Of a stretch of 64,000 nt of DNA, positions 1 through 64,000 are shown in pieces. The DNA lies in contig NZ_AUBQ01000012.1 of the NCBI RefSeq assembly GCF_000429325.1, positions 1 to 64,000 of the forward strand. The letters run 5' to 3'. The first letter of the stretch is position 1. The number at the start of each line of letters is the position of its first letter. The notes under the pieces are model-generated. The model did no database searches. It was not told where the DNA came from and was given only the letters and a program-made list of their open reading frames with translations. The DNA comes from Fundidesulfovibrio putealis DSM 16056. GTDB lineage: Bacteria; Desulfobacterota; Desulfovibrionia; Desulfovibrionales; Desulfovibrionaceae. The translations under genes were made by a program, and so were the position numbers.

Positions 1-1
1 T

Positions 2-1634
2 GAGCCTGTCCCGTGAATGGCCATTAAATACGCTTGCCGCGAAACCGGTATCTTGGTACAAACCCAATCATCCTGGTGCATTAAGATGAGGTTAGCGAGG
101 CATGCCCTACAACTTCCGCAAGTTTGATCCTCACCAGCTCCTTCTTCTGCCGCCCAATCTTGACGACTGGCTCCCCCAGCAGCATCTGGCTCGTTTTCTC
201 GCCGATGTCGTTTCGAATCTGGACCTCAAGCCCCTCCTGCGCCGTTACAGACCCAGCGGGCAAGGGGGCGCGGCGTTCAGCCCGGAGATGATGCTCCGGG
301 TTTTGCTCTACGCGTACTGCGTGGGCGTGCCTTCCAGCCGCAAAATCGCCCAGGCCCTGATTGATGATGTCGCTTTCCGCTGGCTGGCCGCTGGCAACCG
401 CCCCGATTTCAGGACCATTGCCACTTTCCGCCGCCAGCACCTCAAATGCCTCAAACCACTGTTTTTGCAGGTTCTCCTTCTTTGCAAACAAGCTGGCTTG
501 GTCAAGGTCGGAATCGTGGCTTTGGACGGAACCAAGGTCGCGGCCAATGCCGCTCTGGACAGGAACCGGACCTGGGAAAAGCTCACGGCCAAGGAGCAGG
601 CCTTGCTCGCCGAGGTGGAATCGATGCTCAAGCGGGCTGAATCCACCGACAGAGACGAGGATGCCCGTTTCGGCGACGACTCCGGTGACGGCCTGCCGAA
701 GGTGTCCACCGCACATGAGCGGCTGGCCCTGATCCGGCGAGCCAAAGCGGAGCTTGAGGCCCAGGCCAGGGAGGCCGCCAGGGAACAGGAAGACGCCCTC
801 AAGGAACGGGAGCGGGAAGAGAAGGAATCCGGCAAAAGCAAGCGTGGCCGCAAGCCGAAGCCGGTCAGCGCGGAGGTCGAAGCGGAGGCCAAAGCCAACC
901 TGACGGACCCGGAAAGCCGGATCATGAAGACCCGCAAAGGGTACGTCCAGGGGTACAACGCGCAGGCGACCGTGAGCGAGGATCAGATAATAGTTGCGTG
1001 CGACGTGGTGCAAGACTGCAATGATTTTGCGCAATTGAAGCCAATGGTGGAACTGGCCGAGGCCAACCTGTACGAGATCGGCGAAGAACCCGGAAAGCTG
1101 CTGGCGGATGCGGGCTATTGCAGCGAAAACAACCTGGAATACATGGCCCGGCCCGGCGCTCCTGACCCCTATGTGGCCGTGAAGAAGGACCATAAACAGC
1201 GCGGGGACGACGAATCCGCGCCCAGAGGGCGGATGCCGAAGAACCTGACCCAGCGGCAACGGATGGAGCGCAAGCTCAGGACCAAGGCAGGGAAAGCCCT
1301 CTACAAACTGCGCGGTCAGATCGTGGAGGCGGTGTTCGGCCAGATCAAGGACTGCCGGAAGCTTACCCGCTTCCTGCTACGCGGCCTGGACAAGGTGAAA
1401 GGCGAGTTTGAACTCTGGAGTCTGACGCATAATCTGCTCAAACTCTACCGGCATGGTGCGACAAGTGGGTAAGATGGCCAACTGACAGGCATATCAGCGC
1501 AGTTTCAGGGCAATGAGTAGCTCAAATCGCCTCGACGGGCTGCGCAGAGACGTTTTGTGGCGATTTCGACGGGCGAAAAGCGGCAATCAAGGCCGTGCCG
1601 CCCCGCACGGGGAAAATGTTTGGGGGACAGGCTC
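2..1634 (+). mobile_element. IS1182-family insertion sequence, complete
   Basis: The element is bounded by 11-bp perfect terminal inverted repeats, gagcctgtccc at 2-12 and gggacaggctc at 1624-1634. It contains one full-length transposase. The right end lies directly inside a cheB-type reading frame on the minus strand. The left flank is outside the window except for one base, so target duplication cannot be checked. The window edge falling at the IS end suggests an assembly break at a repeated IS. The 1473-1634 stretch is the non-coding right end. Confidence 0.85.
102..1472 (+). CDS. IS1182-family DDE transposase
   Basis: This 456-aa protein catalyses cut-and-paste movement of the surrounding IS. 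The N-terminal part (about residues 10-110) is the DUF772-type transposase domain. The likely catalytic triad is Asp in the VALDGTKVAANA segment, Asp in LADAGYCSENN, and Glu in VEAVFGQIKD. A charged region rich in Glu, Lys and Arg (about residues 205-260) lies between the catalytic parts and is predicted coiled-coil. The reading frame is intact and of family length, so the element may be active. A GAGG ribosome-binding site lies 11 bases before the ATG. Confidence 0.9.
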   Translation: MPYNFRKFDPHQLLLLPPNLDDWLPQQHLARFLADVVSNLDLKPLLRRYRPSGQGGAAFSPEMMLRVLLYAYCVGVPSSRKIAQALIDDVAFRWLAAGNRPDFRTIATFRRQHLKCLKPLFLQVLLLCKQAGLVKVGIVALDGTKVAANAALDRNRTWEKLTAKEQALLAEVESMLKRAESTDRDEDARFGDDSGDGLPKVSTAHERLALIRRAKAELEAQAREAAREQEDALKEREREEKESGKSKRGRKPKPVSAEVEAEAKANLTDPESRIMKTRKGYVQGYNAQATVSEDQIIVACDVVQDCNDFAQLKPMVELAEANLYEIGEEPGKLLADAGYCSENNLEYMARPGAPDPYVAVKKDHKQRGDDESAPRGRMPKNLTQRQRMERKLRTKAGKALYKLRGQIVEAVFGQIKDCRKLTRFLLRGLDKVKGEFELWSLTHNLLKLYRHGATSG

Positions 1635-2520
1635 TTGTACTGAGAGAAATCGTGACTAGTGTTGCGTCCGCGTTTTTCGTCGATATGCTTGGCACGGTGA
1701 TACCAGAGCAATTCGTAAATTCTGCCCGCTAATAAGTATAGACGAATTTTGAGGTCGTGACACTAGTTTGACCGCGCAACAGGATGAAAATCTTTTTTAA
1801 TTCGTTATCTGGTTTGATCGTGATGTGCGGCTTGTGCCCCCCGTGCTTATCAAGCATGTGCTTTGCGTAGAGAATTAATTGGCCAGCCATCTCAGTTGGC
1901 GGCAATTCATAGTCAACCAATCCAGTCCCGAGGGCGCTGCGGGGCATCCCATCATACTCGGTGGATTCTGGGTTCTGGACCAAAATCAGGCCCCCTTCCC
2001 CCTTGATGGCCCGAATTCCCAGGGTGCCGTCATTCCCTGTGCCAGAGAGCACGATGCCAATGGCCTTGTCACCTTGGTCCTGGGCCAGGGAGCGGAAGAA
2101 GAAGTCAATAGGCAGACGTTGGCCTCGGGGGGAAGACGGCTCAAGCAATTGGAGCGCGCCATCTATGAAGGCCATGTCGCGGTTGGGCGGGATGATGTAG
2201 ATGCAGTTGGGCTTGACCACCATTCCGTCCGCCACTTCGTAGACCTTCATGGTGGTATAGCGCTGAATAATATCCGTGAGGATGCTCTTGTGGTCTGGGG
2301 CCAGATGTTGCACCAGCACAAAGGCCATTCCTGGATCGGTATCGGTGGGCATGCCAGAGAAGAATGCCTCAAAAGCCGCCAGTCCTCCTGCGGAAGCGCC
2401 GATCCCGACGACGGGGAAAGATGGCACAGGGGCCTTCACAGGCTCTCTGGTGGGCGTTTCTGCCGAAGGTTCAGGGCTCGTCTTGGGTTTAGACTTCGGC
2501 GGTGCCTGTTTCTTGGCCAT
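1635..2520 (-). pseudogene. cheB-cheR-type chemotaxis gene, disrupted by two insertions
   Basis: The remaining frame encodes a CheB methylesterase domain with catalytic Ser in GIGASAGG, His in VQHLAPDH and Asp in SGTGNDGT. The product ends in LKKIFILLRGQTS, where CheB-CheR fusion proteins normally run on into a CheR methyltransferase. The continuation SHDFSQYK reappears at 1635-1660, after a 101-bp insertion, and is then cut by the IS1182 element. The CheR part would lie left of the window. The start at 2520 is chosen because GGAG lies 8 bases upstream; the first 45 or so residues are a Pro/Lys-rich linker. In the present state a stop at 1729 gives a 263-aa CheB-only product. Confidence 0.8.
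1661..1761. mobile_element. 101-bp MITE-like insertion
   Basis: The insertion is flanked by direct repeats ACTAGT at 1655-1660 and 1762-1767. Its ends are imperfect 21-bp inverted repeats (13 of 21 positions match, starting GT and closing with TTCGTC). It carries no gene. Removing it with one ACTAGT restores a continuous cheB-cheR frame reading QTSHDFSQYK. It is distinct from the IS1182 element 26 bp away and shares no end sequence with it. Confidence 0.65.
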
Positions 2521-2870
2521 TTTAATATCTCCATATCTTGTCGGCAGGCTCGCATGCACTGAGAGAGTTGATGTCTTTCCAGCAGAACCTAGCTTGCAAG
2601 ACATATCATGTCTCACTTCTGGCGATAGTGGGCAAGCATTGAAATGGTGATATACAGAACACATGTGTCCTTCCAAGTGGATGGCCAGGTGGAGTAGCCC
2701 CCTTTTAGACCGGACAGGCTGGCCATGCTTCTTGTGGCCTCATTGTTGAGTGCATGACCGTAGTAGGGACTCTGGAACAATTTAAATCATAACTGAATGT
2801 TACGACCTTCTGTCGCGGTAGAGACCACCCTTTCGGGTGGCCCCCCGCACAGATCCCAGCGAGCGGACGT
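2521..2870. other. intergenic stretch between cheB remnant and relaxase remnant
   Basis: No credible gene is seen. A small perfect hairpin, ccaccc-tttc-gggtgg, lies at 2825-2840. The junction between the chromosomal cheB gene and the plasmid-like remnant must lie in or near this stretch, but no repeat marks it. Confidence 0.4.
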
Positions 2871-3502
2871 CTATAGCTCCAGCCCAATCTCTTTGCTTCG
2901 ATCCCTCGGCTGAAGCCGGAGGACGTTGCCCTTAAGCCTAACAGCCTTGCCCCACTTCGCTCGGGCAAAGAGCATGGCAGCTTCCTGAGTCGTCTCGTCA
3001 TGCGCAGTGAACGCGATCTCCTTGGCCATGTCCCGGATCATACCGCCGTTGGCCAAGTGGATGAACACAATCCCACTGGCGTCGATCGAGCTGGTGAATC
3101 ATGGCGGGGCAATCGCTCAGGGTGGATCATGTTGTAGGCCACGTGCATGTGGAGGTTGTTCGTATTCTTGTGAACGCCGCAATGGCGCTGGTGCTCGGAT
3201 AACCCAATGGTCTTGGCGAATTCTTCCTCGATGGCAATGAACATCTCTGGGTCAGCCGTGCCTCATCCTCTGGTCGAAAGCTCACGATGAGGTGGTATGT
3301 CTTCTCCTTGCTGGTTCGTGTGTTCATGGCCTGGGTGTCGACCGCCTCCTGGATGCCCAGGGCGTAATCGTCACCGGCCAGACATCCAGTGCACCAGCGC
3401 AGTAAGGATTTTCTCGCCTGGATGGTCTGCTGCGGCGATATAGCGGGCCAAGCGCCGGTAGTCGTCATTCTCCGGCTTCTGGAGGACACGTCGACTGATC
3501 AT
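2871..3502 (-). pseudogene. MOBP-type relaxase (mobilization nuclease), frameshifted remnant
   Basis: Read on the minus strand, three successive frames together give a relaxase N-terminus. It starts MISRRVLQKPENDDYRR at 3502. A frameshift near 3385 leads into TSKEKTYHLIVSFRPEDEA. A second near 3245 leads into the block EEFAKTIGLSEHQRHCGVHK, followed by a His-rich NNLHMHVAYN stretch typical of the relaxase metal-binding motif. A third near 3110 leads into a short C-terminal piece ending at 2871. The catalytic C-terminal part is missing. It follows the TraJ/MobC-like gene and the oriT, the usual mob order. It cannot be functional as it stands. Confidence 0.8.
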
Positions 3503-3518
3503 GTTTTACGCCATGTAA

Positions 3519-3848
3519 TCAGATACGGGCGATGGCAGCCTTAAGCTCTTGTTGCCGAGCCTCAATTTGCTTGAGCATACGCCGCACCTCTGTGTGCAAT
3601 TCCTGAATCGGAGTGTCCTTTTCTGACAGACACAGTTTGAAGAGGCCACCAAGCCTTCCAAGGTCGGCATTGACCTTGAGCAATTCGCGCCTGGCGTGTT
3701 GCTTCTCCAGGCTCGGTGTCGGCTGCCCGAGGCAAACACGCTTGATGTAGGTGGACCGGGATAGACCCGCCCGCTCGGCGCTGGTGGAGATCAGCGAGTG
3801 CTCCTCCGTGTTGACGTAGCACCAAAGCGCCAGCTTCTTGGTCGGCAT
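3519..3848 (-). CDS. TraJ/MobC-like relaxosome accessory protein
   Basis: This 109-aa basic protein has a ribbon-helix-helix-like N-terminus (alternating residues LALWCYVNTEE, then SAERAGLSRSTYIKR) and a helical C-terminal half. That fits plasmid mobilization proteins that bind the inverted repeat of an IncP-type oriT and load the relaxase. The oriT-like palindrome lies 65 bp upstream of the start, and the broken relaxase gene follows 16 bp downstream. Family assignment is by sequence pattern; MobC and TraJ subfamilies cannot be separated by eye. Confidence 0.7.
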   Translation of the reverse strand: MPTKKLALWCYVNTEEHSLISTSAERAGLSRSTYIKRVCLGQPTPSLEKQHARRELLKVNADLGRLGGLFKLCLSEKDTPIQELHTEVRRMLKQIEARQQELKAAIARI

Positions 3849-3879
3849 GATCGATCTCTCCGATTAGCGTTGAGCCGAA

Positions 3880-3950
3880 GGCGAATAAGCAATTCTGCCC
3901 CGCAGGGCAGGCGTGAGGTACTAGTACCTCACCTGTCCTGCCTTCAGACC
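3880..3950 (+). other. IncP-like origin of transfer (oriT)
   Basis: The stretch carries a perfect 20-bp palindrome, gtgaggtactagtacctcac, at 3913-3932. Directly after it comes acctgtcctgcc (3931-3942). This resembles the RP4 oriT layout, where a TraJ-bound repeat is followed by the nic region CACCTATCCTGCCC. By analogy the nick would fall between 3940 and 3941. The leading gaataag at 3882-3888 also matches the RP4 oriT context. The TraJ/MobC-like gene and relaxase remnant adjoin it. Assignment is by remembered similarity and position. Confidence 0.65.
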
Positions 3951-4565
3951 CCTTTGTTCCTTATTCCATCGTTTTGTATTTTACGAGAGCAGCCAGACTG
4001 ATTTGAACAACATTGAGAATATTTCAATTCACAACAACATAAAACAATATGGACCAGCAAACATGTCATTTCAAGCAATATGATTCACACATCGGACTAA
4101 CTTTCAGCAATAGCGTTCAATACAATGGCATGAATGTTCAATTTGTCTGATTTTGAAGGTGCGTACGACGAATATTGAGGTCAACGTGGAGGGAATGTGG
4201 GCAGACTCCGTGCGAAGTTCGATTTTGTTTGGATTTCCAAGCCCATCCTAAGGTTTCAGGCGGTCCTGCTGAGGGGGGAGGATGAAAACGAAAAAGCTCC
4301 CGATGCCGAAGGGGCTGCTGATCACTCTTCTTGTATTCTTGCCTCTTGGGATTTATGAGCGACACCTACAGGCCAACCATGCGACACTTATTTGGACAAA
4401 CGAAAGCGCAAAACGAAGTAGACGCTATACGAAGTATGCCCAAGGCGGTTTCAGCTTGGCCCTTGGCGCTTCTGAGTAGGTATTTAGGGTGAAAAGTCGG
4501 AAGGAGAAGACAAGTCTAGACTGCGAGCCCTTACGGCTTGCAACGCTTCAAACAACGATGCCTTG
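3951..4565. other. plasmid-remnant intergenic stretch
   Basis: The sequence is AT-richer than its surroundings from about 3960 to 4140. One open frame on the plus strand, 4282-4479 (65 aa, with a hydrophobic segment LLITLLVFLPLGIY), has a GGAGG directly before its ATG, but the spacing is too short. I cannot support it as a gene. The replication origin that a RepA-type gene would use could lie here; I see no clear iteron array. Confidence 0.3.
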
Positions 4566-5381
4566 CTACTGTTCTTGGCCTGGACTGTATTCCGGTGGAT
4601 AGCCCAAAGCTTCGTTCGTTCGCCGTTGGGCTTCCCGAGCGTCCAGGCCAGTTCGGACATTGCCTGTCCAGGTGGAGTTCCACAGGGCGGCACGCTGCGC
4701 CCTGGATTTCCCATCCTGGTAGCGTTTGAACATGGGCTTTGCGCCGGACACAACGCGCCTCATGAAGTCTGCCAGCTTGCGATTGGCCTTTTGAGCCTTG
4801 CGGCGAAGCGCCTCCGATGCTCTGGCCCGTTCACGCCGTAGCATCGGTCCAAGGCCAAGCCATTCGAAGAAAGCTGAAGTTACGACGCGAATGGCCCTGC
4901 ATCCGAAATATTTCCCTTCGTCGCTTCTGCTTCTTGGCTGGCTCACCTGCATGAACCCAGCCTGCTTCAACTGCCCAATGGCACGCTCGCACCGGCGTTT
5001 ACCGAGACCCGAGCCTCTGACGATGGTCTTCATGTCGATGTCGATGAAACCGTTGGCCAGCGTCGGTACGCCAAGGGCCAGGGATGCCAGCTCAAGGTGC
5101 GACAGAAGTGTTTCCAAAACGACAAGACACGCCTCGCGGCGCTCACTTCGCGTCTTTCGATTAGCCGGGGCCAATAGCGTTGGACATTTCTTTGGGTGGT
5201 CATACCATGCCTTGGCCTGTTCAGCGGCCAGGGACAGGATGCGCGGCAGGCCGCCCTTTCCCTTGCGGATGGGACGCACGGGATCAAGCCGAGGATTCCT
5301 CGGATCATGACCGCAACGGTTCCCGCAGAGCAGACCGGCGAGAAAGGGGACCCCGGACGGGGCGGCAGTGCCAATAGACAA
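4566..5381 (-). CDS. RepA-like plasmid replication initiator
   Basis: This basic protein of up to 271 aa has a winged-helix-like central part (about residues 105-170: DMKTIVRGSGLGKRRCERAI, then QLKQAGFMQVSQPRS). It is followed by an FFEWLGLGPMLRRERARASE segment and a very basic C-terminus. This resembles IncFII/RepA-type initiators, in which a helix-turn-helix block precedes a QPR motif. The start is uncertain: 5381 is a TTG without a clear ribosome-binding site, and no ATG occurs before the conserved core. With the mob genes it marks a captured small plasmid. It is bounded on the right by tRNA-Thr. The function is inferred. Confidence 0.55.
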   Translation of the reverse strand: MSIGTAAPSGVPFLAGLLCGNRCGHDPRNPRLDPVRPIRKGKGGLPRILSLAAEQAKAWYDHPKKCPTLLAPANRKTRSERREACLVVLETLLSHLELASLALGVPTLANGFIDIDMKTIVRGSGLGKRRCERAIGQLKQAGFMQVSQPRSRSDEGKYFGCRAIRVVTSAFFEWLGLGPMLRRERARASEALRRKAQKANRKLADFMRRVVSGAKPMFKRYQDGKSRAQRAALWNSTWTGNVRTGLDAREAQRRTNEALGYPPEYSPGQEQ

Positions 5382-5454
5382 CAGCCGTCCCTCAGGAAAA
5401 CTCGAAGAAAATTTTCCTTTCCGGGACTATTCCGGGACCAGATCGGTTTTTTGG

Positions 5455-5502
5455 CAAAAATAATGGGTTGCATGCGGTGGTAAAAACTGCATGCAACCCA
5501 TT
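5455..5502 (-). terminator. rho-independent terminator of tRNA-Thr
   Basis: A perfect 14-bp inverted repeat, aatgggttgcatgc at 5462-5475 and its complement at 5489-5502, encloses a 13-base loop. Read on the minus strand it is followed by ATTTTT. It lies 12 bp downstream of the tRNA 3' end. Confidence 0.75.
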
Positions 5503-5513
5503 GATTTTCCTAG

Positions 5514-5589
5514 TGGAGCCAGCGTGGGGAATTGAACCCCAGACCTGCTGATTACGAATCAGCTGCTCTACCAACTGAGCTACGCTGGC
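5514..5589 (-). tRNA. tRNA-Thr (anticodon CGT)
   Basis: The 76-nt cloverleaf on the minus strand has an acceptor stem GCCAGCG/CGCTGGC, a D-arm with GGTAGAGC, an anticodon loop TTCGTAA, a T-loop TTCAATT and an encoded CCA end. The RepA-like gene and mob remnants lie on its 3' side, as expected for an element integrated at a tRNA. I found no second copy of the tRNA 3' end to mark the far attachment site. Confidence 0.95.
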
Positions 5590-5953
5590 CAATCGAAGAG
5601 CAGAGTTGATACACAATGGGATTCTGCCGGTCAAGGTTCAAATCAGCAAAGCGCTCCGATGGAGATGGCCGTACCGTGCTCACAGGCCTGGCATTTACCA
5701 GGAATAATTTACGATTACCCCCTGGAACCATCCCCAGCGCCTGCGCCCTGAATATTCACGCGCGTCCTGCAGCCTTACTGCTTCATGCAGGCCCGGCGTT
5801 AAGGCAGGCCTTGCCTGCGCATCGTACTTCAACCTTGACCTTGTAGCGTGCCTGTGCTTTCAATTCGAAAATTGCTCAACTGAGCCCGCCTACTGGAATC
5901 ATGTCGTTCAGCGTCACTGGTCGTCGTCCCGGTCTGTCCGATGGAGAAGGATA
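5590..5953. other. intergenic stretch upstream of the adenylate cyclase
   Basis: No gene is supported here. It must hold the promoters of the leftward tRNA-Thr and the rightward cyclase operon. A short inverted repeat, aaggcagg and ccttgcctg, lies near 5802-5817. No clear -35/-10 pair is assigned. Confidence 0.4.
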
Positions 5954-7990
5954 TTGCCGCAGCCAGCCAGTTCCAGTATAAGATTGCACGCAAATTCCTC
6001 CGTTGCGCAGGCTTTACCTGGCAAGCCTGCCTGCCTTGCACCTCTCCTGGCCGGTTTTCTGATCGCCTTGCTTCTAGTGTTCGTTCAATCGACTCCGCTC
6101 GGGAGCGAAATCGAGGCCCAGGCGCTGGACGTCTTCTTTCTTCTTCGCGGCGCGCGCCCGGCACCTTCCGAAATCGTCATCGTCGCCATCGACGAGCCCT
6201 CCATCCAGGAATTGGGGCTTCCCTGGCCCTGGCCCCGCTCCCTTCATGCAGCGCTGCTGCGCAAGCTGGACAAGGCAGGAGCCCGGCTCGTGGTCATGGA
6301 CGTGGTCTTCGCGGAAAAGACCGTCCCTGCGCAGGACCAGGCCTTCGAGCAGTCTCTTGCGGAAAACGGGCGGGTGATCCTCGCTTCCACTGTGGACAAG
6401 GTCGAGGACCCGGCCTTCAGCAGGATCATGCTTGTGGAACCGCTGGCCGGTTTCAGACAGGCAGCGCTCGGCACGGGCAGCGCGCTCTTCTCTCCGGACC
6501 CTGACGGCTCCATCCGCCGCTTCTCCACCCGGATGGCGGGCGTGCCGACCCTGGCGGCAGCCGCGTTCGGCGCCCTGGCGGCTGCGCCCCCCCCAGACAT
6601 CGACGGCGGCCTGTTGGATCACCTTGGTCCACCCCGCACCATCCGCACCGTATCCTACACCCAGGTGCTGGACGATGCGCACCCCCTGCCCGCACCGCTG
6701 CTGCGCAACGCAGTGGTATTCGTGGGGCGCTCGCTGGCCGCCCCGCCAGAACTCGGCGAACAGGCTGACGCGTTCCGCACCCCGTTCAGCCGCACAAACG
6801 GAATCCCAACCGCTGGCGTGGAATTGCACGCCACGGCGCTGGCAACGCTGCAATCTGGCAACATCGGCGTCCAGGCTCCGGCATGGGCCAGCGCCGCGGC
6901 CGCGTTCTTCCTCCTCCCCCTCGGGGCTCTGCTTCTCTCGCGCCTGTCGCCCCTTTCCGGCGCGCTGGCCAGCCTGGCTGCGGCTGGCGGCGTCCTGGGA
7001 GCCTCGTATCTCCTGTTCATCGCGACCTTCACCTGGTTCCCCTCCCTGCTCCTGGGTTCGGGGCTCCTGACGGTAGAAACGGTCCTGCTCCTGGAGGGGT
7101 ACATGCGCTCCGCCAAGGACAAGCGCCGTATCCGCATGGCCTTCTCCCGTTACGTGTCCCCTGGCGTCGTGGACATGCTGCTGTCCAGGCCCGAACTCCT
7201 TGAACCGGGGGGCCAGGAGGTCGAAGCCACGGTATTGTTTTCGGATCTGGCCGGATTCACGTCCTTTTCCGAGCGCATGCAGCCGGAAGAGCTCATGAAA
7301 GTCCTGAGCGAATATTTCGCCCCCATGACTGCCGTCATCAAGGAGAACTCCGGTACCCTGGACAAGTTCATCGGAGACGCCATCATGGCCTTCTGGGGCG
7401 CTCCGCTGCGCGACGAGCACCATGCGCAGAACGCCTGTCGCGCCGCCCTGGCCATGGGCCGGGCCATGGACGACCTGCGGAACCGGTGGAAGGACCAGGG
7501 CTACCCCATGCTGCATGCCCGCATCGGCATCCATTCCGGCAAGGTCGTGGCGGGAAACGTGGGTTCGCGCGAGCAGATGAACTACACCTGCCTGGGTGAC
7601 ACGGTGAACCTCGCGTCGCGCCTGGAGTCCGTGAACAAGTATTACGGCACCGGGATACTCCTGAGCGGCGAGACGCGCGCCCAGCTCGGCCCCGGCTTCA
7701 TCACGCGCAAGGTGGACGCCATCCGTGTGAAGGGACGGGCCAGGCCAGTGGAGATTCATGAACTGCTCGACCTGGGCGACAGCCCTCCCCCATGGGTTGC
7801 CCTGCACGAATCGGGTCTGGCGGCGTATGCGGCGCGGGATTTCACCGGGGCTGCGGACATGTTCGCAAGCGTCCTGGACATGAAGCCTGGAGACGGCCCT
7901 GCCGCCTTGCTGCTCAGGCGCTGCCGCACGTTGCTCGAGTCTCCTCCGGACGCACAGTGGGATGCGATCCACGTCATGGAGTCGAAATAG
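5954..7990 (+). CDS. CHASE2-domain class III adenylate/guanylate cyclase
   Basis: This 678-aa membrane sensor makes a cyclic nucleotide. A first membrane helix (about residues 28-47) leads into an extracytoplasmic CHASE2 sensor (about 50-310). Two to three further helices (about 313-385) and the cyclase domain (about 420-620) follow. Metal-binding aspartates are seen in LFSDLAGFTSF (about 432) and GDAIMAFWGAP (about 476). The NLASRLES motif supplies the Asn and Arg of the active site. A short TPR-like tail follows. The start is a TTG with AGAAGG upstream; no ATG precedes the first membrane helix. The next gene begins 71 bp downstream and is probably co-transcribed. ATP versus GTP use cannot be settled by eye. 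Confidence 0.88.
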   Translation: MPQPASSSIRLHANSSVAQALPGKPACLAPLLAGFLIALLLVFVQSTPLGSEIEAQALDVFFLLRGARPAPSEIVIVAIDEPSIQELGLPWPWPRSLHAALLRKLDKAGARLVVMDVVFAEKTVPAQDQAFEQSLAENGRVILASTVDKVEDPAFSRIMLVEPLAGFRQAALGTGSALFSPDPDGSIRRFSTRMAGVPTLAAAAFGALAAAPPPDIDGGLLDHLGPPRTIRTVSYTQVLDDAHPLPAPLLRNAVVFVGRSLAAPPELGEQADAFRTPFSRTNGIPTAGVELHATALATLQSGNIGVQAPAWASAAAAFFLLPLGALLLSRLSPLSGALASLAAAGGVLGASYLLFIATFTWFPSLLLGSGLLTVETVLLLEGYMRSAKDKRRIRMAFSRYVSPGVVDMLLSRPELLEPGGQEVEATVLFSDLAGFTSFSERMQPEELMKVLSEYFAPMTAVIKENSGTLDKFIGDAIMAFWGAPLRDEHHAQNACRAALAMGRAMDDLRNRWKDQGYPMLHARIGIHSGKVVAGNVGSREQMNYTCLGDTVNLASRLESVNKYYGTGILLSGETRAQLGPGFITRKVDAIRVKGRARPVEIHELLDLGDSPPPWVALHESGLAAYAARDFTGAADMFASVLDMKPGDGPAALLLRRCRTLLESPPDAQWDAIHVMESK

Positions 7991-8061
7991 AAGTTGTTTT
8001 GAACGTCGCGTTCTCAGGAATGGAGTACCTTGAAAAGACAACTGCATCCACGGAGAGAGAC

Positions 8062-11000
8062 GTGAAGCCGATATCAAAACACACTGGCGTTCATGCAAGC
8101 CTATTTTACCCATATAAAGCGTCCCTGTGCCGTTCAGCGATGCGCCCCCAGAGAGGCGCCGTCCTCTGCCTGATGGCGGCGGCGCTGCTGATGCTGCCGC
8201 TTCAGGCACGAGCAGCCGCTGACGTGGCAGGGCGGCTGATTTTCTCACAAGGGCAGGTCTTCACCTCCGCCCCGAACGGAGCGTGGGAACCGGCGGCCAT
8301 CGGGCGCGACCTCGCCCCCGGCGACTCCGTGCGCACCGGCCCCGAGGCCAGGGCAGCCATACTCTGCGCCGACGAAACACAGATCAAGCTCGGCGCCAAC
8401 ACGCTCATCACCCTGAAAGACGTGACGGGATCGGCCCGCCTGGGCACAGGGCCTGCTTCTCCGGCGGCAGCACAGGGCCGAAGCAGCCTCTACGAACTGC
8501 AAGGCGGCGAGGCCTGGCTTCGCAACAACAACGACACGTCCAAGTTCCAGCTCAAGACCCCGGCCCTGACCGCAGCGGTTCGCGGCACCGAATTCACGGC
8601 CAGCGTAGGCCGGGACGGCTCGACCTCCATCGCCCTCCTGGACGGCAGGCTGCTGCTCTCCAACCCGCAAGGCTCACTCGACCTGAACAAGGGGGAACTG
8701 GGACAGGCCAGACCTGGACAGGCCCCCACCAAACAGATGCTGGTCAACCCCGAGGACGCCGTCCAATGGGTGCTCTACTACCCGACAGCCCTCAGTTGGC
8801 GGGACATCCCCCTCTCCAGCCTGCCCGGCCCGGCCCTGACTCCGGCGGAGACAGCCTGGGACAGCGGCGGGATGGCCCAGGCGAACGCCGACTGGACGGT
8901 CCAGGGCTTCGCGGCCCTGCGGGAACACCGGTCCGCCGAGGCGCTTGAGGCCTTTGCCAAGGCGCGCGCAGGCATGGCCGCCCCGAGCGGCAGGGTTCTG
9001 GCTGGCGAATGGCTGGCCATGGCCCAGGCCGGGCAGGCCGTGCAGGCGTGGGAGGCGTGCAGGGCCCAGCTCCCGTCGCTCAAGGCAACGCCGGGACTCT
9101 TGGGCGTGGCGGCATATCTGGCGCTTGGCGCGGGGCATCCGGCCCAGGCCAGGATATACCTGGAGCAAGCGCTCTCCATGGAGCCGTCCAACGCGTTCTG
9201 CCGGTCGCTGCTTGCCCAGATCGACCTGGCCCAGAACCGCAAGGACGTGGCCCTGAGCCTGTCGGCGCAGGCCGTAGCCGACAACCCGGATTCCCCCACC
9301 GCGCACATCTCCCTGGCCCTGGCGCAGCTGTCGCGCTTCGACCTGCCCGCCGCTGACCGCTCCCTGGACAAGGCCCTGGAACTGGACCCGGCCAGCGTGA
9401 CAGCCTACGCCTACAAGGCACGCCTGGCCCTGGGCATGGACTCTCCGGACAAGGCCTGGGTGATCGTCCAGAAGGCCCTGGCCATCGCCCCAGGCGACCC
9501 GCTGGCCCTCACCCTGGGCGGGTTCGCGAAGCTCGGCATGCGCCGATTCGCGCAGGCCCAGGAGCTCTTCGACCGCGCCGTCCTGGCCGACCCCGGCCTG
9601 CCGGAACCCAGGCTCGGGCTCGCGCTGGTGGCCTTCTCGCGCAACGAGCGATTCACCGGACTCTCGGACATGCTCACCGCCACGCTCCTGGACCCGAGGG
9701 TCTCGCTGTACCAGACCAGTCTGGGCAAGGCGTATTATGCCTCGCGGGCCTTCGACAAGGCGATGGAGAGCTACGATCAGGCCGCCCGCCTCGACCCGGC
9801 TGATCCCACCCCGCACCTGTACAAGGGCATCGCCTACACCGACCTGAACCAGCCCGGCGAGGCCGTGGCCGCGCTGAACCGCTCCATCGAGCTGAACGAC
9901 AACCGGGGCATGTTCCGGTCAAGATTGCTCCTTGATCGCGATCTGGCCGTGCGCAACTTCGACCTGGCCAAGTCCTACAACCAGCTGGGTCTTGGCGAGT
10001 GGGCCTTTGCCAAGGCCCTGACCGCCGTGAAGAAGGACCCGTTCGATTCCTCCGCCCACCTGTTCCTGAGCAGGGCATTCGCCGCCACGCGACAGCGTGT
10101 CTCGGCGGCAGGGTCCGAGCTGCTGCTCTACCGGCTGCTCTCGCCCGCCAACCAGAACACCTTCACCCTCTACAACGACTACACGCCCATGTTCGAAGCG
10201 CCGTACCTGCGCACGCAACTGGCGGGCGGAGCCGGAGTCTGGGCCAACGGAAAGCCAAGCGTCCAGGGCAGCCTGGACTCCTACGGCGGCGTGCCCGGCG
10301 TGGCCGCAGAGGTGCAGGCCTCATTCACTCAGGACGAGGGCTTGCGGCGGCTGAACGGCCTCTCGCGCAACGGTTTCGCCTTCGGGCAGTTCAAGTGGGA
10401 GCCCACCTTCAGGGATTCGCTCTACGCGGCGGGCACATTCTCGCGTACCCACACCGGCGACGTCTCCAATCAGAACGCCTGGGAGTACCGTCCCTCGCTC
10501 TGGCAGACCAACGAGTTCTCCAGCACCGACCTGGAACTGGGCTATGTGCGCCGCCAGGCCCCCGGTTGGACCTTCATGGCCTACGGCAGTTACAAGGCCA
10601 ACGAGTGGTCCTTCTCGGACCGCTTATACACCCCCTTCGCCTTCATGCTGGACACCCTGCCCCTGGACTACCTGAGCATCACCCACCGCGACTCCCCGCG
10701 CAGTATGGGCAACATCCAGTTGCAACAGCAGGTTACGCTGGGGGACCACTCGCTGGTAATCGGGGGCGACGTATTCAGTTCCATCCTGCGCTACCGCATG
10801 AACCAGCACTTCATCGTCCCGCTGCTGCCGTCCCTGGCCTCGATCAGCACCAACAACATGGACCACTGGGAACGCTCGATAACCGTCTACGCCATGGACT
10901 ACTGGCACATTAAGCCCAACCTGATCCTGGAGCTGGGGGTTTCCGGCGAGTTTGCGACCACGCCGCGCTTCGGGTTCGCCACGCAGATCGAGGACGCCAT

Positions 11001-11745
11001 CCCCGGCTTCCGCTTCGGGTTGAACTGGGAGGCCACCCCAAAGGACATGCTCCGGCTGGGCGTGCAGCGCTACCTGAACACGCACATAACCCTGCAGCCC
11101 ATGCTCCAGCCCGCCGAGGTGGCCGGTTTCCCCACGCGCGTGAACGCCGACGACGGCTCGCGGGTGGTGGAAGCCGGAATCAGCTGGGAACGCCAGTGGG
11201 ACGACAAAACCTTCACCGTGCTGCGCGGGGACTTCCATCATATCGAGAACCCTCAGTTTGACCCGTTGCAAAGCTATGACCGCAAGATCTGGCTGATCAC
11301 CGACCGCTATTTGGTTTCGGCCTCGGTCAACCGTGTGCTCACGCCGTATCTGGGCGCGAACCTCATCGCGCAGGCCAAATGGCTGGAGCGCGGCGACGCG
11401 GCTGCGAAGCGTTTTCCTGAAACGCACTTCGCTGAATTCGCGGCCGGAGGCGGATTGAACTTCCTGTACAAGAACGGCATCGGGGCCAGCGTGTCCGGGC
11501 TTCTGGTGAAACAGACCTTCCCGGATACGGCGGCGCGCGACCTGCTGGGCCGACATCGGGACGAGAGCGTCTTCGGACTGCTCAACGCCGGGATCTCGTA
11601 CGAATTTCCCGGCAAGGCTGGCTTCGTCTCACTGGAAGGACGAAACCTCCTGGACGTGAAGTTCTCCTATCAGCGAGAACCCGTGGCCCTGGACGCCTTC
11701 GTGCCGTCCCGGCAGATTCTCTTCAGGCTGGGATTCAACTTCTAA
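8062..11745 (+). CDS. FecR-TPR-outer-membrane beta-barrel fusion protein
   Basis: This is a giant exported protein (1,227 aa). A signal peptide lies near residues 27-52 (hydrophobic AVLCLMAAALLMLPL, then ARA|AA). A FecR domain follows at about 55-220, including the TAAVRGTEFTASV core. At least eight TPR-type repeats cover about 279-726. The C-terminal ~500 residues have alternating aromatic/polar strands and end in RLGFNF, the C-terminal Phe typical of outer-membrane barrels. The GTG at 8062 has GGAGAG five bases upstream; ATG 8140 is an alternative. Pairing with the upstream CHASE2 cyclase suggests an envelope-sensing unit. Substrate and function are unknown. Confidence 0.75.
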   Translation: MKPISKHTGVHASLFYPYKASLCRSAMRPQRGAVLCLMAAALLMLPLQARAAADVAGRLIFSQGQVFTSAPNGAWEPAAIGRDLAPGDSVRTGPEARAAILCADETQIKLGANTLITLKDVTGSARLGTGPASPAAAQGRSSLYELQGGEAWLRNNNDTSKFQLKTPALTAAVRGTEFTASVGRDGSTSIALLDGRLLLSNPQGSLDLNKGELGQARPGQAPTKQMLVNPEDAVQWVLYYPTALSWRDIPLSSLPGPALTPAETAWDSGGMAQANADWTVQGFAALREHRSAEALEAFAKARAGMAAPSGRVLAGEWLAMAQAGQAVQAWEACRAQLPSLKATPGLLGVAAYLALGAGHPAQARIYLEQALSMEPSNAFCRSLLAQIDLAQNRKDVALSLSAQAVADNPDSPTAHISLALAQLSRFDLPAADRSLDKALELDPASVTAYAYKARLALGMDSPDKAWVIVQKALAIAPGDPLALTLGGFAKLGMRRFAQAQELFDRAVLADPGLPEPRLGLALVAFSRNERFTGLSDMLTATLLDPRVSLYQTSLGKAYYASRAFDKAMESYDQAARLDPADPTPHLYKGIAYTDLNQPGEAVAALNRSIELNDNRGMFRSRLLLDRDLAVRNFDLAKSYNQLGLGEWAFAKALTAVKKDPFDSSAHLFLSRAFAATRQRVSAAGSELLLYRLLSPANQNTFTLYNDYTPMFEAPYLRTQLAGGAGVWANGKPSVQGSLDSYGGVPGVAAEVQASFTQDEGLRRLNGLSRNGFAFGQFKWEPTFRDSLYAAGTFSRTHTGDVSNQNAWEYRPSLWQTNEFSSTDLELGYVRRQAPGWTFMAYGSYKANEWSFSDRLYTPFAFMLDTLPLDYLSITHRDSPRSMGNIQLQQQVTLGDHSLVIGGDVFSSILRYRMNQHFIVPLLPSLASISTNNMDHWERSITVYAMDYWHIKPNLILELGVSGEFATTPRFGFATQIEDAIPGFRFGLNWEATPKDMLRLGVQRYLNTHITLQPMLQPAEVAGFPTRVNADDGSRVVEAGISWERQWDDKTFTVLRGDFHHIENPQFDPLQSYDRKIWLITDRYLVSASVNRVLTPYLGANLIAQAKWLERGDAAAKRFPETHFAEFAAGGGLNFLYKNGIGASVSGLLVKQTFPDTAARDLLGRHRDESVFGLLNAGISYEFPGKAGFVSLEGRNLLDVKFSYQREPVALDAFVPSRQILFRLGFNF

Positions 11746-11829
11746 TCGACTTGGGAAGGTGCAAGGCCGAAGCGCACCAGGAATTCCGGGTATGAGGTGC
11801 TGTCGGCCCTGGACAGGAATGAGGCTCTG

Positions 11830-11934
11830 GCCTGCCCGGCAGCAGGACAAGAATCGCTCCGGATATCCAGGGCGAAGCCCGGAAAGCCGCCACGCGGGCA
11901 GCACGGATTCTCCACGCCTGCATGCCGGGCAGGC
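11830..11934. repeat. long-range 12-bp inverted repeat
   Basis: gcctgcccggca at 11830-11841 and its exact complement at 11923-11934 flank 81 bp. It lies between the stop of the FecR-TPR protein and the end of the convergent small gene. It may act in transcript ends, but no T-run follows. Confidence 0.4.
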
Positions 11935-11952
11935 CGTTCGTCATGCCTCGTT

Positions 11953-12207
11953 TCAGTCCATGGTGCGGTGAGCGCGGCGTTCAACGTCGTCGAAGTAATG
12001 GTCGTCGCGCTTGTCGTCCGGGGCGCTCAGCATCTCGTCGTTCAGGCGCGCGCTCAAGTAGCGGTAGGTGACCCACACTTCCTTGGCCATTGCCAGGAAA
12101 ACCTCCGGGGAACGCACGACTGGCTGGTCGAGGTGTCCCAGCATCTCCAGAAGCTGCGCCACAGGCGCCAGCTTGCTTACATATGAAACGTCTCGCTGCA
12201 CAACCAT
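11953..12207 (-). CDS. conserved small hypothetical protein
   Basis: This 84-aa soluble protein has no signal peptide or membrane segment. Its sequence is helical and acidic toward the end (APDDKRDDHYFDDVERRAHR). A strong ribosome-binding site, AGGAGGGG, lies 3 bases before the ATG, which is the main reason to accept it. It is convergent with the FecR-TPR gene and transcribed alone. I do not recognise the family. Confidence 0.7.
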   Translation of the reverse strand: MVVQRDVSYVSKLAPVAQLLEMLGHLDQPVVRSPEVFLAMAKEVWVTYRYLSARLNDEMLSAPDDKRDDHYFDDVERRAHRTMD

Positions 12208-12320
12208 CGGCCCCTCCTAAGTACATCGAACAACTAGGGCGGGACCATATGCAATGTTTTATAGCATGTCAAGAGTAGGCGCTTAAATATAGCATTGCAA
12301 GTTCACTATACTTATAAAAA

Positions 12321-12350
12321 AAGCCTGGGCATTGCCCAGGCTTTCGTTTT
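12321..12350. terminator. bidirectional rho-independent terminator
   Basis: The 10-bp stem aagcctgggc/gcccaggctt (12321-12330 and 12334-12343) has a three-base loop. A run of seven T follows on the minus strand, ending the chemoreceptor transcript. tcgttttt follows on the plus strand. Confidence 0.9.
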
Positions 12351-12373
12351 TCAATGCAGCCAAGCCGGAGTAA

Positions 12374-14428
12374 CTACATGCTCAAAGCCCGCCCGGACCC
12401 GTCCGAGCGCATGCCGCCGATGATCTGCTGCAGCGCTCCGGCCTGCCTGGCCAGATCGCCCACGGCCTCGGAGGAGTGGGACATTACCTGGGCCGTCTCC
12501 ATGGATATCCTGTTAATCTCGGCCACGGCCCGGTTGATTTCCTCGCTGGCGGCGGACTGCTCCTCGGAGGCCGTGGCGATGGCGTGAACCTCCATGGTGG
12601 CGGAATCCGACAGCGCAACGATGGCCTCAAGCGCCCCTCCGGACTCGCCCGCCAGTACGCTGAGCGATTCGATGGCCTTGGCGGTGCGGTCCACGCTGCT
12701 CATGTTGTCCTTGGCTTCGCGCTGGATGCCGGTGATGGCGTCGTCCACTTCGTGGGTCGCGGCCATGGTCTTCTCGGCCAGCTTGCGCACCTCGTCGGCC
12801 ACCACGGCGAAGCCGCGACCGGCCTCGCCCGCGCGGGCGGCCTCGATGGCGGCGTTCAACGCCAGCAGGTTGGTCTGGTCCGCGATGTCGGAGATCACGT
12901 TCATGATCCGCCCGATGTTCTGGGCACGCCCTTCCAATGACGACATGCGCTCCAGCAGGGCGATAGCCTGCCCCCTGACGTCCTCCATGGAATGCATCAC
13001 GCTGCCCACGACCCCGCGTCCTTCCTGCGCCTTGCCGCGCGCCTGGTCCGAGCTGCTGGCGGCCGTGTGAGCGTTCTGGGCCACCTCCAGCACAGTGGCG
13101 TTCATCTGCTCCATGGCTGTTGCGGTTTCGGCGGCGCGGTCGCGCTGGATTTCAGCGCCCCTGGACGCCTGCTCAATCTGGGCGGACAACTGCTCGCTGG
13201 CTGCTGAAACGGCCTCGGCGACCTGTTCAGCCTGTGCCGCCACCTCCATGATCTTCTGGTTTTGCGCGGCGATGAGCGCTTCCTGCTCCTTGATGGAAGT
13301 CAGATCGACCCACACGGAGAGGGTCCCCAGCAGGTTTCCGCCCGCATCAAAAAAGGGTGACGAGGAGACGCGGGCGTGGCGCTTCTTCCCCTTGTGCGTG
13401 GCGAATTCGATCTCGCTGATAATCTCGCGGTTCTCGCGCAGTGCTTTTGTGGAGATGGTCTCCCTGGCGGCATCGCCCCAGATGTAGCCTCCGGAGGTCT
13501 GGCCGTAATAGTCTTCCGGCTTGCCGCCGCGCTCAATGAGGTCGAGCATGAGCTGGTTGGTGAAGATGGTCTTGTCCTGCGGAGAGAACACCGAACAGGG
13601 CACCGAAAAGCCTTTGAGCACGCCGTCCGAGAAGGCGAGCTGCTCCTTGAGCTTGCAGAGCATGTCCATCAGCGCGTGCTGGAGGCGGCCTATCTCGTCG
13701 GTGGAGTCGGCCTCCAGGCAGCTGTCGAGCTTCCCCGCCGCCACGTCTTCGGCCAGCTTCTGCGTGGTGCGCAGGCGCGCGGTGATGAGCCTGGGCAGGG
13801 CGATGGTGGCCCCAAGGCCCAGCACCAGCACCACGATGCCGATCATGACGATGCGGTTCTGAGCCAGATGGACCGTTTCATCCACGGCTTCGCCGCCCTT
13901 GTTTCCGCGCTCCTGGGACATGTCGCTGATCGCGTCCAGCGCGCCAATGGCCTCGTTGAAAAGCTTCGAGGATTCGCCGCGCACCAGCAGGGTGGCGTCT
14001 CGCCCCAGATTGTCGTTGGAATACTCAAGGACTTTCTGGTTCACCGGAAGAAACGTCTTCCAGGCGTCCGAATAGGCCTGGAGTTTCGCCTTGAACTCCT
14101 GGGGTAGCTTCAGTTTGGCGAGTTCCGCCTCGCCTTCGGCCAAAATCTTCTTGGCCTTGTCCATGCGCTCCTCGGCCTGCTTGCGTTCGGCAGACGTGGC
14201 CGCGAGGATGTGCCGGAACTCGGCCCGGCGGAAATCGTTGGCCGCCTGGACCATGCGCGTGGACGCGCCCATGGACGGCAGCCAGACGTCCGCCACTTCA
14301 CCGGATGTCTCGTGAACCTGCACGAGCATGAAATAACACCCCGCGCCAAGCGCGACCGTCAAGAGCAAAATGAGAAGGAAACATGCAGCAAGTTTGAAGA
14401 AAATGCTCAAATTTCGAACAATTGTCAT
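12374..14428 (-). CDS. methyl-accepting chemotaxis protein with PAS domain
   Basis: This chemoreceptor (684 aa) signals to CheA/CheW. The order is: membrane helix about 10-33; a four-helix-bundle-like periplasmic domain about 34-188; a second membrane helix about 190-210 ([19 protein letters not shown]); HAMP about 210-265; a PAS domain about 275-375; and the signalling coiled coil from about 395. The highly conserved hairpin tip [20 protein letters not shown] is present. The start at 14428 is chosen over an upstream in-frame ATG because GGGGGCGGG lies directly before it. The gene is alone on its strand. The ligand is unknown. Confidence 0.9.
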
Positions 14429-14880
14429 ACCCGCCCCCTGAAATCCCAAACTCGTCCGAATCGACACAATCGATAAAACGTGACCGCCGGGTCATACCCT
14501 CACGATACTTGCTCGACAAGCAGAATATGCTACTGTCGGGGTGGAGTATTCTTACCCATCGGCGCGTTGCGTGCTCACTGCTCCAGGCAGCGTGGCATGC
14601 GTGAATGAGTTCCGCTGTTCCTGCACGCAAGAACAATCAGTCCGCAAACCTGGGCCACCATCCCGGTGGCTGGAGTGAATGAGATTACAAAATTCTTCGA
14701 ACACATGTGATCCGCTTACGCCGAAAAACCTCCCGATTCCCTCTGAGATAGACCGCATCGCGTCTTTCACCCGCTATTCTATCTACATTTCTAATTTGAC
14801 CTATCACGCATATCAATGTGATGTGCACAAGAGTCATATCTCTCAAACAATGCACGGTATTTCCCATCATGAGGGCAAGC
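14429..14880. other. divergent promoter region, chemoreceptor / TusA operon
   Basis: This 450-bp AT-richer gap separates the leftward chemoreceptor from the rightward sulfur-carrier operon, so it must hold both promoters. No unambiguous promoter, operator or RNA is seen, and no open frame has a good ribosome-binding site. Confidence 0.4.
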
Positions 14881-15138
14881 ATGCGGGAACGCTATCCCGA
14901 ACACTGGCAGTTCGACGACGAGTTCGACGGCGGTGAGGAGACCTGCGGACGGGTCATCATCAACCTGTACACCTACCTGCTGCCCCAGCCGCGCGGCATC
15001 AAGGTGCTGCTTATCTCCAGGGACCCGGCCGCGCCCATCGAGTTCCCGGCTTGGTGCCGCATGACCGGCAACCCGCTCCTGGAAATTGCCCACCCGTTCT
15101 ATCTCATCCACTATAAACCAGAACAGATACAGGAGTGA
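14881..15138 (+). CDS. TusA-like sulfurtransferase domain protein
   Basis: This 85-aa protein has a TusA/SirA-like fold pattern. The segment DGGEETCGRVIINLYTYL matches the position where TusA has its CPxP motif, but the cysteine is followed by Gly rather than Pro. A second conserved block, PAWCRMTGNPLLEI, matches the end of the fold. Canonical TusA carries persulfide sulfur on the first Cys. The ATG at 14881 has GAGGG five bases upstream. It is the first gene of a tight operon; the next start is 4 bp after its stop. The role as a sulfur (or selenium) carrier is inferred. Confidence 0.65.
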   Translation: MRERYPEHWQFDDEFDGGEETCGRVIINLYTYLLPQPRGIKVLLISRDPAAPIEFPAWCRMTGNPLLEIAHPFYLIHYKPEQIQE

Positions 15139-15142
15139 TCCC

Positions 15143-15508
15143 ATGGCCAACACCTTCTGCGTAAGCATCACCCACTGCCGCACCGACGGCGACAAAGCCA
15201 CCCTGGGCTTCGTGGTAGCCAACGCCGCCCAGGGCAGCGAGAAGGAGACTCTGGTGTTCCTGAGCACCGACGGCGTGTACTGCGCCGTCAAGGGCGAGGC
15301 CGAGAAGATCGACGAAGGCGCGCCGTTTGCCCCCCTGAAGGAGCTCATCAACAAGTTCCTGGGCGCTGGCGGGAAAGTCTACGTGTGCACCCCTTGCCTG
15401 AAGAAGCGCGGTCTTTCCGAGGCGGACCTGATAGAGGGGACCACCCCCGCAGGCGGAGCCGCCCTGGTGGAATGGCTTTGCAACGGCTCGCCTTGCGTGA
15501 CGTACTAG
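15143..15508 (+). CDS. DsrE-family protein
   Basis: This 121-aa protein follows the DsrE/DsrF-like pattern: a beta strand followed by TDGDKATLGFVVANAA, then KETLVFLSTDGVYCAVKG, and a cysteine pair in VYVCTPCLKKRG. Another Cys lies near the C-terminus (GSPCVTY). DsrE-type proteins pass sulfur to and from TusA-like partners, and here TusA-like genes lie on both sides. AGGAG lies 7 bases before the ATG. Co-transcribed with its neighbours. Confidence 0.8.
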   Translation: MANTFCVSITHCRTDGDKATLGFVVANAAQGSEKETLVFLSTDGVYCAVKGEAEKIDEGAPFAPLKELINKFLGAGGKVYVCTPCLKKRGLSEADLIEGTTPAGGAALVEWLCNGSPCVTY

Positions 15509-15571
15509 CCCGGTTCGCGAAACACTTTCATGAACGGGCCGCCCCAGGGCGGCCCCGCGCGAGGAGCCTCC

Positions 15572-16321
15572 ATGCCCGGCTACGTCCCCCCTTCCCTTCC
15601 GGATCAGGTCTTCGACGGCGGCGACCTGGACTGCGGTTCCGGCCTCATCCTGCTCATCCGGGAAAACATGCTGGCAGTGCCCGTGGGCGGCGTGCTGGAG
15701 ATGCGCAGCCGCGAACCTACGGTGGCGAGCGACCTGCCCCCCTGGTGCCGCATGGCAGGGCACGAATACCTGGGCAGCGCCGAGGGCGACGGATACGCCC
15801 GTTATTTTGTTCGCAGGGGAGAGGTTGCCGCTGATTCGGACGCATCCGAGGCCAGGCAACTGGCCGAGGACAAGGAGAAGGCCAGGCAGTACGAATGGCG
15901 GCTGCGGGTGCGCCACGCCGGGCACCAGCACACCAAGGTCTACTGCCGCAACTTCGGCTGGGACCTGGGCCAGCCCGCCAGCTTCGAGGAAAAGGACACG
16001 CACCCCTGCGCCGTGGAAGCGCTGCTCGGGGCGCTGGGCGGCGCGCTCTGCTCCGGGTACGCCACCGAGTGCGCGCGCTCGGGCCTGGAAATCGACGACA
16101 TCGAGCTTACCGTGCGCGGCAAGTTAGGCAACATCCTGGCCCACATGGGCCTGGAAGACGGCGACCCATCTTTCTCGGCCATTGAGGTCAAATGCTTCGC
16201 CTCCACCATGGATGACGAGGACGGCGCCCGCAAAGCCTGGGAGCGCGCCGTAGCCCGCTCGCCCGTGGCGGCCACGCTGGCCAAGGCCGTGGACATAACC
16301 TTCAAATTCGCGGTGGTGTGA
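15572..16321 (+). CDS. TusA-OsmC fusion protein
   Basis: This 249-aa two-domain protein begins with a TusA-like domain (about residues 10-82) with the same CG motif (GGDLDCGSGLILLI) and WCRMAGHEYL block as the operon's first gene. After a charged linker (about 88-107) comes an OsmC/YhfA-like domain (about 108-249). This has the conserved Glu/Cys pattern HPCAVEALLGALGGALCSGY and a C-terminal domain of interlocking strands. OsmC proteins reduce peroxides with paired cysteines, while YhfA-like members are less defined. The start at 15572 has AGGAG upstream. Its stop is 2 bp before the next ATG, so translation is coupled. Confidence 0.8.
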   Translation: MPGYVPPSLPDQVFDGGDLDCGSGLILLIRENMLAVPVGGVLEMRSREPTVASDLPPWCRMAGHEYLGSAEGDGYARYFVRRGEVAADSDASEARQLAEDKEKARQYEWRLRVRHAGHQHTKVYCRNFGWDLGQPASFEEKDTHPCAVEALLGALGGALCSGYATECARSGLEIDDIELTVRGKLGNILAHMGLEDGDPSFSAIEVKCFASTMDDEDGARKAWERAVARSPVAATLAKAVDITFKFAVV

Positions 16322-16323
16322 TC

Positions 16324-17511
16324 ATGTTCGTCACAACCCAGGTGGGCAGCTGGCCCCGCTCCAGGCAGATGCTGAAGGCCCTTCGCGACAGGCGCATGGG
16401 CAGGATGACCCGCAAGGAGTTCGACCGCGTGGCCGACGACGCGGTTCGCACCACGGTGCGCATCCAGGAAGACGCTGGCCTGGACGTGGTGGTGGACGGC
16501 GAGCACCGCAGGGACAACTTCTACTCCTTCATCTCGGACAAGGTGGATGGCACGCGCATCATGACCCTGGCCGAGATGCTTGACGACGTGGAGGACAAAT
16601 CCGGCTTCGAGGAGATCCTCTCCACCCTGGACGTGCCCGCCTCGGCCATCAGCAACCCCACCTGCGTGGGCAGGCTTTCACGGCGCGAGCCCCTGGCCCT
16701 GGACGACTTCCACTTCGTCAAATCGCTCACGGACAAACCGGTGAAGATCACCCTGCCCGGCCCCTATCTCCTCAGCCGGGCCATGTGGGTGGGCGGACAC
16801 ACCAACAAGGCCTACGCCAACCAGCGCGCCATGGGCGACGACGTTGTGAACATCCTGCGGGAGGAACTCGGCGAACTGGCGCGCGCTGGCTGCGAGTTCG
16901 TGCAGTTCGACGAACCGGTGCTGACCGAAGTGGTCATGAGCGCGGAGTGCGGTCGCCGAACGTTCATGTGAGCAACCCTGGCCACCCGCCGTGACGTGGG
17001 TGAAGAACTTGGCTACGCGGCAGAGCTTATCAACAGGGTCATCGAAGGCATTGGCGACGTCGAGGGCGGACCGCGCGTGGGCCTACACATCTGCCGGGGC
17101 AACTGGAGCACCCGTGAGGACGTGCTGCTCACCGGCGACTACACGCCACTCCTGCCCGCGCTCACGAAGATGCGCGTGAGGCAGTTCGTGCTGGAATACG
17201 CCACGCCCAGGGCTGGCGAAATCCGGGTGGTGGGGGAAGCGCTCTCCGGGAACGTGCCGGGCACGGACGTCCCCAGGGAACTCGGCCTTGGCGTGGTCAA
17301 TCCGCGCACCGTGACCGTGGAGACCCCGGAGGAGATCGTGGCCAAGGCGGAGCTGGCCCTGGCCCACTACCGCCCTGAGCAATTGTTCCTGAACACCGAT
17401 TGCGGCTTCGGCTGCTTCGCCAACCGCTGCGTCAACGTGGAAGAGGTAGCTGCCGCCAAGATACGAAGCATCGTTCAGGCCGCCCGAATACTGAGGGAAC
17501 GCCACGGCTGA
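16324..17511 (+). CDS. MetE-like (cobalamin-independent methionine synthase family) probable selenoprotein
   Basis: The frame is 395 codons with a single in-frame TGA at 16969-16971 (codon 216). Family similarity continues in the same frame on both sides. Upstream are TTQVGSWPRS, VVVDGEHRRDNFYS and FVQFDEPVL. Downstream are LHICRGNW, FVLEYATPRAGE and LNTDCGFGCF. The zinc ligands of MetE (His-x-Cys, Glu, Cys) are all present. After the TGA, a 7-bp stem (16983-16989 with 16996-17002) caps a six-base loop, CGUGAC. Its GU falls 23-24 bases from the U of UGA, as I recall for the E. coli fdhF SECIS. I infer selenocysteine at residue 216 (FM-Sec-ATLA). The alternative is a nonsense mutation. The methyl donor and acceptor are unknown. 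Confidence 0.75.
16969..17003 (+). promoter_or_regulatory. SECIS-like element at in-frame TGA
   Basis: The TGA at 16969-16971 is followed by a hairpin: CACCCGC (16983-16989) pairs with GTGGGTG (16996-17002), including one G-U pair. The loop is CGTGAC, with G in its second position and GT at offsets 23-24. It meets the usual bacterial SECIS spacing rule, but lacks the bulged U seen in the E. coli element. No fold was computed. Confidence 0.65.
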
Positions 17512-17543
17512 GCTCGTGGTCGAAGGGAATAATGCTGAAAAGA

Positions 17544-17577
17544 GAAGAGGCCGGGTCATCGCTGACCCGGCCTCTTC
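17544..17577 (+). terminator. strong hairpin terminator after the MetE-like gene
   Basis: A perfect 15-bp stem, gaagaggccgggtca (17544-17558) with its complement at 17563-17577, has the four-base loop tcgc. It is followed by aatctt, a weak T-run. It closes the TusA/DsrE/MetE operon. Confidence 0.8.
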
Positions 17578-17615
17578 AATCTTGCCAGTCTGTTCCGTTT
17601 GTATGCGGTTCGGTC

Positions 17616-17644
17616 TGGACTGACGGATGGCGCCGAAGGGGGGC
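17616..17644 (+). repeat. direct repeat of the tRNA-Leu 3' end (possible left attachment site)
   Basis: These 29 bp match 29430-29458 at 27 positions in the same orientation. The matched stretch covers the last 17 bases of tRNA-Leu(GAG) and 12 bases beyond it. Weaker similarity continues left to a shared tttgtatg at 17598. There is no tRNA here, only this piece. This is what an old integration into the tRNA would leave. Confidence 0.6.
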
Positions 17645-18058
17645 ACCAAACATGCACGATAAGTACCTGTAATCACGCTGCAATACTATTTCATAAACAA
17701 TTAATACCTCTAAAATCATACCCTGCCCCAACGCTGCAACCTGTTTGTCTGGATGACCCACACACTCAATGAGGGGCATCCCTGGTGAAAGAGGGGGGGG
17801 GACCCCTCCCCCGCCCCCGTTCATAGGTTCCATCCACCCAGTAAAGGTTCAGGTGGAACGTCCGCAGGGGGAGGCAAAAACAACTACAGATTATCCAGAG
17901 CAGACAGGCAAATTTCTGCGTCTATCTCCCTGGCCGGGGTCTAACGTAGGTAAAGCAAGCCAGAAACGCTATTCTGGCCTGTGTTGCACTGTGTTGCTTG
18001 ATGGATTCACTTATTCCTCAAACGGTTCGCGGCGGAATGATCGTTCTCCTATGTTGGC
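17645..18058. other. intergenic stretch left of the USP gene
   Basis: No gene is supported. The part from 17660 to 17760 is AT-rich. A G/C tract near 17793-17818 (nine G, then acccctccccc) can form a hairpin. It lies downstream of the leftward USP operon and may hold its transcript end. Confidence 0.35.
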
Positions 18059-18910
18059 CTATCCCTTGGTCACCCACACTGGCAGGGTGGAGTGGGCCAC
18101 GATCCATTCCACCACGCCGCCCATGAGCAGCCTGCGCAGGCCCGTACGTCCGTGCGAGGCAATGACGATTGTCCCGTTGCCGCCTTCTTCGGCGAACCTC
18201 AGGATTTCCTCCGGGGCGTTGCCCTCCAGAAGCCTGCTCTTGGCGGCCACGCCAGCCGCCCTGGCCATGTCCATGACCTCGGCGATGAACCCCTTGGTGG
18301 ACGCGGCCAGCTCCTGCGCGGCTTGTGGGGCCAGCGCCAGATACTCGTTAGGCACATCCATCACCGACACCACCTCCACCATGGAGTCGAGCTCCCTGCC
18401 CAGGGCCAGGGCCTTTTGAGCAGCGTGCTGGGAGAATCGCGACCCGTCCGTAGCCAGGACCAGCCTGCGCAGGTTCACCACGGCTCCGTCGGGCACGATG
18501 AGCACGTCCGTATTGGAGAACCCTATGGTCCGCGCCGTGACGCTCCCCAGGAGCAGCCGCCCCATGGTGGAAGTGTTACGCCTGCCCATGACCACCAGGT
18601 CCGCGCGCATGGAGTCGGCCAGATCGGCGATCATCTGGCCTGGCTCGCCCTCCTCACACACGGTCGTGAGCGGGAGGCCGCGCAGGGCGGCCTCCCTTTT
18701 GGCGTTATCCAGGGCCTGCTCGCAGGGCTGGCGCAGCACGCGGGCGATGTCGCCCACGCCGACCAGCCTCAGGTCGCCCTGGTAGGGCGGAGCCACCGCC
18801 ACGGCGGTCAGGGATGCTCCGTGCGTTCCGGCCAGATCCAGGGCGGCCCTCAGGGCGTGAAGGCTGGACTCGGAATCATCGACGCTGACGAGCAGGCGCT
18901 TTAAGGACAT
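18059..18910 (-). CDS. tandem universal stress protein
   Basis: This 283-aa protein carries two UspA domains (about residues 1-143 and 146-283). Each domain begins with a beta strand and an Asp (LLVSVDDSE and LVLATDGSR). Each ends with the nucleotide-binding Gly/Ser pattern (GRRNTSTMGRLLLGSV and GRTGLRRLLMGGVVEWIV). The second pattern has Gly where Ser is usual. It is the last gene of a leftward operon: its ATG lies one base after the TAA of the TauE gene. It probably binds ATP and supports the stress role of the cluster; the exact role is unknown. Confidence 0.9.
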   Translation of the reverse strand: MSLKRLLVSVDDSESSLHALRAALDLAGTHGASLTAVAVAPPYQGDLRLVGVGDIARVLRQPCEQALDNAKREAALRGLPLTTVCEEGEPGQMIADLADSMRADLVVMGRRNTSTMGRLLLGSVTARTIGFSNTDVLIVPDGAVVNLRRLVLATDGSRFSQHAAQKALALGRELDSMVEVVSVMDVPNEYLALAPQAAQELAASTKGFIAEVMDMARAAGVAAKSRLLEGNAPEEILRFAEEGGNGTIVIASHGRTGLRRLLMGGVVEWIVAHSTLPVWVTKG

Positions 18911-18911
18911 G

Positions 18912-19979
18912 TTACGCCTCTTGCTGTTGGGTGGAGGGCGACATGGCCCGCTTGGCCTTGAGCATGCTGCCCAGGATGATGACCGCGCCCACCAGCAGGG
19001 AGATGACCATGAACACGAAACTGGCCTTGCTGAGCAGCGCCAGGGTGGCCTCGCTCACGTCCATCATGCCCAACTGGCCCAGGTATTCGGGCATGGCCAG
19101 AGCGCGCGACACGGCCACGATGAGCATGATGGTGCCCATGACGATCTTGATCATGTGCTCCTTCACGTAGGTGGTGCCGATGGCCCCGAGCTGCACGCCC
19201 AGGAGCGATCCGGCCAGGATGATGAGCGTCAGGCGGATGTCGATCATGCCCTGCATGGCCCAGTTGACGGACCCGGCCAGGCCCATCACGAAGGCGATCA
19301 CCAGCTCGGTGGCGGAGGCCACCAGGCTGGTCGCGCCCAGGATGTAGATCATGCCCGGAACGCCAACGAATCCGCCCACGGCGATGGTGGCAGCCAGAAG
19401 GCCAGTGGCCAAGCCTACGGGCAGAAGGAACCACAGGGAGATGCGCAGGTTGGCGCGCTTGAAGGTGACCATGGGCCAGATTTCGAGCTTCTGCAGGCGC
19501 AGAGCGATGGAACAGGTCTGCTCCACGCCGCAGGAATTCTTGGAGGACTTCAGGGCGTCGGCCATGACTATGCCGCCCACCACGACCAGCACCACCACGA
19601 AGGACACGCTGACGTACAGGTTGGAACCGGCTTGGCCCCAGGCGGCCAGGATGGCGTTCTGGATCTTGATGCCGATCTGCACGCCCACGCCTGCGAAAGC
19701 GGCCATGAACAGGCCCAGCTTGATGTCCACCTGGCCGTAGCGATAGCGCTTGATGGAGCCTACCAGGGCCTTGGGGAACTTGTGGCACATGTTGGAAGCC
19801 ACAGCCACGGTGCCGGGGACGCCCAGGCTCATCATGCCGGGGGTGAGCACGAACGCGCCGCCCGATCCGATGAAGCCGCTGACCAGTCCGCCGATGAATC
19901 CCACGATGAACAGAAAGCCGATCCCGGTGGGGTCCAGCTGGATGAACTTAGTGGCCTCGTTGAGCATATCCATTTGCAT
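18912..19979 (-). CDS. TauE/SafE-family sulfite/sulfonate exporter-like permease
   Basis: This 355-aa integral membrane protein has about eight helices and the duplicated TauE/SafE core. The first repeat holds GFIGGLVSGFIGSGGAFVLT, the second LLAATIAVGGFVGVPGMIYI. Family members move organosulfur anions or sulfite outward. The loop between the halves (about residues 125-165) holds two cysteines (NSCGVEQTCS), which is unusual. AAGGAG lies 4 bases before the ATG. It sits between a small membrane protein and a tandem USP. The substrate is unproven. Confidence 0.85.
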   Translation of the reverse strand: MQMDMLNEATKFIQLDPTGIGFLFIVGFIGGLVSGFIGSGGAFVLTPGMMSLGVPGTVAVASNMCHKFPKALVGSIKRYRYGQVDIKLGLFMAAFAGVGVQIGIKIQNAILAAWGQAGSNLYVSVSFVVVLVVVGGIVMADALKSSKNSCGVEQTCSIALRLQKLEIWPMVTFKRANLRISLWFLLPVGLATGLLAATIAVGGFVGVPGMIYILGATSLVASATELVIAFVMGLAGSVNWAMQGMIDIRLTLIILAGSLLGVQLGAIGTTYVKEHMIKIVMGTIMLIVAVSRALAMPEYLGQLGMMDVSEATLALLSKASFVFMVISLLVGAVIILGSMLKAKRAMSPSTQQQEA

Positions 19980-20003
19980 GTTCTCCTTAATGTGCTTGGC
20001 GTG

Positions 20004-20303
20004 TTAGGCGCTGACGGTGGCGCGGGGACGGGAATCCTTGCGGGCGGGGGCCTGCGCGGCGGTCTGTGCCGGAGCCTTCTTCACCGCGTCGATGCCGAGC
20101 ACTTCCCAGAGGGTGCCCGCGAAGGTGCCGTGAATCCAGGAGAACAGGAATACGGTTGCGATAGGCAGCACGGTGTACACCCCGCCCTTGGCGAAGTTGG
20201 CCATGATGATGTCCTGGAACAGGTACACGGCTGTGTAGATGGCGCAGCTGCCGATGCCGTATGCCATGAGCTTGACCACAGGCTTTTTCTTGGACGCGTG
20301 CAT
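20004..20303 (-). CDS. small membrane protein of the TauE operon
   Basis: This 99-aa protein has two predicted membrane helices (about residues 12-32 and 42-65, LPIATVFLFSWIHGTFAGTL). A Lys/Ala/Pro-rich cytoplasmic tail follows. A basic N-terminus (HASKKKP) sets the likely topology with both ends inside. AGGAG is seen upstream. It lies 24 bp upstream of the TauE-like gene and probably acts with it, perhaps as an accessory subunit. I do not recognise a named family. Confidence 0.75.
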   Translation of the reverse strand: MHASKKKPVVKLMAYGIGSCAIYTAVYLFQDIIMANFAKGGVYTVLPIATVFLFSWIHGTFAGTLWEVLGIDAVKKAPAQTAAQAPARKDSRPRATVSA

Positions 20304-20358
20304 TTTGGACTCTCCTCGTTGCTAAAAATTTCACAAACAAGGGCGGACCAAGGCCCCC

Positions 20359-20898
20359 CTACCCGATCACCTCAAACAGGGGCATGCTCACATGGAAGCC
20401 GTCCCTGCCACGCTGCTCTTTGACCGCGAGCACGAACTCCACCCGCCTGAGCCGTGCGCACTCCTGCTCGACCACCTCGGCCACACGCCCGAACCGCATG
20501 AGGTGGCGAAAAGTCACTCCCGCTTCCCTGGCCTCGCGTGAAAATTGCTCGGCGGACTTCTCCGCCCTCTGCTCGAAAATCTCTCTGGCCTTCTGCGCAT
20601 GTGCCTGCGAAGCGTCTGCTTCGGGCTTGGACACGCTCAAGGCCACTACTTCCGTGCCCAGCCGCCCGGCCACGCCCAGGGCATGGCGGATGAGCGCGGG
20701 AGGAAAGTCCGACTCGGTGGACACCGCCACGATCTTCCTGCCCTCTCTTCCCGGTGCGCTGAGCCCCAATTCGGACACGGGCAGGTCATGCTCCGCCAGT
20801 CCGGCGACCCACCCTGTGTCCTCCAGGAATTCCCGGAGGCGGGCAGGCCGCCGTGCCTGGACCAAGGGGTCTGGCTTCAGGCCGAACCGTGACGCCAT
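20359..20898 (-). CDS. universal stress protein-like protein
   Basis: This 179-aa protein has one UspA-like alpha/beta domain from about residue 52 (KIVAVSTESDFPPALIRHAL, then VVALSVSKPEAD). The C-terminal strand is FVLAVKEQRGRDGFHVSMPL. The first ~50 residues are extra and basic. The canonical GxxGxxxxxxxxxGS nucleotide-binding pattern is absent, so it may not bind ATP. It lies in the leftward USP/TauE operon. Confidence 0.7.
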   Translation of the reverse strand: MASRFGLKPDPLVQARRPARLREFLEDTGWVAGLAEHDLPVSELGLSAPGREGRKIVAVSTESDFPPALIRHALGVAGRLGTEVVALSVSKPEADASQAHAQKAREIFEQRAEKSAEQFSREAREAGVTFRHLMRFGRVAEVVEQECARLRRVEFVLAVKEQRGRDGFHVSMPLFEVIG

Positions 20899-20904
20899 GG
20901 CAGC

Positions 20905-21066
20905 CTAGACCCTGACCCTCGGACGGTTGTCCGGGCGCTTGACGGTGGCTGTCGCTTTCATCTCACGGGGTTCGTCCCGGAGGTCGCGAGCCTCCTGGAG
21001 CTGGTCCCGCTCGGCGAAAGCCAGGGCTGCGAATGTGGTTTCGATGTGTTCCCTGATGCTGGCCAT
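20905..21066 (-). CDS. 53-aa small protein, first gene of the USP/TauE operon
   Basis: The short frame starts MASIREHIETTFAALAFAER and continues with an acidic-basic helix and a basic end (VKRPDNRPRVRV). AGGAGG stands 7 bases before the ATG. The next gene starts 6 bp after its stop. No membrane segment is seen. The strong ribosome-binding site and tight spacing support a real gene. The function is unknown; an assembly or regulatory role with the following USP is possible. Confidence 0.65.
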   Translation of the reverse strand: MASIREHIETTFAALAFAERDQLQEARDLRDEPREMKATATVKRPDNRPRVRV

Positions 21067-21314
21067 GTCTGTGTCCTCCTCGTCGCTTTGCCCCCCTTAA
21101 CCAAGAAGCATGCCAGAATTAATATACTGAATTTATTGACTATTATCTGACTTTAAAAATAAATGCGTTGCGGAGTGCAACGCTTGGAGCCGCAAGGGAG
21201 GCGTAGAGCGCGTTGCGCATCACAACAGGCGTTGCAAAACGCCACAGAGGCACTTCGGGTGGTTGCGCCCAGGCTTGGAAAACACGTACGAGGGGAGAAA
21301 TCACAGAGGTGAAC

Positions 21315-23324
21315 ATGATCTTCTTCCAGAAGCGCACCGAGGGAAAAGCCCCCCCGTCGCCCAGCAGCGACCTGGACGTTCTGACTGAACGCGCCAAGAG
21401 CCCGGATCTGCCGCCCCACGCCAGGGAGGCCGCCCTGCGCGAGCTGGACCGGCTCTCCAAGACCGACCCGTCCGTGGCCGAGTACTCCGTGGGCATCGGG
21501 TATCTGGATTTCCTGCTGGGCCTGCCCTGGAGCGCGGCCACCCAGGATCGGCTCGACCTGGCCAGCGCGGGGGAGGTCCTGTCCGGGCGGCACTTCGGGC
21601 TGGGGCAGGTGAAGGAGCGGGTGCTGGAGTATCTGGCCTCACGCGCGCTTCGGGCCTCGTCCGACTTCCACATCCTGGTGGTGGACGACGAGGACATCGC
21701 CCGCACCAACCTGGAGTACGTCCTGAAGAAGGAGGGCTACCGGGTGCGCGGCGCGTGCAACGGGCTGGAGGCCCTGGAAGAGGTGCGGCGCTGGGAGTTC
21801 GACCTGATCGTCACCGACCTCAAGATGGACAAGATGGACGGCATGCAGCTTTTGGAAGAGGCCCGCAAGCTCTCGCCGTCCACCCAGGTGATGATGGTCA
21901 CGGGATTCGCCACCGTGGACACCGCCGTGCAGGCCATGCGCCAGGGCGCGGTGTACTATCTGGCCAAGCCCGTGAACCTGGACGAGCTGCGCGCCACCGT
22001 GGCCCAGTTGGCGCGCGGCAAGGCCGCGCCTACGGTGTTTCGAAGCCCGGTGCTGTGCTTCACCGGCCCTCCCGGAACGGGCAAGACCTCCGTGGGACAG
22101 GCCATCGCCGAGGCCCTGGGGCGCAAATTCCACCGCATGTCCCTGGCAGGGCTGCGGGACGAGGCCGAGCTTCGCGGCCACCGGCGCACCTATGTAGGCG
22201 CGCTGCCGGGCCGGGTGCTCCAGTCCGTGCATCGCCTGGGCGTGCGAAACCCGGTGTTCATGCTGGACGAGATGGACAAGATCGGCAAGGACTTCCGGGG
22301 CGACCCGGCAGCCGTGTTCCTGGAGATGCTGGACCCGGAGCAGAACAGCCAGTTCGTGGACAACTACCTGGAGGTCCCCTTCGATCTCTCCCAGGTGCTG
22401 TTCATCGCCACGGTCAACGACGTGCGCGAGCTGTCCGGCCCGCTGCTGGACCGCCTGGAGGTCGTCCCCTTCCAGGGGTACACGGCAGCCGAGAAGGTGC
22501 AGATCGCGCTCAGGCATCTGCTGCCGCGCCAACTGCGCGAGCACGGCCTGACCCACCCCTACCCGGACTTCACGCCGCCAGCGGTGAACGCCGTGGTGGA
22601 CGGCTACACCCGCGAGGCCGGGGTGCGGAACCTGGACCGCGAGCTTGGCCGGGCCTGCCGCAAGCTCGCCAAACTTCGCCTGGAGGGCGAGCAGCCGCCG
22701 TCACCAATTACGGTCGACGAGGCGCTGGTTCCTGCGCTTCTTGGGCCGCGCCGCTTTGTGCGCGAAGCCGCCGGGGGCGAGCCGCGCGTTGGCGTGGCTA
22801 CGGGCTTGGTCTACGCGGACCACGGTGGGGAGATCATCTTCGTGGAGGCTATCCGCATGAAGGGGACCGGCAACATCACCATGACCGGTTCACTGGGGGA
22901 GGTGTTGTGCGAGTCGGGCAAGACCGCGCTCAGCCTGGTGCGCTCGCGTGCGGCGGAGCTTGGCATCGACCCCGACGCGTTCATGCTGGAGGACCTGCAC
23001 GTACACATCCCGGCAGGGTCCATCCCCAAAGAAGGAAGCTCTGCCGGGCTGACCTTGGCCATGGCCTTGGCTTCGCTCTATACGGGAAAGGCGCTGCGGC
23101 GCGACGTGGCCATGACCGGGGAGATCACGCTGACCGGGCAGGTGCTGCCTGTGGGAGGAATTCGGGAAAAAATACTGGCTGCGGCGCGCGCCGGAGCCAG
23201 GAGAGTGATCCTGCCGGACGGCAACAGGCCGGAGGTGCAGGCCATGTCGGGCGACGAGACCGCCGGGGTCGAAGTGGTGTTCGTGAAAACGATGTTCGAG
23301 GCGCTGGGGCTGGTGGTGGCGTGA
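21315..23324 (+). CDS. Lon-type ATP-dependent protease with embedded receiver domain
   Basis: This 669-aa protein resembles Lon but replaces most of the substrate-binding N-domain. A short Lon-like N-terminal piece (about residues 12-110, including GIGYLDFLLGLPW) is followed by a response-regulator receiver (about 115-235). In it, acidic residues lie in ILVVDDEDIA, the phospho-acceptor Asp in LIVTDLKMDKMDG, and Lys in LAKPVN. The AAA+ domain has Walker A GPPGTGKTS and Walker B FMLDEMDKIG. The C-terminal protease has Ser in PKEGSSAG and Lys in GIREKILAA. The start has AGAGGTG upstream. Phosphorylation may gate proteolysis. Confidence 0.9.
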   Translation: MIFFQKRTEGKAPPSPSSDLDVLTERAKSPDLPPHAREAALRELDRLSKTDPSVAEYSVGIGYLDFLLGLPWSAATQDRLDLASAGEVLSGRHFGLGQVKERVLEYLASRALRASSDFHILVVDDEDIARTNLEYVLKKEGYRVRGACNGLEALEEVRRWEFDLIVTDLKMDKMDGMQLLEEARKLSPSTQVMMVTGFATVDTAVQAMRQGAVYYLAKPVNLDELRATVAQLARGKAAPTVFRSPVLCFTGPPGTGKTSVGQAIAEALGRKFHRMSLAGLRDEAELRGHRRTYVGALPGRVLQSVHRLGVRNPVFMLDEMDKIGKDFRGDPAAVFLEMLDPEQNSQFVDNYLEVPFDLSQVLFIATVNDVRELSGPLLDRLEVVPFQGYTAAEKVQIALRHLLPRQLREHGLTHPYPDFTPPAVNAVVDGYTREAGVRNLDRELGRACRKLAKLRLEGEQPPSPITVDEALVPALLGPRRFVREAAGGEPRVGVATGLVYADHGGEIIFVEAIRMKGTGNITMTGSLGEVLCESGKTALSLVRSRAAELGIDPDAFMLEDLHVHIPAGSIPKEGSSAGLTLAMALASLYTGKALRRDVAMTGEITLTGQVLPVGGIREKILAAARAGARRVILPDGNRPEVQAMSGDETAGVEVVFVKTMFEALGLVVA

Positions 23325-23342
23325 TTATCTGGAGGTTCTGAA

Positions 23343-23576
23343 GTGCTAAGGCATTATCCTGTGATTCTTCATACAGAGGACGGCGTGAGCTGCGGCGTGA
23401 CTGTGCCGGATTTCCCCGGCTGTTTCACGTCCGGCGAGACACTGGAGGAGGCGCTTTCAAACGTCCAAGGGGCGGTGGAGGCGTATCTGTTAATTCCCGG
23501 AGGGAGGGCGTCACCTCCCTCCGATCGGGCGGCATTATGTGAACATGTTAATAGAGCAGGTTCCTGCAAGTTTTAA
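23343..23576 (+). CDS. HicB-like antitoxin, apparently truncated, without HicA
   Basis: The first ~48 residues match HicB (YPVILHTEDG, then VTVPDFPGCFTSGETLEEAL). The usual C-terminal DNA-binding part is missing; the last ~28 residues are unrelated. The GTG start has GGAGG upstream and follows the lon stop by 18 bp. A G/C hairpin (ggagggagg and cctccctcc) lies within the last third. No hicA toxin gene is seen on either side. Its end overlaps the end of the convergent DsrE gene. It is either a relic or a free-standing partial antitoxin. Confidence 0.65.
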   Translation: MLRHYPVILHTEDGVSCGVTVPDFPGCFTSGETLEEALSNVQGAVEAYLLIPGGRASPPSDRAALCEHVNRAGSCKF

Positions 23577-23987
23577 ATACTGCTCCGCGTTCATGATCTC
23601 AACGCCCTCGATCAGTTCGTCTTCCGGTATTTTCATCATATCCAGCGTCATCTTGCAGGCATAAATATTTACGCCTTCAAGTTGCGCCATCTCAAAAATC
23701 TCTTCGAGACTCGGGATGTTCGCATCCTCAATTTGTTTTTCCATCATGCTGGTGGCGATGTTCGACATGCCTGGAATTGCTCCCAGGAATCCTGGCGGGT
23801 GGAATTTGAGTTTGGACATGTACCCCTTGCGGACTACGTTTATGCCCATAAATGTGTAGAATAGAGAAACATCATGGCCGAGCCGTCGTGCGTTAAGCGC
23901 CAACACGAGGGATGGGTATGCTCCGTCCAAAGTACCTTTTGAACATATGAATGTGTAGCGCTGTTTGTCTTCATTCACGGTTTCCAT
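23535..23987 (-). CDS. DsrE/DsrF-like (peroxiredoxin-like) family protein
   Basis: This 150-aa protein has a DsrE-type fold. The first strand is YTFICSKGTLDGAYPSLVLA, then DVSLFYTFMGINVV. A long central insert of about 50 residues is rich in Met (FLGAIPGMSNIATSMMEK). The conserved Cys lies in NIYACKMTLDMM. This longer form is the DsrE/DsrF/DrsH-like group, usually linked to sulfur redox chemistry. The ATG at 23987 has GGAGAAGG upstream. It converges on the truncated HicB gene. Confidence 0.8.
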   Translation of the reverse strand: METVNEDKQRYTFICSKGTLDGAYPSLVLALNARRLGHDVSLFYTFMGINVVRKGYMSKLKFHPPGFLGAIPGMSNIATSMMEKQIEDANIPSLEEIFEMAQLEGVNIYACKMTLDMMKIPEDELIEGVEIMNAEQYLKLAGTCSINMFT

Positions 23988-24082
23988 GTGACCTTCTCCT
24001 CTCGGCAAGAGTACTGGTTGGAGGTTATATCCCACCCTCGTATGCCGTTTGCAGGAAATGAAGTCAAACAACAGCTGCCAGT

Positions 24083-24170
24083 CTACTCCCCATCCTCATG
24101 CAGTTTCAGTTTGCGTCACAGCGGCACCCGGTCAAATCCAGGAATCCCGGTACCTTTTCCCTTATGGCAG
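24083..24170 (-). pseudogene. relic of the 3' end of an NtrC-type response regulator gene
   Basis: On the minus strand this stretch reads GFDRVPL, a stop, then RKLKLHEDGE and a stop. The last residues of the intact regulator at 24911 read GIDRVSLWRKLKRYGLGE and a stop. The nucleotide match continues upstream for about 25 bases. It is the helix-turn-helix tail of a second regulator gene that has been lost, or a partial duplication. Confidence 0.5.
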
Positions 24171-24226
24171 GCCTGCGATCCCATGCCGCCTCCATGCCAG
24201 TCGCGCCCCGGCGCCCCACCCCTCAC

Positions 24227-24796
24227 TTACTGATATTTCAGGCTGGTCTTGGCCTTGCGCCGTTGCTCTTTGCTGGCAAAATTCTTGATGGTGGTCTCCA
24301 TCTGGCAGCACTTCATTTTGTAGTTGCTGTTCTCTTTCTTCAGGTGGACCATGATTTTGTGCAGCTTGTTGATGTCCACCGGTGCGCTTTCCGTCGCATT
24401 TTTCAGCAAGAGCTCCAGTTTTGTATTTTTGCGCTGGAGTTCCTCATTTTCTATCATCTTCGTGTCGGCGTATCGTCTCAGATGCAGAAGCTCGAACTTC
24501 ATCTGCTTGAATGCGATGATCAGCCGCTGAATCTTAGTTGAGTCACCAGTTATCAGCTCGTATGTCTTCAGCTTATGCTTCAGACCGTCATTTTCGTTCT
24601 CGAGCGCCTGATTTATCCCTTTCACGACGAGCACTTCATCTTCAAGCTTCAGCACCTGGGCTCGCTTGATCGCTAGTTCGCTTTGCTGACCCACCAATTT
24701 CTGCTTGTAGACTCCGATGGCTGACTTGGCCTTGTCGGTGATCGACTGAACATACGACTTGAGCGATGCGTAGATGTTGCCGCCAAACAAATTCAT
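24227..24796 (-). CDS. coiled-coil hypothetical protein
   Basis: This 189-aa Lys/Glu/Leu-rich protein has a predicted long coiled coil from about residue 35 to 175 (for example VLKLEDEVLVVKGINQALEN). No signal peptide or membrane segment is seen. The base composition is clearly lower in GC than its neighbours, which suggests transfer. The ATG at 24796 is chosen over a TTG at 24811 because GAGGA lies upstream. It lies next to the DsrE gene and just downstream of the NtrC-type regulator gene on the same strand. I do not recognise a family. Confidence 0.65.
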   Translation of the reverse strand: MNLFGGNIYASLKSYVQSITDKAKSAIGVYKQKLVGQQSELAIKRAQVLKLEDEVLVVKGINQALENENDGLKHKLKTYELITGDSTKIQRLIIAFKQMKFELLHLRRYADTKMIENEELQRKNTKLELLLKNATESAPVDINKLHKIMVHLKKENSNYKMKCCQMETTIKNFASKEQRRKAKTSLKYQ

Positions 24797-24910
24797 AGGA
24801 ACGGTCCTCAAGAGCTATTCGACCGGAAATGCTTCGAATCGTGCTCACCCTTGCCGGGGGATGATGTTGCAGGTTGATGCCATGAGCGCCGTAACCGCAG
24901 GGTGCGCCCC

Positions 24911-26266
24911 TCACTCACCCAATCCATACCTCTTCAGCTTGCGCCACAGCGACACCCGATCAATCCCCAGAATCTCGGCGGCCTTGGTCTTGTTGCCGCC
25001 CTCGTGCGCCAGCACGGCCTCGATGTGCCTGCGTTCCAGCTCATCAAGAGTAATCAGCTCCGGCCCCTCATGCTTCACGAGGGCCGGAGCATCGCCGCGT
25101 AGGTCCAGGGGCAGGTCGCCCGGTACGATAAGCTCCCCCTTGGCCATGATCACGGCCCGCTGCACGATGTTCTCAAGCTCCCGGATGTTGCCGGGATAAT
25201 CGTAAGCCATCAGGTGCCGCACCGCCTCCGAGGACACCCCGGACACGGTCTTGCCCATGGCGGGCGCGTACTTGGCTATGAAGTACCCGGCCAGCAGCGG
25301 GATGTCCTGCCTGCGCTCGCTGAGCGGCGGCACGCGAAGCGTGATCACGTTCAGGCGGTAGTACAGGTCGGCCCGGAAAAGCCCCAGGTCCACCTCGGCC
25401 TTCAGGTCCTTGTTTGTGGCGGCCAGGATGCGCGCCGACACTGGAATCTCCTGCGTGCCGCCCACCCGGAAGAACAGCCGCTCCTGCAGCACGCGCAGCA
25501 GGCGCACCTGCATGGACAACGACATCTCCCCGATTTCGTCCAGGAAGAGCGTGCCTTCCCCGGCCACTTCCAGGAGTCCCTTCTTCTGGGTGGATGCGCC
25601 CGAGAACGCGCCCTTTTCGTGGCCGAACAGCTCGTTGGCCAGGAGGTCCTCGTTGAAGGCTCCGCAGTTGATGGCCAGGAAGCGGTTGTCCTTTCGCAGG
25701 CTCGACTGGTGAATGGCACGCGCCACCAGCTCCTTGCCGGTTCCGGTTTCGCCAAGGATGAGCACGGTGGAGTCGGTGGGCGCGATGTGGTGGATGTTGT
25801 CGCGCAGCGCCTGGATGGCCGGGCTCTCGCCGATGATGAGCGGCCCGCAGGCCAGCCCGGCAACCTGGCGCGACAGCCGGGCCACCTCCTGGCGAAGTCG
25901 CCGCTTGTCCATGGCCTCGGCCACGGTGGCGCGCACCTCTGCCAGCCCGTAGGGCTTGGTCAGGTAGTGGCAGGCCCCCAAGCGCATGGCCTCCACGGCG
26001 GTGGACACCGTGGCGTGCCCGGTCATGACCACGACTTCGGTGTCTGGCCAGAGGCGCTTGGATTCCGCCAGCACCCCGAGCCCGTCCAGGCCGGTCATGC
26101 GAAGATCGGTGAGCACAAGGTCGAACTCGCGCGAGCCCAGCAGTTCGATGGCCTCCTCGCCGCTGGAGGCCGTGGCCGTGGCGTAGCCCTCGCGGCCCAG
26201 GATGTGGGCGAGGTTGTCCACGGCGATGGACTCGTCGTCCACGATGAGGACGGTGCCGCCTCTCAC
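24911..26266 (-). CDS. sigma-54-dependent response regulator (NtrC family)
   Basis: This 451-aa regulator activates sigma-54 promoters. The receiver domain (about residues 4-120) has Asp in LVLTDLRMTGLDG and Lys in YLTKPYG. The AAA+ domain (about 145-375) has Walker A GETGTGKELV, the sigma-54 contact loop in the form GAFSGA, and Walker B GTLFLDEIGEM. The Fis-type helix-turn-helix lies at the C-terminus (TKAAEILGIDRVSLWRKLKR). The GTG start overlaps the TGA of the upstream kinase gene, so the two are translationally coupled. The target genes are unknown. Confidence 0.93.
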   Translation of the reverse strand: MRGGTVLIVDDESIAVDNLAHILGREGYATATASSGEEAIELLGSREFDLVLTDLRMTGLDGLGVLAESKRLWPDTEVVVMTGHATVSTAVEAMRLGACHYLTKPYGLAEVRATVAEAMDKRRLRQEVARLSRQVAGLACGPLIIGESPAIQALRDNIHHIAPTDSTVLILGETGTGKELVARAIHQSSLRKDNRFLAINCGAFNEDLLANELFGHEKGAFSGASTQKKGLLEVAGEGTLFLDEIGEMSLSMQVRLLRVLQERLFFRVGGTQEIPVSARILAATNKDLKAEVDLGLFRADLYYRLNVITLRVPPLSERRQDIPLLAGYFIAKYAPAMGKTVSGVSSEAVRHLMAYDYPGNIRELENIVQRAVIMAKGELIVPGDLPLDLRGDAPALVKHEGPELITLDELERRHIEAVLAHEGGNKTKAAEILGIDRVSLWRKLKRYGLGE

Positions 26267-27717
26267 GTGAGCCTCTCGGAGGAGACGGGCAGAGGCATGC
26301 GGATTACGAAGCGCGCGCCTTTGCCGTCGGTCTTCTCAGCCGCGATGGAGCCGTTGTGCTTTTCGATGATGCCGAACACGATGGACAAGCCGAGCCCGGT
26401 CCCCTTGCCCACCTCCTTGGTGGTGTAGAAGGGATCGAACACCTTGCCCAGGGCCTCCTCGGGGATGCCCATGCCCGTGTCCTCCACGACGATCACGGCT
26501 GTGCCGGAATCGACGTCAGACTCGGCGGATACGGTGATCGCGCCGGGGATTTCCTCGATGCCCTGGGCCGCGTTCAGCAGCAGGTTGATGAACACCTCCT
26601 GCATGCGGGCCGCGTCCAGCTCCAGCACCAGTCCGGCAGGGATGGAGTGGGTCAGGGTTATCCCGGCGGGAATCTGGCTGGACACCAGCCGGAAGGCCTT
26701 GGTCACCACGTCCTCCAGGGAAACGGGCTTCAGGCTGAAGTCCTTGGCGCGGGAGAACTCCAGAAGCCCCTTCACGATGTCCCGGGCGCGCAGCACTTCC
26801 TGCTGGATGTTGCCGAGCATGCGGTCGGAAAAGGCCGGGTCGCACTCTTTGTGCTCCTCGATGAGGATCTGGCAGGAGGTGGAGATGTTGTTCAGGGGGT
26901 TGTTCAGCTGGTGTGCTATGCCCGAGGTGAGCACGCCAAGCGAGGAGAGCTTCTTCTCCTGGATCAGCTGGTCCTGGCGGCGCTCCAGTTCGCGGGTCAT
27001 GCGGTTGAAGGCCTCCAGCACGCGCCGGGTCTCGTCGTTGGCGCGGGGGACCTCCAAGGTCTTGAAGTTGCCCTGGCCGATCTCCGAGGTGGCCTTGGTG
27101 ATGGTGCCAAGCGCCCGCAGGATTTTTCGGGCCAGCAGCAGGGCCAGCACGATGCCGGATGCGGCGATGAACACGCCTGAGATGAGCAGTTGGCGCTTGA
27201 GGTTTGCCACCAATAGGAGCGTGCGTTCGCGTTCGGTGTTCTTGAGGTCCAGGGACAGGTCCACCATGTCCTTGCCTGCCTGACGCAGGTCCTCGCGGTC
27301 CTGGGCGGCAGCCGAGTCCGACACGGTCAGGCGCAAGCTGCGACTTTTGGCTTGGTACGTGTCCAGCACCGGGGTGAGCCTGGCGATGGTCCTGCGGGCA
27401 TGGGTGTCGCGCGCGGCGAGCGCCATGGCGGACAGGGTGACGCGGGCCTGGTCGATGTAGCGCTGCGACTCGTCAAAGTCCTCGGTGTGGCCGTAGAGCA
27501 GATAGTTCTTCTCATAGCGGCGCACTTCCAGGATGGTGTTGGAAAGATCGTCCGCCGCCTCCATCAGCGTGAGGGTGCCTTCCAGCCGAATCAGATAGTT
27601 GAAGGAGACTACGCCCACCACGGTGAAGATGAGCACCGGAATAATCACGCCCGCCACCACCTTCTGACGGATGGTCAGGTGCGGCAGGCGTGAGAGAAGA
27701 GAGGCGGTTTGCTTCAT
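26263..27717 (-). CDS. membrane sensor histidine kinase
   Basis: This 484-aa kinase partners the NtrC-type regulator. Membrane helix 1 is about residues 16-38. A periplasmic sensor of about 130 residues follows, then helix 2 (about 177-197) and HAMP (about 198-250). The HisKA domain has phospho-acceptor His in SGIAHQLNNPLNN. The HATPase domain has the N-box FINLLLNAAQ and G-boxes DTGMGIPEE and GTGLGLS. The helical sensor domain (NTILEVRRYEKNYLLYG) resembles small-ligand binding four-helix bundles. The ligand is unknown. Confidence 0.92.
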   Translation of the reverse strand: MKQTASLLSRLPHLTIRQKVVAGVIIPVLIFTVVGVVSFNYLIRLEGTLTLMEAADDLSNTILEVRRYEKNYLLYGHTEDFDESQRYIDQARVTLSAMALAARDTHARRTIARLTPVLDTYQAKSRSLRLTVSDSAAAQDREDLRQAGKDMVDLSLDLKNTERERTLLLVANLKRQLLISGVFIAASGIVLALLLARKILRALGTITKATSEIGQGNFKTLEVPRANDETRRVLEAFNRMTRELERRQDQLIQEKKLSSLGVLTSGIAHQLNNPLNNISTSCQILIEEHKECDPAFSDRMLGNIQQEVLRARDIVKGLLEFSRAKDFSLKPVSLEDVVTKAFRLVSSQIPAGITLTHSIPAGLVLELDAARMQEVFINLLLNAAQGIEEIPGAITVSAESDVDSGTAVIVVEDTGMGIPEEALGKVFDPFYTTKEVGKGTGLGLSIVFGIIEKHNGSIAAEKTDGKGARFVIRMPLPVSSERLT

Positions 27718-28180
27718 GGGGTGTCTTGCGGCCTAACAATGTCGGAATGCGTCATATGGCAACGGACCTCAGGATAGACCCCGGAAAGTGATTTGTCATC
27801 ATTCAAGAGATCAAGTCGGAGACCATGTTGCCCTTACACCCCCATCAAACAAAGGAAATCCACAGCAGATGAGGGTGCGTCGGGCGGTTGTCAGCCGGAC
27901 TTTGCTCATGGGGGGCTCTGATACGAAAATCTGGGTGGGCTGGCCAATGCTTTCCAAGGGAGAGAGTATTCGGCTGGACGTCTCCAAGGTCGGGCCAAGG
28001 GAGGCTGTCCGGCCCCACTTCTTCAGTCGGTTGTGACCAGGGTGGAAAAACCATCACTTTGTCCACAGGAGCATCCACGAGGTGTCAACTCGGTGGCCAC
28101 AAGAGTCCACTCTGTCCACATGCCCGACATATGGCTAGGCAGGTCAGTGTGTCCGCAAGGTTGTCCGCAAGGTGTCCGCC
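27718..28180. other. intergenic stretch with short repeats
   Basis: No gene is supported. Near 28149-28180 the unit tgtccgcaagg is repeated almost in tandem (tgtccgcaagg, ttgtccgcaagg, tgtccgcc). Related tgtccac motifs lie at 28058-28122. This directly follows a primase remnant, so it probably belongs to a decayed element. Confidence 0.4.
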
Positions 28181-28460
28181 TTACCCGATTATTAGTGACA
28201 CTAATATTTCCTTGCCAGGGTCGATGCCCAGTTCCGCCAGCTTCTCGGGCTCGCGCTTGAAAACGCTGCAGGCGATGACCTCGGTGTCCTTCTGGGGGAG
28301 AGGCTCCCGGCAGTGGAGGACGTTGTGGCCCATGGTGAGCTTGATGACGGTGTCGATGTCGTTTCCTTCACTGGCCCATTTGCCCGCCCACCGGGTAAGC
28401 TCGTCGTTGCGCTCTCCGCTCTCGATGGCCCTCTCGTCCAGAGGACCACGCTGAATACCC
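28181..28460 (-). pseudogene. remnant of a phage/plasmid primase (PriCT-like C-terminus)
   Basis: With no start codon, the minus-strand frame ending at the TAA at 28181-28183 reads AIESGERNDELTRWAGKWAS, then, after about 20 residues, NVLHCREPLPQKDTEVIACS. The GERN-x-L-x-x-x-A-G pattern followed by PL-x-x-x-EV is typical of the PriCT domain at the end of integrated-element DNA primases. The catalytic part is missing. It supports a decayed mobile element next to tRNA-Leu. Confidence 0.55.
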
Positions 28461-28885
28461 CCGATATGCTGTGGTAGATCGACCTTAAACGCATCCTGAC
28501 CCGTCTTGGCATACCCGACGATAGGTTTGACCTATAGGGAGCTATTTTTAAGACTTAAACACTGGATAAGTCGTGTTTTCCGATCGAGGCGGCGAGGGGT
28601 TGAGAACGGGGGGCTGCTGGCAACCTAGGCGGCCACTCACTTCCGACTCTTGGGGCCGGTGAACGACATGGGAAAGTGGGGCTGGAGTTCCGCGCTGATC
28701 AAGGCCGGGGCCGAGGTTTAGTCCGGACATAAAAAGGGCCAGGAGTCGAGGGGGAAAGACACGCTTGGTTCCATCACGCCGGGGAAAGATTCACAGGCAA
28801 CGTCCGAGCACGGAGACGGCCAACATTAGAAAAGCCGGCCCCCTACTACGGAATCCGGCTTTTCATTAGGGGATGTCCTAGCCAA
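28461..28885. other. intergenic stretch with a hairpin
   Basis: No gene is supported. The inverted repeat aaaagccgg (28830-28838) and ccggctttt (28855-28863) could terminate transcription in either direction. The rest shows nothing I recognise. Confidence 0.35.
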
Positions 28886-29020
28886 CTAGCTTGATGCCCT
28901 TTGTTTAACCCATATTTTCAGTTGGTTGAGGAGCTCTCTGTGGTCTCCAGTATTGAACCGCCATTCGCATTCCTTGAGGAACAAGAAAAAGCTGTACCTG
29001 GGGATGCCGTTGAACCGTCT
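28886..29020 (-). pseudogene. IS1595-family transposase C-terminal remnant
   Basis: The minus-strand frame RRFNGIPRYSFFLFLKECEW followed by RFNTGDHRELLNQLKIW matches the closing block of IS1595/ISXO2-type transposases, in which FNG-P, LKECE-RFN and a leucine-rich tail are conserved. Only the last ~45 residues remain. It abuts the integrase piece at about 29020 in another frame. Confidence 0.6.
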
Positions 29021-29021
29021 T

Positions 29022-29216
29022 ATATATGTTAGGCCATTCCCCGAAGGACAGAAGCTTCTCTTTCCCGCCATATCGATACTTCAGCCGCCAGAGCTTGCCG
29101 CCCGAGGGGATTATCAAAAGATGCAAGCCGCCGCCGTCCGTGAGCTTCAACGGTTTGGCTTGAGGCTTGGCGTTTCTGATTTGGACGTCAGTAAGGGGAA
29201 GAGTATGCCGTGGCAT
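29022..29216 (-). pseudogene. P4-type integrase N-terminal remnant
   Basis: The first ~65 residues (LPLTDVQIRNAKPQAKPLKL, DGGGLHLLI, LWRLKYRYGGKEKLLSFGEW) match the DUF4102 arm-binding domain of P4-like tyrosine integrases. The catalytic domain is missing; the frame runs into the IS1595 remnant. It reads away from tRNA-Leu, the usual position for such integrases. It is not functional. Confidence 0.75.
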
Positions 29217-29227
29217 CGGGTTGCCTC

Positions 29228-29332
29228 GTAGGGGTATTTTTACGCCATCTGGCCCGTAGGGGTATCATCATCTCGTCAGAACCCCCAAAAACCAGGACGC
29301 CACAAAACGTACCCCTAAAAGTACCCCTAAAA
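29228..29332. repeat. four short repeats, candidate integrase arm sites
   Basis: GTAGGGGTA occurs at 29228-29236 and 29256-29264. The inverse form lies in a 12-bp tandem pair, gtacccctaaaa at 29309-29320 and 29321-29332. They lie between the integrase remnant and the tRNA terminator, where P4-type integrases bind. Confidence 0.5.
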
Positions 29333-29351
29333 CGGCGGATGTAAACGGACC

Positions 29352-29388
29352 AAAAAAGATGAAGCCGGACTGTTTCCAGCCCGGCTTC
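29352..29388 (-). terminator. terminator of tRNA-Leu transcript
   Basis: On the minus strand, gaagccgg-g-ctg pairs with cag-t-ccggcttc, and a run of T follows. It lies 54 bp after the tRNA 3' end. Confidence 0.75.
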
Positions 29389-29429
29389 TGTGATTTTCCA
29401 GGAGTTTAAGGCTTTGTATGGCCTTCCCT

Positions 29430-29458
29430 GGACTAACGGATGGTGCCGAAGGGGGGAC
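29430..29458 (+). repeat. tRNA-Leu 3'-end repeat copy (possible right attachment site)
   Basis: This copy contains the last 17 bases of tRNA-Leu(GAG) plus 12 bases of flank. It matches 17616-17644 at 27 of 29 positions, in direct orientation. Confidence 0.6.
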
Positions 29459-29527
29459 TCGAACCCCCATGGGCTTTCGCCCGCCACCCCCTCAAGATGG
29501 TGTGTCTACCAGTTCCACCACTTCGGC
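29442..29527 (-). tRNA. tRNA-Leu (anticodon GAG)
   Basis: The 86-nt class II tRNA on the minus strand has an acceptor stem GCCGAAG/CTTCGGC, an anticodon loop TTGAGGG (GAG), a long variable arm, a T-loop TTCGAGT and an encoded CCA. It lies 17 bp downstream of secG on the same strand. Confidence 0.95.
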
Positions 29528-29544
29528 AAATATCGTCAAAGGTC

Positions 29545-29898
29545 TTACTGCTTCTGTTCAGCCGGGGTCTTCTGTTCCTCGAAGAGGTTCTGCCCAGGCT
29601 TCTTGTTCTCGGCGGGAGCGGCCTTCTGCTCGATGGGAGCGCCTTCCATTACGGAAGTATCAGGCTTTGCACCCCTGCCGGTGTAGGAGTTGTACGCCAG
29701 GGAGGTGATCAGGAAAACCGCGCCGAACACGGCGGTCAGCTTCACCAGAAGTCCCCCTGCACCGGAGCTGCCGAAAACCGACCCGCTGCCGCCGCCGAAG
29801 ATCACTCCCATGCCTTCCTTGCCGGACTGAAGAAGAACCAGCACGACGAGCATGACACAGGCGATGATATGAATCGTAGCGATAAGAGTGTCCAACAC
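29545..29898 (-). CDS. secG: preprotein translocase subunit SecG
   Basis: This 117-aa membrane protein is part of the SecYEG channel. Two helices are seen (about residues 3-22 and 52-71), with the conserved loop GKEGMGVIFGGGSGSVFGSS between them. A Lys/Pro/Gln-rich tail follows, common in this lineage. It is the last protein gene of the rimI-pgk-tpiA-secG run, with tRNA-Leu directly after. Confidence 0.93.
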   Translation of the reverse strand: MLDTLIATIHIIACVMLVVLVLLQSGKEGMGVIFGGGSGSVFGSSGAGGLLVKLTAVFGAVFLITSLAYNSYTGRGAKPDTSVMEGAPIEQKAAPAENKKPGQNLFEEQKTPAEQKQ

Positions 29899-29928
29899 TG
29901 TCTCCGATACTTTGTACGAGCGCCGGTT

Positions 29929-30684
29929 TTAAGCCGTGACAATCTTTGAAAAGCTGTCCGCGCTCAGGGATGAGCCTCCTACCAAGACACCGTCGACATT
30001 GTCAAGCAACAAAATTTCAGAAGCGTTCTCCGGCTTCACGGAACCGCCGTAGAGAATGCGCATCTGCTGGGCTGCCTGACCGAATTTCTCCAACAATATG
30101 GAGCGCACCAGGGCGTGCGCGGCGAGAATCTCCTTGGGCCCTGCGGTAAGTCCGGTTCCGATGGCCCAGACGGGCTCGTAGGCCACGGTCAGGCGCTCGG
30201 GGGCCACATCCAGGGGAACCTCGGCCAGACCGAGTTCCATCTGGCGGCGCACCACTTCATCGAGCCTGCCTTCCTTGCGCTCGTCGATGGTCTCTCCCAC
30301 GCACAGAATCATGCCCAGGCCGCGTTCCAATCCGCAAACGACCTTCTTGCCCACGAACTCGTCAGACTCGCCCAGGATGTGCCTGCGCTCCGAATGCCCG
30401 GCCAGCGCATACGTGCACCCCATGTCCGTGAGCATATCCGGGGCGATCTCGCCCGTGAAGGCTCCCTGCATGGAGGGGAAGAAGTTCTGGCCGCCCAGGG
30501 CGAAGCCAGGAACCTTCTTGATGGCCTTGCGCACGCTGCGCAGGGCCGTGAACGGCGGAACGATCAGCACCTCGCGGTCCTCGGGCAGAACGCCCTTCAT
30601 GGCCTTCACCAGGGCTTCGGCGGTGTCGCGCGCTTCAGAGTGAAGCTTGTACATCTTCCAGTTGGCGGCCATCAGTTTTTTCAT
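29929..30684 (-). CDS. tpiA: triosephosphate isomerase
   Basis: This 251-aa glycolytic enzyme interconverts DHAP and glyceraldehyde-3-phosphate. Substrate Lys is in NWKMYK, catalytic His in AGHSERRH and catalytic Glu in VAYEPVWAIGTG. The phosphate-binding ILYGGSVKPEN is present. The ATG at 30684 overlaps the pgk TGA (ATGA), so the two are coupled. It has normal family length. Confidence 0.97.
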   Translation of the reverse strand: MKKLMAANWKMYKLHSEARDTAEALVKAMKGVLPEDREVLIVPPFTALRSVRKAIKKVPGFALGGQNFFPSMQGAFTGEIAPDMLTDMGCTYALAGHSERRHILGESDEFVGKKVVCGLERGLGMILCVGETIDERKEGRLDEVVRRQMELGLAEVPLDVAPERLTVAYEPVWAIGTGLTAGPKEILAAHALVRSILLEKFGQAAQQMRILYGGSVKPENASEILLLDNVDGVLVGGSSLSADSFSKIVTA

Positions 30685-31883
30685 TTTCCGCACTCCCTCA
30701 GGGCTTTGAATGCCGGCAGTTCCTTGCCTTCCATGAATTCCAGGGACGCGCCGCCCCCGGTGGAGATGAAGCTCATCTTGTCGGAGAGGCCCGAGGCATG
30801 AACGGCCGCGTCGGTGTCGCCGCCGCCTATCACGGTCACGGCGTCGAGCCCGGCGAGGATCTTGGCCACGCCCATGGTTCCGGCAGCGAAGTGCGGGTTC
30901 TCGAATGCGCCCATGGGACCATTCCAGACCACGGTCTTGGCCGCAGCAAGGGACTTGCCGAACAGTTGCACGGAGGCGGGACCGATGTCCAGGGCCATGG
31001 CGTCCTTGGGGATGGCCTTGGCGTCCACGGTGGCGCTGGCGGTCATCTCGTTCAGAGGCTTGCCCGCATCCAGGCTCACCACGAAATCAACAGGCAGGGC
31101 GATGCGTACGCCCTTTTGTGCGGCTATTTCAATGATGCGCCGGGCTTCGTCCAGGAGGTCGTCCTCCACCAGGGACTTGCCCACTTCCAGGCCTTGGGCC
31201 TTCAGGAAGGTGTTGGCCATGGCTCCGCCGATGATCAATTCGTCCACTTTGCCCAGCAGATGCTCCAGCACCGCGAGCTTGGAGGACACCTTGGCCCCGC
31301 CCGTCACGGCCACGTAAGGGCGCACGGGGTTCTCCAGGGCCTTGCCCAGGAACTCCCACTCGCGCTTGAGCAGGAGCCCGCCGCAGCAGGCCGCCATCTC
31401 GGCAGGCAGGCCCGACACCGAGGCGTGCGGGCGGTGGGCCGTGCCGAAGGCGTCGTTGACATAGACCTCGCCCATCTTGGACAGGGCTTTGGCAAACTCC
31501 GGGTCGCCCTTGGACTCGCCCGGATGGAAGCGCAGGTTCTCAAGCAGGAGCACTTCGCCGGGCTTGAGCGCGGCGGCCATGGCTTCGACCTCGGGGCCTA
31601 TGCAGTCCGGGGCGAAGGCCACAGGGCGGCCCAGCAGCTCGGAGAGGCGCTTGGCGGCGGGGGCCAGGCTGAATTTGGGGTCGGGCGCGCCCTTGGCCTT
31701 GCCCAGGTGCGAACACAGCACCAGCGACGCTCCCTTGGAGAGCGCAAGCTCGAGGGTGGGCAGGCTGGCGGCGATGCGGGTGTCGTCGGTGATCTCGCTG
31801 CCGTTCATGGGGACGTTGTAATCCACGCGGATGACAAGGCGCTTGCCAGTGATATCCATCTCGTCCAAAAAACGCATGGGCAT
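30681..31883 (-). CDS. pgk: phosphoglycerate kinase
   Basis: This 400-aa enzyme makes ATP from 1,3-bisphosphoglycerate. The N-terminal substrate motif is VIRVDYNVPMN, the central GGAKVSSKLAVLEHL, and the ATP-binding end VVWNGPMGAFE with IGGGDT. AGGAG lies 6 bases before the ATG at 31883; an ATG at 31877 is an alternative. Co-directional with rimI upstream and tpiA downstream. Confidence 0.97.
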   Translation of the reverse strand: MPMRFLDEMDITGKRLVIRVDYNVPMNGSEITDDTRIAASLPTLELALSKGASLVLCSHLGKAKGAPDPKFSLAPAAKRLSELLGRPVAFAPDCIGPEVEAMAAALKPGEVLLLENLRFHPGESKGDPEFAKALSKMGEVYVNDAFGTAHRPHASVSGLPAEMAACCGGLLLKREWEFLGKALENPVRPYVAVTGGAKVSSKLAVLEHLLGKVDELIIGGAMANTFLKAQGLEVGKSLVEDDLLDEARRIIEIAAQKGVRIALPVDFVVSLDAGKPLNEMTASATVDAKAIPKDAMALDIGPASVQLFGKSLAAAKTVVWNGPMGAFENPHFAAGTMGVAKILAGLDAVTVIGGGDTDAAVHASGLSDKMSFISTGGGASLEFMEGKELPAFKALRECGK

Positions 31884-32046
31884 GGAACGCTCCTTTCCCA
31901 GGATCATTTGGTGAATAAAACACGCGGACGCCTCACGGCGTCTGGCCATGGGAGCAACCGGCGCACCGTGGCGCGGCGCGCGCAAGTCAGATAGATTCCG
32001 GTGTCGCCGGTCCGCCGCAAGCGAAGACCGGAACGGGAGGCGGCGT

Positions 32047-32619
32047 TCAGTCCGTCCGGGAGGGGGCCGTTTCCAGGTCCAGGCGCATGATGATGGCGTC
32101 TTCCCGGTTATCCGGGTAATAGCGCCTGCGCACGCCCACTTCCTCGAAGCCGAAAGCCGTGTACAGGCCCTGGGCAGGGATATTGGACCGCCGCACTTCC
32201 AAATACCCGCGTTTTATGCCCATCTTGCGACAAAGATGCAAGACGTGGGAGAGCATGCGCTGGCCGTGGCCCTGACGACGCCAGGAGGGATGCACAGCGA
32301 TATTGAGGATTTCCATCTCCCAGGCGGCGGCGAACAGCGTCAGATATCCGACGAGTTCCTGGCCCTCGCGGATGCCGAACAGGTGGAAGGGCTCGTTGCC
32401 GATCACGGTCTCGTATTGTTTTGCGGACCAGGGAACGGAGAAGCACAGGCGCTCCAGGGCCACCAGGGCCGGGATATCGCTTTTGCCCAGTTCCACGGGC
32501 ATGCCCGCCGCGACGGGCATGCATTGTTTGGCCTCGGCCCAGCCTGAAACGCGCGGCATATCCTGCTCCGATGTGTCGCCGACGGGGGCGGCTTCTGGAT
32601 TTTCTGGCAGGCTGGTCAT
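32047..32619 (-). CDS. rimI: ribosomal-protein-alanine N-acetyltransferase
   Basis: This 190-aa GNAT enzyme has an acetyl-CoA site RRQGHGQRML and the RimI features LERLCFSVPWSAKQ, EILNIAV and the end block EVRRSNIPAQGLYTAFGFEE. It is expected to acetylate ribosomal protein S18. The first ~38 residues are an extra, poorly conserved leader, so the true start may be later. It lies upstream of pgk on the same strand. Confidence 0.88.
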   Translation of the reverse strand: MTSLPENPEAAPVGDTSEQDMPRVSGWAEAKQCMPVAAGMPVELGKSDIPALVALERLCFSVPWSAKQYETVIGNEPFHLFGIREGQELVGYLTLFAAAWEMEILNIAVHPSWRRQGHGQRMLSHVLHLCRKMGIKRGYLEVRRSNIPAQGLYTAFGFEEVGVRRRYYPDNREDAIIMRLDLETAPSRTD

Positions 32620-32660
32620 AGCAAGAAGGAAACCATGTTCATAATTTCAAGGTGTTGTTT

Positions 32661-33179
32661 GTGAGTCAGGAAAAAAACGCTCCGTCTGCGGACGCGCAAC
32701 CGGTGGAGATCGTGGACGACAGGGGACGCCTGCTGGCCGTGGTATCCGCCGGAGAGGCCCATCGTCAATCGCTGCCGCACCGCTCGGTGCTGGTGCTGTT
32801 CGTGGACCGCGAGCAGAAAATCCTCCTGGCCAAGCGCCCCAAGGATGCCCCCGTGTTCCCCTCCCGCTGGGACCTGCCCGCGCGCGGGCATCTTCAGCCG
32901 GGCGAGGCCCACTTCGACGCGGCCCGGCGTCTGGCGGACTCGCTCTTTCCTGCACAGGGCGGCCTGCCCGCCTTCCAGGCGCGCCTGTCCCCAACCGAGC
33001 GGTCGGACTTCGAGGCCCTGGCGGTGTACCGCTATCCCGTGGGGTTCCACAATGATCCGTCAGAGCGCAACATTTTGGCCGTCAGCCACGAGGAACTGGC
33101 CGTGCTGGCGGCCGACTTCCGGGAACTGCTCACCCCTTCGGTGGTGCAGGCCTTCGAGGCCGGGATTCTGTTCGCCTGA
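32661..33179 (+). CDS. Nudix-fold protein with degenerate Nudix box
   Basis: This 172-aa protein has the fold of IPP-isomerase-like Nudix enzymes (SVLVLFVDREQKILLAKRPK, then WDLPARGHLQPGE). The Nudix box GHLQPGEAHFDAARRLADSL keeps the first Gly and Glu. It has lost the REx2EE metal-binding glutamates (RLADS instead). It may therefore lack hydrolase activity. The GTG at 32661 has AAGG upstream; GTG 32652 is an alternative. Confidence 0.7.
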   Translation: MSQEKNAPSADAQPVEIVDDRGRLLAVVSAGEAHRQSLPHRSVLVLFVDREQKILLAKRPKDAPVFPSRWDLPARGHLQPGEAHFDAARRLADSLFPAQGGLPAFQARLSPTERSDFEALAVYRYPVGFHNDPSERNILAVSHEELAVLAADFRELLTPSVVQAFEAGILFA

Positions 33180-33221
33180 ATGGGCGCGGCGGTCGCCTGC
33201 CGCTGGAGAAGCTCCGTCGGC

Positions 33222-33330
33222 TGGCTGGACCCAGTTCGTTTGGTCGAGCACGATGGTGCGGGCGGAGAACAATCAGGGGAATGGCTGAACCCTGTTCATT
33301 TGGTAGAGCGCTGTGGTTTCGGGCGGGGGA
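33222..33330 (+). repeat. two imperfect 49-bp direct repeats, 60-bp period
   Basis: Copy 1 (33222-33270) and copy 2 (33282-33330) share tggctg-a-ccc, gttc-tttggt, gagc and gggcgg blocks at the same spacing. They lie in the gap between the Nudix-like gene and suhB and are not in a supported gene. Confidence 0.5.
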
Positions 33331-33333
33331 GAA

Positions 33334-33365
33334 GCCTCCGGCGGCCAAAGGGCTGCGCCCTTTGG
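33334..33365 (-). repeat. REP-like hairpin repeat, copy 1
   Basis: On the minus strand it reads ccaaagggcgcagccctttgg followed by ccgccggaggc. A nearly identical unit is at 63017-63048, with a paired base change in the stem. The unit lies between genes. Confidence 0.55.
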
Positions 33366-33435
33366 AATCCCGTATAGGTGCAGCGGTTCTTGCCTGACGT
33401 GTAGAGAAGCGCCCCTTATGGGGGCGCGGCAATAA

Positions 33436-34233
33436 CTAGATCGGCCCCAGGAGCCCGGCTGTGGCGTCGTGCAGAAGGCCGTTGGAGGCCAGGATGGAGC
33501 GCGAGCGCAGGTGATAGGGCGCAGCCGGATCGTACTGCGTCACGCGGCCCCCGGCCTCAGTGACCAGCAGCCACCCCGCCGCCGTGTCCCAGGGCTTGAG
33601 CCCGATCTCGTAGAAGGCGTCGAACCGCCCCGCCGCAGTATAGGCCAGATCCACCGAGGCCGCGCCGGGCCTGCGCACACCCTGTGTGCTGGCCAGCATG
33701 TTCTCAAGGTCGGCCATGAGGCTGCGCATGTCCTCGCGCACGGTGTAGGGAAAGCCCGTGGCCACGAGGGATTCTTCAAGAGAATCAATGGCGGAAACGG
33801 CAATGGGCTTGCCGTTCAGGAAGGCCCCGCCACCCAGCACCGCATGGAACATCTCGCCCATCACGGGCACGTTCACGAACCCCAGGACGCTTCGCCCGCC
33901 GCTCCACAAGGCCACGGACGTAGCCACGAAGGGCACGCGGTGCGCGAAGTTGGTGGTGCCGTCCACAGGGTCGATGATCCAGGTGAGATCGCCCGGATCG
34001 AGCGTTTCGGCTGATTCCTCGGCCAGGAACGTGGAGCCCGGCAGCACGCGCGACAGACTCTCCTTGAGGGCGGCCTCCACGGCCAGGTCCGTCTCGGTGA
34101 CCAGATCGATGCGGCCCTTGCGGGTCACCTGGCTGGGCCTGTCCCAGTGGTCGCGGATGATGTCCCCGGCGCTGGCCACAGCCTTGAGGGCCTCGGCGGC
34201 CAGTCCGGCCAAGTCATTGGTGTTCAGACGCAT
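33436..34233 (-). CDS. suhB: inositol monophosphatase family protein
   Basis: This 265-aa Mg-dependent phosphatase has metal ligands in LAEESAE, WIIDPVDGTTNF and the C-terminal KPWDTAAGWLLVTEAGG. In bacteria this family covers SuhB, which also binds the ribosomal antitermination complex. It ends a leftward run after mreB; its start lies 2 bp from the mreB stop. Assignment to suhB itself rather than a related phosphatase is likely but not certain. Confidence 0.88.
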   Translation of the reverse strand: MRLNTNDLAGLAAEALKAVASAGDIIRDHWDRPSQVTRKGRIDLVTETDLAVEAALKESLSRVLPGSTFLAEESAETLDPGDLTWIIDPVDGTTNFAHRVPFVATSVALWSGGRSVLGFVNVPVMGEMFHAVLGGGAFLNGKPIAVSAIDSLEESLVATGFPYTVREDMRSLMADLENMLASTQGVRRPGAASVDLAYTAAGRFDAFYEIGLKPWDTAAGWLLVTEAGGRVTQYDPAAPYHLRSRSILASNGLLHDATAGLLGPI

Positions 34234-34235
34234 GG

Positions 34236-35261
34236 CTAGTTTATGAAAACCTGCTGGTAGCTGTTCCGGTACTCGATGGTCTTGCCGGTACCGCGCACCA
34301 CGGTGGTCAGCGGGTCGTCGTCCAGCATGACGTGCAGCTGGGTTTCCTCGGCGATGAGCTTGTCCAGCCCGCGCAAGAGCGACCCGCCGCCAGCCAGCAG
34401 CAGGCCGCGCGAGGCGATGTCCGCCACCAGTTCGGGAGGAGTCTTTTCCAGCGCCTTGCGCACGGCTCCCACGATGATGGCCACGGGGTCCTTGATGGCC
34501 TCGCGGATATGGGCGTCGGTCACTTCCACATGGCCCGGCGTGCCGGTGACCATATTCTTGCCCGCCACTTCCAGGGTCAGGGTCTCTTTCAGGGGCACGG
34601 CGCTGCCGACCTTGATCTTGATCTGTTCGGCCATGTTCTCGCCGATGAGCAGCTGGAACTGGTCCTGCATGTAGCGCTGGATGGCCTCGTTCAGTTCGTC
34701 GCCCGCCACGCGCACGCTCTCGGCGTAAGCCACGGCGGAAAGCGAGATGACGGCCACCTCGGTGGTGCCGCCGCCGATGTCCACCACCATGTTGCCCACG
34801 GGCTCCTCGATGGGAAGGCCCGCTCCGATGGCCGCCGCCATGGGCTCTTCAACCAGGCGGACCTCGCGGGCTCCGGCCTGCTGGGCGCTCTCGATCACGG
34901 CGCGCTTCTCCACCTGGGTGATGCCGGTGGGCACGCAGATGACGATCTTGGGCTTCACCAGCCTGAAGCCGGTGATGACCTTGCGGATGAAGAACGCGAT
35001 CATTTCCTTGGTGATCTCGAAATCGGCGATGACGCCGTCCTTCATGGGGCGGATGGCCCGGATGCGCTCGGGGGTGCGCCCCAGGAATTCCTTGGCCTCC
35101 TTGCCCACGGCCACCAGCTGGCCCGTGCGGGTCTCGATGGCCACCACCGAGGGTTCGTTCAGCACGATGCCCTCGCCCGGCGTGTACAGCAGGGTGTTCG
35201 CGGTGCCCAGGTCCATGGCCAGGTCCTTGCCCAGAAAGCGGAAGAGTCTGTCGAATATCAT
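34236..35261 (-). CDS. mreB: rod shape-determining protein MreB
   Basis: This 341-aa actin homologue positions the cell-wall elongation machinery. Phosphate loops are seen in AMDLGTANTLLY and VVDIGGGTTEVAVI, the adenosine motif in LLLAGGGSLLRGLD, plus CVPTGITQVEKRAV. The ATG at 35261 is the conserved family start (MIFDRLFRFLGKDLA). It lies between a GAF protein gene and suhB on the same strand; no mreC or mreD is adjacent. Confidence 0.97.
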   Translation of the reverse strand: MIFDRLFRFLGKDLAMDLGTANTLLYTPGEGIVLNEPSVVAIETRTGQLVAVGKEAKEFLGRTPERIRAIRPMKDGVIADFEITKEMIAFFIRKVITGFRLVKPKIVICVPTGITQVEKRAVIESAQQAGAREVRLVEEPMAAAIGAGLPIEEPVGNMVVDIGGGTTEVAVISLSAVAYAESVRVAGDELNEAIQRYMQDQFQLLIGENMAEQIKIKVGSAVPLKETLTLEVAGKNMVTGTPGHVEVTDAHIREAIKDPVAIIVGAVRKALEKTPPELVADIASRGLLLAGGGSLLRGLDKLIAEETQLHVMLDDDPLTTVVRGTGKTIEYRNSYQQVFIN

Positions 35262-35335
35262 GTGCGCGGCCCGTTTTGATTTAAGGTTGGTTCTTGTCAA
35301 AACCGCTTTTGTCTACGAGCAGGCCGCAAAAAAGT

Positions 35336-36301
35336 CTATGCTTTGCGTTTGGCCAGCCGGGATTTCAGATGCAGGTTTTCCAAGAACAAGGCCAGCTGGT
35401 CCGCCACGGTGCGGGCGAAGTCCTTGTGGATGTCGTAGAGCACGTCCTGGTCCTGGCTGGCAAGCACCAGCACCGCCCGGGTCCGCTTGGAGAAATGGAC
35501 CGGCTGGCAGATGACGGTCTTGAACACCGGAGAGCTGGCCTGCGCGCCGAACAGCCTGAGCGCGGTGGTGTCTCCGTCAACGGAATAGACCGGGGCGTCG
35601 TTCTTGAACACCCAGCCGATCATACCGCCGCCCAGAGGGAAGCTGCCGGGGCTCGACTGGTTGGGCGAGAAGAGCACCTGGCTTGCGCCCTCCACGGTGA
35701 ACACGCAGGCCGAATCGTCGCGAACGGCCAGGAAGCAGTGGCCAAAGGCCATGGACCGCGACACATGCCCCAGAAGCTCCGAGAGATAGGCGTTCCACTT
35801 GGGATGCTGGCGGGGCAGCAGCGAAGTGACGCGCAGGCATTGGCAGAGCCGTGTCTCCAGGTGGCCTTCGGCCAGGGAGTCGCGCTCGCAATACAGCGCG
35901 GACACCAGCCGCGCGAACTCGCCCAGGATCTTCTGGTCCTTGTCCGCGAAGCTGTGCACCTTCTTGGAATCCAGGCACAGGACACCGGCCACGCCGTCCA
36001 GGGGAACGCCCAGGAAGGCCCGTATCTCGTCCTCGGCCCTGCCGGAATAATATCCCAGCACGCCGCGTTTCTGGTCGAAGTTGCTGATAAGAAGCGGCTT
36101 TTTCTCGCGGACTATCCACCCGGCCAGCCCCTGGCCCGGAGCCAGCGTCATGCCCTGACGCACGTCGTCGCCCAGGCTGAAGGACGCGGCGAGGCGGCAG
36201 CCGTCGCCGTTTGGCGCAGGCAGGAACAAAACGGCCGAATAGCTGTCGAAGACGTTGCAGACCAGCTGTAGGACCCTGTCGAACACGTCGGGACGGGTCA
36301 T
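35336..36301 (-). CDS. tandem GAF-domain protein
   Basis: This 321-aa soluble protein has two GAF-like domains (about residues 8-145 and 165-310). The first has APGQGLAGWIVREKKPLLI, the second GGGMIGWVFKNDAPVYS. No output domain follows. It contains several Cys. It lies 74 bp upstream of mreB on the same strand and 1 bp after the stop of the Cys-rich gene. It may sense a small ligand or redox state; a link to cell shape is only contextual. Confidence 0.85.
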   Translation of the reverse strand: MTRPDVFDRVLQLVCNVFDSYSAVLFLPAPNGDGCRLAASFSLGDDVRQGMTLAPGQGLAGWIVREKKPLLISNFDQKRGVLGYYSGRAEDEIRAFLGVPLDGVAGVLCLDSKKVHSFADKDQKILGEFARLVSALYCERDSLAEGHLETRLCQCLRVTSLLPRQHPKWNAYLSELLGHVSRSMAFGHCFLAVRDDSACVFTVEGASQVLFSPNQSSPGSFPLGGGMIGWVFKNDAPVYSVDGDTTALRLFGAQASSPVFKTVICQPVHFSKRTRAVLVLASQDQDVLYDIHKDFARTVADQLALFLENLHLKSRLAKRKA

Positions 36302-36302
36302 G

Positions 36303-36506
36303 TCATCCGTTGCGGCAGGAGATGAAATAGGCGACGGAACGGTCGTAGCTCTTCTCCTGCTCGGGCGTGAAATAGCAGGCGGGCAACTGGTCTTTGGCGC
36401 AGTGATGGCTCACGCACTGGCAGCAGTTGCCGTGCCGCGAACAGCCGGGATAGGTGCAGGGGCAGTCTCCCGCTCCTGAGGATTGGCGGGCGCAGGCTTC
36501 GCTCAT
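36303..36506 (-). CDS. Cys-rich small protein (DUF6485-like)
   Basis: This 67-aa protein has nine cysteines. They lie in EACARQ, GDCPCTYPGCSRHGNCCQCV, HHCAKD and LPACYF, plus one near the C-terminus. The arrangement suggests a metal or Fe-S site. The ATG at 36506 begins MSEACARQ. Its TGA lies 1 base before the GAF gene ATG, so the genes are coupled. The function is unknown. Confidence 0.75.
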   Translation of the reverse strand: MSEACARQSSGAGDCPCTYPGCSRHGNCCQCVSHHCAKDQLPACYFTPEQEKSYDRSVAYFISCRNG

Positions 36507-36735
36507 TGTTCTCGGCTCCGTTATGGCCCTGTTGCGTCGGGTTTTCCTACCTTGACAGAACAGGGGAAATGCTCTTTTGATAGAGGACTTTGGGGACGGG
36601 AACCTCGGACAGAAAAGTGCTGTCCTGACCACCGTTTTTCCCTATTAGCCCAAACAACCCCGTTTGGAAAGCAGCCAGGGATGGATCCAAGGCCCTCCCG
36701 GCGCACCAAGCCTCAAGCATCCGGAGCCGGTCCAC

Positions 36736-38475
36736 ATGTCTTTCACCTGGGAACAAGCCTTCAGCAAAGCCGCCGGACCTCGCGGTCTGGCCGCTCGGGC
36801 TCGGGCGGTGAAGGACGGCGGCCTGCCCGCCCTCAAGGAATTCCTGGATCTCGCGCACATCAAGTACGCCCTGCTCCAGCCCTACTTCGAGACAGCCAAT
36901 TACCCCGTGGTGGAAAACCGCGAGCTGCTCCCGTCGTTCGAGATGGACCTGTTCGAGCACAAGGAACTGCCGGGCTTCTCCATGGTGGTGCTTCCGCGCA
37001 GGCTCTCGTACTTCCAGGAGATCTTCCAGTACGACATCCTGCACTCCCCCGAGGACGTCTCCATAACGGACCGCAAGGCCAACCCGACGCTGACCGAGCG
37101 CATCCGCCAGGCCAACCTGAACTCCCTGACGCTGCGCATCCCCAAGCACAGCCAGGACCAGCTCCGCCAGCGTTTCTCCGCCACGGACATCACCGCCCTG
37201 GCCAACTATCCGGAGCTGCTCGGCACACTTTTGCACATGGAGCGCGCCCACGTGCTGTCGCTCAACTCGCGCGGCAAGTTCCACCTGTCCGGGGTGTACA
37301 GCTCGTTCCCGTCCTACCTGGACACCGAACTCAAGCAGTTCGGCCTGCGCATCGGCAAGTTCAGCGCTGGCGACGACCAGAAGTACGAGAAGAACCGCCT
37401 CTTCGTGTACCAGTTCCTCATGGAGCTCTACGGCTTCCCCATAGTCAGCGAGCGGCGCACCTCGGCGGCCATGTTCGGACGCCGTCTGTTCCGCTCCGGC
37501 GAGCATTTCATGGTGCGCGTTCTGGGCCAATCCGACCGCACCATCACCAGCATCTTCTCGCACCCAGACGCCAAGCACTATCCCCGCGTGGAGAAGCTGG
37601 CCCTGGTGAGCGTGCACGAACACTTCAAGGACACAGTGAAGCTCCTCACCGAGGGCGGCTACTTCGTGGACCCGGCCAGGCGCGTGGTGATCCTTCGCGT
37701 GGGCTACCTCCAGCACAAGTACGACCCGGACAACGTCCGCCAGGACCGCGCCCTCTCCGTGGTGCGCCAGGAGGTCATCCACCCCCTCACCGGCAAGGCG
37801 CTCTCGGGCTTGAACATCATCAAGGACTCCTACTCCATGTTCCTGCGCTTGAACGACATCGTGCGCGGGGAGTTCCATGGCCGCATCGTGTTCAAGCGCC
37901 ACGAGATCGTGCAGGGCACCGAGACCGACGACAAGCGCCTCAAGTTCCTGCACAGCTGGCTCACCAAGCACCAACGCAGGATCATCAGCTATTCCGAAGA
38001 CTTCTACGCCAACGTGGTCAAGGTGCTGGACAGCTACCTGCTCTCGCCCGACAACTACGAGCGTTTCACGCCCATGCGCGGCCTGCACCAGGAAGTATGG
38101 AGCAAATACAGCTACATACAGCAGGCCCGCAAGGTGAAGACCCTGGAAGACCTGTTGAACCGCCAGCAGAAGGGCAAGAAGCTCTCCTATCTGTCCATGC
38201 TCGCAAGCTTCACGGAGATCGTCTCCGACCTGAAGTTCGAGATGGTCAACTATTTCGAGGAGCTGGTGGAACGCGTCATCAAGATGACCGAGACTATCCT
38301 CCAGGACCGCTACCTGCACAAGAATTTCGTGGGCCGCAAAGACGAGGAACTCTCCGAATACGGCCTCGCGCTCAAGAAGATGTACGGCAGGCTCGTCTCG
38401 CTCTTCGACGAGTTCACCCGCATCCGCAAGCTGCGCAGCGAGCAGCCCAGGCCCCAACCGCCCGCCACACTCTAA
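36736..38475 (+). CDS. conserved hypothetical protein of 579 aa
   Basis: This is a large soluble protein with no signal peptide, membrane helix or familiar catalytic motif. The middle holds ordered segments (GEHFMVRVLGQSDRTITSIF, KLLTEGGYFVDPARRVVILR). The C-terminal third is helical (EMVNYFEELVERVIKMTETI). The ATG at 36736 begins MSFTWEQAFSKAAGP, with GGAG about 13 bases upstream. It ends 17 bp before gcvT and is probably co-transcribed. I do not recognise the family; codon use matches the chromosome. Confidence 0.8.
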   Translation: MSFTWEQAFSKAAGPRGLAARARAVKDGGLPALKEFLDLAHIKYALLQPYFETANYPVVENRELLPSFEMDLFEHKELPGFSMVVLPRRLSYFQEIFQYDILHSPEDVSITDRKANPTLTERIRQANLNSLTLRIPKHSQDQLRQRFSATDITALANYPELLGTLLHMERAHVLSLNSRGKFHLSGVYSSFPSYLDTELKQFGLRIGKFSAGDDQKYEKNRLFVYQFLMELYGFPIVSERRTSAAMFGRRLFRSGEHFMVRVLGQSDRTITSIFSHPDAKHYPRVEKLALVSVHEHFKDTVKLLTEGGYFVDPARRVVILRVGYLQHKYDPDNVRQDRALSVVRQEVIHPLTGKALSGLNIIKDSYSMFLRLNDIVRGEFHGRIVFKRHEIVQGTETDDKRLKFLHSWLTKHQRRIISYSEDFYANVVKVLDSYLLSPDNYERFTPMRGLHQEVWSKYSYIQQARKVKTLEDLLNRQQKGKKLSYLSMLASFTEIVSDLKFEMVNYFEELVERVIKMTETILQDRYLHKNFVGRKDEELSEYGLALKKMYGRLVSLFDEFTRIRKLRSEQPRPQPPATL

Positions 38476-38492
38476 TCAGACGGAGACGATTC

Positions 38493-39578
38493 GTGGAAAA
38501 GCTCCTCATCACGCCCCTCAACGCCTGGCACAAGGCCCACGGGGCCAAAATGGTTCCTTTCGCGGGCTGGGAAATGCCCGTCCAATATTCCGGCATCCTG
38601 GCCGAGCACCAGCACTGCCGCACCAAGGCCTGCATCTTCGACATCTGCCACATGGGTGAGTTCAGCCTGAAAGGCCCCGGTTCCAAGGACGCGCTGGCCA
38701 AAGCCGTCACCCAGAATCTGGAGACCCTGGCCCCCGGCAAGTGCCGCTACGGCTTCCTGCTCAACCCCGCTGGCGGAGTAATGGACGACCTGATCGTCTA
38801 CCGCGTGGCCGAGGACGAGTTCATGCTGGTGGTCAACGGCGCGTGCGTCGAGACCGACTTCGCAGCCATCAAGAGCCGCCTGCCCGAAGCCCTCTCTTTC
38901 ACCGACATCTCCGAGCAGACCGCCAAGATCGACCTGCAAGGCCCCAAGTCCTTCGAGGTTCTCACCCGCGCCCTGCCCGGCGACTGGACCAAGCTCGGCT
39001 ACTTCAGCTTCGTCAAAGCCGCCTTCGAGGGCGTGGACATCATCGTCAGCCGCACCGGCTACACCGGCGAGCTGGGCTACGAGTTCTACCTCCCGGCGGA
39101 CAAGGCCCAGGCCCTGTGGGAGAAGCTGGCCGCCGACCCCGAAGTGATCCCCGCCGGGCTCGGCGCGCGCGACACCCTGCGCCTGGAGATGGGCTACCCC
39201 CTCTACGGCCAGGACCTGGACACCGAGCACACCCCCACCGAGGCCGGATACGCCGGGATGCTCACCTCCGCAGCCGACTACGTGGGCAAGGCCCATGTGG
39301 CCGACGTGCGCGAGAAGCTGGTGGCCCTCTCCATCGAAGGCCGCCGCAGCGCCCGCCATTACGACAAGGTCTGCCTGCCCGGCGGCGAAGAGGTCGGCAT
39401 GGTCACCAGTGGATCGTTCTCACCCACGCTGGGTCACAGCGTCGCGCTGGCCTACGTGAAGGCCGACGCCGCCGACGCCGCCGAGTTCGTGGTCAAGGCC
39501 GCCAAGGTGGACCTGCCCGCCAGGAAGGTCGACCTGCCCTTCTACGCTGGCGGCACGGCGCGTACCAAGCTGTCGTAA
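38493..39578 (+). CDS. gcvT: glycine cleavage system T protein (aminomethyltransferase)
   Basis: This 361-aa enzyme transfers the methylene group of the aminomethyl-lipoyl H protein to tetrahydrofolate. The conserved start TPLNAWHKAHGAKMVPFAGW, the folate region DLIVYRVAEDEFMLVVNG, SRTGYTGELGYEFYL and GARDTLRLEMGYPLYG are all present. It starts with GTG; GGAG lies upstream. gcvH and gcvP are not in the window. Confidence 0.95.
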   Translation: MEKLLITPLNAWHKAHGAKMVPFAGWEMPVQYSGILAEHQHCRTKACIFDICHMGEFSLKGPGSKDALAKAVTQNLETLAPGKCRYGFLLNPAGGVMDDLIVYRVAEDEFMLVVNGACVETDFAAIKSRLPEALSFTDISEQTAKIDLQGPKSFEVLTRALPGDWTKLGYFSFVKAAFEGVDIIVSRTGYTGELGYEFYLPADKAQALWEKLAADPEVIPAGLGARDTLRLEMGYPLYGQDLDTEHTPTEAGYAGMLTSAADYVGKAHVADVREKLVALSIEGRRSARHYDKVCLPGGEEVGMVTSGSFSPTLGHSVALAYVKADAADAAEFVVKAAKVDLPARKVDLPFYAGGTARTKLS

Positions 39579-39737
39579 GAGAAGAGAGAGAAGAAAAGAG
39601 CTGGGCTCCGCCCAGACCCGCCAGGGGGATGATCCCCCTGGACCCTCAGTGGGCTTCGCGTGGGTGCGCGCAGGCTCTGACATTCTCGAGAAACGCAGGC
39701 GTGCTCTTGCTTGGGCCGCCTGAGTGCCTGGACCTTC

Positions 39738-39852
39738 TGGCAGGGGGTGGGGGTTGTAACGGACGCGCCATGCGCGGCGGGCGACGAATCGTCTTCCAAT
39801 CGGTTCGAGCCCGCCGCGCATGGCGTGAACGTGGCAGCCCCCATCCCCTGCC
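39738..39852. repeat. 115-bp foldback (palindromic) element
   Basis: The inner arms are a perfect 17-bp inverted repeat, cgccatgcgcggcgggc at 39766-39782 and its complement at 39809-39825, with a 26-bp loop. The outer arms (ggcagggggtgggggttg and its near complement at 39829-39852) extend the pairing with mismatches. No coding or T-run is associated with it. Confidence 0.65.
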
Positions 39853-40016
39853 CAAACGACACCCTGCCGCGCTAGACCGCGAAGCCCAGTAAAAGTTTTT
39901 GAAGGAGAGTCCAGAGAGGACAACTTTTCAGGAAGAAAAGTTGGACGCTGCGAAGCAGCGCCCGAAGGGCGAGGGCCAGGACGGCCCGAGTCAATCTTTA
40001 TTCCAAAAAGTTTCCT

Positions 40017-40034
40017 CTCTGGCCGCCGGAGGCA
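40017..40034 (+). repeat. REP-like unit, partial copy
   Basis: ctctggccgccggaggca matches the last 18 bases of the unit at 63017-63048. The left hairpin arm is missing here. Confidence 0.45.
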
Positions 40035-40071
40035 TCTCTTCCCCCTCCCCTGCCCCTCGGAGACACCCCAT

Positions 40072-40797
40072 ATGGCACGACTCGACTCTTTCTATCTTCC
40101 GCCCCAGTCCTGGCACGCCCCGTTCCGGCTGGAGGGCGACGAGGCCCGCCATCTCTCAAAGGTCCTGCGCCTGGGGCCGGGGGCTGTCGTGCGCTGCTTC
40201 GACGGCCAGGGGCGCGAGGGCCTGTTCACCGTGGAGTCGGCCAAAGGCGGCGTGACGCTTCGCCTGGACTCGGAGACCATCCACGAGCCACCGGCCAGCG
40301 AGACCTGGCTGGCGCTTGGCTGGAACAAGTCCACGCGGCGCGGCTGGCTGCTGGAGAAGGCCGTGGAGCTTGGCGCGGCGGGCATCCTGTTCTGGGAGGC
40401 CTCCCGCAGCCAGGGAGGCATGCCCGGCGTCCCCAAGGAGACCTGGCAGGCGCAGCTGGTGGCGGGGGCCAAGCAATGCGGCAACCCGTGGCTGCCGGTG
40501 ATCGAGATGGTCTCGGGTGGAGCGGCGGGCGTCATTGCCCGCTGCGCGGATTTCGAACAGCGCTGGCTTTTGTGGGAATCGCGTGACGTGAAGCGGTCGC
40601 TGACCGCCAGAGACTTGACCCCAACGGGGCGGCGTGTTTTTGTCGTCGGCCCGGAAGGCGGGCTGACCGATTCCGAGGCCGGATTGTTCCAAAACGCTGG
40701 CTATCCTGCGGCTACCCTGGGGTCCAGGCCCCTGCGCTGGGAAACTGCCGCGCTCCTGTGCCTGGGCTTGGCCTGGCTTGGAGCCGATACCAACTGA
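40072..40797 (+). CDS. rsmE: 16S rRNA m3U1498 methyltransferase
   Basis: This 241-aa SPOUT methyltransferase has an N-terminal PUA-like domain (EARHLSKVLRLGPGAVVRCF). The C-terminal knot has VVGPEGGLTDSEA and LGSRPLRWETAALL, typical of RsmE. It acts on assembled 30S subunits. It is followed by a GGDEF gene 15 bp downstream, which may share its transcript. Confidence 0.94.
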   Translation: MARLDSFYLPPQSWHAPFRLEGDEARHLSKVLRLGPGAVVRCFDGQGREGLFTVESAKGGVTLRLDSETIHEPPASETWLALGWNKSTRRGWLLEKAVELGAAGILFWEASRSQGGMPGVPKETWQAQLVAGAKQCGNPWLPVIEMVSGGAAGVIARCADFEQRWLLWESRDVKRSLTARDLTPTGRRVFVVGPEGGLTDSEAGLFQNAGYPAATLGSRPLRWETAALLCLGLAWLGADTN

Positions 40798-40812
40798 ACC
40801 GGGTGGAGTTGT

Positions 40813-42477
40813 ATGAAAGCCTGGATTCTCGCTGCTGAAGCCTTCACGACATACGGCCTTGTGCTGTGGTCGCACTCTCTTCGCCACAAATACGGGCTGG
40901 CTTTTTTCTATTCGCTCATCGGCTGCCTCACGGCCATCATGTCCTGGGTCACGGACGCGGGAGTAGCCGTAAAACTTGGAGAAACCACGTTCCTGGTGGG
41001 CTCCACGGTCTTCTATACGTCGCTGTTGCTGGGCGTGTTCGTGGTGTACGTGTTCGATGGCCCGCGCGCCACGCGGGTGGCCATACTGACCATCGTGGGC
41101 GTCTCGGCCCTGGTGCCGCTGGTCTCGGTGGTGCTGCACCTCCAGATGCACCTCTCCAGCACCACCCCACTGTCCTATGTGCCCATACCGAGCCTGCGCA
41201 TAAACATCGCCTCGGTGCTCACCACGCTTGCAGACCTCCTGTTCCTGGCAATCTCCTGGGAGTACCTGCACGGCAGGCTGCGCAGCGTGCCGCTGCTCGC
41301 AAAGGCGTTCCTGACGTTTCTCGGGGTCATGTGGCTGGACGTTGTGCTGTTCAACACCGGCGCGTTCCTGGGCCAGCCCGACTACCTTTCCATCATGAGC
41401 GGCACCCTGCTGAGCCGCCTGATCATCACGGCCTTCGCCGCGCCGATCCTCTGGGGATACCTGAGCTGGCAGCGCAGCATAAAAGGCGTGGACATGCCCC
41501 ACCGCCCGGTATTCGCCATCCTGCAGGAGCTCTCCGAGCTGCGGGTGGAGCTTCAGACCGCCCAGGAGGAAATCCAGCGGCGCAAGGTGGCCGAGGCGCT
41601 GCTCCAACGAAGCGAACAGCGCTACCGCCAACTGGTGCTGAACGCCAGCGAGCCCATAGCCGTCGTGAAAAACGGCCTGTATCTGCTGCACAACGCGCAG
41701 TTCCTGGAGCTGACCGGCCTGAACGAAACCGATATCCAGGCCGCAAGTTTCTCAGACTTCGTGCATCCCGCTGACCGCGACACCGTGGACCGCATGTTGG
41801 ACGAGGCCGGGCGAGAGAACGGCGTACCCCACTCGCTGGAGTTTCGGGGTGTTACCGCCGAAGGGGGCGTCATCGACATCCAGGCCAACGTGGTGGGCAT
41901 CGACTGGGACGGAGCCGGAGCAATCCTGGCCTTCCTGCACGACAACACCGCGCGGCTCTGCGTGGAGCGCAGGCTCATCGCCGAGGCCAACAGCGACGAA
42001 CTGACCCGCGTGCTCAACCGCCGTGGCTTCACCGAACGCTTCGAGGCTCTGGCCGAGCACATGCACCGCCAGGGGCGCGACTGCTGCATGCTGTACCTGG
42101 ATGTGGACCAGTTCAAGGAGATCAACGACACCCACGGCCATCTGGCGGGCGACATGGTCCTGCAGTCCGTGGCGACGGCCATCCGCTCCCACGTGCGCGA
42201 GGGTGACGTCATCGGGCGGATGGGCGGCGACGAGTTCGCCGTGCTGCTGGCGGGCGCTGACAACGCGGAGGCCGAGGCCGTGTCCCGGCGCATTCTGCAA
42301 AGCGTCGCCGCCACGTGCGAAACCATCACCGGCATCCACACGCTGGCCACAGTGAGCATCGGCATCGCGCACGCCCCGTACGGCGAACCCCTGTCTCCGC
42401 TTGACCTGCTGCACAGGGCGGACAAGGCCCTCTTGGATGCCAAACGCCAGGGGAAGAACCAGATCCGGTCCGCCTGA
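40813..42477 (+). CDS. membrane diguanylate cyclase with PAS domain
   Basis: This 554-aa protein likely makes cyclic di-GMP. About six to seven membrane helices fill residues 1-220. A short coiled coil (about 235-265) leads to a PAS domain (about 270-385) and the GGDEF domain (about 395-554). The active site is GRMGGDEFAVLL. An RxxD inhibitory site (REGD) stands five residues before it, so product inhibition is expected. The membrane part resembles integral-membrane sensor modules but I cannot name its ligand. Confidence 0.92.
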   Translation: MKAWILAAEAFTTYGLVLWSHSLRHKYGLAFFYSLIGCLTAIMSWVTDAGVAVKLGETTFLVGSTVFYTSLLLGVFVVYVFDGPRATRVAILTIVGVSALVPLVSVVLHLQMHLSSTTPLSYVPIPSLRINIASVLTTLADLLFLAISWEYLHGRLRSVPLLAKAFLTFLGVMWLDVVLFNTGAFLGQPDYLSIMSGTLLSRLIITAFAAPILWGYLSWQRSIKGVDMPHRPVFAILQELSELRVELQTAQEEIQRRKVAEALLQRSEQRYRQLVLNASEPIAVVKNGLYLLHNAQFLELTGLNETDIQAASFSDFVHPADRDTVDRMLDEAGRENGVPHSLEFRGVTAEGGVIDIQANVVGIDWDGAGAILAFLHDNTARLCVERRLIAEANSDELTRVLNRRGFTERFEALAEHMHRQGRDCCMLYLDVDQFKEINDTHGHLAGDMVLQSVATAIRSHVREGDVIGRMGGDEFAVLLAGADNAEAEAVSRRILQSVAATCETITGIHTLATVSIGIAHAPYGEPLSPLDLLHRADKALLDAKRQGKNQIRSA

Positions 42478-42522
42478 AACGCCGGGCGTGACAAGGCGAC
42501 GCCAAGCACTTAGGATTTATCC

Positions 42523-43725
42523 ATGCCACCCCTAGCACATGCCATCAGACCGGAAACCTTCGAGGATTTCACCGGCCAGGGCCACGTCATCACCCGGCTT
42601 CAAGCCATGCTCAAGGCCAAGCGCCTGCCGAGCCTGCTGTTTTACGGCCCGCCCGGCTGCGGAAAATCCACCCTGGCCCTGCTGCTGGCCCAGACCAAGA
42701 ACGTCCCCTATGTCCGGGTGAGCGCGCCGGAAGCGGGGCTGGCCACGCTGCGCACCCTCATCGAGGGAAAGGAAATCCTGATCCTGGACGAGTTGCACCG
42801 CTTCTCCAAGGCCCAGCAGGATTTCTTCCTGCCGCTTCTGGAGCACGGCGACATCACCCTGCTGGCCACCACCACCGAGAATCCGTCCTTCTCCGTGACC
42901 AAGCAGTTGCTCTCCAGGCTGCACGTCATGCGCCTGCGCGCCCTGTCCCACGCGGAGATGCTCCAGGTGTCCAAGCGCGCCCTGGCGACGCTGAACCTGA
43001 CGCTCTCCCCGGAAAGCCTGGACATGCTGTGCTTCATGTCCGGCGGCGACGCCCGCACCTTCCTGAACCTGCTGGAATACACGGCCCAGCTCGCGCCCGA
43101 AAAACGCGAGGCCAAGGAGCTGAAGCAGAACCTGCCCGAGCAGGTGATGCGCGGCGACCGCGACGCGGACCAGCACTACGAGCTGGCCTCGGCCTTCATC
43201 AAATCCATACGCGGCTCGGACCCGGACGCCGCCCTGTATTATCTGGCCGGGATGCTGGAATCCGGCGAGGACCCGCGCTTCGTGTGCCGCCGCCTGATTC
43301 TTTCAGCGTCCGAGGACGTGGGGCTGGCCGATCCCCGCGCCCTGCCCCTGGCCGTGGCCTGCCAGCAGGCCGTGGAGATGGTGGGCATGCCCGAAGGGTT
43401 CATCCCGCTGGCCGAGACCACGGTCTATCTGGCCCTGGCGCCCAAGAGCAACTCGGCCTATGCCGCCTATCTGGCCGCCCGCAAGGAGATCGCCACGCAG
43501 GGGCTTAAGCCGGTGCCCATGCACCTGCGAAACCCCTCGGCCAAACTCCAGCGACAGTGGGGTTTCGGCGAAGGGTACAAGTACCCCCACGCCTACCCCG
43601 GCTCCTGGGTGGAGCAGGACTACATGCCCCCCGAACTCGTGGGCGTGCGCTTCTACCAGGAGAAGGACCAGGGCGAGGAGCCCAAGCTGGCCGCACGCCT
43701 GAAGGGACTCAAGAAGAAACACTGA
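42523..43725 (+). CDS. rarA: replication-associated recombination protein A (AAA+ ATPase)
   Basis: This 400-aa homologue of MgsA/RarA/WRNIP1 acts at stalled replication forks. Walker A is YGPPGCGKST, Walker B ILILDELHRFSKAQQDF, sensor 1 TTTENPSF. The C-terminal tetramerisation region contains IKSIRGSDPDAALYYLAGML and the conserved LRNPSAKL end. The start MPPLAHAIRPETFEDFTGQ matches the family start. Confidence 0.95.
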   Translation: MPPLAHAIRPETFEDFTGQGHVITRLQAMLKAKRLPSLLFYGPPGCGKSTLALLLAQTKNVPYVRVSAPEAGLATLRTLIEGKEILILDELHRFSKAQQDFFLPLLEHGDITLLATTTENPSFSVTKQLLSRLHVMRLRALSHAEMLQVSKRALATLNLTLSPESLDMLCFMSGGDARTFLNLLEYTAQLAPEKREAKELKQNLPEQVMRGDRDADQHYELASAFIKSIRGSDPDAALYYLAGMLESGEDPRFVCRRLILSASEDVGLADPRALPLAVACQQAVEMVGMPEGFIPLAETTVYLALAPKSNSAYAAYLAARKEIATQGLKPVPMHLRNPSAKLQRQWGFGEGYKYPHAYPGSWVEQDYMPPELVGVRFYQEKDQGEEPKLAARLKGLKKKH

Positions 43726-43821
43726 GTATCGGTTGGCGACAGGGATCGTTAAACCGAACCGCAACCATTCAACGTGGTCCTGCCCTGACCCGGCCAGCGT
43801 CCCCTTCGGAAGCACGAAGCA

Positions 43822-44640
43822 ATGAAAAACACCCGCCTGATATTTTTCGGAAGCCTCTTCCTGCTGTCCCTGGCCGGGGGAACCATCGGATTCCACTTGG
43901 TCGAGGGCCTCGGCCTGTTCGATTCCTTCTATTTTACCATCATCACCATGGGCACGGTTGGCTATGGCGACATCCACCCCTGGACCGTGCCGGGTAAAAT
44001 CATCTCCATCGCCCTGGTGTTCGCGGGCATCGGCACCTTCGTTGGCGTGGTGGAGACCGTGGCCGAGTCGGTGCTGTCGGTGAAGGAAGAGAAAACAAAG
44101 CGCGAGAAGCGCAACATGATCCGTGGCATTTTCTTCTCGGACGTGGGGCTCGACCTTTTGGCGCGCGTCGTCCCGGCGGACCCGGACGTTCTCGAGCTCT
44201 ACGGCAAGCTGGACGTGGCCGCCTCCTGGGACCGCAAGCGCTTCAAGGCCGCCGAACGCCTGCTGGACGGACACGCCTTCGCCCTGAACGCCGCCCGCGT
44301 CGACCTGGTGGGCATGCGCGCCATGCTGCGCGATAAATCCGACCTGCTGCTGCGCCTGCTGGAAAACCCCAGCATCGGCGAGCACGAGATATTCTCCGAC
44401 ACCCTGCGGGCCATCTACCACCTGCGCGACGAGCTCATGAACCGCCCGGAGGACCTCTCCAGCCTGCCGGAGAGCGACCTGAAGCACCTGGGCGGCGACA
44501 TGACCCGCGTCTACGGGCTCATCAGCAGGCAGTGGCTGGCCTACTCCCTGTACCTGAAGGAATCCTACCCGTACCTCTTCTATCTGGCGGTGCGCACCAA
44601 CCCCTTCAACCCCGCCGCCAGCGTTATTGTAGAGAACTAA
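43822..44640 (+). CDS. two-helix potassium channel with unusual C-terminal domain
   Basis: This 272-aa channel subunit has helix 1 at about residues 5-27, a pore loop with the selectivity filter TVGYGD (about 48-53) and helix 2 at about 60-82. The filter makes K+ selectivity near certain. The ~190-residue cytoplasmic tail is helical and lacks the GxGxxG nucleotide-binding motif of RCK/TrkA domains, so gating must differ from Kch/MthK-type channels. It stands alone between rarA and nadC. Confidence 0.85.
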   Translation: MKNTRLIFFGSLFLLSLAGGTIGFHLVEGLGLFDSFYFTIITMGTVGYGDIHPWTVPGKIISIALVFAGIGTFVGVVETVAESVLSVKEEKTKREKRNMIRGIFFSDVGLDLLARVVPADPDVLELYGKLDVAASWDRKRFKAAERLLDGHAFALNAARVDLVGMRAMLRDKSDLLLRLLENPSIGEHEIFSDTLRAIYHLRDELMNRPEDLSSLPESDLKHLGGDMTRVYGLISRQWLAYSLYLKESYPYLFYLAVRTNPFNPAASVIVEN

Positions 44641-44714
44641 GACGCGAAAAGGTTTGTGATTTCGTTCACTCCTCTTCATGTCCGAAACAATTGATGGTAC
44701 TGCCCACAACCACA

Positions 44715-45587
44715 ATGACTTCCTTCACGCAATACTTCACAGGCCCCGCGCGCGACTTCCTGGTCCGCGCCGTGGACCTGGCCCTGGAAGAGGACGGCCC
44801 GGACCTTACGGCCAAAGCGGTTTTCGTTCGCGGCGACCGCCTCACCGCGCGCATCGTGGCCAAGGAGGACACCCTGGTGGCGGGGCTCCCCATCGCGGAC
44901 ATCGTGCTTGAGCGCATGGGCATCCTGAGCGTGACCCAGTGCGACTACCGCGCCGCAGACGGCCAGCGCGTCGCGCCGGGCGCCGTGGTCGCCCTGTTCA
45001 CCGGGCCGGCCGTGGGGCTTCTCAAGGCCGAACGCGTCATCCTCAACTTCCTGTGCCATCTCTCGGGCATCGCCAACCTGACGGCCCGGTACGTGGCGGC
45101 ACTGTCCGGCTCGCGCACGCGGCTGCTCGACACCCGCAAGACCCTGCCGGGCCTTCGCTACCCCGAGAAGTACGCCGTGCTCATGGGCGGCGGGTGCAAT
45201 CACCGGCGCGATCTGGCCGAGATGCTCATGCTCAAAGACAACCACATCGACAGGGCCGGTGGCATCCCCCAGGCCGTGGCAGCAGTGCGCCGGGCCTTCC
45301 CGGACTCGCGCCCGCCCCTTGAGGTGGAATGCCGCACCCTGGAGGAAGTCCGCCAGGCCGTGACCGAAGCGCCCGAGCGCATAATGCTCGACAACATGAC
45401 CCCGGACCAGATGCGCGAGGCCCTGGCCCTCATCCCCTCGTCCATCGAGACTGAACTGAGCGGCGGCGTCACCCTGGACGCCCTGCCCGCATTGGGCGCG
45501 CTCGGAGCGGATTTCATATCGGTCGGCCGCATCACCCACTCCGCGCCCTACGCGGACTTCAGCATGCAGCTGGCCCAAGTGGAGTAG
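44715..45587 (+). CDS. nadC: quinolinate phosphoribosyltransferase
   Basis: This 290-aa enzyme converts quinolinate and PRPP to nicotinate mononucleotide. Conserved blocks are AERVILNFLCHLSGIAN, LLDTRKTLPGLRYPEKYAV, GGGCNHRRDLAEMLMLKDNH and the end SVGRITHSAP. No clear ribosome-binding site stands before the ATG at 44715. First gene of the NAD de novo operon nadC-nadA-ybaK-nadB. Confidence 0.95.
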   Translation: MTSFTQYFTGPARDFLVRAVDLALEEDGPDLTAKAVFVRGDRLTARIVAKEDTLVAGLPIADIVLERMGILSVTQCDYRAADGQRVAPGAVVALFTGPAVGLLKAERVILNFLCHLSGIANLTARYVAALSGSRTRLLDTRKTLPGLRYPEKYAVLMGGGCNHRRDLAEMLMLKDNHIDRAGGIPQAVAAVRRAFPDSRPPLEVECRTLEEVRQAVTEAPERIMLDNMTPDQMREALALIPSSIETELSGGVTLDALPALGALGADFISVGRITHSAPYADFSMQLAQVE

Positions 45588-45590
45588 CAT

Positions 45591-46628
45591 ATGAACATTT
45601 CCAACGACTTCGGAACGATAGAGGAAGCACGCGCCCGACTGGGCAAACGGCTGGTGATCCTGGCCCACCACTACATGTCCGACGCAGTGGCCCGCCATGC
45701 GGACTACACCGGCGACTCCCTGGAGCTGTCGCGCCGCATCCCGGACCTGGACGCCGAGTACATCATCTTCTGCGGCGTGTTCTTCATGGCCGAGACGGCG
45801 GCCATCCTGGCCAAGCCCGGCCAGAAGGTGTTCATCCCGGAGATGAACTCGCGCTGCGTGATGTCCGACATGGCCCCGGACTGGCTGGTGAAGGCCACCC
45901 TGGACCATCTGGCCGAAGGCGGGCTGTCGGTCACGCCGCTGACCTACGTGAACTCCTCGGCGGCGGTGAAAGCCCTGGTGGGCGCGCGCGGCGGTTCGGT
46001 GTGCACCTCGGCCAACGCCAAGACCATGCTCACCTGGGCCTTGGACCAGGGACCGCACACGCTTTTCCTGCCGGACGTGCGCCTGGGCCTGAACGCGGCA
46101 GACTGGATCGACCTCCCCAAGGAGCAGCGCCACATCCTGGATGTGCGCGACCACGGCAAGGCGGTGCTCCTGGAAAAGGCCAAAAAGGCGCGGCTGCTCT
46201 TGTGGCCGGGGCAGTGCGTCATCCACTCGCGGTTCAAGCCCGAGACCATCCGCAAGGCCCGCCAGGAGTCTCCGGGCTGTCTGGTGGTGGTGCACCCCGA
46301 GTGCCACCCCAACACCGTGGCCCTGGCCGACGCCTGCGGCTCCACATCGCTCATCATCAAGTACGTGGCCGAGGCCCCGGAGGGTTCCGTCATCTACATC
46401 GGCACCGAGTACAACCTTGTGAACCGGCTGGCGGCGAAGTACCAGGGCGTCAAGGTGGTGCGGGCGCTCAAGTACTCCACCTGCTCCAACATGGAGAAAG
46501 TCACGGAGCCCAATCTGGCCCGGCTGATCGCCAATCTGGACAACGCGCCCACGGTTCAGGTGGACGAGGCCCTGAAGGACCCCGCCAAACTGGCGCTTAC
46601 GCGCATGCTTAAGGCCTGCGCCAAATGA
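45591..46628 (+). CDS. nadA: quinolinate synthase
   Basis: This 345-aa [4Fe-4S] enzyme condenses iminoaspartate with DHAP. The three cluster cysteines lie in IIFCGVFFMAETAAIL, GSVCTSANAKTM and KYSTCSNMEKVTEPN. The opening LAHHYM motif is typical. Begins 3 bp after nadC, and its TGA overlaps the next ATG. Confidence 0.96.
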   Translation: MNISNDFGTIEEARARLGKRLVILAHHYMSDAVARHADYTGDSLELSRRIPDLDAEYIIFCGVFFMAETAAILAKPGQKVFIPEMNSRCVMSDMAPDWLVKATLDHLAEGGLSVTPLTYVNSSAAVKALVGARGGSVCTSANAKTMLTWALDQGPHTLFLPDVRLGLNAADWIDLPKEQRHILDVRDHGKAVLLEKAKKARLLLWPGQCVIHSRFKPETIRKARQESPGCLVVVHPECHPNTVALADACGSTSLIIKYVAEAPEGSVIYIGTEYNLVNRLAAKYQGVKVVRALKYSTCSNMEKVTEPNLARLIANLDNAPTVQVDEALKDPAKLALTRMLKACAK

Positions 46629-47101
46629 GCAAGGCCCCCGCCACAGCAGCCACGCGGCTCCTCAAACAGAAGGGCGTGCCGGTGGAGGTGCGCCTGTACG
46701 ACTACGTGGACCATGGAGGAACCGCACGCGCCGCCCAGGAACTGGGCGTGGACGAGCACGCCGTGGTGAAGACCCTGGTCTTCGAGGACGACGCCAAGCG
46801 CCCGTTTCTGGTGCTGATGCACGGCGACAGGGAAGTGTCGCTCAAGGAGCTGGCCCGCGGGATCGGGGTCAAGACGGTCGCGCCCTGCACGCCCGAGGCC
46901 GCCCAGCGCCACACCGGCTATCAGGTGGGGGGAATATCGCCCCTGGGGACGCGCAAGGCCTTGCCTGTCTACGTGGAAAAGACGATTTTCGATCTGCCCG
47001 TCATTCTGGTCAACGCGGGCAAGCGCGGAGCCCTGGCCGTTCTCGACCCCGCGAAACTTCGGGACCTCCTTCCCGTGACGGAAGTCGCTGCGGGAAGATA
47101 A
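46625..47101 (+). CDS. ybaK: YbaK/EbsC-family Cys-tRNA(Pro) deacylase
   Basis: This 158-aa editing protein hydrolyses mischarged aminoacyl-tRNA. Conserved features are VVKTLVFEDD, the Lys/Gly region VGGISPLGTRKALPVY, and the end block VNAGKRGALAVLDPAKLRDL. Its ATG overlaps the nadA TGA. Its place inside an NAD operon is probably co-transcription without a direct pathway link. Confidence 0.9.
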   Translation: MSKAPATAATRLLKQKGVPVEVRLYDYVDHGGTARAAQELGVDEHAVVKTLVFEDDAKRPFLVLMHGDREVSLKELARGIGVKTVAPCTPEAAQRHTGYQVGGISPLGTRKALPVYVEKTIFDLPVILVNAGKRGALAVLDPAKLRDLLPVTEVAAGR

Positions 47102-47119
47102 GACTCAAGGGAGAGGCGC

Positions 47120-48700
47120 ATGTATCCATACCGCACGAAAACCCAGGTCCTGGTCATCGGCTCCGGCGCTGCCGGATGCTCAGCCGCCCTCTCCCTGGCC
47201 GACCAGGGGCGCGAGGTCGTGCTTTTGTGCGCCGGAGAGCGCCTCACCGACGGCAACTCCTCCCTGGCCCAGGGCGGCATCGTCTACACCAGCCCCGAGG
47301 ACAACCCCAAGCTCCTGGAGCGCGACATCCTCACCTGCGGCTGGAAGCACAACCACCTGGCCGCCGTGCGTTACCTGGCCCGCAAAGGGCCGCAGGTGGT
47401 CAAGGACATGCTCATCGACCGTCTGGAGGTACCTTTCGAGCGCACAGCCAGCGGCGACTTCCACCTCACCCGCGAGGGCGGACACAGTTTGCCGCGCATC
47501 CTGCACTGCGCCGACTCCACCGGCTACTCCATCATGCAGCATATGGTCAGGGCCGTGGAGGCGCACCCCAACATCACCGTGCTCACCCGGCGCACGGCCA
47601 TCGACGTGCTCACCTCGCACCACCACGCCTCGCTCCTGGAGTACAAGTACAATCTGGTGAACCAGTGCATGGGCGCGTACGTGTTCAACGAGGCCGGGGG
47701 CGTGGTGGAGACCATCCTGGCGGACTACACCATCCTGGCCACGGGCGGCGTTGGGCAGGTCTACCTGCACACCACCAACACCCGCGCCTGTGTTGGCTCC
47801 GCCGTGGCCATGGCCTACCGCTGCGGCGCGCGCTACCTGAACATGGAGTTCATCCAGTTCCACCCAACCGCCCTCTTCCACCGCGCCGAACGCCGCTTCC
47901 TGATCACCGAGGCCATGCGCGGCGAGGGAGCGAAACTCATAAACACCAGCGGCGAAGCCTTCATGGCCCGCTACGACACCCGCGCAGACCTTGCCCCGCG
48001 AGACATCGTCACCCGCGCCATCATGGAAGAGCTCCTGAAGACCGGCGAGGACTGCGTCTTCCTGGACGCCGCCAACAACGTTGACGAAGTGACCCGCCGT
48101 TTTCCCGGCATCGCCAAGAAGTGCGCCGAGATCGGCATCGACATCGCAAAACAGCCCATCCCGGTGGTGCCCGCCGAGCACTATTCCTGCGGCGGCGTGC
48201 TGGTGGACGTGCACGGGCGCACCACCGTGGACCGCCTCTACGCCGTGGGCGAGTGCAGCTGCACCGGCGTGCACGGAGCCAACCGCATGGCCTCCACCTC
48301 GCTTCTGGAATGCCTGGTCTGGGGCGTGAGCGCTGGCAGCTATATCGGCTCGCGCTTCGGTTCCAAGCCCGCCATCACGCGCAAGCTGGCGGAATCCATA
48401 CCGGACTGGGTCAGCCCCGGCCAGGAGCGCAACGAGGACCCGGCCCTCATCAGTCAGGACTGGTCCACCATCAAGAGCACCATGTGGAACTACGTGGGCA
48501 TCAACCGCACGGCCTCGCGCCTGAAGAGGGCCTTCGAGGACCTGCGGGACTTGAACGTCCACCTGCACGACTTCTACCGCGAGACGCCGCTCTCCAAGCC
48601 CATCGTGGACCTGTTCCACGGCTGCCAGGCCGCCTACATCATCACCCTGTCCGCCATGCGCAACACCAAGAGCCTGGGCTGCCACTACCGGATAAACTAG
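47120..48700 (+). CDS. nadB: L-aspartate oxidase
   Basis: This 526-aa flavoenzyme makes iminoaspartate for NadA. FAD motifs are VIGSGAAGCSAAL at the N-terminus and GECSCTGVHGANRMASTSLL. The active-site regions SSLAQGGI, MEFIQFHPTAL and GEGAKL are present. In anaerobes fumarate is the likely electron acceptor. Last gene of the nad operon; a strong terminator follows. Confidence 0.95.
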   Translation: MYPYRTKTQVLVIGSGAAGCSAALSLADQGREVVLLCAGERLTDGNSSLAQGGIVYTSPEDNPKLLERDILTCGWKHNHLAAVRYLARKGPQVVKDMLIDRLEVPFERTASGDFHLTREGGHSLPRILHCADSTGYSIMQHMVRAVEAHPNITVLTRRTAIDVLTSHHHASLLEYKYNLVNQCMGAYVFNEAGGVVETILADYTILATGGVGQVYLHTTNTRACVGSAVAMAYRCGARYLNMEFIQFHPTALFHRAERRFLITEAMRGEGAKLINTSGEAFMARYDTRADLAPRDIVTRAIMEELLKTGEDCVFLDAANNVDEVTRRFPGIAKKCAEIGIDIAKQPIPVVPAEHYSCGGVLVDVHGRTTVDRLYAVGECSCTGVHGANRMASTSLLECLVWGVSAGSYIGSRFGSKPAITRKLAESIPDWVSPGQERNEDPALISQDWSTIKSTMWNYVGINRTASRLKRAFEDLRDLNVHLHDFYRETPLSKPIVDLFHGCQAAYIITLSAMRNTKSLGCHYRIN

Positions 48701-48720
48701 CCTGACCTTGCCACGCCTCG

Positions 48721-48761
48721 AAGCCCCCGGAGCCGTTCATGACCGACAGCTCCGGGGGCTT
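48721..48761 (+). terminator. terminator of the nad operon
   Basis: The 13-bp stem aagcccccggagc (48721-48733) pairs with gctccgggggctt (48749-48761); the sequence cgtttgt follows. Confidence 0.85.
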
Positions 48762-48803
48762 CGTTTGTACCCGGCAGCGCTCCCGACTGAACGTGCAGGA
48801 CAG

Positions 48804-48839
48804 ACGAAAAAAAAGGGCGCGACCGAAGCCGCGCCCTTT
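48804..48839 (-). terminator. terminator after secD
   Basis: The 10-bp stem aaagggcgcg/cgcgcccttt (48812-48821 and 48830-48839) is followed by a long T-run on the minus strand. It lies 23 bp after the secD stop, so the transcript ends without secF. Confidence 0.9.
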
Positions 48840-48861
48840 GCGTATCAAGGCGTGCGTTTCG

Positions 48862-50463
48862 CTAGATGGACAGTCTGGTCTCGGAGGGCTTGCCCACCAG
48901 CCACAGCTCCATCAGCGTGCGGCTGACGAAGATGGCCGTGAACATGGAGGCCACGATGCCCAGCAGCAGGGTTACGGCAAAGCCGCGAATCGGGCCGGTG
49001 CCGAACTCGTAGAGCACGATGGCCGTAAGGCCGGTGGTGGCGTTGGCGTCCAGGATGGTCAGCGCTCCGCGCTGGAAGCCTTCCTTGATGGACGCGCGCG
49101 ACGGCAGGCCGCGCCGTATCTCCTCGCGGATGCGCTCGAAGATGATGATGTTGGCGTCCACCGACAGCGCCATGGTCAGGATGATGCCCGCGATGCCCGG
49201 CAGCGTCAGCGTCGCGCCGAACAGGGACAGCCCGGCCAGGATGAGCACGATGTTGAACACCAGGGCGATGTTGGCCACCACGCCGGAGAAGCCGTAGTAC
49301 ACCAGCATGAACAGTGCGATGGCTCCGCAGGCCACCATGACGCTCATCATGCCGTTGTCGATGGATTCCTGTCCCAGGGAGGGGCCGACGGTGCGCTGTT
49401 CCAGCACGTTGACCGGGGCGGGCAGCGCGCCGGCGCGCAGCACCACGGCCAAGTCGCGGGCTTCGCTCTCGGTGTAGCGGCCGGTGATCTGGGCCTTTCC
49501 GCCCACGATCTTGTCCTGGATGACCGGCGCGGAATAGGCCTTTCCGTCCAGGATGATGGCCATGCGCTTCTTGATGTTCTCGCCGGTGATGCGCTCGAAG
49601 ATCCTGCCGCCGCGCGAGGTGAAGGTCAGTCCCACGTAGGGCTGGTTGTTCTGCGGATCGAAGTTGATGCGGGCGTCGGCGATGTGTTCGCCGGTCATCA
49701 CCGCGTCGGACTTGACCGCGATGGCGCGCTCGGAGAACTCGCCGCCGGGTCCGGCCACGCGCTCCATCACCAGTTCGCGGCCCGGGGGCAGCTGCCCCTT
49801 GGCGGCCTTGGTCATGTCCACGGTGTCGTCCACGATCTTGAATTCCAGATGCGCGGTCTTGCCCACCAGGGCGATGGCCCGGTCGGGGTCCTTGAGGCCG
49901 GGCAGCTGGATCTGGATGCGGTCGCCTGCCTGCTTGCGGATGTCGGGCTCGGCCACGCCGAACTGGTCGATGCGGTTGCGGATGGTCTTGACCGCCTGAT
50001 CGACGGTAAGGGTCTCCAGGTTCTTGGCGTATTCCGGAGTGAAGGAGACGGTGTATTTGACCTTGCCGTCGTCGATGATCTCGGACTTGCCGACCTTGAC
50101 GCCGGAGGCCTGCTTGCGCAGCAGCTCCTCGAATTCGGCCCGCTTCTCCGGAGTGGCCAGCACGAATTCGAGACGACGGGAATCCAGCAGGTTCTGCCGG
50201 ATGATGGTCATCTCTTTTTCCTGGGCGAAGGACTTGATGTCCTGCCCGGCCTGGGCCAGGGAGTTACCCATGGCCTTGTCCACATCAACGCCGAGCGTCA
50301 GATGGATGCCGCCCTTCAGGTCCAGGCCGAGGCCGACCTGATTCGAAGGCAGCATCTTGCCCAGCGGCGACTGCCGCACGGACTCGACGGAAGGCAGTGT
50401 GAACGCAAGCCCCAAAACCAGGGCGATAGCCACCACGATCAAACGCCAGGACAAGCTGGACAT
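48862..50463 (-). CDS. secD: protein translocase subunit SecD
   Basis: This 533-aa protein helps pull exported proteins across the membrane using the proton gradient. Helix 1 is near residues 8-26, followed by GLDLKGGIHLTLGVDV. The large periplasmic P1 domain comes next, with IRNRIDQFGVAEPDIRKQ. The six-helix RND bundle (about 355-520) has SVDANIIIFERIREE and LLGIVASMFTAIFVSR. GGAG lies before the ATG. yajC precedes it on the same strand; secF, usually next, is not here. Confidence 0.96.
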   Translation of the reverse strand: MSSLSWRLIVVAIALVLGLAFTLPSVESVRQSPLGKMLPSNQVGLGLDLKGGIHLTLGVDVDKAMGNSLAQAGQDIKSFAQEKEMTIIRQNLLDSRRLEFVLATPEKRAEFEELLRKQASGVKVGKSEIIDDGKVKYTVSFTPEYAKNLETLTVDQAVKTIRNRIDQFGVAEPDIRKQAGDRIQIQLPGLKDPDRAIALVGKTAHLEFKIVDDTVDMTKAAKGQLPPGRELVMERVAGPGGEFSERAIAVKSDAVMTGEHIADARINFDPQNNQPYVGLTFTSRGGRIFERITGENIKKRMAIILDGKAYSAPVIQDKIVGGKAQITGRYTESEARDLAVVLRAGALPAPVNVLEQRTVGPSLGQESIDNGMMSVMVACGAIALFMLVYYGFSGVVANIALVFNIVLILAGLSLFGATLTLPGIAGIILTMALSVDANIIIFERIREEIRRGLPSRASIKEGFQRGALTILDANATTGLTAIVLYEFGTGPIRGFAVTLLLGIVASMFTAIFVSRTLMELWLVGKPSETRLSI

Positions 50464-50542
50464 GCACGCTCCTTACACGCGCGAAAAGGGGAAACCGCCG
50501 GTTTCCCCCTCGCAAATGGTCAAAAGGTCAGGCAGAACCGGC

Positions 50543-50923
50543 TTACTTCTTTTCTTCCGGCTTGTCTGCCTTCTTCTCGTCAGTCTTTTCGGGCTTCTTG
50601 GCCTGGGCCGCGTCGGCCAGACCGGCCACATAGGCACGAAGAACGGTGATGACCACGCCCGGGGCGATCTCGACCTTCACCTTTTCGTCGGTCACGGCGT
50701 CGATGCGGCCTTCGATGCCGCCGCCGGTGATGACTTTGTCTCCGCGCTTGAGATTCTTGAGCATCTCACGCATTTCCTTCTGCTTCTTCTGCTGGGGACG
50801 GATCAGCAGGAAGTAGAAGACCACGAACATCAGGACGAGGGGCAGAAACGACATCAACTGGTTTCCGCCTTCGGCGCCTGCGGGCGGCTGGCCCATGGCG
50901 TAGGCCATGCTGGTCAGGAACAT
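50543..50923 (-). CDS. yajC: preprotein translocase subunit YajC
   Basis: This 126-aa single-span protein is a partner of SecDF. The helix (about 24-42, SFLPLVLMFVVFYFLL) is followed by the signature IRPQQKKQKEMREML and GDKVITGGGIEGRIDAV. A Lys/Glu-rich tail ends the protein. GGAGG lies upstream. It is 79 bp from secD. Confidence 0.95.
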   Translation of the reverse strand: MFLTSMAYAMGQPPAGAEGGNQLMSFLPLVLMFVVFYFLLIRPQQKKQKEMREMLKNLKRGDKVITGGGIEGRIDAVTDEKVKVEIAPGVVITVLRAYVAGLADAAQAKKPEKTDEKKADKPEEKK

Positions 50924-50959
50924 GAAATCCTCCAGTGAAAGGTTGCGGGTTCTTCCAGC

Positions 50960-51700
50960 CTAGCAGGCAACGTACAGGTTGCCGTAGGGACGATGGGAGA
51001 ACGGTTTCACGCGCTGGAAGGGTTCTGTTAAAACGGCCTTCAAGTCAACCCCGAATTCCTTGCAGAACTGCTCAAGGTTCTCGGTGATGAGCTTCATGTC
51101 TTCCTCGTCGACAGGCTCGACCTTCAGGTTCGGGCCGAGCTGTTCGGCGGGAATCTCGCCGCGCACGTAGATGACGCCGCCGTGCATGCCGGTTCCCATG
51201 GAGCGGCCGCAGATGGGAGCGTCGGGTTTCCCGGTGATCATGCCGAGCAGGATGATCGCCCCGCCGGCCATGTACTCGCCAAGGAAGTCGCCGGCCTTGC
51301 CGCCGACCACCAGCACGGGGAACTTCTCCTTGTAGGCCTTCATGTGAATGCCCACGCGGTAGCCCACGTCGCCCTTGATCAGCACCTTGCCGCCGCGCAT
51401 GGCGTAGCCCACCACGTCGCCGGCCATGCCGTTGATGACGATCAGGCCTTCGTCCATTGTGTTGGCCACGCCGTCCTGGACGTTGCCTTCCACGCGGATG
51501 GTGGGTCCGCGCATGAAGGCGGCCATGTCCTGGCCGGGCACGCCGTGGATGAGGAACTTGAGGTCCCCGTCCAGGCCGTCGGCGATATAGCGCTGGCCGC
51601 GCACGTTCACGATCTCGAACTCGGTTTCGCCCTTGGCGACCAGTTCGCGGATCTGCTGGTTCAACTCACGATAATAGACATTGTCGGCATCGAGCAGCAT
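50960..51700 (-). CDS. glutamate synthase GXGXG domain subunit (GltB3-type)
   Basis: This 246-aa protein corresponds to the C-terminal beta-helix domain of the glutamate synthase large chain. Repeated Gly patterns are seen (DEGLIVINGMAGDVVGYAMR, RGGKVLIKGDVGYRVG, YMAGGAIILLGM). In split, archaeal-type enzymes it is a separate subunit. The start at 51700 follows AGGAAG. Last gene of the five-gene operon. Confidence 0.9.
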   Translation of the reverse strand: MLLDADNVYYRELNQQIRELVAKGETEFEIVNVRGQRYIADGLDGDLKFLIHGVPGQDMAAFMRGPTIRVEGNVQDGVANTMDEGLIVINGMAGDVVGYAMRGGKVLIKGDVGYRVGIHMKAYKEKFPVLVVGGKAGDFLGEYMAGGAIILLGMITGKPDAPICGRSMGTGMHGGVIYVRGEIPAEQLGPNLKVEPVDEEDMKLITENLEQFCKEFGVDLKAVLTEPFQRVKPFSHRPYGNLYVAC

Positions 51701-51711
51701 GTCGCTTCCTC

Positions 51712-52809
51712 TTAATCTTCCAGCTTCACGATGACGGGTTCGCCCGCCTTGGGAGCCCAGACGGTGTCCAGCTCGCGGCAGACGTCGCGGATGGAGGACT
51801 CCTCGCTGGACATGAACACGTTGGAACCGCTCTCGGCCACGATCAGGGGCCGCAGTTTGATGCGGTCGTTCAGGCCCATGAGGCAGGTGCCGTCGGAGAC
51901 CAGGATGGCGAAGGGGCCGTTCAGGAGCGCCGGGCCGTACACCATGCGCAGGGCCTCGAAGGCCTTGCGCTGCTCTTCGGGCATGCGGTCGATCTCGTCC
52001 CAGAACGGGGGCGCGAAGACCCAGCTCGCCATGCGCAGGGACAACCCGTGCTTGCGGATGAGCATGTCGATCTCGTAGGCCACGACCTCGGTGTCGGTCA
52101 TGAGCGTGCACTCGTAGTCGTGCTCGCACAGGTAGCGGCGGTTGATGCCGTAGGAGCTGATCTCGCCGTTGTGCACGATGGACCAGTCCAGCAGGGTGAA
52201 CGGGTGCGCCCCGCCCCACCAGCCGGGGGTGTTGGTCGGGAAGCGGTTGTGCCCGGTCCAGATGTAGCCCTGGTATTCGTCCAGGCGGAAGAACTCGGCG
52301 ATGTCCTCGGGGAAGCCGACGCCCTTGAAAGCGCCCATGTTCTTGCCCGAGGAGAAGACGAAGGCCGGAGTCTTCTTGTTGATGTGCATGATGACGTTGA
52401 CGACGTAGTCTTTCTCGTCGTTGGTGCGCCACGTGGGGCGGTCGCCGCCCTGCTTGGCCGACAGGAAGAAGCGCCACACGATGGGCGGGTTCTTGATGGC
52501 CAGGGTGGGCTTGGTCGGGATAGGCTGGGACTCGTGGATCACGAAGAACTTCTTGATGAGCTCCTCGGCGGAGTCCAGGCCTTCCTGGGTTTCGCACATG
52601 ATGTGGAAGGCGTACTTGTCGGCGTGGTCGGGGTAGATGCCGTACGCCGCAAAGCCGCCGCCCAGGCCGTTGCCTCGGTCGTGCATGGTGCACATGGCCT
52701 GGATGGGCATGGACCCGGGGATCAGCTCACGCTTGGTGTTGATGACACCGAAGACGCCGCAGCCCGAAATGTCCTTCTGGAAGTCGTAATATCTTTCTGG
52801 AGCCTTCAT
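51712..52809 (-). CDS. glutamate synthase class II glutamine amidotransferase subunit (GltB1-type)
   Basis: This 365-aa protein matches the class II amidotransferase domain. The nucleophile is probably Cys17 in SGCGVFGVIN, meaning a 16-residue leader must be removed. Conserved NRFPTNTPGWWGGAHPF and VHNGEISSYGINRRYL bind glutamine. It would supply ammonia to the FMN subunit of the operon. Confidence 0.9.
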   Translation of the reverse strand: MKAPERYYDFQKDISGCGVFGVINTKRELIPGSMPIQAMCTMHDRGNGLGGGFAAYGIYPDHADKYAFHIMCETQEGLDSAEELIKKFFVIHESQPIPTKPTLAIKNPPIVWRFFLSAKQGGDRPTWRTNDEKDYVVNVIMHINKKTPAFVFSSGKNMGAFKGVGFPEDIAEFFRLDEYQGYIWTGHNRFPTNTPGWWGGAHPFTLLDWSIVHNGEISSYGINRRYLCEHDYECTLMTDTEVVAYEIDMLIRKHGLSLRMASWVFAPPFWDEIDRMPEEQRKAFEALRMVYGPALLNGPFAILVSDGTCLMGLNDRIKLRPLIVAESGSNVFMSSEESSIRDVCRELDTVWAPKAGEPVIVKLED

Positions 52810-52825
52810 TGGCTTTCACGTCTCC

Positions 52826-54115
52826 TTACACGATCTCTTGCGCGCCGACAGGGTTGAACTGCTCGTCGAAGAAACCTTCCGGCCATTGCAGGATGGAGGG
52901 CCTGCCGCTGACGAGCTTTTCCTTGGTCTCGGCGTCCAGAGGGAATTTGAAGCGGATGAAGCCGGTGTACAGACCGGCGATGTCGATCTCGCCCAGGAGC
53001 ACGTAGCCCACCAGCTTGCCGTCCTTGAAGACCAGCTTGCGGTAGGAGCCGTGCTCCTCGTCCAGGTAGTCGGCCACTTCTATGCCCTGCTCGCCGGGAG
53101 CGGGGTTGACCACGCCGACGGAGACCGTGGGCAGGCCGTAGAAGGCGATGGCGTTCATGGCCAGGCCGCCGGAATAGGGGCTGGCCGCTCCGGCCATGTT
53201 CTTGCCGGCGTAGAAGCCCTGGTTGAAGGCGTTGGGCCAGATGGGCACCACGCGGTTTTCGTCCAGGATGAGGTCCTTGGCCTGGGCCACGTCGCCCGCC
53301 GCGTACACGTCGGGGTCGGAGGAAGCCAGGGAGTCGTCCACCAGGATGCCCCGGTCCACGGTGATGCCCGCGTCCTTGGCAAGGCTGGACGCCGGGACCA
53401 CGCCGATGGCGATGACCACGGCCTGGGCGGGCAGGAAGGTGCCGTCTTTCAGCGTCACGCCCTGGACGGCGCCGCCCGCGTCGCGCTTGATCTCGGTGGC
53501 CTGGGTGCCGCAGTGCACCGCGATGCCCACTTCGTCCAGGCGCTTGGCCACGAGGCTTCCGGCCTTGTCGTCGAAGGCTGCCGACAGCACGCGGGGGGCC
53601 AGTTCCACGATGGAAACCTTCACGCCGCGATCATGCAGGGACTCCGCAGCCTTCAGGCCGATGAGTCCGCCGCCGATCACCACCACGTTCTTGCAGTTCT
53701 TGGCCACGTCGATCAGCGTCTCGGCGTGCGCCAGGGTGGTGAAGCTGTACACGCCAGAGCCGTCCTTGCCGGGCAGGGGCGGAATGAAAGGCACGCCGCC
53801 GGTGGCGATCAGCAGTTTGTCGTAGGGATAGTTGTGTCCGTCCGCCGTGGCCACGGTCTTGGCCTTGGCGTCGACGCCGGTCACCTTGGTGCCCAGCATC
53901 ATCTTGACCTTGAACTTGTCGTAGAAGGTGACGGGGCGAAGCTGCATGCGCTCCGGCCCGATCTTCCCGGCCAGCAGGTAGGAGATGAGCGGACGGCCGT
54001 AAGTGGGGCTGCTTTCCTCGGAGATGACCGTGATCTCGCCGTCCGGGTCAACCCTGCGGATGCCCTCGATCGCGCCCACGCTGGCCACGCCGTTGCCCAC
54101 GATAACATATTTCAT
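52826..54115 (-). CDS. FAD/NAD(P)-dependent oxidoreductase of the glutamate synthase operon
   Basis: This 429-aa pyridine nucleotide-disulfide type flavoprotein has FAD motif YVIVGNGVASVGAIEGI, NAD(P) motif VVVIGGGLIGLKAAESL and the second FAD block DPDVYAAGDVAQAKD. No redox-active CxxxxC is seen, so it resembles NADH-rubredoxin/ferredoxin reductases. It probably feeds electrons to the ferredoxin subunit next to it. Confidence 0.88.
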   Translation of the reverse strand: MKYVIVGNGVASVGAIEGIRRVDPDGEITVISEESSPTYGRPLISYLLAGKIGPERMQLRPVTFYDKFKVKMMLGTKVTGVDAKAKTVATADGHNYPYDKLLIATGGVPFIPPLPGKDGSGVYSFTTLAHAETLIDVAKNCKNVVVIGGGLIGLKAAESLHDRGVKVSIVELAPRVLSAAFDDKAGSLVAKRLDEVGIAVHCGTQATEIKRDAGGAVQGVTLKDGTFLPAQAVVIAIGVVPASSLAKDAGITVDRGILVDDSLASSDPDVYAAGDVAQAKDLILDENRVVPIWPNAFNQGFYAGKNMAGAASPYSGGLAMNAIAFYGLPTVSVGVVNPAPGEQGIEVADYLDEEHGSYRKLVFKDGKLVGYVLLGEIDIAGLYTGFIRFKFPLDAETKEKLVSGRPSILQWPEGFFDEQFNPVGAQEIV

Positions 54116-54128
54116 CGTGATTCTCCGT

Positions 54129-54581
54129 TTAGTCCGAGCCGCGATCTTCGAAGACCAGGCCAGCGTTGGGACAGGCTTCCACGCAGGCGGGCGTGTCGCG
54201 GCCCGCGCACATGTCGCACTTGACGATCTTTTCCTTGAACGGGTGCCTGCGGATGGAGCCGAAGGGGCAGGCCATCAGGCAGGACCAGCAGCCCACGCAC
54301 TGCTCTTCGTTGTATTCGCAGCGACCGGTCTCCGTGTTCTTGGTGAGCGCGCCCGAGATGCAGGCGGCCACGCACATGGGTTCCTGGCAGTGGCGGCAGG
54401 ACAGGGCCACGCACACGGCTCCCTCCTGGGCGACGTTGCGGCGCGGAGCCAGGCCTTCCTGGGCCTTCTCCACGTTGTGGGCCAGGATGTGGTCCTTGGT
54501 CTTGGAGTGGGCCGTCACGCAGGCGACCTCGCACAGGTGGCAGCCGATGCAGACTTCCTTGTTGGGGTATATCTTTTTCAT
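54129..54581 (-). CDS. 4Fe-4S ferredoxin-type electron transfer subunit
   Basis: This 150-aa protein has four Cys clusters of the DmsB/HycB type: CIGCHLCEVAC, CVALSCRHCQEPMCVAAC, CVGCWSCLMACPFG and KCDMCAGRDTPACVEACP. They are enough for up to four [4Fe-4S] centres. It lies between the flavoprotein and FMN subunit genes and is the likely wire between them. Confidence 0.92.
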   Translation of the reverse strand: MKKIYPNKEVCIGCHLCEVACVTAHSKTKDHILAHNVEKAQEGLAPRRNVAQEGAVCVALSCRHCQEPMCVAACISGALTKNTETGRCEYNEEQCVGCWSCLMACPFGSIRRHPFKEKIVKCDMCAGRDTPACVEACPNAGLVFEDRGSD

Positions 54582-54584
54582 GGC

Positions 54585-56117
54585 TTACCTCCCGGCTGCC
54601 TTGACGCCCAGGGTGTCCAGCTCGATCTGGTTCAGGCCCACGGCGCGCAGCTTGTCGCGGTTGCCGCGCAGGCTCTCGATGGAGTTGAGGCCCATGCCGC
54701 CAAGCATTTCCTCGATCTCGTGCGCCCAGGCCTTCATCAGGTTGGCCATCTTCTTGGCGGCGATATCGGGGTTCTGGCGCTTGGCCAGGTAAGGGTCGTT
54801 GGTGGCGATGCCCCAGGGGCACTTGCCGGTGTAGCAGCGGGCGCACAGGGTGCAGCCCACGGCCAGCAGCGCGGCGGTGCCGATGTACACGGCGTCCGCG
54901 CCCAGGGCGATGGCCTTGACCACGTCGGCGGAGCAGCGCGTGCCGCCCGCCGCCACGATGGAGGCGTCGTTGCGGATGCCCTCGTCGCGCAGGCGCTGGT
55001 CAACGGCGGCGAGCGCAAGCTCAATGGGGATGCCCACGTTGTCGCGGATCATGGCCGGAGCCGCGCCCGTGCCGCCGCGCATGCCGTCGATGGCCACGAT
55101 GTCCGCGCCGGCGCGAACAACGCCCGAGGCGATGGCCGCGACGTTATGCACGGCCGCGATCTTCACCGACACGGGAACCTTGTACTCGCTGGCTTCCTTG
55201 AGGGCATAGATCAGCTGGTGCAGGTCCTCGATGGAGTAGATGTCGTGGTGCGGGGCCGGGGAGATGGCGTCGGAGCCGATGGGCACCATGCGCGTCTCGG
55301 AGACCTTAGCGTTGATCTTCTCGCCGGGCAGGTGTCCGCCGATGCCGGGCTTGGCGCCCTGGCCGATCTTGATCTCGATGGCGGCGCCAGCGTTCAGGTA
55401 GTCGCGGTGGACGCCGAAGCGGCCCGACGCAACCTGCACGATGGTGTTCTTGCCGTATTTGTACAGCGACTGGTGCAAGCCGCCTTCACCGGTGTTGTAG
55501 TAGGTCCCGAGCTCCGACGCCGCACGCGCCATGGCGATGTGCAGGTTGAAGTTGATAGACCCGAAGCTCATGGCCGAGAACATGATGGGGAAGTTCAGGG
55601 CGATGTTGGGTTTCAACTTGGTTTTGAGCTTGGGTCCCTCGGGGGTCTCCTCGAACTCCAGGCGGGTGGGCTTGGAACCGAGGAAGGTCCGAAGCTCCAT
55701 GGGCTCGCGCAGGGGGTCGATGGAGGGGTTGGTCACCTGGCTGGCGTCAAGCAGCAGGTTGTCCCAGTAGACGGGAATGTCCGCCGGGGAACCCATGCCG
55801 GACAGCAACACGCCGCCGGTGTCGGCCTGCTTGTAGATGTTCTTGATGAACACCGGCCGCCACAAGGCGTTCGCTTTGAAGTTTGAGGGCTTCTCCTGGA
55901 TGAGGAGAGCCTGCGTGGGACACAGCGCCTCGCAACGGTGGCAACCGATGCATTTCGTGTTGTCGTGGCGGACGCACTGCCGGGCTTCATCCCAGAAGTG
56001 GACACCATATGAACACTGGCGCACGCACACCTGGCAATTGATGCAGGCGTCCTTGTCCCGGACGACGAAGAAGTCGTGGTAGTTCTTGTTGATGGGAGCG
56101 AAGGCCAAGACGGTCAC
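54585..56117 (-). CDS. glutamate synthase FMN/Fe-S subunit (GltB2, archaeal type)
   Basis: This 510-aa catalytic subunit has two N-terminal ferredoxin motifs (CINCQVCVRQCSYG, CIGCHRCEALCP). The FMN-binding barrel (about 85-460) has INAKVSETRMVPIGSDAISP and AIDGMRGGTGAAPAMIRDN. A further Cys cluster follows, CTLCARCYTGKCPWGI. It makes glutamate from 2-oxoglutarate and ammonia. GTG 56117 is given, but the SD-like AGAGGTG fits better with TTG at 56108. First gene of the five-gene operon. Confidence 0.92.
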   Translation of the reverse strand: MTVLAFAPINKNYHDFFVVRDKDACINCQVCVRQCSYGVHFWDEARQCVRHDNTKCIGCHRCEALCPTQALLIQEKPSNFKANALWRPVFIKNIYKQADTGGVLLSGMGSPADIPVYWDNLLLDASQVTNPSIDPLREPMELRTFLGSKPTRLEFEETPEGPKLKTKLKPNIALNFPIMFSAMSFGSINFNLHIAMARAASELGTYYNTGEGGLHQSLYKYGKNTIVQVASGRFGVHRDYLNAGAAIEIKIGQGAKPGIGGHLPGEKINAKVSETRMVPIGSDAISPAPHHDIYSIEDLHQLIYALKEASEYKVPVSVKIAAVHNVAAIASGVVRAGADIVAIDGMRGGTGAAPAMIRDNVGIPIELALAAVDQRLRDEGIRNDASIVAAGGTRCSADVVKAIALGADAVYIGTAALLAVGCTLCARCYTGKCPWGIATNDPYLAKRQNPDIAAKKMANLMKAWAHEIEEMLGGMGLNSIESLRGNRDKLRAVGLNQIELDTLGVKAAGR

Positions 56118-56745
56118 CTCTTTCGAAACGTTTTAGCGGGGGTATGAGGGGGCCGTTGGTGCGGCGTCCCCGGCCCGCTTCCCCTGCAAGACGGCGGGCC
56201 GAGATGCCCCTGCGGCATGGGTGGCCGGGGCTTAAAAGTGGGAAATGGAGAATGTGTATTATATTGTGATTCGTCAAGCAAAAAAGAGGGTCACAATAGC
56301 CCCGGAAACAAGGCGAGTCAACGGAATCCGGCGTTTTTCGCGGCTTCCGGGGTATTTACATTATGGAAACTTTTTTCGCGGCGTTCCTCTGGGCGCACCA
56401 GAGTTGTCATATTGGGAGAGAGTGCGCCGATGGCGGAAATTCCCGGCAGAACTGGCCTGGGCGGCGGGTTGGCGGGGTTTTGGGGTGAATGGGGGGATAG
56501 TGTTACGTTTTTGAAGATTGAGGAAATATATCATACTTTGTCAGTATGAATTCAAGGCATTTGCCTTGACCCGAAGTTCGATCAGGCGTCGAATTAATCT
56601 ATTCCTCCAAAGCGCGCAAAACGCCCCGGCGTCACCCTGTTGGCCTGCATCTTGCCTCGCTCTCCGGCAGCCGGAATCCGTCAACAGCCTGACGCGAATC
56701 TCCCAAGTCTCCGGCATGTCCCCAGGCGACCAAGGAGCCCCCACG
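56118..56745. other. divergent promoter region, glutamate synthase / radical SAM gene
   Basis: The gap of 628 bp is partly AT-rich (56250-56300 and 56520-56560). A palindrome, tcaaggca-tt-tgccttga, lies at 56552-56569 and could be an operator. No gene with a good ribosome-binding site is seen, though open frames cross the stretch. Confidence 0.4.
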
Positions 56746-57822
56746 ATGCGCTACTCGCACCACGCCACGCTCATGAGCAAGTCTCTCTATCCTATCATGG
56801 CCCAGAACGGCGTGCCGGAGATCCCCACGTTCCCCCAGGAGATCATGCTGACCACCACCTTCAACTGCAACTACCGCTGCCGCATGTGTTTTCAGGAGCA
56901 CTACGACAAGCGGGAGATGCCCTGGGAGATGGTGGAGAAACTGCGTGACGCGCTCTATTTCGCGGACACCATCCAACTCATCGGCGGCGAGCCCATGATC
57001 TGGTCGCACTTCAAGAAGGCCGTGGTCCTGGCCAACGAGACCTCCACCAAGGTGCGCATCACCACCAACGGCTCCCTGATGGATACGGAAATGAACCGCT
57101 TCCTCGTGGAGAACGAGGTCTTCGACCTGCGCATCAGCGTGGACGCGGCAACCGCCAAGACCTACAAGCACATCCGGGGCGGCAATTTCCTGCGCCTCCT
57201 GAACAACGTCCAGGAACTCTCCAGGTTCAAGCAGATCGCCGGGTCCGAATGGCCCATAGTCGAGTTCAACGTGGTGGCCATGAAGTCCAACGTGGGCGAA
57301 TTGACCAAGCTGATCGCCCTGGCCGATTCTCTTGGGGTGTTCCAGATCAACGTGCACTACATGAACTGCACCCGCGAAGAATGGCTTCCCGAGTCCCTGT
57401 ATTTCCACCAGGACTATTCGGACGAGTGCCTGCTCAAGGCGTCCGAGGCCGCCACGGCGGTCGGTATACGCATAAACCTTCCGGTCCCCTTCAAGGGTGA
57501 GGCCGTTTCGCAAACCCGTGTGAGCACCCGCTGCGACGAGCCCTGGAGGGCGTTCCTGGTGAACATGGACGGCGTGTGCCAGATCTGCTGCGGCGGAGCG
57601 GACCCTGTGGGCAACCTGAACGAATCCGACTTCATGGAGATGTGGAACGGCGCGGGGATTCAAGCCCTGCGATCCACGGTCAACACCCCGGACAAGCCCG
57701 ATTACTGCCGCAAGTGTTTCGGACGGATGCAGAAGGTGGAGTCCATCTACACCCACTTGTCGAGGCCCTTGGCCGCAAAATTCAAAGCGGGAGAGCTGCT
57801 GCTCGATCGCGAGGCGTCCTGA
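56746..57822 (+). CDS. radical SAM/SPASM domain protein
   Basis: This 358-aa protein has the radical SAM cluster CNYRCRMC (about residues 42-49), the glycine-rich IQLIGGEPMI and a TIM-barrel pattern. The C-terminal SPASM region has Cys in DGVCQICCGGADPVGN and CRKCFGRMQ for auxiliary clusters. Such enzymes modify peptides or proteins or make cofactors; no precursor peptide is seen nearby. The ATG at 56746 has AGGAG upstream. Confidence 0.88.
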   Translation: MRYSHHATLMSKSLYPIMAQNGVPEIPTFPQEIMLTTTFNCNYRCRMCFQEHYDKREMPWEMVEKLRDALYFADTIQLIGGEPMIWSHFKKAVVLANETSTKVRITTNGSLMDTEMNRFLVENEVFDLRISVDAATAKTYKHIRGGNFLRLLNNVQELSRFKQIAGSEWPIVEFNVVAMKSNVGELTKLIALADSLGVFQINVHYMNCTREEWLPESLYFHQDYSDECLLKASEAATAVGIRINLPVPFKGEAVSQTRVSTRCDEPWRAFLVNMDGVCQICCGGADPVGNLNESDFMEMWNGAGIQALRSTVNTPDKPDYCRKCFGRMQKVESIYTHLSRPLAAKFKAGELLLDREAS

Positions 57823-58159
57823 TGTGGCGTCCGCAACATCTGCGCCCAGGCATTGAAAGCAGGCGCATCCGCTCCGGTTTCGCCTGCGCTGCACGCTGAC
57901 ATATCAGGCGACGCCTTTCCCCGGCTGCCTGCTGGTGTTCCGGCCTGCTCACCGAGTCCGGGATTCGAGCCGCTCCCAATCCAGCTCCCGGCCGTGCGTA
58001 TGCGGGCGAACTGTCCGTGCCTCTTTCCAGCTGCGGTTCTCGTCCCGGCCCTGCTCCGCCAGATCGATCCTCCACCGTCACTACTTGCGAACCATCCCGC
58101 CCTGGTCTAGAAGGCAATCGTATCGGCCTGCCAGCCGACATCTCACGGAGACTCCCGCC
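57823..58159. other. intergenic stretch upstream of carbonic anhydrase
   Basis: 337 bp without a supported gene. I see no clear promoter, hairpin or repeat. Confidence 0.4.
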
Positions 58160-58834
58160 ATGAAAGATATCGCCCGGTTCCTGTCCGGTTTCAAAGAGTT
58201 CCAGCGCACCTACTTCTGCGACGACAACAAGTTCTATTCCGACCTGTCCGAGGATCAGAAGCCGAAGGTGCTGGTCATAGCCTGCTCCGACTCCCGCGTG
58301 GACCCGGCCATCCTCACCGGGTGTTCGCCCGGAGACATGTTCGTGGTGCGAAACGTCGCCAACCTCGTCCCCCCCTACGAGAAGGCCCCCGGCCTTCACG
58401 GCGTCAGCGCCGCTGTTGAGTATGCGATCAAGGTGCTCCAGGTCGAACACGTCATCGTACTGGGGCATTCCTGCTGCGGCGGCATCCAGGCGCTCATGCA
58501 CTCGGACCCGGAGACCCTGGGCGAGTTCATCGCCCCCTGGGTGAAGATCGCCGCGCCCGCGCTGCGCGAAGTGTCCGAGAAACTCACGGAGAAAGACGAG
58601 GCCCTGCGCCAGTGCGCCTGCGAACAGGCTTCCGTGCTGGTGTCGCTGGAAAACCTGCTCACCTTCCCCTGGATCTGGGAGCGGGTGATGACAGGGCGCA
58701 TCTACCTGCACGGCTGGTACTTCGACCTGCGCAAGGGCGAGTTGCTGAGCTACCTGCCCGAGACCGGCTCCTTCGAACCCCTGGTGGCCCGCTGCGAACG
58801 ACTCGACGCCAAAACACCGCACCAGGCCAAGTAG
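58160..58834 (+). CDS. beta-class carbonic anhydrase
   Basis: This 224-aa zinc enzyme interconverts CO2 and bicarbonate. Zinc ligands and the Asp-Arg pair are in IACSDSRVDPAILT, and the second ligand pair is in VLGHSCCGGIQALM. The block DMFVVRNVANLVPPYEK is typical. No signal peptide is seen, so it is cytoplasmic. GGAG lies before the ATG. Confidence 0.94.
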   Translation: MKDIARFLSGFKEFQRTYFCDDNKFYSDLSEDQKPKVLVIACSDSRVDPAILTGCSPGDMFVVRNVANLVPPYEKAPGLHGVSAAVEYAIKVLQVEHVIVLGHSCCGGIQALMHSDPETLGEFIAPWVKIAAPALREVSEKLTEKDEALRQCACEQASVLVSLENLLTFPWIWERVMTGRIYLHGWYFDLRKGELLSYLPETGSFEPLVARCERLDAKTPHQAK

Positions 58835-59324
58835 CGGCCAAATCCCCCGCTCACGACCGGCGACACATCCGCCGCTGCCGCGTCGCAGCGGCGCCGCAAC
58901 GCGCATCCGCCTGCTCCGCCAACTTTTTTCAGTTTTTTTTCGCTCCAGCAGACCCATCGACCAACCTGATAGGCTCCATATACTTTCGCAGGTAACCTTT
59001 GATGCGAGCCCTGCTGGCCTTGCCTATCTATGCTATAACAAACAGATTTACTGACCTGACGCTCTCATCTCCCTGCATCCCGAAGGCTCTTCCGCGCTGC
59101 CCGCACGAGTCATTTCGCGACACCCCGCCAGCCCCCCTTGCTACATTTTTGTAGCATCTGGGACCTTATTACTCTTATGCCACCTGTGGCATAAATTGAC
59201 ACGTACTAACACTCCTCCTAAAGCCCATCATACACAAGTGGTGTCATACAATTAACGGTCGCTGGCCATGGGAATCGACTGTCGCATTCCGGCCGGATTA
59301 GCACCAACACAGGAGGCATTGCAC
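58835..59324. promoter_or_regulatory. control region of the aldehyde oxidoreductase operon
   Basis: A hairpin ccgctgc/gcagcgg lies near 58871-58890. The stretch from 58970 is AT-rich. Two inverted repeats stand in line: tgctac-attttt-gtagca (59139-59156) and ttatgccacctgtggcataa (59175-59194). A possible -35 TTGACA follows at 59196-59201, with a weak TAAAGC at 59219-59224 after 17 bp. The layout suggests activator or repressor sites directly upstream of the promoter. AGGAGG precedes the aor ATG. Confidence 0.5.
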
Positions 59325-61052
59325 ATGTCCAGACTTCTGCGCGTCAACACCAAAGACAAAACCTTCGCATTTTCCGACATGGGCCCCTACTCCGGCATGG
59401 GCGGACGCGCCCTGACCTCGCGCATCGTCAGCCGCGAAGTGCCCCCCACCTGCCACCCGCTGGGCGCGAAGAACAAGCTGGTCATTGCCACGGGCATGAT
59501 CACGGGCCGCCCCGCCGGGTCCTCGGGCCGTCTCTCCGTGGGCGCCAAGTCGCCCCTGACCGGCGGCATCAAGGAATCGAACGTCGGCGGCTCCTTCGCG
59601 CAGCGTCTGGCCCGGCTGGACCTTCTGGGCATCGTGCTGGAGGACAAGCCCGAGTACGGCTCGTCCCCCAGCTACATCGTGATTGGCAAGGACGGCGTCA
59701 CCTTCGAGGACGCCTCCGACATGCAGTACCTGGGCACCTACGACACAGTGAAGCGCCTCCTGGACAAGTACGGTGAAAAGTCATCAGTGCTGTGCATCGG
59801 GCCTGCGGGCGAGACCATGCGCCAGAACGCCTCCATCCAGGTGGCCGACCCCGAGGGCCGTCCCGCCCGCGCGGCAGGCCGCGGCGGCATGGGCGCGGTG
59901 CTCGGCTCCAAGGCCATCAAGGCTGTCGTGATCGTGGACACCGGCGAGGCGCCCCCCATCGTGGACAAGGAAGCCTTCAAGGCGGCCTCCAAGCGCTGGG
60001 TGGAGATCATCAAGGGCCACCCCGTCACCGCCGAGGGACTGCCCGGCTTCGGCACCGCCGTGCTGGTGAACGTGATCAACGAGGCGGGCGCGCTGCCCAC
60101 CAAGAACTTCCGCGAGGGCCGCTTCGAGTTCGCCAAGGACATCTCCGGCGAGCGCATGGTGGAGATCATCAAGGAGCGCGGCGGCAAGGTGAAGGAAGGC
60201 TGCCACGCGGGCTGCATCATCCAGTGCTCCCAGGCCTACCACGGCCCTGACGGCAAGTACCTGACCAGCGGCTTCGAGTACGAGACTGTCTGGGGCTTCG
60301 GCGCGAACCTGCTGGTCAAGGATTACGACCAGATGGCCATGCTCGACCGCCTCTGCGACGACATCGGCCTGGACACCATCGAGACCGCCAACACCCTGGC
60401 CATGCTCATGGAAGCCGGAATCCTCAACTGGGGCGACGGCGCGGCGGCAATCGAAATGCTCAAGCAGGTCTACGACCCCAAGAACCCCATGGGCCGCATC
60501 ATCGGCGGCGGCGCTGAATACACCGCCAAGGCCTACGGCGTAACCCGCGTCCCCACCGTCAAGGGCCAGTCCCTGCCTGCCTACGACCCGCGCGCCGTAA
60601 AGGGCGTCGGTGTCACCTACTGCACCACCCCCCAGGGCGCGGACCACACCGCCGGCTACTCCGTGTGCCAGAACATCCTGGGCGTGGGCGGCAAGGTCGA
60701 TCCCCTGGACAAGGCCGGACAGGTGGAGCTCTCCAAGGCGCTCCAGATCGCCACTGCCGCCATCGACGCCACCGGCTTCTGCCTGTTCGTGGCCTTCCCG
60801 GTGCTGGACACCGCCGACGGCGTGCAGTGCATGTGCGACATGATCACCGCCGCCTCGGGCAATCCCTTCCACCCGGAGGACTTCCTGAAGCTCGGCAGGA
60901 CCATCCTGCAGGACGAGTTCGCATTCAACCAGGCGGCGGGTTTCACCAGCGCCCACGACCAGCTCCCCGAGTTCTTCGAGGAGCCCCTTGCGCCCCATAA
61001 CGTCACCTGGGACTTCACCGCCGCCGAGATGCAGGCCGTGAAGGCAATGTAG
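59325..61052 (+). CDS. aor: aldehyde:ferredoxin oxidoreductase (tungsten type)
   Basis: This 575-aa enzyme oxidises aldehydes to acids with ferredoxin, using a tungsto-bispterin and one [4Fe-4S] cluster. Cluster cysteines are in EGCHAGCIIQCSQ and a later Cys in GYSVCQNILG. Pterin-binding stretches include ARAAGRGGMGAVLGSKAIKA and GIKESNVGGSFAQ. It lies upstream of a MoaD-like and a MoeB-like gene, which probably supply its cofactor. Regulated by the palindrome-bearing region upstream. Confidence 0.93.
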   Translation: MSRLLRVNTKDKTFAFSDMGPYSGMGGRALTSRIVSREVPPTCHPLGAKNKLVIATGMITGRPAGSSGRLSVGAKSPLTGGIKESNVGGSFAQRLARLDLLGIVLEDKPEYGSSPSYIVIGKDGVTFEDASDMQYLGTYDTVKRLLDKYGEKSSVLCIGPAGETMRQNASIQVADPEGRPARAAGRGGMGAVLGSKAIKAVVIVDTGEAPPIVDKEAFKAASKRWVEIIKGHPVTAEGLPGFGTAVLVNVINEAGALPTKNFREGRFEFAKDISGERMVEIIKERGGKVKEGCHAGCIIQCSQAYHGPDGKYLTSGFEYETVWGFGANLLVKDYDQMAMLDRLCDDIGLDTIETANTLAMLMEAGILNWGDGAAAIEMLKQVYDPKNPMGRIIGGGAEYTAKAYGVTRVPTVKGQSLPAYDPRAVKGVGVTYCTTPQGADHTAGYSVCQNILGVGGKVDPLDKAGQVELSKALQIATAAIDATGFCLFVAFPVLDTADGVQCMCDMITAASGNPFHPEDFLKLGRTILQDEFAFNQAAGFTSAHDQLPEFFEEPLAPHNVTWDFTAAEMQAVKAM

Positions 61053-61212
61053 TCTAGCGAGGAAGAAGAGAATCGGGGCTCTGCCCCATACCCCGCCGGA
61101 GCCAGGGGGAGCAAACGCCTCCCCCCGGCCTCCGGCGATTGCTTCGCGTCCTGAACAATCCGGCTCAATTGCACAACTGGCGTTCAGCCGGTTCAGGTGT
61201 TATGAGTATACC
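61053..61212. other. intergenic stretch between aor and the MoaD-like gene
   Basis: A G/C-rich run with ggggctctgcccc (61076-61088) and further ccggcctccggcg-type repeats resembles the hairpin units seen elsewhere between genes in this window. It may attenuate transcription into the downstream genes. Confidence 0.4.
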
Positions 61213-61437
61213 ATGAGCGTCACCGTAAACTGCTTCGCCACACTGGCCCGGTATGCCCCGCCGAGCGGGGAGATGCCTGCGGCTGCTGGCCTGAGCGTGG
61301 GCCAGACCATCGACCTTCTGGGCATCCCCCGGGAGAACGTGAAAACGGTCTTCGTCAACGGCCTGCACGCCACCATGGACAAGGTGCTCAGCGAGGGCGA
61401 CCGCGTAGGGATCTTCCCGGCAGTGGCCGGGGGCTGA
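61213..61437 (+). CDS. MoaD/ThiS-family sulfur carrier
   Basis: This 74-aa beta-grasp protein ends in AVAGG, the Gly-Gly tail that is adenylated and thiocarboxylated. The core strand block is VKTVFVNGLHATMDKVLSEG. It is encoded between aor and a MoeB-like gene, so a role in making the dithiolene of the tungsten cofactor is likely. Confidence 0.88.
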   Translation: MSVTVNCFATLARYAPPSGEMPAAAGLSVGQTIDLLGIPRENVKTVFVNGLHATMDKVLSEGDRVGIFPAVAGG

Positions 61438-61439
61438 GG

Positions 61440-62315
61440 ATGGTCTCGCCCGCCCTGGAACTGTCCGAGGACGGGCGTCTGCCCGACGGAACCCCGGTAC
61501 GCGTCCTCAGGCATCGGGCGGTTCGCAGTGCCGCGCATCTGGCAGGCACAAACCTGCGCCTGACCGAGATCGAAGCCCTTCGCCAGGGCGTCATCCCCGA
61601 ACGCTACCTACGAAATTTCAAGACTCTGGATTGCGCCGCACAGGCGCGTCTGCTGGAAACCCGCGTGGCCCTGGTTGGCCTGGGAGGTCTCGGCGGCCCC
61701 ATCCTGGAGGGGTTGGCCCGCCTGGGCTTCGGCATGGTGACGGCTGCGGACCACGACGTGTTCGAGCCCTCCAACCTGAACCGGCAGCTGCTGGCCACGG
61801 ACAAGACGCTGGGCATCTCCAAGGCGGGCGCGGCCCAGGCCCGGGCAAGCGACGTGAACCCGGCCATGGAGCTGACCGTGCGCCAGCTGTATGTGGAACC
61901 GGAGAGCTTCAGGGACTTCTTCCGAGGAGCGGACATCGCCGTGGACGCGCTGGGAGGCATCGCCTGCCGCCCGGCAGCCGAGCGCGGCGCGGCAGCGGCT
62001 GGCGTACCGCTTATTACGGCCAGCGTGGCCGGATGGACCGCCATGGCCGCCACGGTGCTGCCCGGCGAGACCGGCCCGGCCAGCCTGTTCTGCTCCGACG
62101 AACAAACAGATGAGAGCGACGCCCCGTGCGTCCCCTGCGCGGAAGACGTGCTGGGCTGCCTGACCCCGGCCATCAGCGTGGCCGTGGGGCTGGTGCTGGC
62201 CGAGGCCGTGCGCCTGGCCCTGGGGCAGACCCCAATGCTCGGCGGGCCGCAGGGACAGATGGCCGTCATCGACCTGGAGCGCATGAGCCTGGACCGGTTC
62301 ACGCTCTCGCCCTAG
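61440..62315 (+). CDS. MoeB/ThiF/HesA-family adenylyltransferase
   Basis: This 291-aa enzyme activates the Gly-Gly end of its MoaD-like partner. The nucleotide site is ALVGLGGLGGPILEGLAR; the Arg/Asn block is DVFEPSNLNRQLLATD. Two zinc CxxC-type pairs are partly present (APCVPCAEDVLGC). An extra N-terminal segment of ~65 residues precedes the fold. It starts 2 bp after the MoaD-like stop. Confidence 0.88.
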   Translation: MVSPALELSEDGRLPDGTPVRVLRHRAVRSAAHLAGTNLRLTEIEALRQGVIPERYLRNFKTLDCAAQARLLETRVALVGLGGLGGPILEGLARLGFGMVTAADHDVFEPSNLNRQLLATDKTLGISKAGAAQARASDVNPAMELTVRQLYVEPESFRDFFRGADIAVDALGGIACRPAAERGAAAAGVPLITASVAGWTAMAATVLPGETGPASLFCSDEQTDESDAPCVPCAEDVLGCLTPAISVAVGLVLAEAVRLALGQTPMLGGPQGQMAVIDLERMSLDRFTLSP

Positions 62316-62507
62316 GCTCCCGCTATCCGCCTGAACGGCCCAAAACGGCCCGGAGCTGTTCGCACCTTATCCTGTCCCGCCCCCCTCAGACCAGTCCAAG
62401 CGAGTAGTCTTCAAAGTCTGTCCGTGTGGCTCAAAACCGCAACGGAAAAGAGCCGCCGGTTTTGTTCTTGCCCACCGTGTCCAGGCTTCTCAAAGCCGTG
62501 AACCTGC

Positions 62508-62777
62508 CTACGCCCCCTTCATCTCGGCGCGCTTGGCCTTGGCGAAGGTCTGCCACTCCTCGACACTCAACTTGCCGTCGCCGTTGGTGTCGGCCTTCTT
62601 GAACATCTCGGCGGTAAATTTGGGGAACTGCTTCTGGATTTCGGTGGTGCTCAGGTAACCGTCCGTGTTGGCGTCCATGCGGTCGAAGAAGCGGTGCTTG
62701 CCCTGGGCATGGGCAACTGCTGCGGTGCTGAGGGCCAGAAGTATCGCGATACCGGCTCGTTTCAGATGAATACGCAT
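62508..62777 (-). CDS. exported EF-hand protein
   Basis: This 89-aa protein has a signal peptide (about residues 1-24, LKRAGIAILLALSTAAVAHA). Two EF-hand loops follow, DANTDGYLSTTE and DTNGDGKLSVEE, that should bind calcium in the periplasm. GGAGG stands 7 bases before the ATG at 62777. The gene is alone. Confidence 0.85.
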   Translation of the reverse strand: MRIHLKRAGIAILLALSTAAVAHAQGKHRFFDRMDANTDGYLSTTEIQKQFPKFTAEMFKKADTNGDGKLSVEEWQTFAKAKRAEMKGA

Positions 62778-62927
62778 TGATGAACCTCCAGATGTTGCCG
62801 CGCCGGTCGGATTGATTTCCCGTGCGCCACAGGGAGTCGGCAGGAAGCGACGAAGGGTTACAGGGAAAACCACACCGGAGGGCTATCACAATCTGGTTAT
62901 CCTTTCACTGCCACCCCAGCAAACAAG

Positions 62928-62960
62928 AAGGCCGGAAGCGCGTTTTGCGCTTCCGGCCTT
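62928..62960 (-). terminator. terminator after the lipoprotein gene
   Basis: A perfect 14-bp stem, aaggccggaagcgc (62928-62941) with its complement at 62947-62960, and a five-base loop. It is downstream of the leftward gene ending at 63072. Confidence 0.75.
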
Positions 62961-63016
62961 TCATCCTGCCGATTCACTCAAATGCACCGCCACTTTACGC
63001 GAAGCGGAGAGGGTGT

Positions 63017-63048
63017 CCAGAGGGCGTAGCCCTCTGGCCGCCGGAGGC
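63017..63048 (+). repeat. REP-like hairpin repeat, copy 2
   Basis: The unit reads ccagagggcgtagccctctgg followed by ccgccggaggc. Its stem differs from the copy at 33334-33365 by a paired change, A-T to G-C, which keeps the hairpin. Confidence 0.55.
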
Positions 63049-63071
63049 ATATTCGTTCTTGTTTTCTGCTT

Positions 63072-63680
63072 CTATTTCCTGCTGCCGAACTTCTCCAGCA
63101 CCACCACGTTGTTGTGCGTGTCCACAATGCGTACGAAATAGCCCACCTCGGGGGCGTACCACATCTGGTACACGCCGCTCCAGCCGGTGTCGTTCTTCTT
63201 GTTCACGCGGATCCTGAAAGCCTTGAAGGTTCCGGCAGGGACGGTGATCTCCTCGGCGGCCTCCACGCTCACGGTGTTGGTGTAGGTCTGGGACCCTTTT
63301 TTAGTGCCGGTGGACTGGGTGAAGGTCCTGGTCTCTCCGACGGCCAGCGGGAAGAACACGTAGGCGTCCTTGCCGGAGCCCACGCTGTACTGGAGCAGTG
63401 TCCCGGTGGACTCGCGCACGGAGAGGTCCTTGTCCAGGCGGGCGACCTTGGCGGGATCGCCGTCTCCGACGAGCACGATCTCCTCGCCCACGGACTTCAC
63501 CTCCATGCGGCTGGCCAGGGCGTAGGCGCTGCGGCTCTTGCCGGAAAACTCCCAGAAGTCGCCGGGCTTCCACTGAGGGGCCTGGGCCGTGGGAAGCGAG
63601 GCCAAGGGGGTGGTCTTGGCGCAGGCTCCCAGAAGGGCCAGGGCCAGAATCACCAGGACCCCATGCAGGACAGCACGCAT
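63072..63680 (-). CDS. lipoprotein of unknown function
   Basis: This 202-aa protein has a lipoprotein signal (VLVILALALLGAC, lipobox LGAC at about residues 17-20). The mature part is beta-rich (WKPGDFWEFSGKSRS, TFKAFRIRVNKKNDTGW, YQMWYAPEVGYFVRIV), like other beta-sandwich envelope lipoproteins. No ribosome-binding site is clear before the ATG at 63680, so the start is tentative. I do not recognise a named family. Confidence 0.75.
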   Translation of the reverse strand: MRAVLHGVLVILALALLGACAKTTPLASLPTAQAPQWKPGDFWEFSGKSRSAYALASRMEVKSVGEEIVLVGDGDPAKVARLDKDLSVRESTGTLLQYSVGSGKDAYVFFPLAVGETRTFTQSTGTKKGSQTYTNTVSVEAAEEITVPAGTFKAFRIRVNKKNDTGWSGVYQMWYAPEVGYFVRIVDTHNNVVVLEKFGSRK

Positions 63681-63729
63681 GCGCGGGCCGGAAATCCGGG
63701 AATGGTTGCGGGGACTTCCCGCGCTCGGG

Positions 63730-64000
63730 CTAGTCATCGGCAGCGGCCTTCTTTTCCTTGGCCAGTTCGTCCTCGGGCATGCTCCACCAGGGCATGCCGT
63801 CACGGGAGCGGCGCACCTTGAGGGACATGGTCTCGTCCTTCTTGATCTTGGAGGCGATGACCACTTCCTTGCCGCCGATGGTGGCCCACACGCCGGTCAC
63901 TTTGACGGAGTCGCCCTTTTTCAGGCCGATGGAGGCCAGATCGACGAATTCCTTGGGGCCAAGGTGCACGGTTTCGACCTTGTTGTCCTTCTTGTCGCGC
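63730..64000 (-). CDS. partial hypothetical protein, cut by the window edge
   Basis: The visible C-terminal ~89 residues continue past the right edge. The part KKGDSVKVTGVWATIGGKEV looks like an OB-fold strand pattern of small secreted proteins. The basic-acidic end is PEDELAKEKKAAADD. It lies upstream of the lipoprotein on the same strand; its stop is 49 bp before that gene's start. Confidence 0.6.
   Translation of the reverse strand, partial: RDKKDNKVETVHLGPKEFVDLASIGLKKGDSVKVTGVWATIGGKEVVIASKIKKDETMSLKVRRSRDGMPWWSMPEDELAKEKKAAADD

Follow-up and report, generated by a model that had tools for sequence, protein, structure and literature searches.

Within the window, the 64,000-nucleotide stretch of DNA analyzed here (bases 1 to 64000 of contig C5 in a genome of 4.7 Mb that is 99.99% complete), the frame at 16324 to 17511 raises the question of whether an internal TGA ends a gene or is read as selenocysteine (Sec). 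The frame, on the forward strand like all features below unless stated otherwise, has two stops only, the TGA at 16969 to 16971 (codon 216) and the terminal TGA at 17509 to 17511. The readthrough product of 395 amino acids and about 43 kDa matches Pfam Meth_synt_2 (E 1.1e-29), and each half matches that family when scanned separately (E 2.5e-23 upstream of the TGA and 1.7e-5 downstream). Because both halves match, one MetE-like frame spans the TGA. This result agrees with an earlier note, made from the sequence alone, that described one gene split by a single in-frame TGA with MetE-like motifs on either side. From the reading frame and a codon alignment we designated 16969 to 16971 as a putative Sec codon, and the product as a MetE-like zinc methyltransferase that has Sec as residue 216, here called MetE(Sec).

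Conservation of codon 216

A search with the readthrough protein of a collection containing one genome per species (84,980 species) yielded 72 loci. At codon 216, TGA is present in 52 of these loci, Cys (TGT/TGC) in 12, and Arg (CGC) in 2; one has a gap, and five do not reach the codon. TGA or Cys is thus found at this column in 64 of the 72 loci, and TAA or TAG in none of them. Cys in homologues was what the earlier note had expected here, and a UGA in a conserved frame with Cys homologues is a pattern by which selenoproteins are recognized. In the 149 nearest genomes, 17 family loci (the window included) cover codon 216, and all 17 have TGA. Two further family matches end short of codon 216, and the other matches in these genomes are distant MetE genes. 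Together, the 52 loci of other species and the 17 from the nearest genomes make a set of 69 TGA loci, of which 62 are distinct because 7 of the 17 lie on the same contigs as named loci. Over all 100 loci matched by tblastn, the counts are TGA 69, TGT 10, TGC 3, CGC 2, TGG 1, gap 6, and not covered 9. One of the TGC loci (L023) and the TGG locus (L026) are canonical MetE loci that align poorly at this column.

The TGA rows of the tree carry record labels of Thermodesulfobacteriota, Bacteroidota, Acidobacteriota, Armatimonadota, Chloroflexota, Myxococcota, and Pseudomonadota, although such labels can be in error for metagenome bins. Cultured carriers include Fundidesulfovibrio agrisoli SG106 (L058) and Desulfopila aestuarii DSM 18488 (L074). 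The 12 Cys loci are 11 from Poribacteria and one from Dehalococcoidia. Sec rows fall on one side of a branch with support of 96/99, and Cys and Arg rows fall on the opposite side; L111 and L113 are long branches. The earlier note suggested a Cys-to-Sec swap. An exchange of Cys and Sec at this column is evident, and the tree is compatible with either direction of change. The two Arg loci (L105 and L106, labeled 'bacterium' and UBP9) form a sister lineage with CGC at the Sec/Cys column and with all of the zinc and homocysteine residues present.

A sequencing error, with TGC or TGG as the actual codon, was a case raised by the earlier note that would remove the Sec codon. This explanation is untenable because 52 loci in the records of other species carry TGA, and it was rejected.

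Several copies of the gene contain defects. A Desulfonatronum metagenome-assembled genome has a decayed copy at 2184 to 3007 (L107, on the same contig as L017) in which the UGA and the downstream hairpin are still there and the middle of the operon is missing, so that the TusA-like gene runs on, in another frame, into the MetE gene's second half. Either a deletion or an assembly fault may account for this state. Stops were also found in the aligned part of L108 (six) and L099 (two). Decay or a fault affects the copies in L107 and L108, and therefore the gene can be lost.

The downstream hairpin and the selenocysteine machinery

Immediately 3' of the UGA is a hairpin (16983 to 17002) in which bases 16983 to 16989 pair with 16996 to 17002 around the loop CGUGAC (16990 to 16995). 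We designated it a SECIS hairpin on the basis of its fold, pair counts, synonymous constraint, comparison with Escherichia coli fdhF, and absence in Cys forms. It begins 11 bases past the UGA, a spacing like that of fdhF, as had been proposed. The seven-pair stem, the loop, and the G and U at positions 23 and 24, counted from the U of the UGA as in fdhF (UGA at codon 140), are all present in the window as the earlier note described. However, U24 is kept in only 26 of the 55 distinct 40-mers from the 69 TGA loci. Of these 55, 52 retain the full five-pair core, 51 have G23, and all have C17; the window also has C at position 17, in contrast to the U of fdhF. The core stem is broken in three Bacteroidota loci (L084, L088, and L089), one of which (L084) adopts a different hairpin with a bulge.

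When 30 of the 69 sequences were aligned, the stem positions paired in 85.7% of cells, versus 31 to 50% when the partner is slid. Strict covariation is weak, with only two pairs that have changes on both sides in this 30-locus alignment. Folding of the region after the TGA recovered the stem and loop, but taken alone, the window hairpin has an unremarkable fold energy (z -0.74), and Rfam, searched up to E 10, gave no SECIS match at this site.

The best evidence that the hairpin stretch may have a role as RNA comes from a synonymous-codon scan of 35 genes (34 of the 52 TGA loci plus the window). Codons 221 to 230 have a synonymous diversity of 0.367, versus 0.641 expected from within-gene shuffles (z -18.5), the lowest of any 10-codon stretch in the gene. 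Over all 10-codon stretches, z has a mean of -2.8 (standard deviation, 3.2), which is negative presumably due to the kinship of the genes. Thr221 is ACC in 34 of the 35 genes, and Arg222 is CGC in 32. The second lowest diversity was observed over codons 255 to 268 (17086 to 17127), which encode the zinc motif HICRGNWS (z about -12.6 for codons 257 to 266). This may reflect either biased codon usage in a conserved motif or another signal in the RNA.

At the same place in the 12 Cys forms, the five-pair core is intact in none (zero to two of the five pairs); the two Arg forms have three of the five. The Cys form L111 has its own GC-rich hairpin, which is different and ordinary for its composition (z -0.32). 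Thus, the conservation in relatives that the earlier note sought was found, in the pairing, the codon constraint, and the core, and the hairpin is missing from the Cys forms. Despite the Rfam result and the ordinary fold energy, there is a hairpin just 3' of the UGA that is under selection, as is required of a SECIS element.

These results bear on whether the UGA is a true stop that yields two polypeptides or marks a split or decayed gene. It might be argued for such a stop that a list of open reading frames includes a GTG-started frame past the TGA (16996 to 17511), and that L107 is decayed and L108 and L099 have stops in the aligned part. However, the GTG at 16996 falls within the 3' arm of the hairpin. 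Furthermore, the TGA is retained over the records of several phyla and is never TAA or TAG in the comparison set of 69 loci, sister lineages have Cys, and the hairpin is under synonymous constraint. We rejected a pseudogene or a two-gene split because TGA recurs in 52 loci of other species and the hairpin is constrained, and we assign a true stop a negligible probability.

All four components of the bacterial Sec machinery, which the earlier note expected in the genome, were found with profile and tRNA searches: selA (588 bits; cutoff, 268), selB (366 bits; cutoff, 242), tRNA-Sec, the selC product (83.9 bits; gathering score, 47), and selD (335 bits; cutoff, 125). The selD match contains one TGA. 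A second tRNA match, at C28:630678-630767, also scored above the tRNA-Sec gathering score (49.8 bits). SelB was asked of 51 chosen genomes and scored above the cutoff in 48, namely, 36 of 37 TGA carriers, 11 of 12 genomes with the Cys form, and 1 of 2 with the Arg form. selA was above the cutoff in 123 of the 149 relatives and is common in this order. Because SelB also occurs in carriers of the Cys form and selA is so widespread, the machinery alone is not discriminating. Gene location beside sel genes is more telling than the mere presence of the machinery. In L090 (labeled Rhodospirillales), selA, selB, and selD are directly downstream of MetE(Sec). In L091 (labeled Betaproteobacteria), selA is downstream of it and is cut by the contig end. 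In L080 (labeled Marinifilum), genes for a cysteine desulfurase, yedF, and selD are upstream of the operon; this desulfurase also scores 371 bits to the selenocysteine lyase SclA, below the cutoff of 525.

UGA recoding by other means exists in general, and the codon might instead be a regulated or leaky stop that is read by another tRNA, for Trp or Cys. Against this reading are a hairpin at fdhF-like spacing with codon constraint, SelB in 36 of the 37 TGA carriers asked, and Cys in sister homologues that have no such hairpin. In addition, the neighboring TusA-OsmC gene itself ends in TGA. We regard decoding by another tRNA as highly improbable.

The Sec-containing MetE-like protein that the earlier note proposed is therefore supported by TGA or Cys in 64 of 72 loci, the presence of selA, selB, selC, and selD, and the conserved hairpin. 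From the comparative sequence evidence, insertion of Sec at codon 216 appears nearly certain. Very probably, the gene encodes a selenoprotein that is a single-barrel MetE-like zinc enzyme, with UGA216 read as Sec by SelB and tRNA-Sec under the hairpin.

Active site, operon, and possible chemistry

The active site was evaluated with an alignment of 45 proteins (of 48, L088, L095, and L103 were left out, and L097 and L111 were trimmed). Seven residues are identical in 45/45 proteins, Arg and gap forms included. Three are predicted ligands of homocysteine, from the roles of E. coli MetE residues in the available part of PMC7857596: Ser9 (16348 to 16350; S433 of E. coli MetE) for the carboxylate and Glu60 (16501 to 16503; E484) and Asp196 (16909 to 16911; D599) for the amino group. 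The other four, His255 and Cys257 (17086 to 17094, aligned to the HxC of 3RPD), Glu291 (17194 to 17196), and Cys360 (17401 to 17403), are predicted zinc ligands from alignment with 3RPD and with Thermotoga maritima MetE. They form the His, Cys, Glu, Cys set of MetE, and all are downstream of the TGA, as the earlier note had stated. Sec is not a substitute zinc ligand because the MetE zinc residues are invariant in the 45 sequences, and Sec as a stand-in for a zinc Cys was rejected given that all four ligands are present besides Sec216. An intramolecular Cys-Sec pair as a general feature was also rejected; the loop Cys, C209, is absent in L063, L066, L076, L090, L091, L102, and the Cys forms.

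The protein belongs to the Meth_synt_2 superfamily by fold as well as by sequence. The top structural hits for its model were MetE and 3RPD, a MesD protein (Foldseek to 1xpg, E 7e-21; TM-score of 0.70 by query). The stretch with Sec216 aligned to neither 3RPD nor T. maritima MetE, and its loop is about 20 residues longer than the 3RPD counterpart (profile positions 201 to 231 versus chain positions 196 to 205). The residues around Sec216 read RTFM-U-ATLATR. In an AlphaFold model (mean pLDDT of 86; block means of 55 to 76 in the Sec216 loop), Sec216 is between helices 199 to 209 and 225 to 240, behind the strand 192 to 196 that ends at Asp196. Because the loop in this model comes after a barrel strand, at the strand's C-terminal end, we infer that Sec216 may be near the zinc.

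The earlier note considered the gene alone, and that description stands, but the gene in fact ends a four-gene operon with the order TusA-like, DsrE-like, TusA-OsmC, and MetE(Sec) in one direction. The TusA-like small protein (14869 to 15138; 89 amino acids from ATG 14869, with an alternative ATG at 14881) was located with the TusA-like open reading frame of L077 by tblastn (62% identity, E 3e-32). It has two Cys, in a CG motif and a WC motif, and had no Pfam or NCBIfam match of its own; its name reflects a weak likeness (E about 1e-5) to the TusA half of the TusA-OsmC gene. The DsrE-like protein (15143 to 15508; 121 amino acids) has a CTPC motif, matches Pfam DsrE (E 8e-16), and is kept in the operon of relatives. 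The TusA-OsmC fusion (15530 to 16321; 263 amino acids from ATG 15530, with ATG 15572 possible) was designated from Pfam matches and motif alignment, with OsmC above the cutoff (44.3 bits) and TusA slightly below it (27.9 bits; cutoff, 28.6). It stops two bases ahead of the ATG at 16324. Among relatives, either Cys or Ser occupies the HPC position of its OsmC half.

Canonical TusA has a CPxP motif. Both TusA-like domains (in 14869 to 15138 and in 15530 to 16321) have CG in the CPxP place, plus the second Cys (WC). There was no sign of Sec in TusA-OsmC, the two Cys of the TusA half remaining Cys in the matches that reach them. Matches to TusA-OsmC contain a stop in four loci, within the first 13 residues in three and at residue 194 in L079. 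Another DsrE-like protein (Pfam DrsE_2, E 6e-40) is encoded on the minus strand at 23535 to 24071, 6 kb downstream and apart from the operon.

Among the 45 of 52 TGA loci with at least 1,700 bases of upstream sequence, TusA-OsmC was found upstream in 42, DsrE in 42, TusA-like in 40, and all three in 40. The five loci without all three are L066 and L102, in which the separate TusA-like gene is missing upstream, L090, L091, and the decayed L107. In L090 (4199 to 4900) and L091 (1997 to 2668), an ArsR-type regulator with a rhodanese-like part is just 5' of MetE(Sec), in place of the TusA, DsrE, and OsmC genes. Of the 149 relatives, 16 have a full MetE(Sec), and the same 16 have TusA-OsmC at more than 120 bits; the best score in the 133 others is 42 bits. 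The MetE gene was matched only in part in three further relatives (G109, G121, and G135). Ten Cys loci have enough upstream sequence (9 Poribacteria and 1 Dehalococcoidia), and TusA-OsmC is 1.2 to 3.5 kb upstream in 6 of them, all Poribacteria; at L111, from Dehalococcoidia, the OsmC-like matches are all weak.

Canonical MetE was not found in the genome, in which the sole match was the Sec gene itself. There is a MetH-like gene at C5:73261-75636 (449 bits, below the TIGR02082 cutoff of 1010.85), which does not have the C-terminal reactivation part (the match covers profile positions 3 to 862 of 1182). A TAG inside the MetH-like match is the stop that ends its own frame. Because the genome has this MetH-like gene, it is unlikely that MetE(Sec) would be the only methionine synthase, and we judge a housekeeping methionine synthase role unlikely. 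The predicted homocysteine-binding residues S9, E60, and D196 are invariant, and the protein may be able to methylate homocysteine.

It is possible that the protein is a selenoprotein but not a methyltransferase, i.e., a MetE barrel converted to redox chemistry or to the transfer of sulfur or selenium, in which Sec216 trades persulfide sulfur or selenium with TusA and DsrE. The operon partners belong to sulfur-carrier families, no corrinoid or folate protein was found among the identified operon genes and neighbors, the L080 operon adjoins selD, yedF, and a cysteine desulfurase, and the genome retains the MetH-like gene, all of which are consistent with this possibility. However, all seven MetE zinc and homocysteine residues are invariant in the 45 sequences, which fits the retention of thiol-methyl chemistry, and L090 and L091 carry MetE(Sec) without TusA, DsrE, or OsmC in the available sequence. 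A non-methyltransferase function is less likely than not but merits serious consideration.

We favor a Sec-assisted transfer of methyl or sulfur at a zinc-thiolate site. SelB and tRNA-Sec would decode UGA216, steered by the hairpin that starts 11 bases after it, and the barrel would hold zinc together with the thiol or selenol of an amino acid, for example homocysteine. In the family-specific loop behind the substrate-binding Asp196, Sec216 might then use its selenol to accept either a methyl group or sulfane sulfur or selenium, donated by the carrier proteins or by some other source, and hand the group on to the zinc-bound thiolate. Sec216 would thus provide an additional nucleophile next to the thiol or selenol on zinc, serving either a methyl relay or the exchange of sulfur or selenium with carriers. 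We consider zinc methyl transfer, with Sec216 as the nucleophile of the relay, less likely than not and propose it tentatively. It is rather doubtful, though conceivable, that the operon is a selenium- or sulfur-relay system centered on a Sec-dependent zinc methyltransferase, in which TusA, DsrE, and the OsmC fusion feed or unload the barrel and Sec216 is a methyl or chalcogen relay, for example, in the salvage of selenium or sulfur from selenomethionine and other methylated compounds. If this is true, then Sec in such a relay would function in group transfer instead of redox chemistry. Most of the uncharacterized selenoproteins listed in the available part of PMC13188914 are thought to be redox proteins. 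Sec would here be added to an intact zinc-thiolate methyltransferase site, and therefore the use of Sec in group transfer is directly testable; the linked TusA, DsrE, and OsmC genes provide a handle on the pathway.

Comparison with methionine synthases and known selenoproteins

The closest described enzymes are the core synthases MesA to MesD and core-MetE (in the available part of PMC7857596; see also PMC7005905), which have in common with MetE(Sec) a single barrel, the MetE zinc and homocysteine residues, and no N-terminal folate half. MetE(Sec) differs from them in carrying Sec, in a loop longer than that of 3RPD, and in its location in an operon of sulfur carriers. Furthermore, nine named NCBIfam methionine synthase models (June 2026) match, and none is above its cutoff (the best, NF003317, has 174 bits versus 406); none of the nine is named as a selenoprotein. 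The words selenocysteine, TusA, and OsmC each have 0 occurrences in the available text of PMC7857596. Canonical MetE of E. coli and T. maritima has the same catalytic barrel and active-site residues but is about twice the size, with a second barrel, and the Sec stretch did not align to it. With a single catalytic domain and without the N-terminal folate-binding barrel, MetE(Sec) does not have the makeup of a folate-dependent MetE.

With known bacterial selenoprotein families (PMC13188914, in the part available), MetE(Sec) has in common a UGA, a hairpin immediately downstream, and Sec/Cys exchange. The earlier note did not take this for a standard selenoprotein family, and it is indeed absent from the 119 prokaryotic families in Table 1 of that 2026 paper, which has no MetE or Meth_synt_2 family and whose methyltransferases belong to other families by table names and domain identifiers. 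The nine new families in the available part of PMC12013277 include no MetE-like one, the accessible portions of PMC9312934 and PMC2398784 mention no MetE-like selenoprotein, and PMC11124144, on a sulfate reducer, treats metE and selenoproteins separately in its available text. No MetE-like selenoprotein was found among the open-licence literature matches listed; earlier mention elsewhere is possible. We rate MetE(Sec), by its sequence relationships, as a probable new selenoprotein family within a known enzyme superfamily, with carriers that are sulfate reducers and genomes labeled as other phyla. Gene callers likely cut the gene at the UGA, and databases may hold it as two fragments.

The type 1 mlp clusters described in the available part of PMC10418091 offer a further comparison. 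They contain barrel methyltransferases of the UroD/MetE superfamily that are tied by context to Sec machinery and to methyl-sulfur or methyl-selenium chemistry. The mlp methyltransferases are MtaA-like and depend on a corrinoid, the cluster also encoding a corrinoid protein, and Sec is reported in other enzymes of these clusters and not in the methyltransferases. One mlp-linked barrel catalyzed methyl transfer from methylcobalamin to selenide. Because the mlp clusters link related barrels to Sec machinery, one of them with this activity, a role of MetE(Sec) in methyl-selenium or methyl-sulfur salvage is by analogy an attractive guess, and no more.
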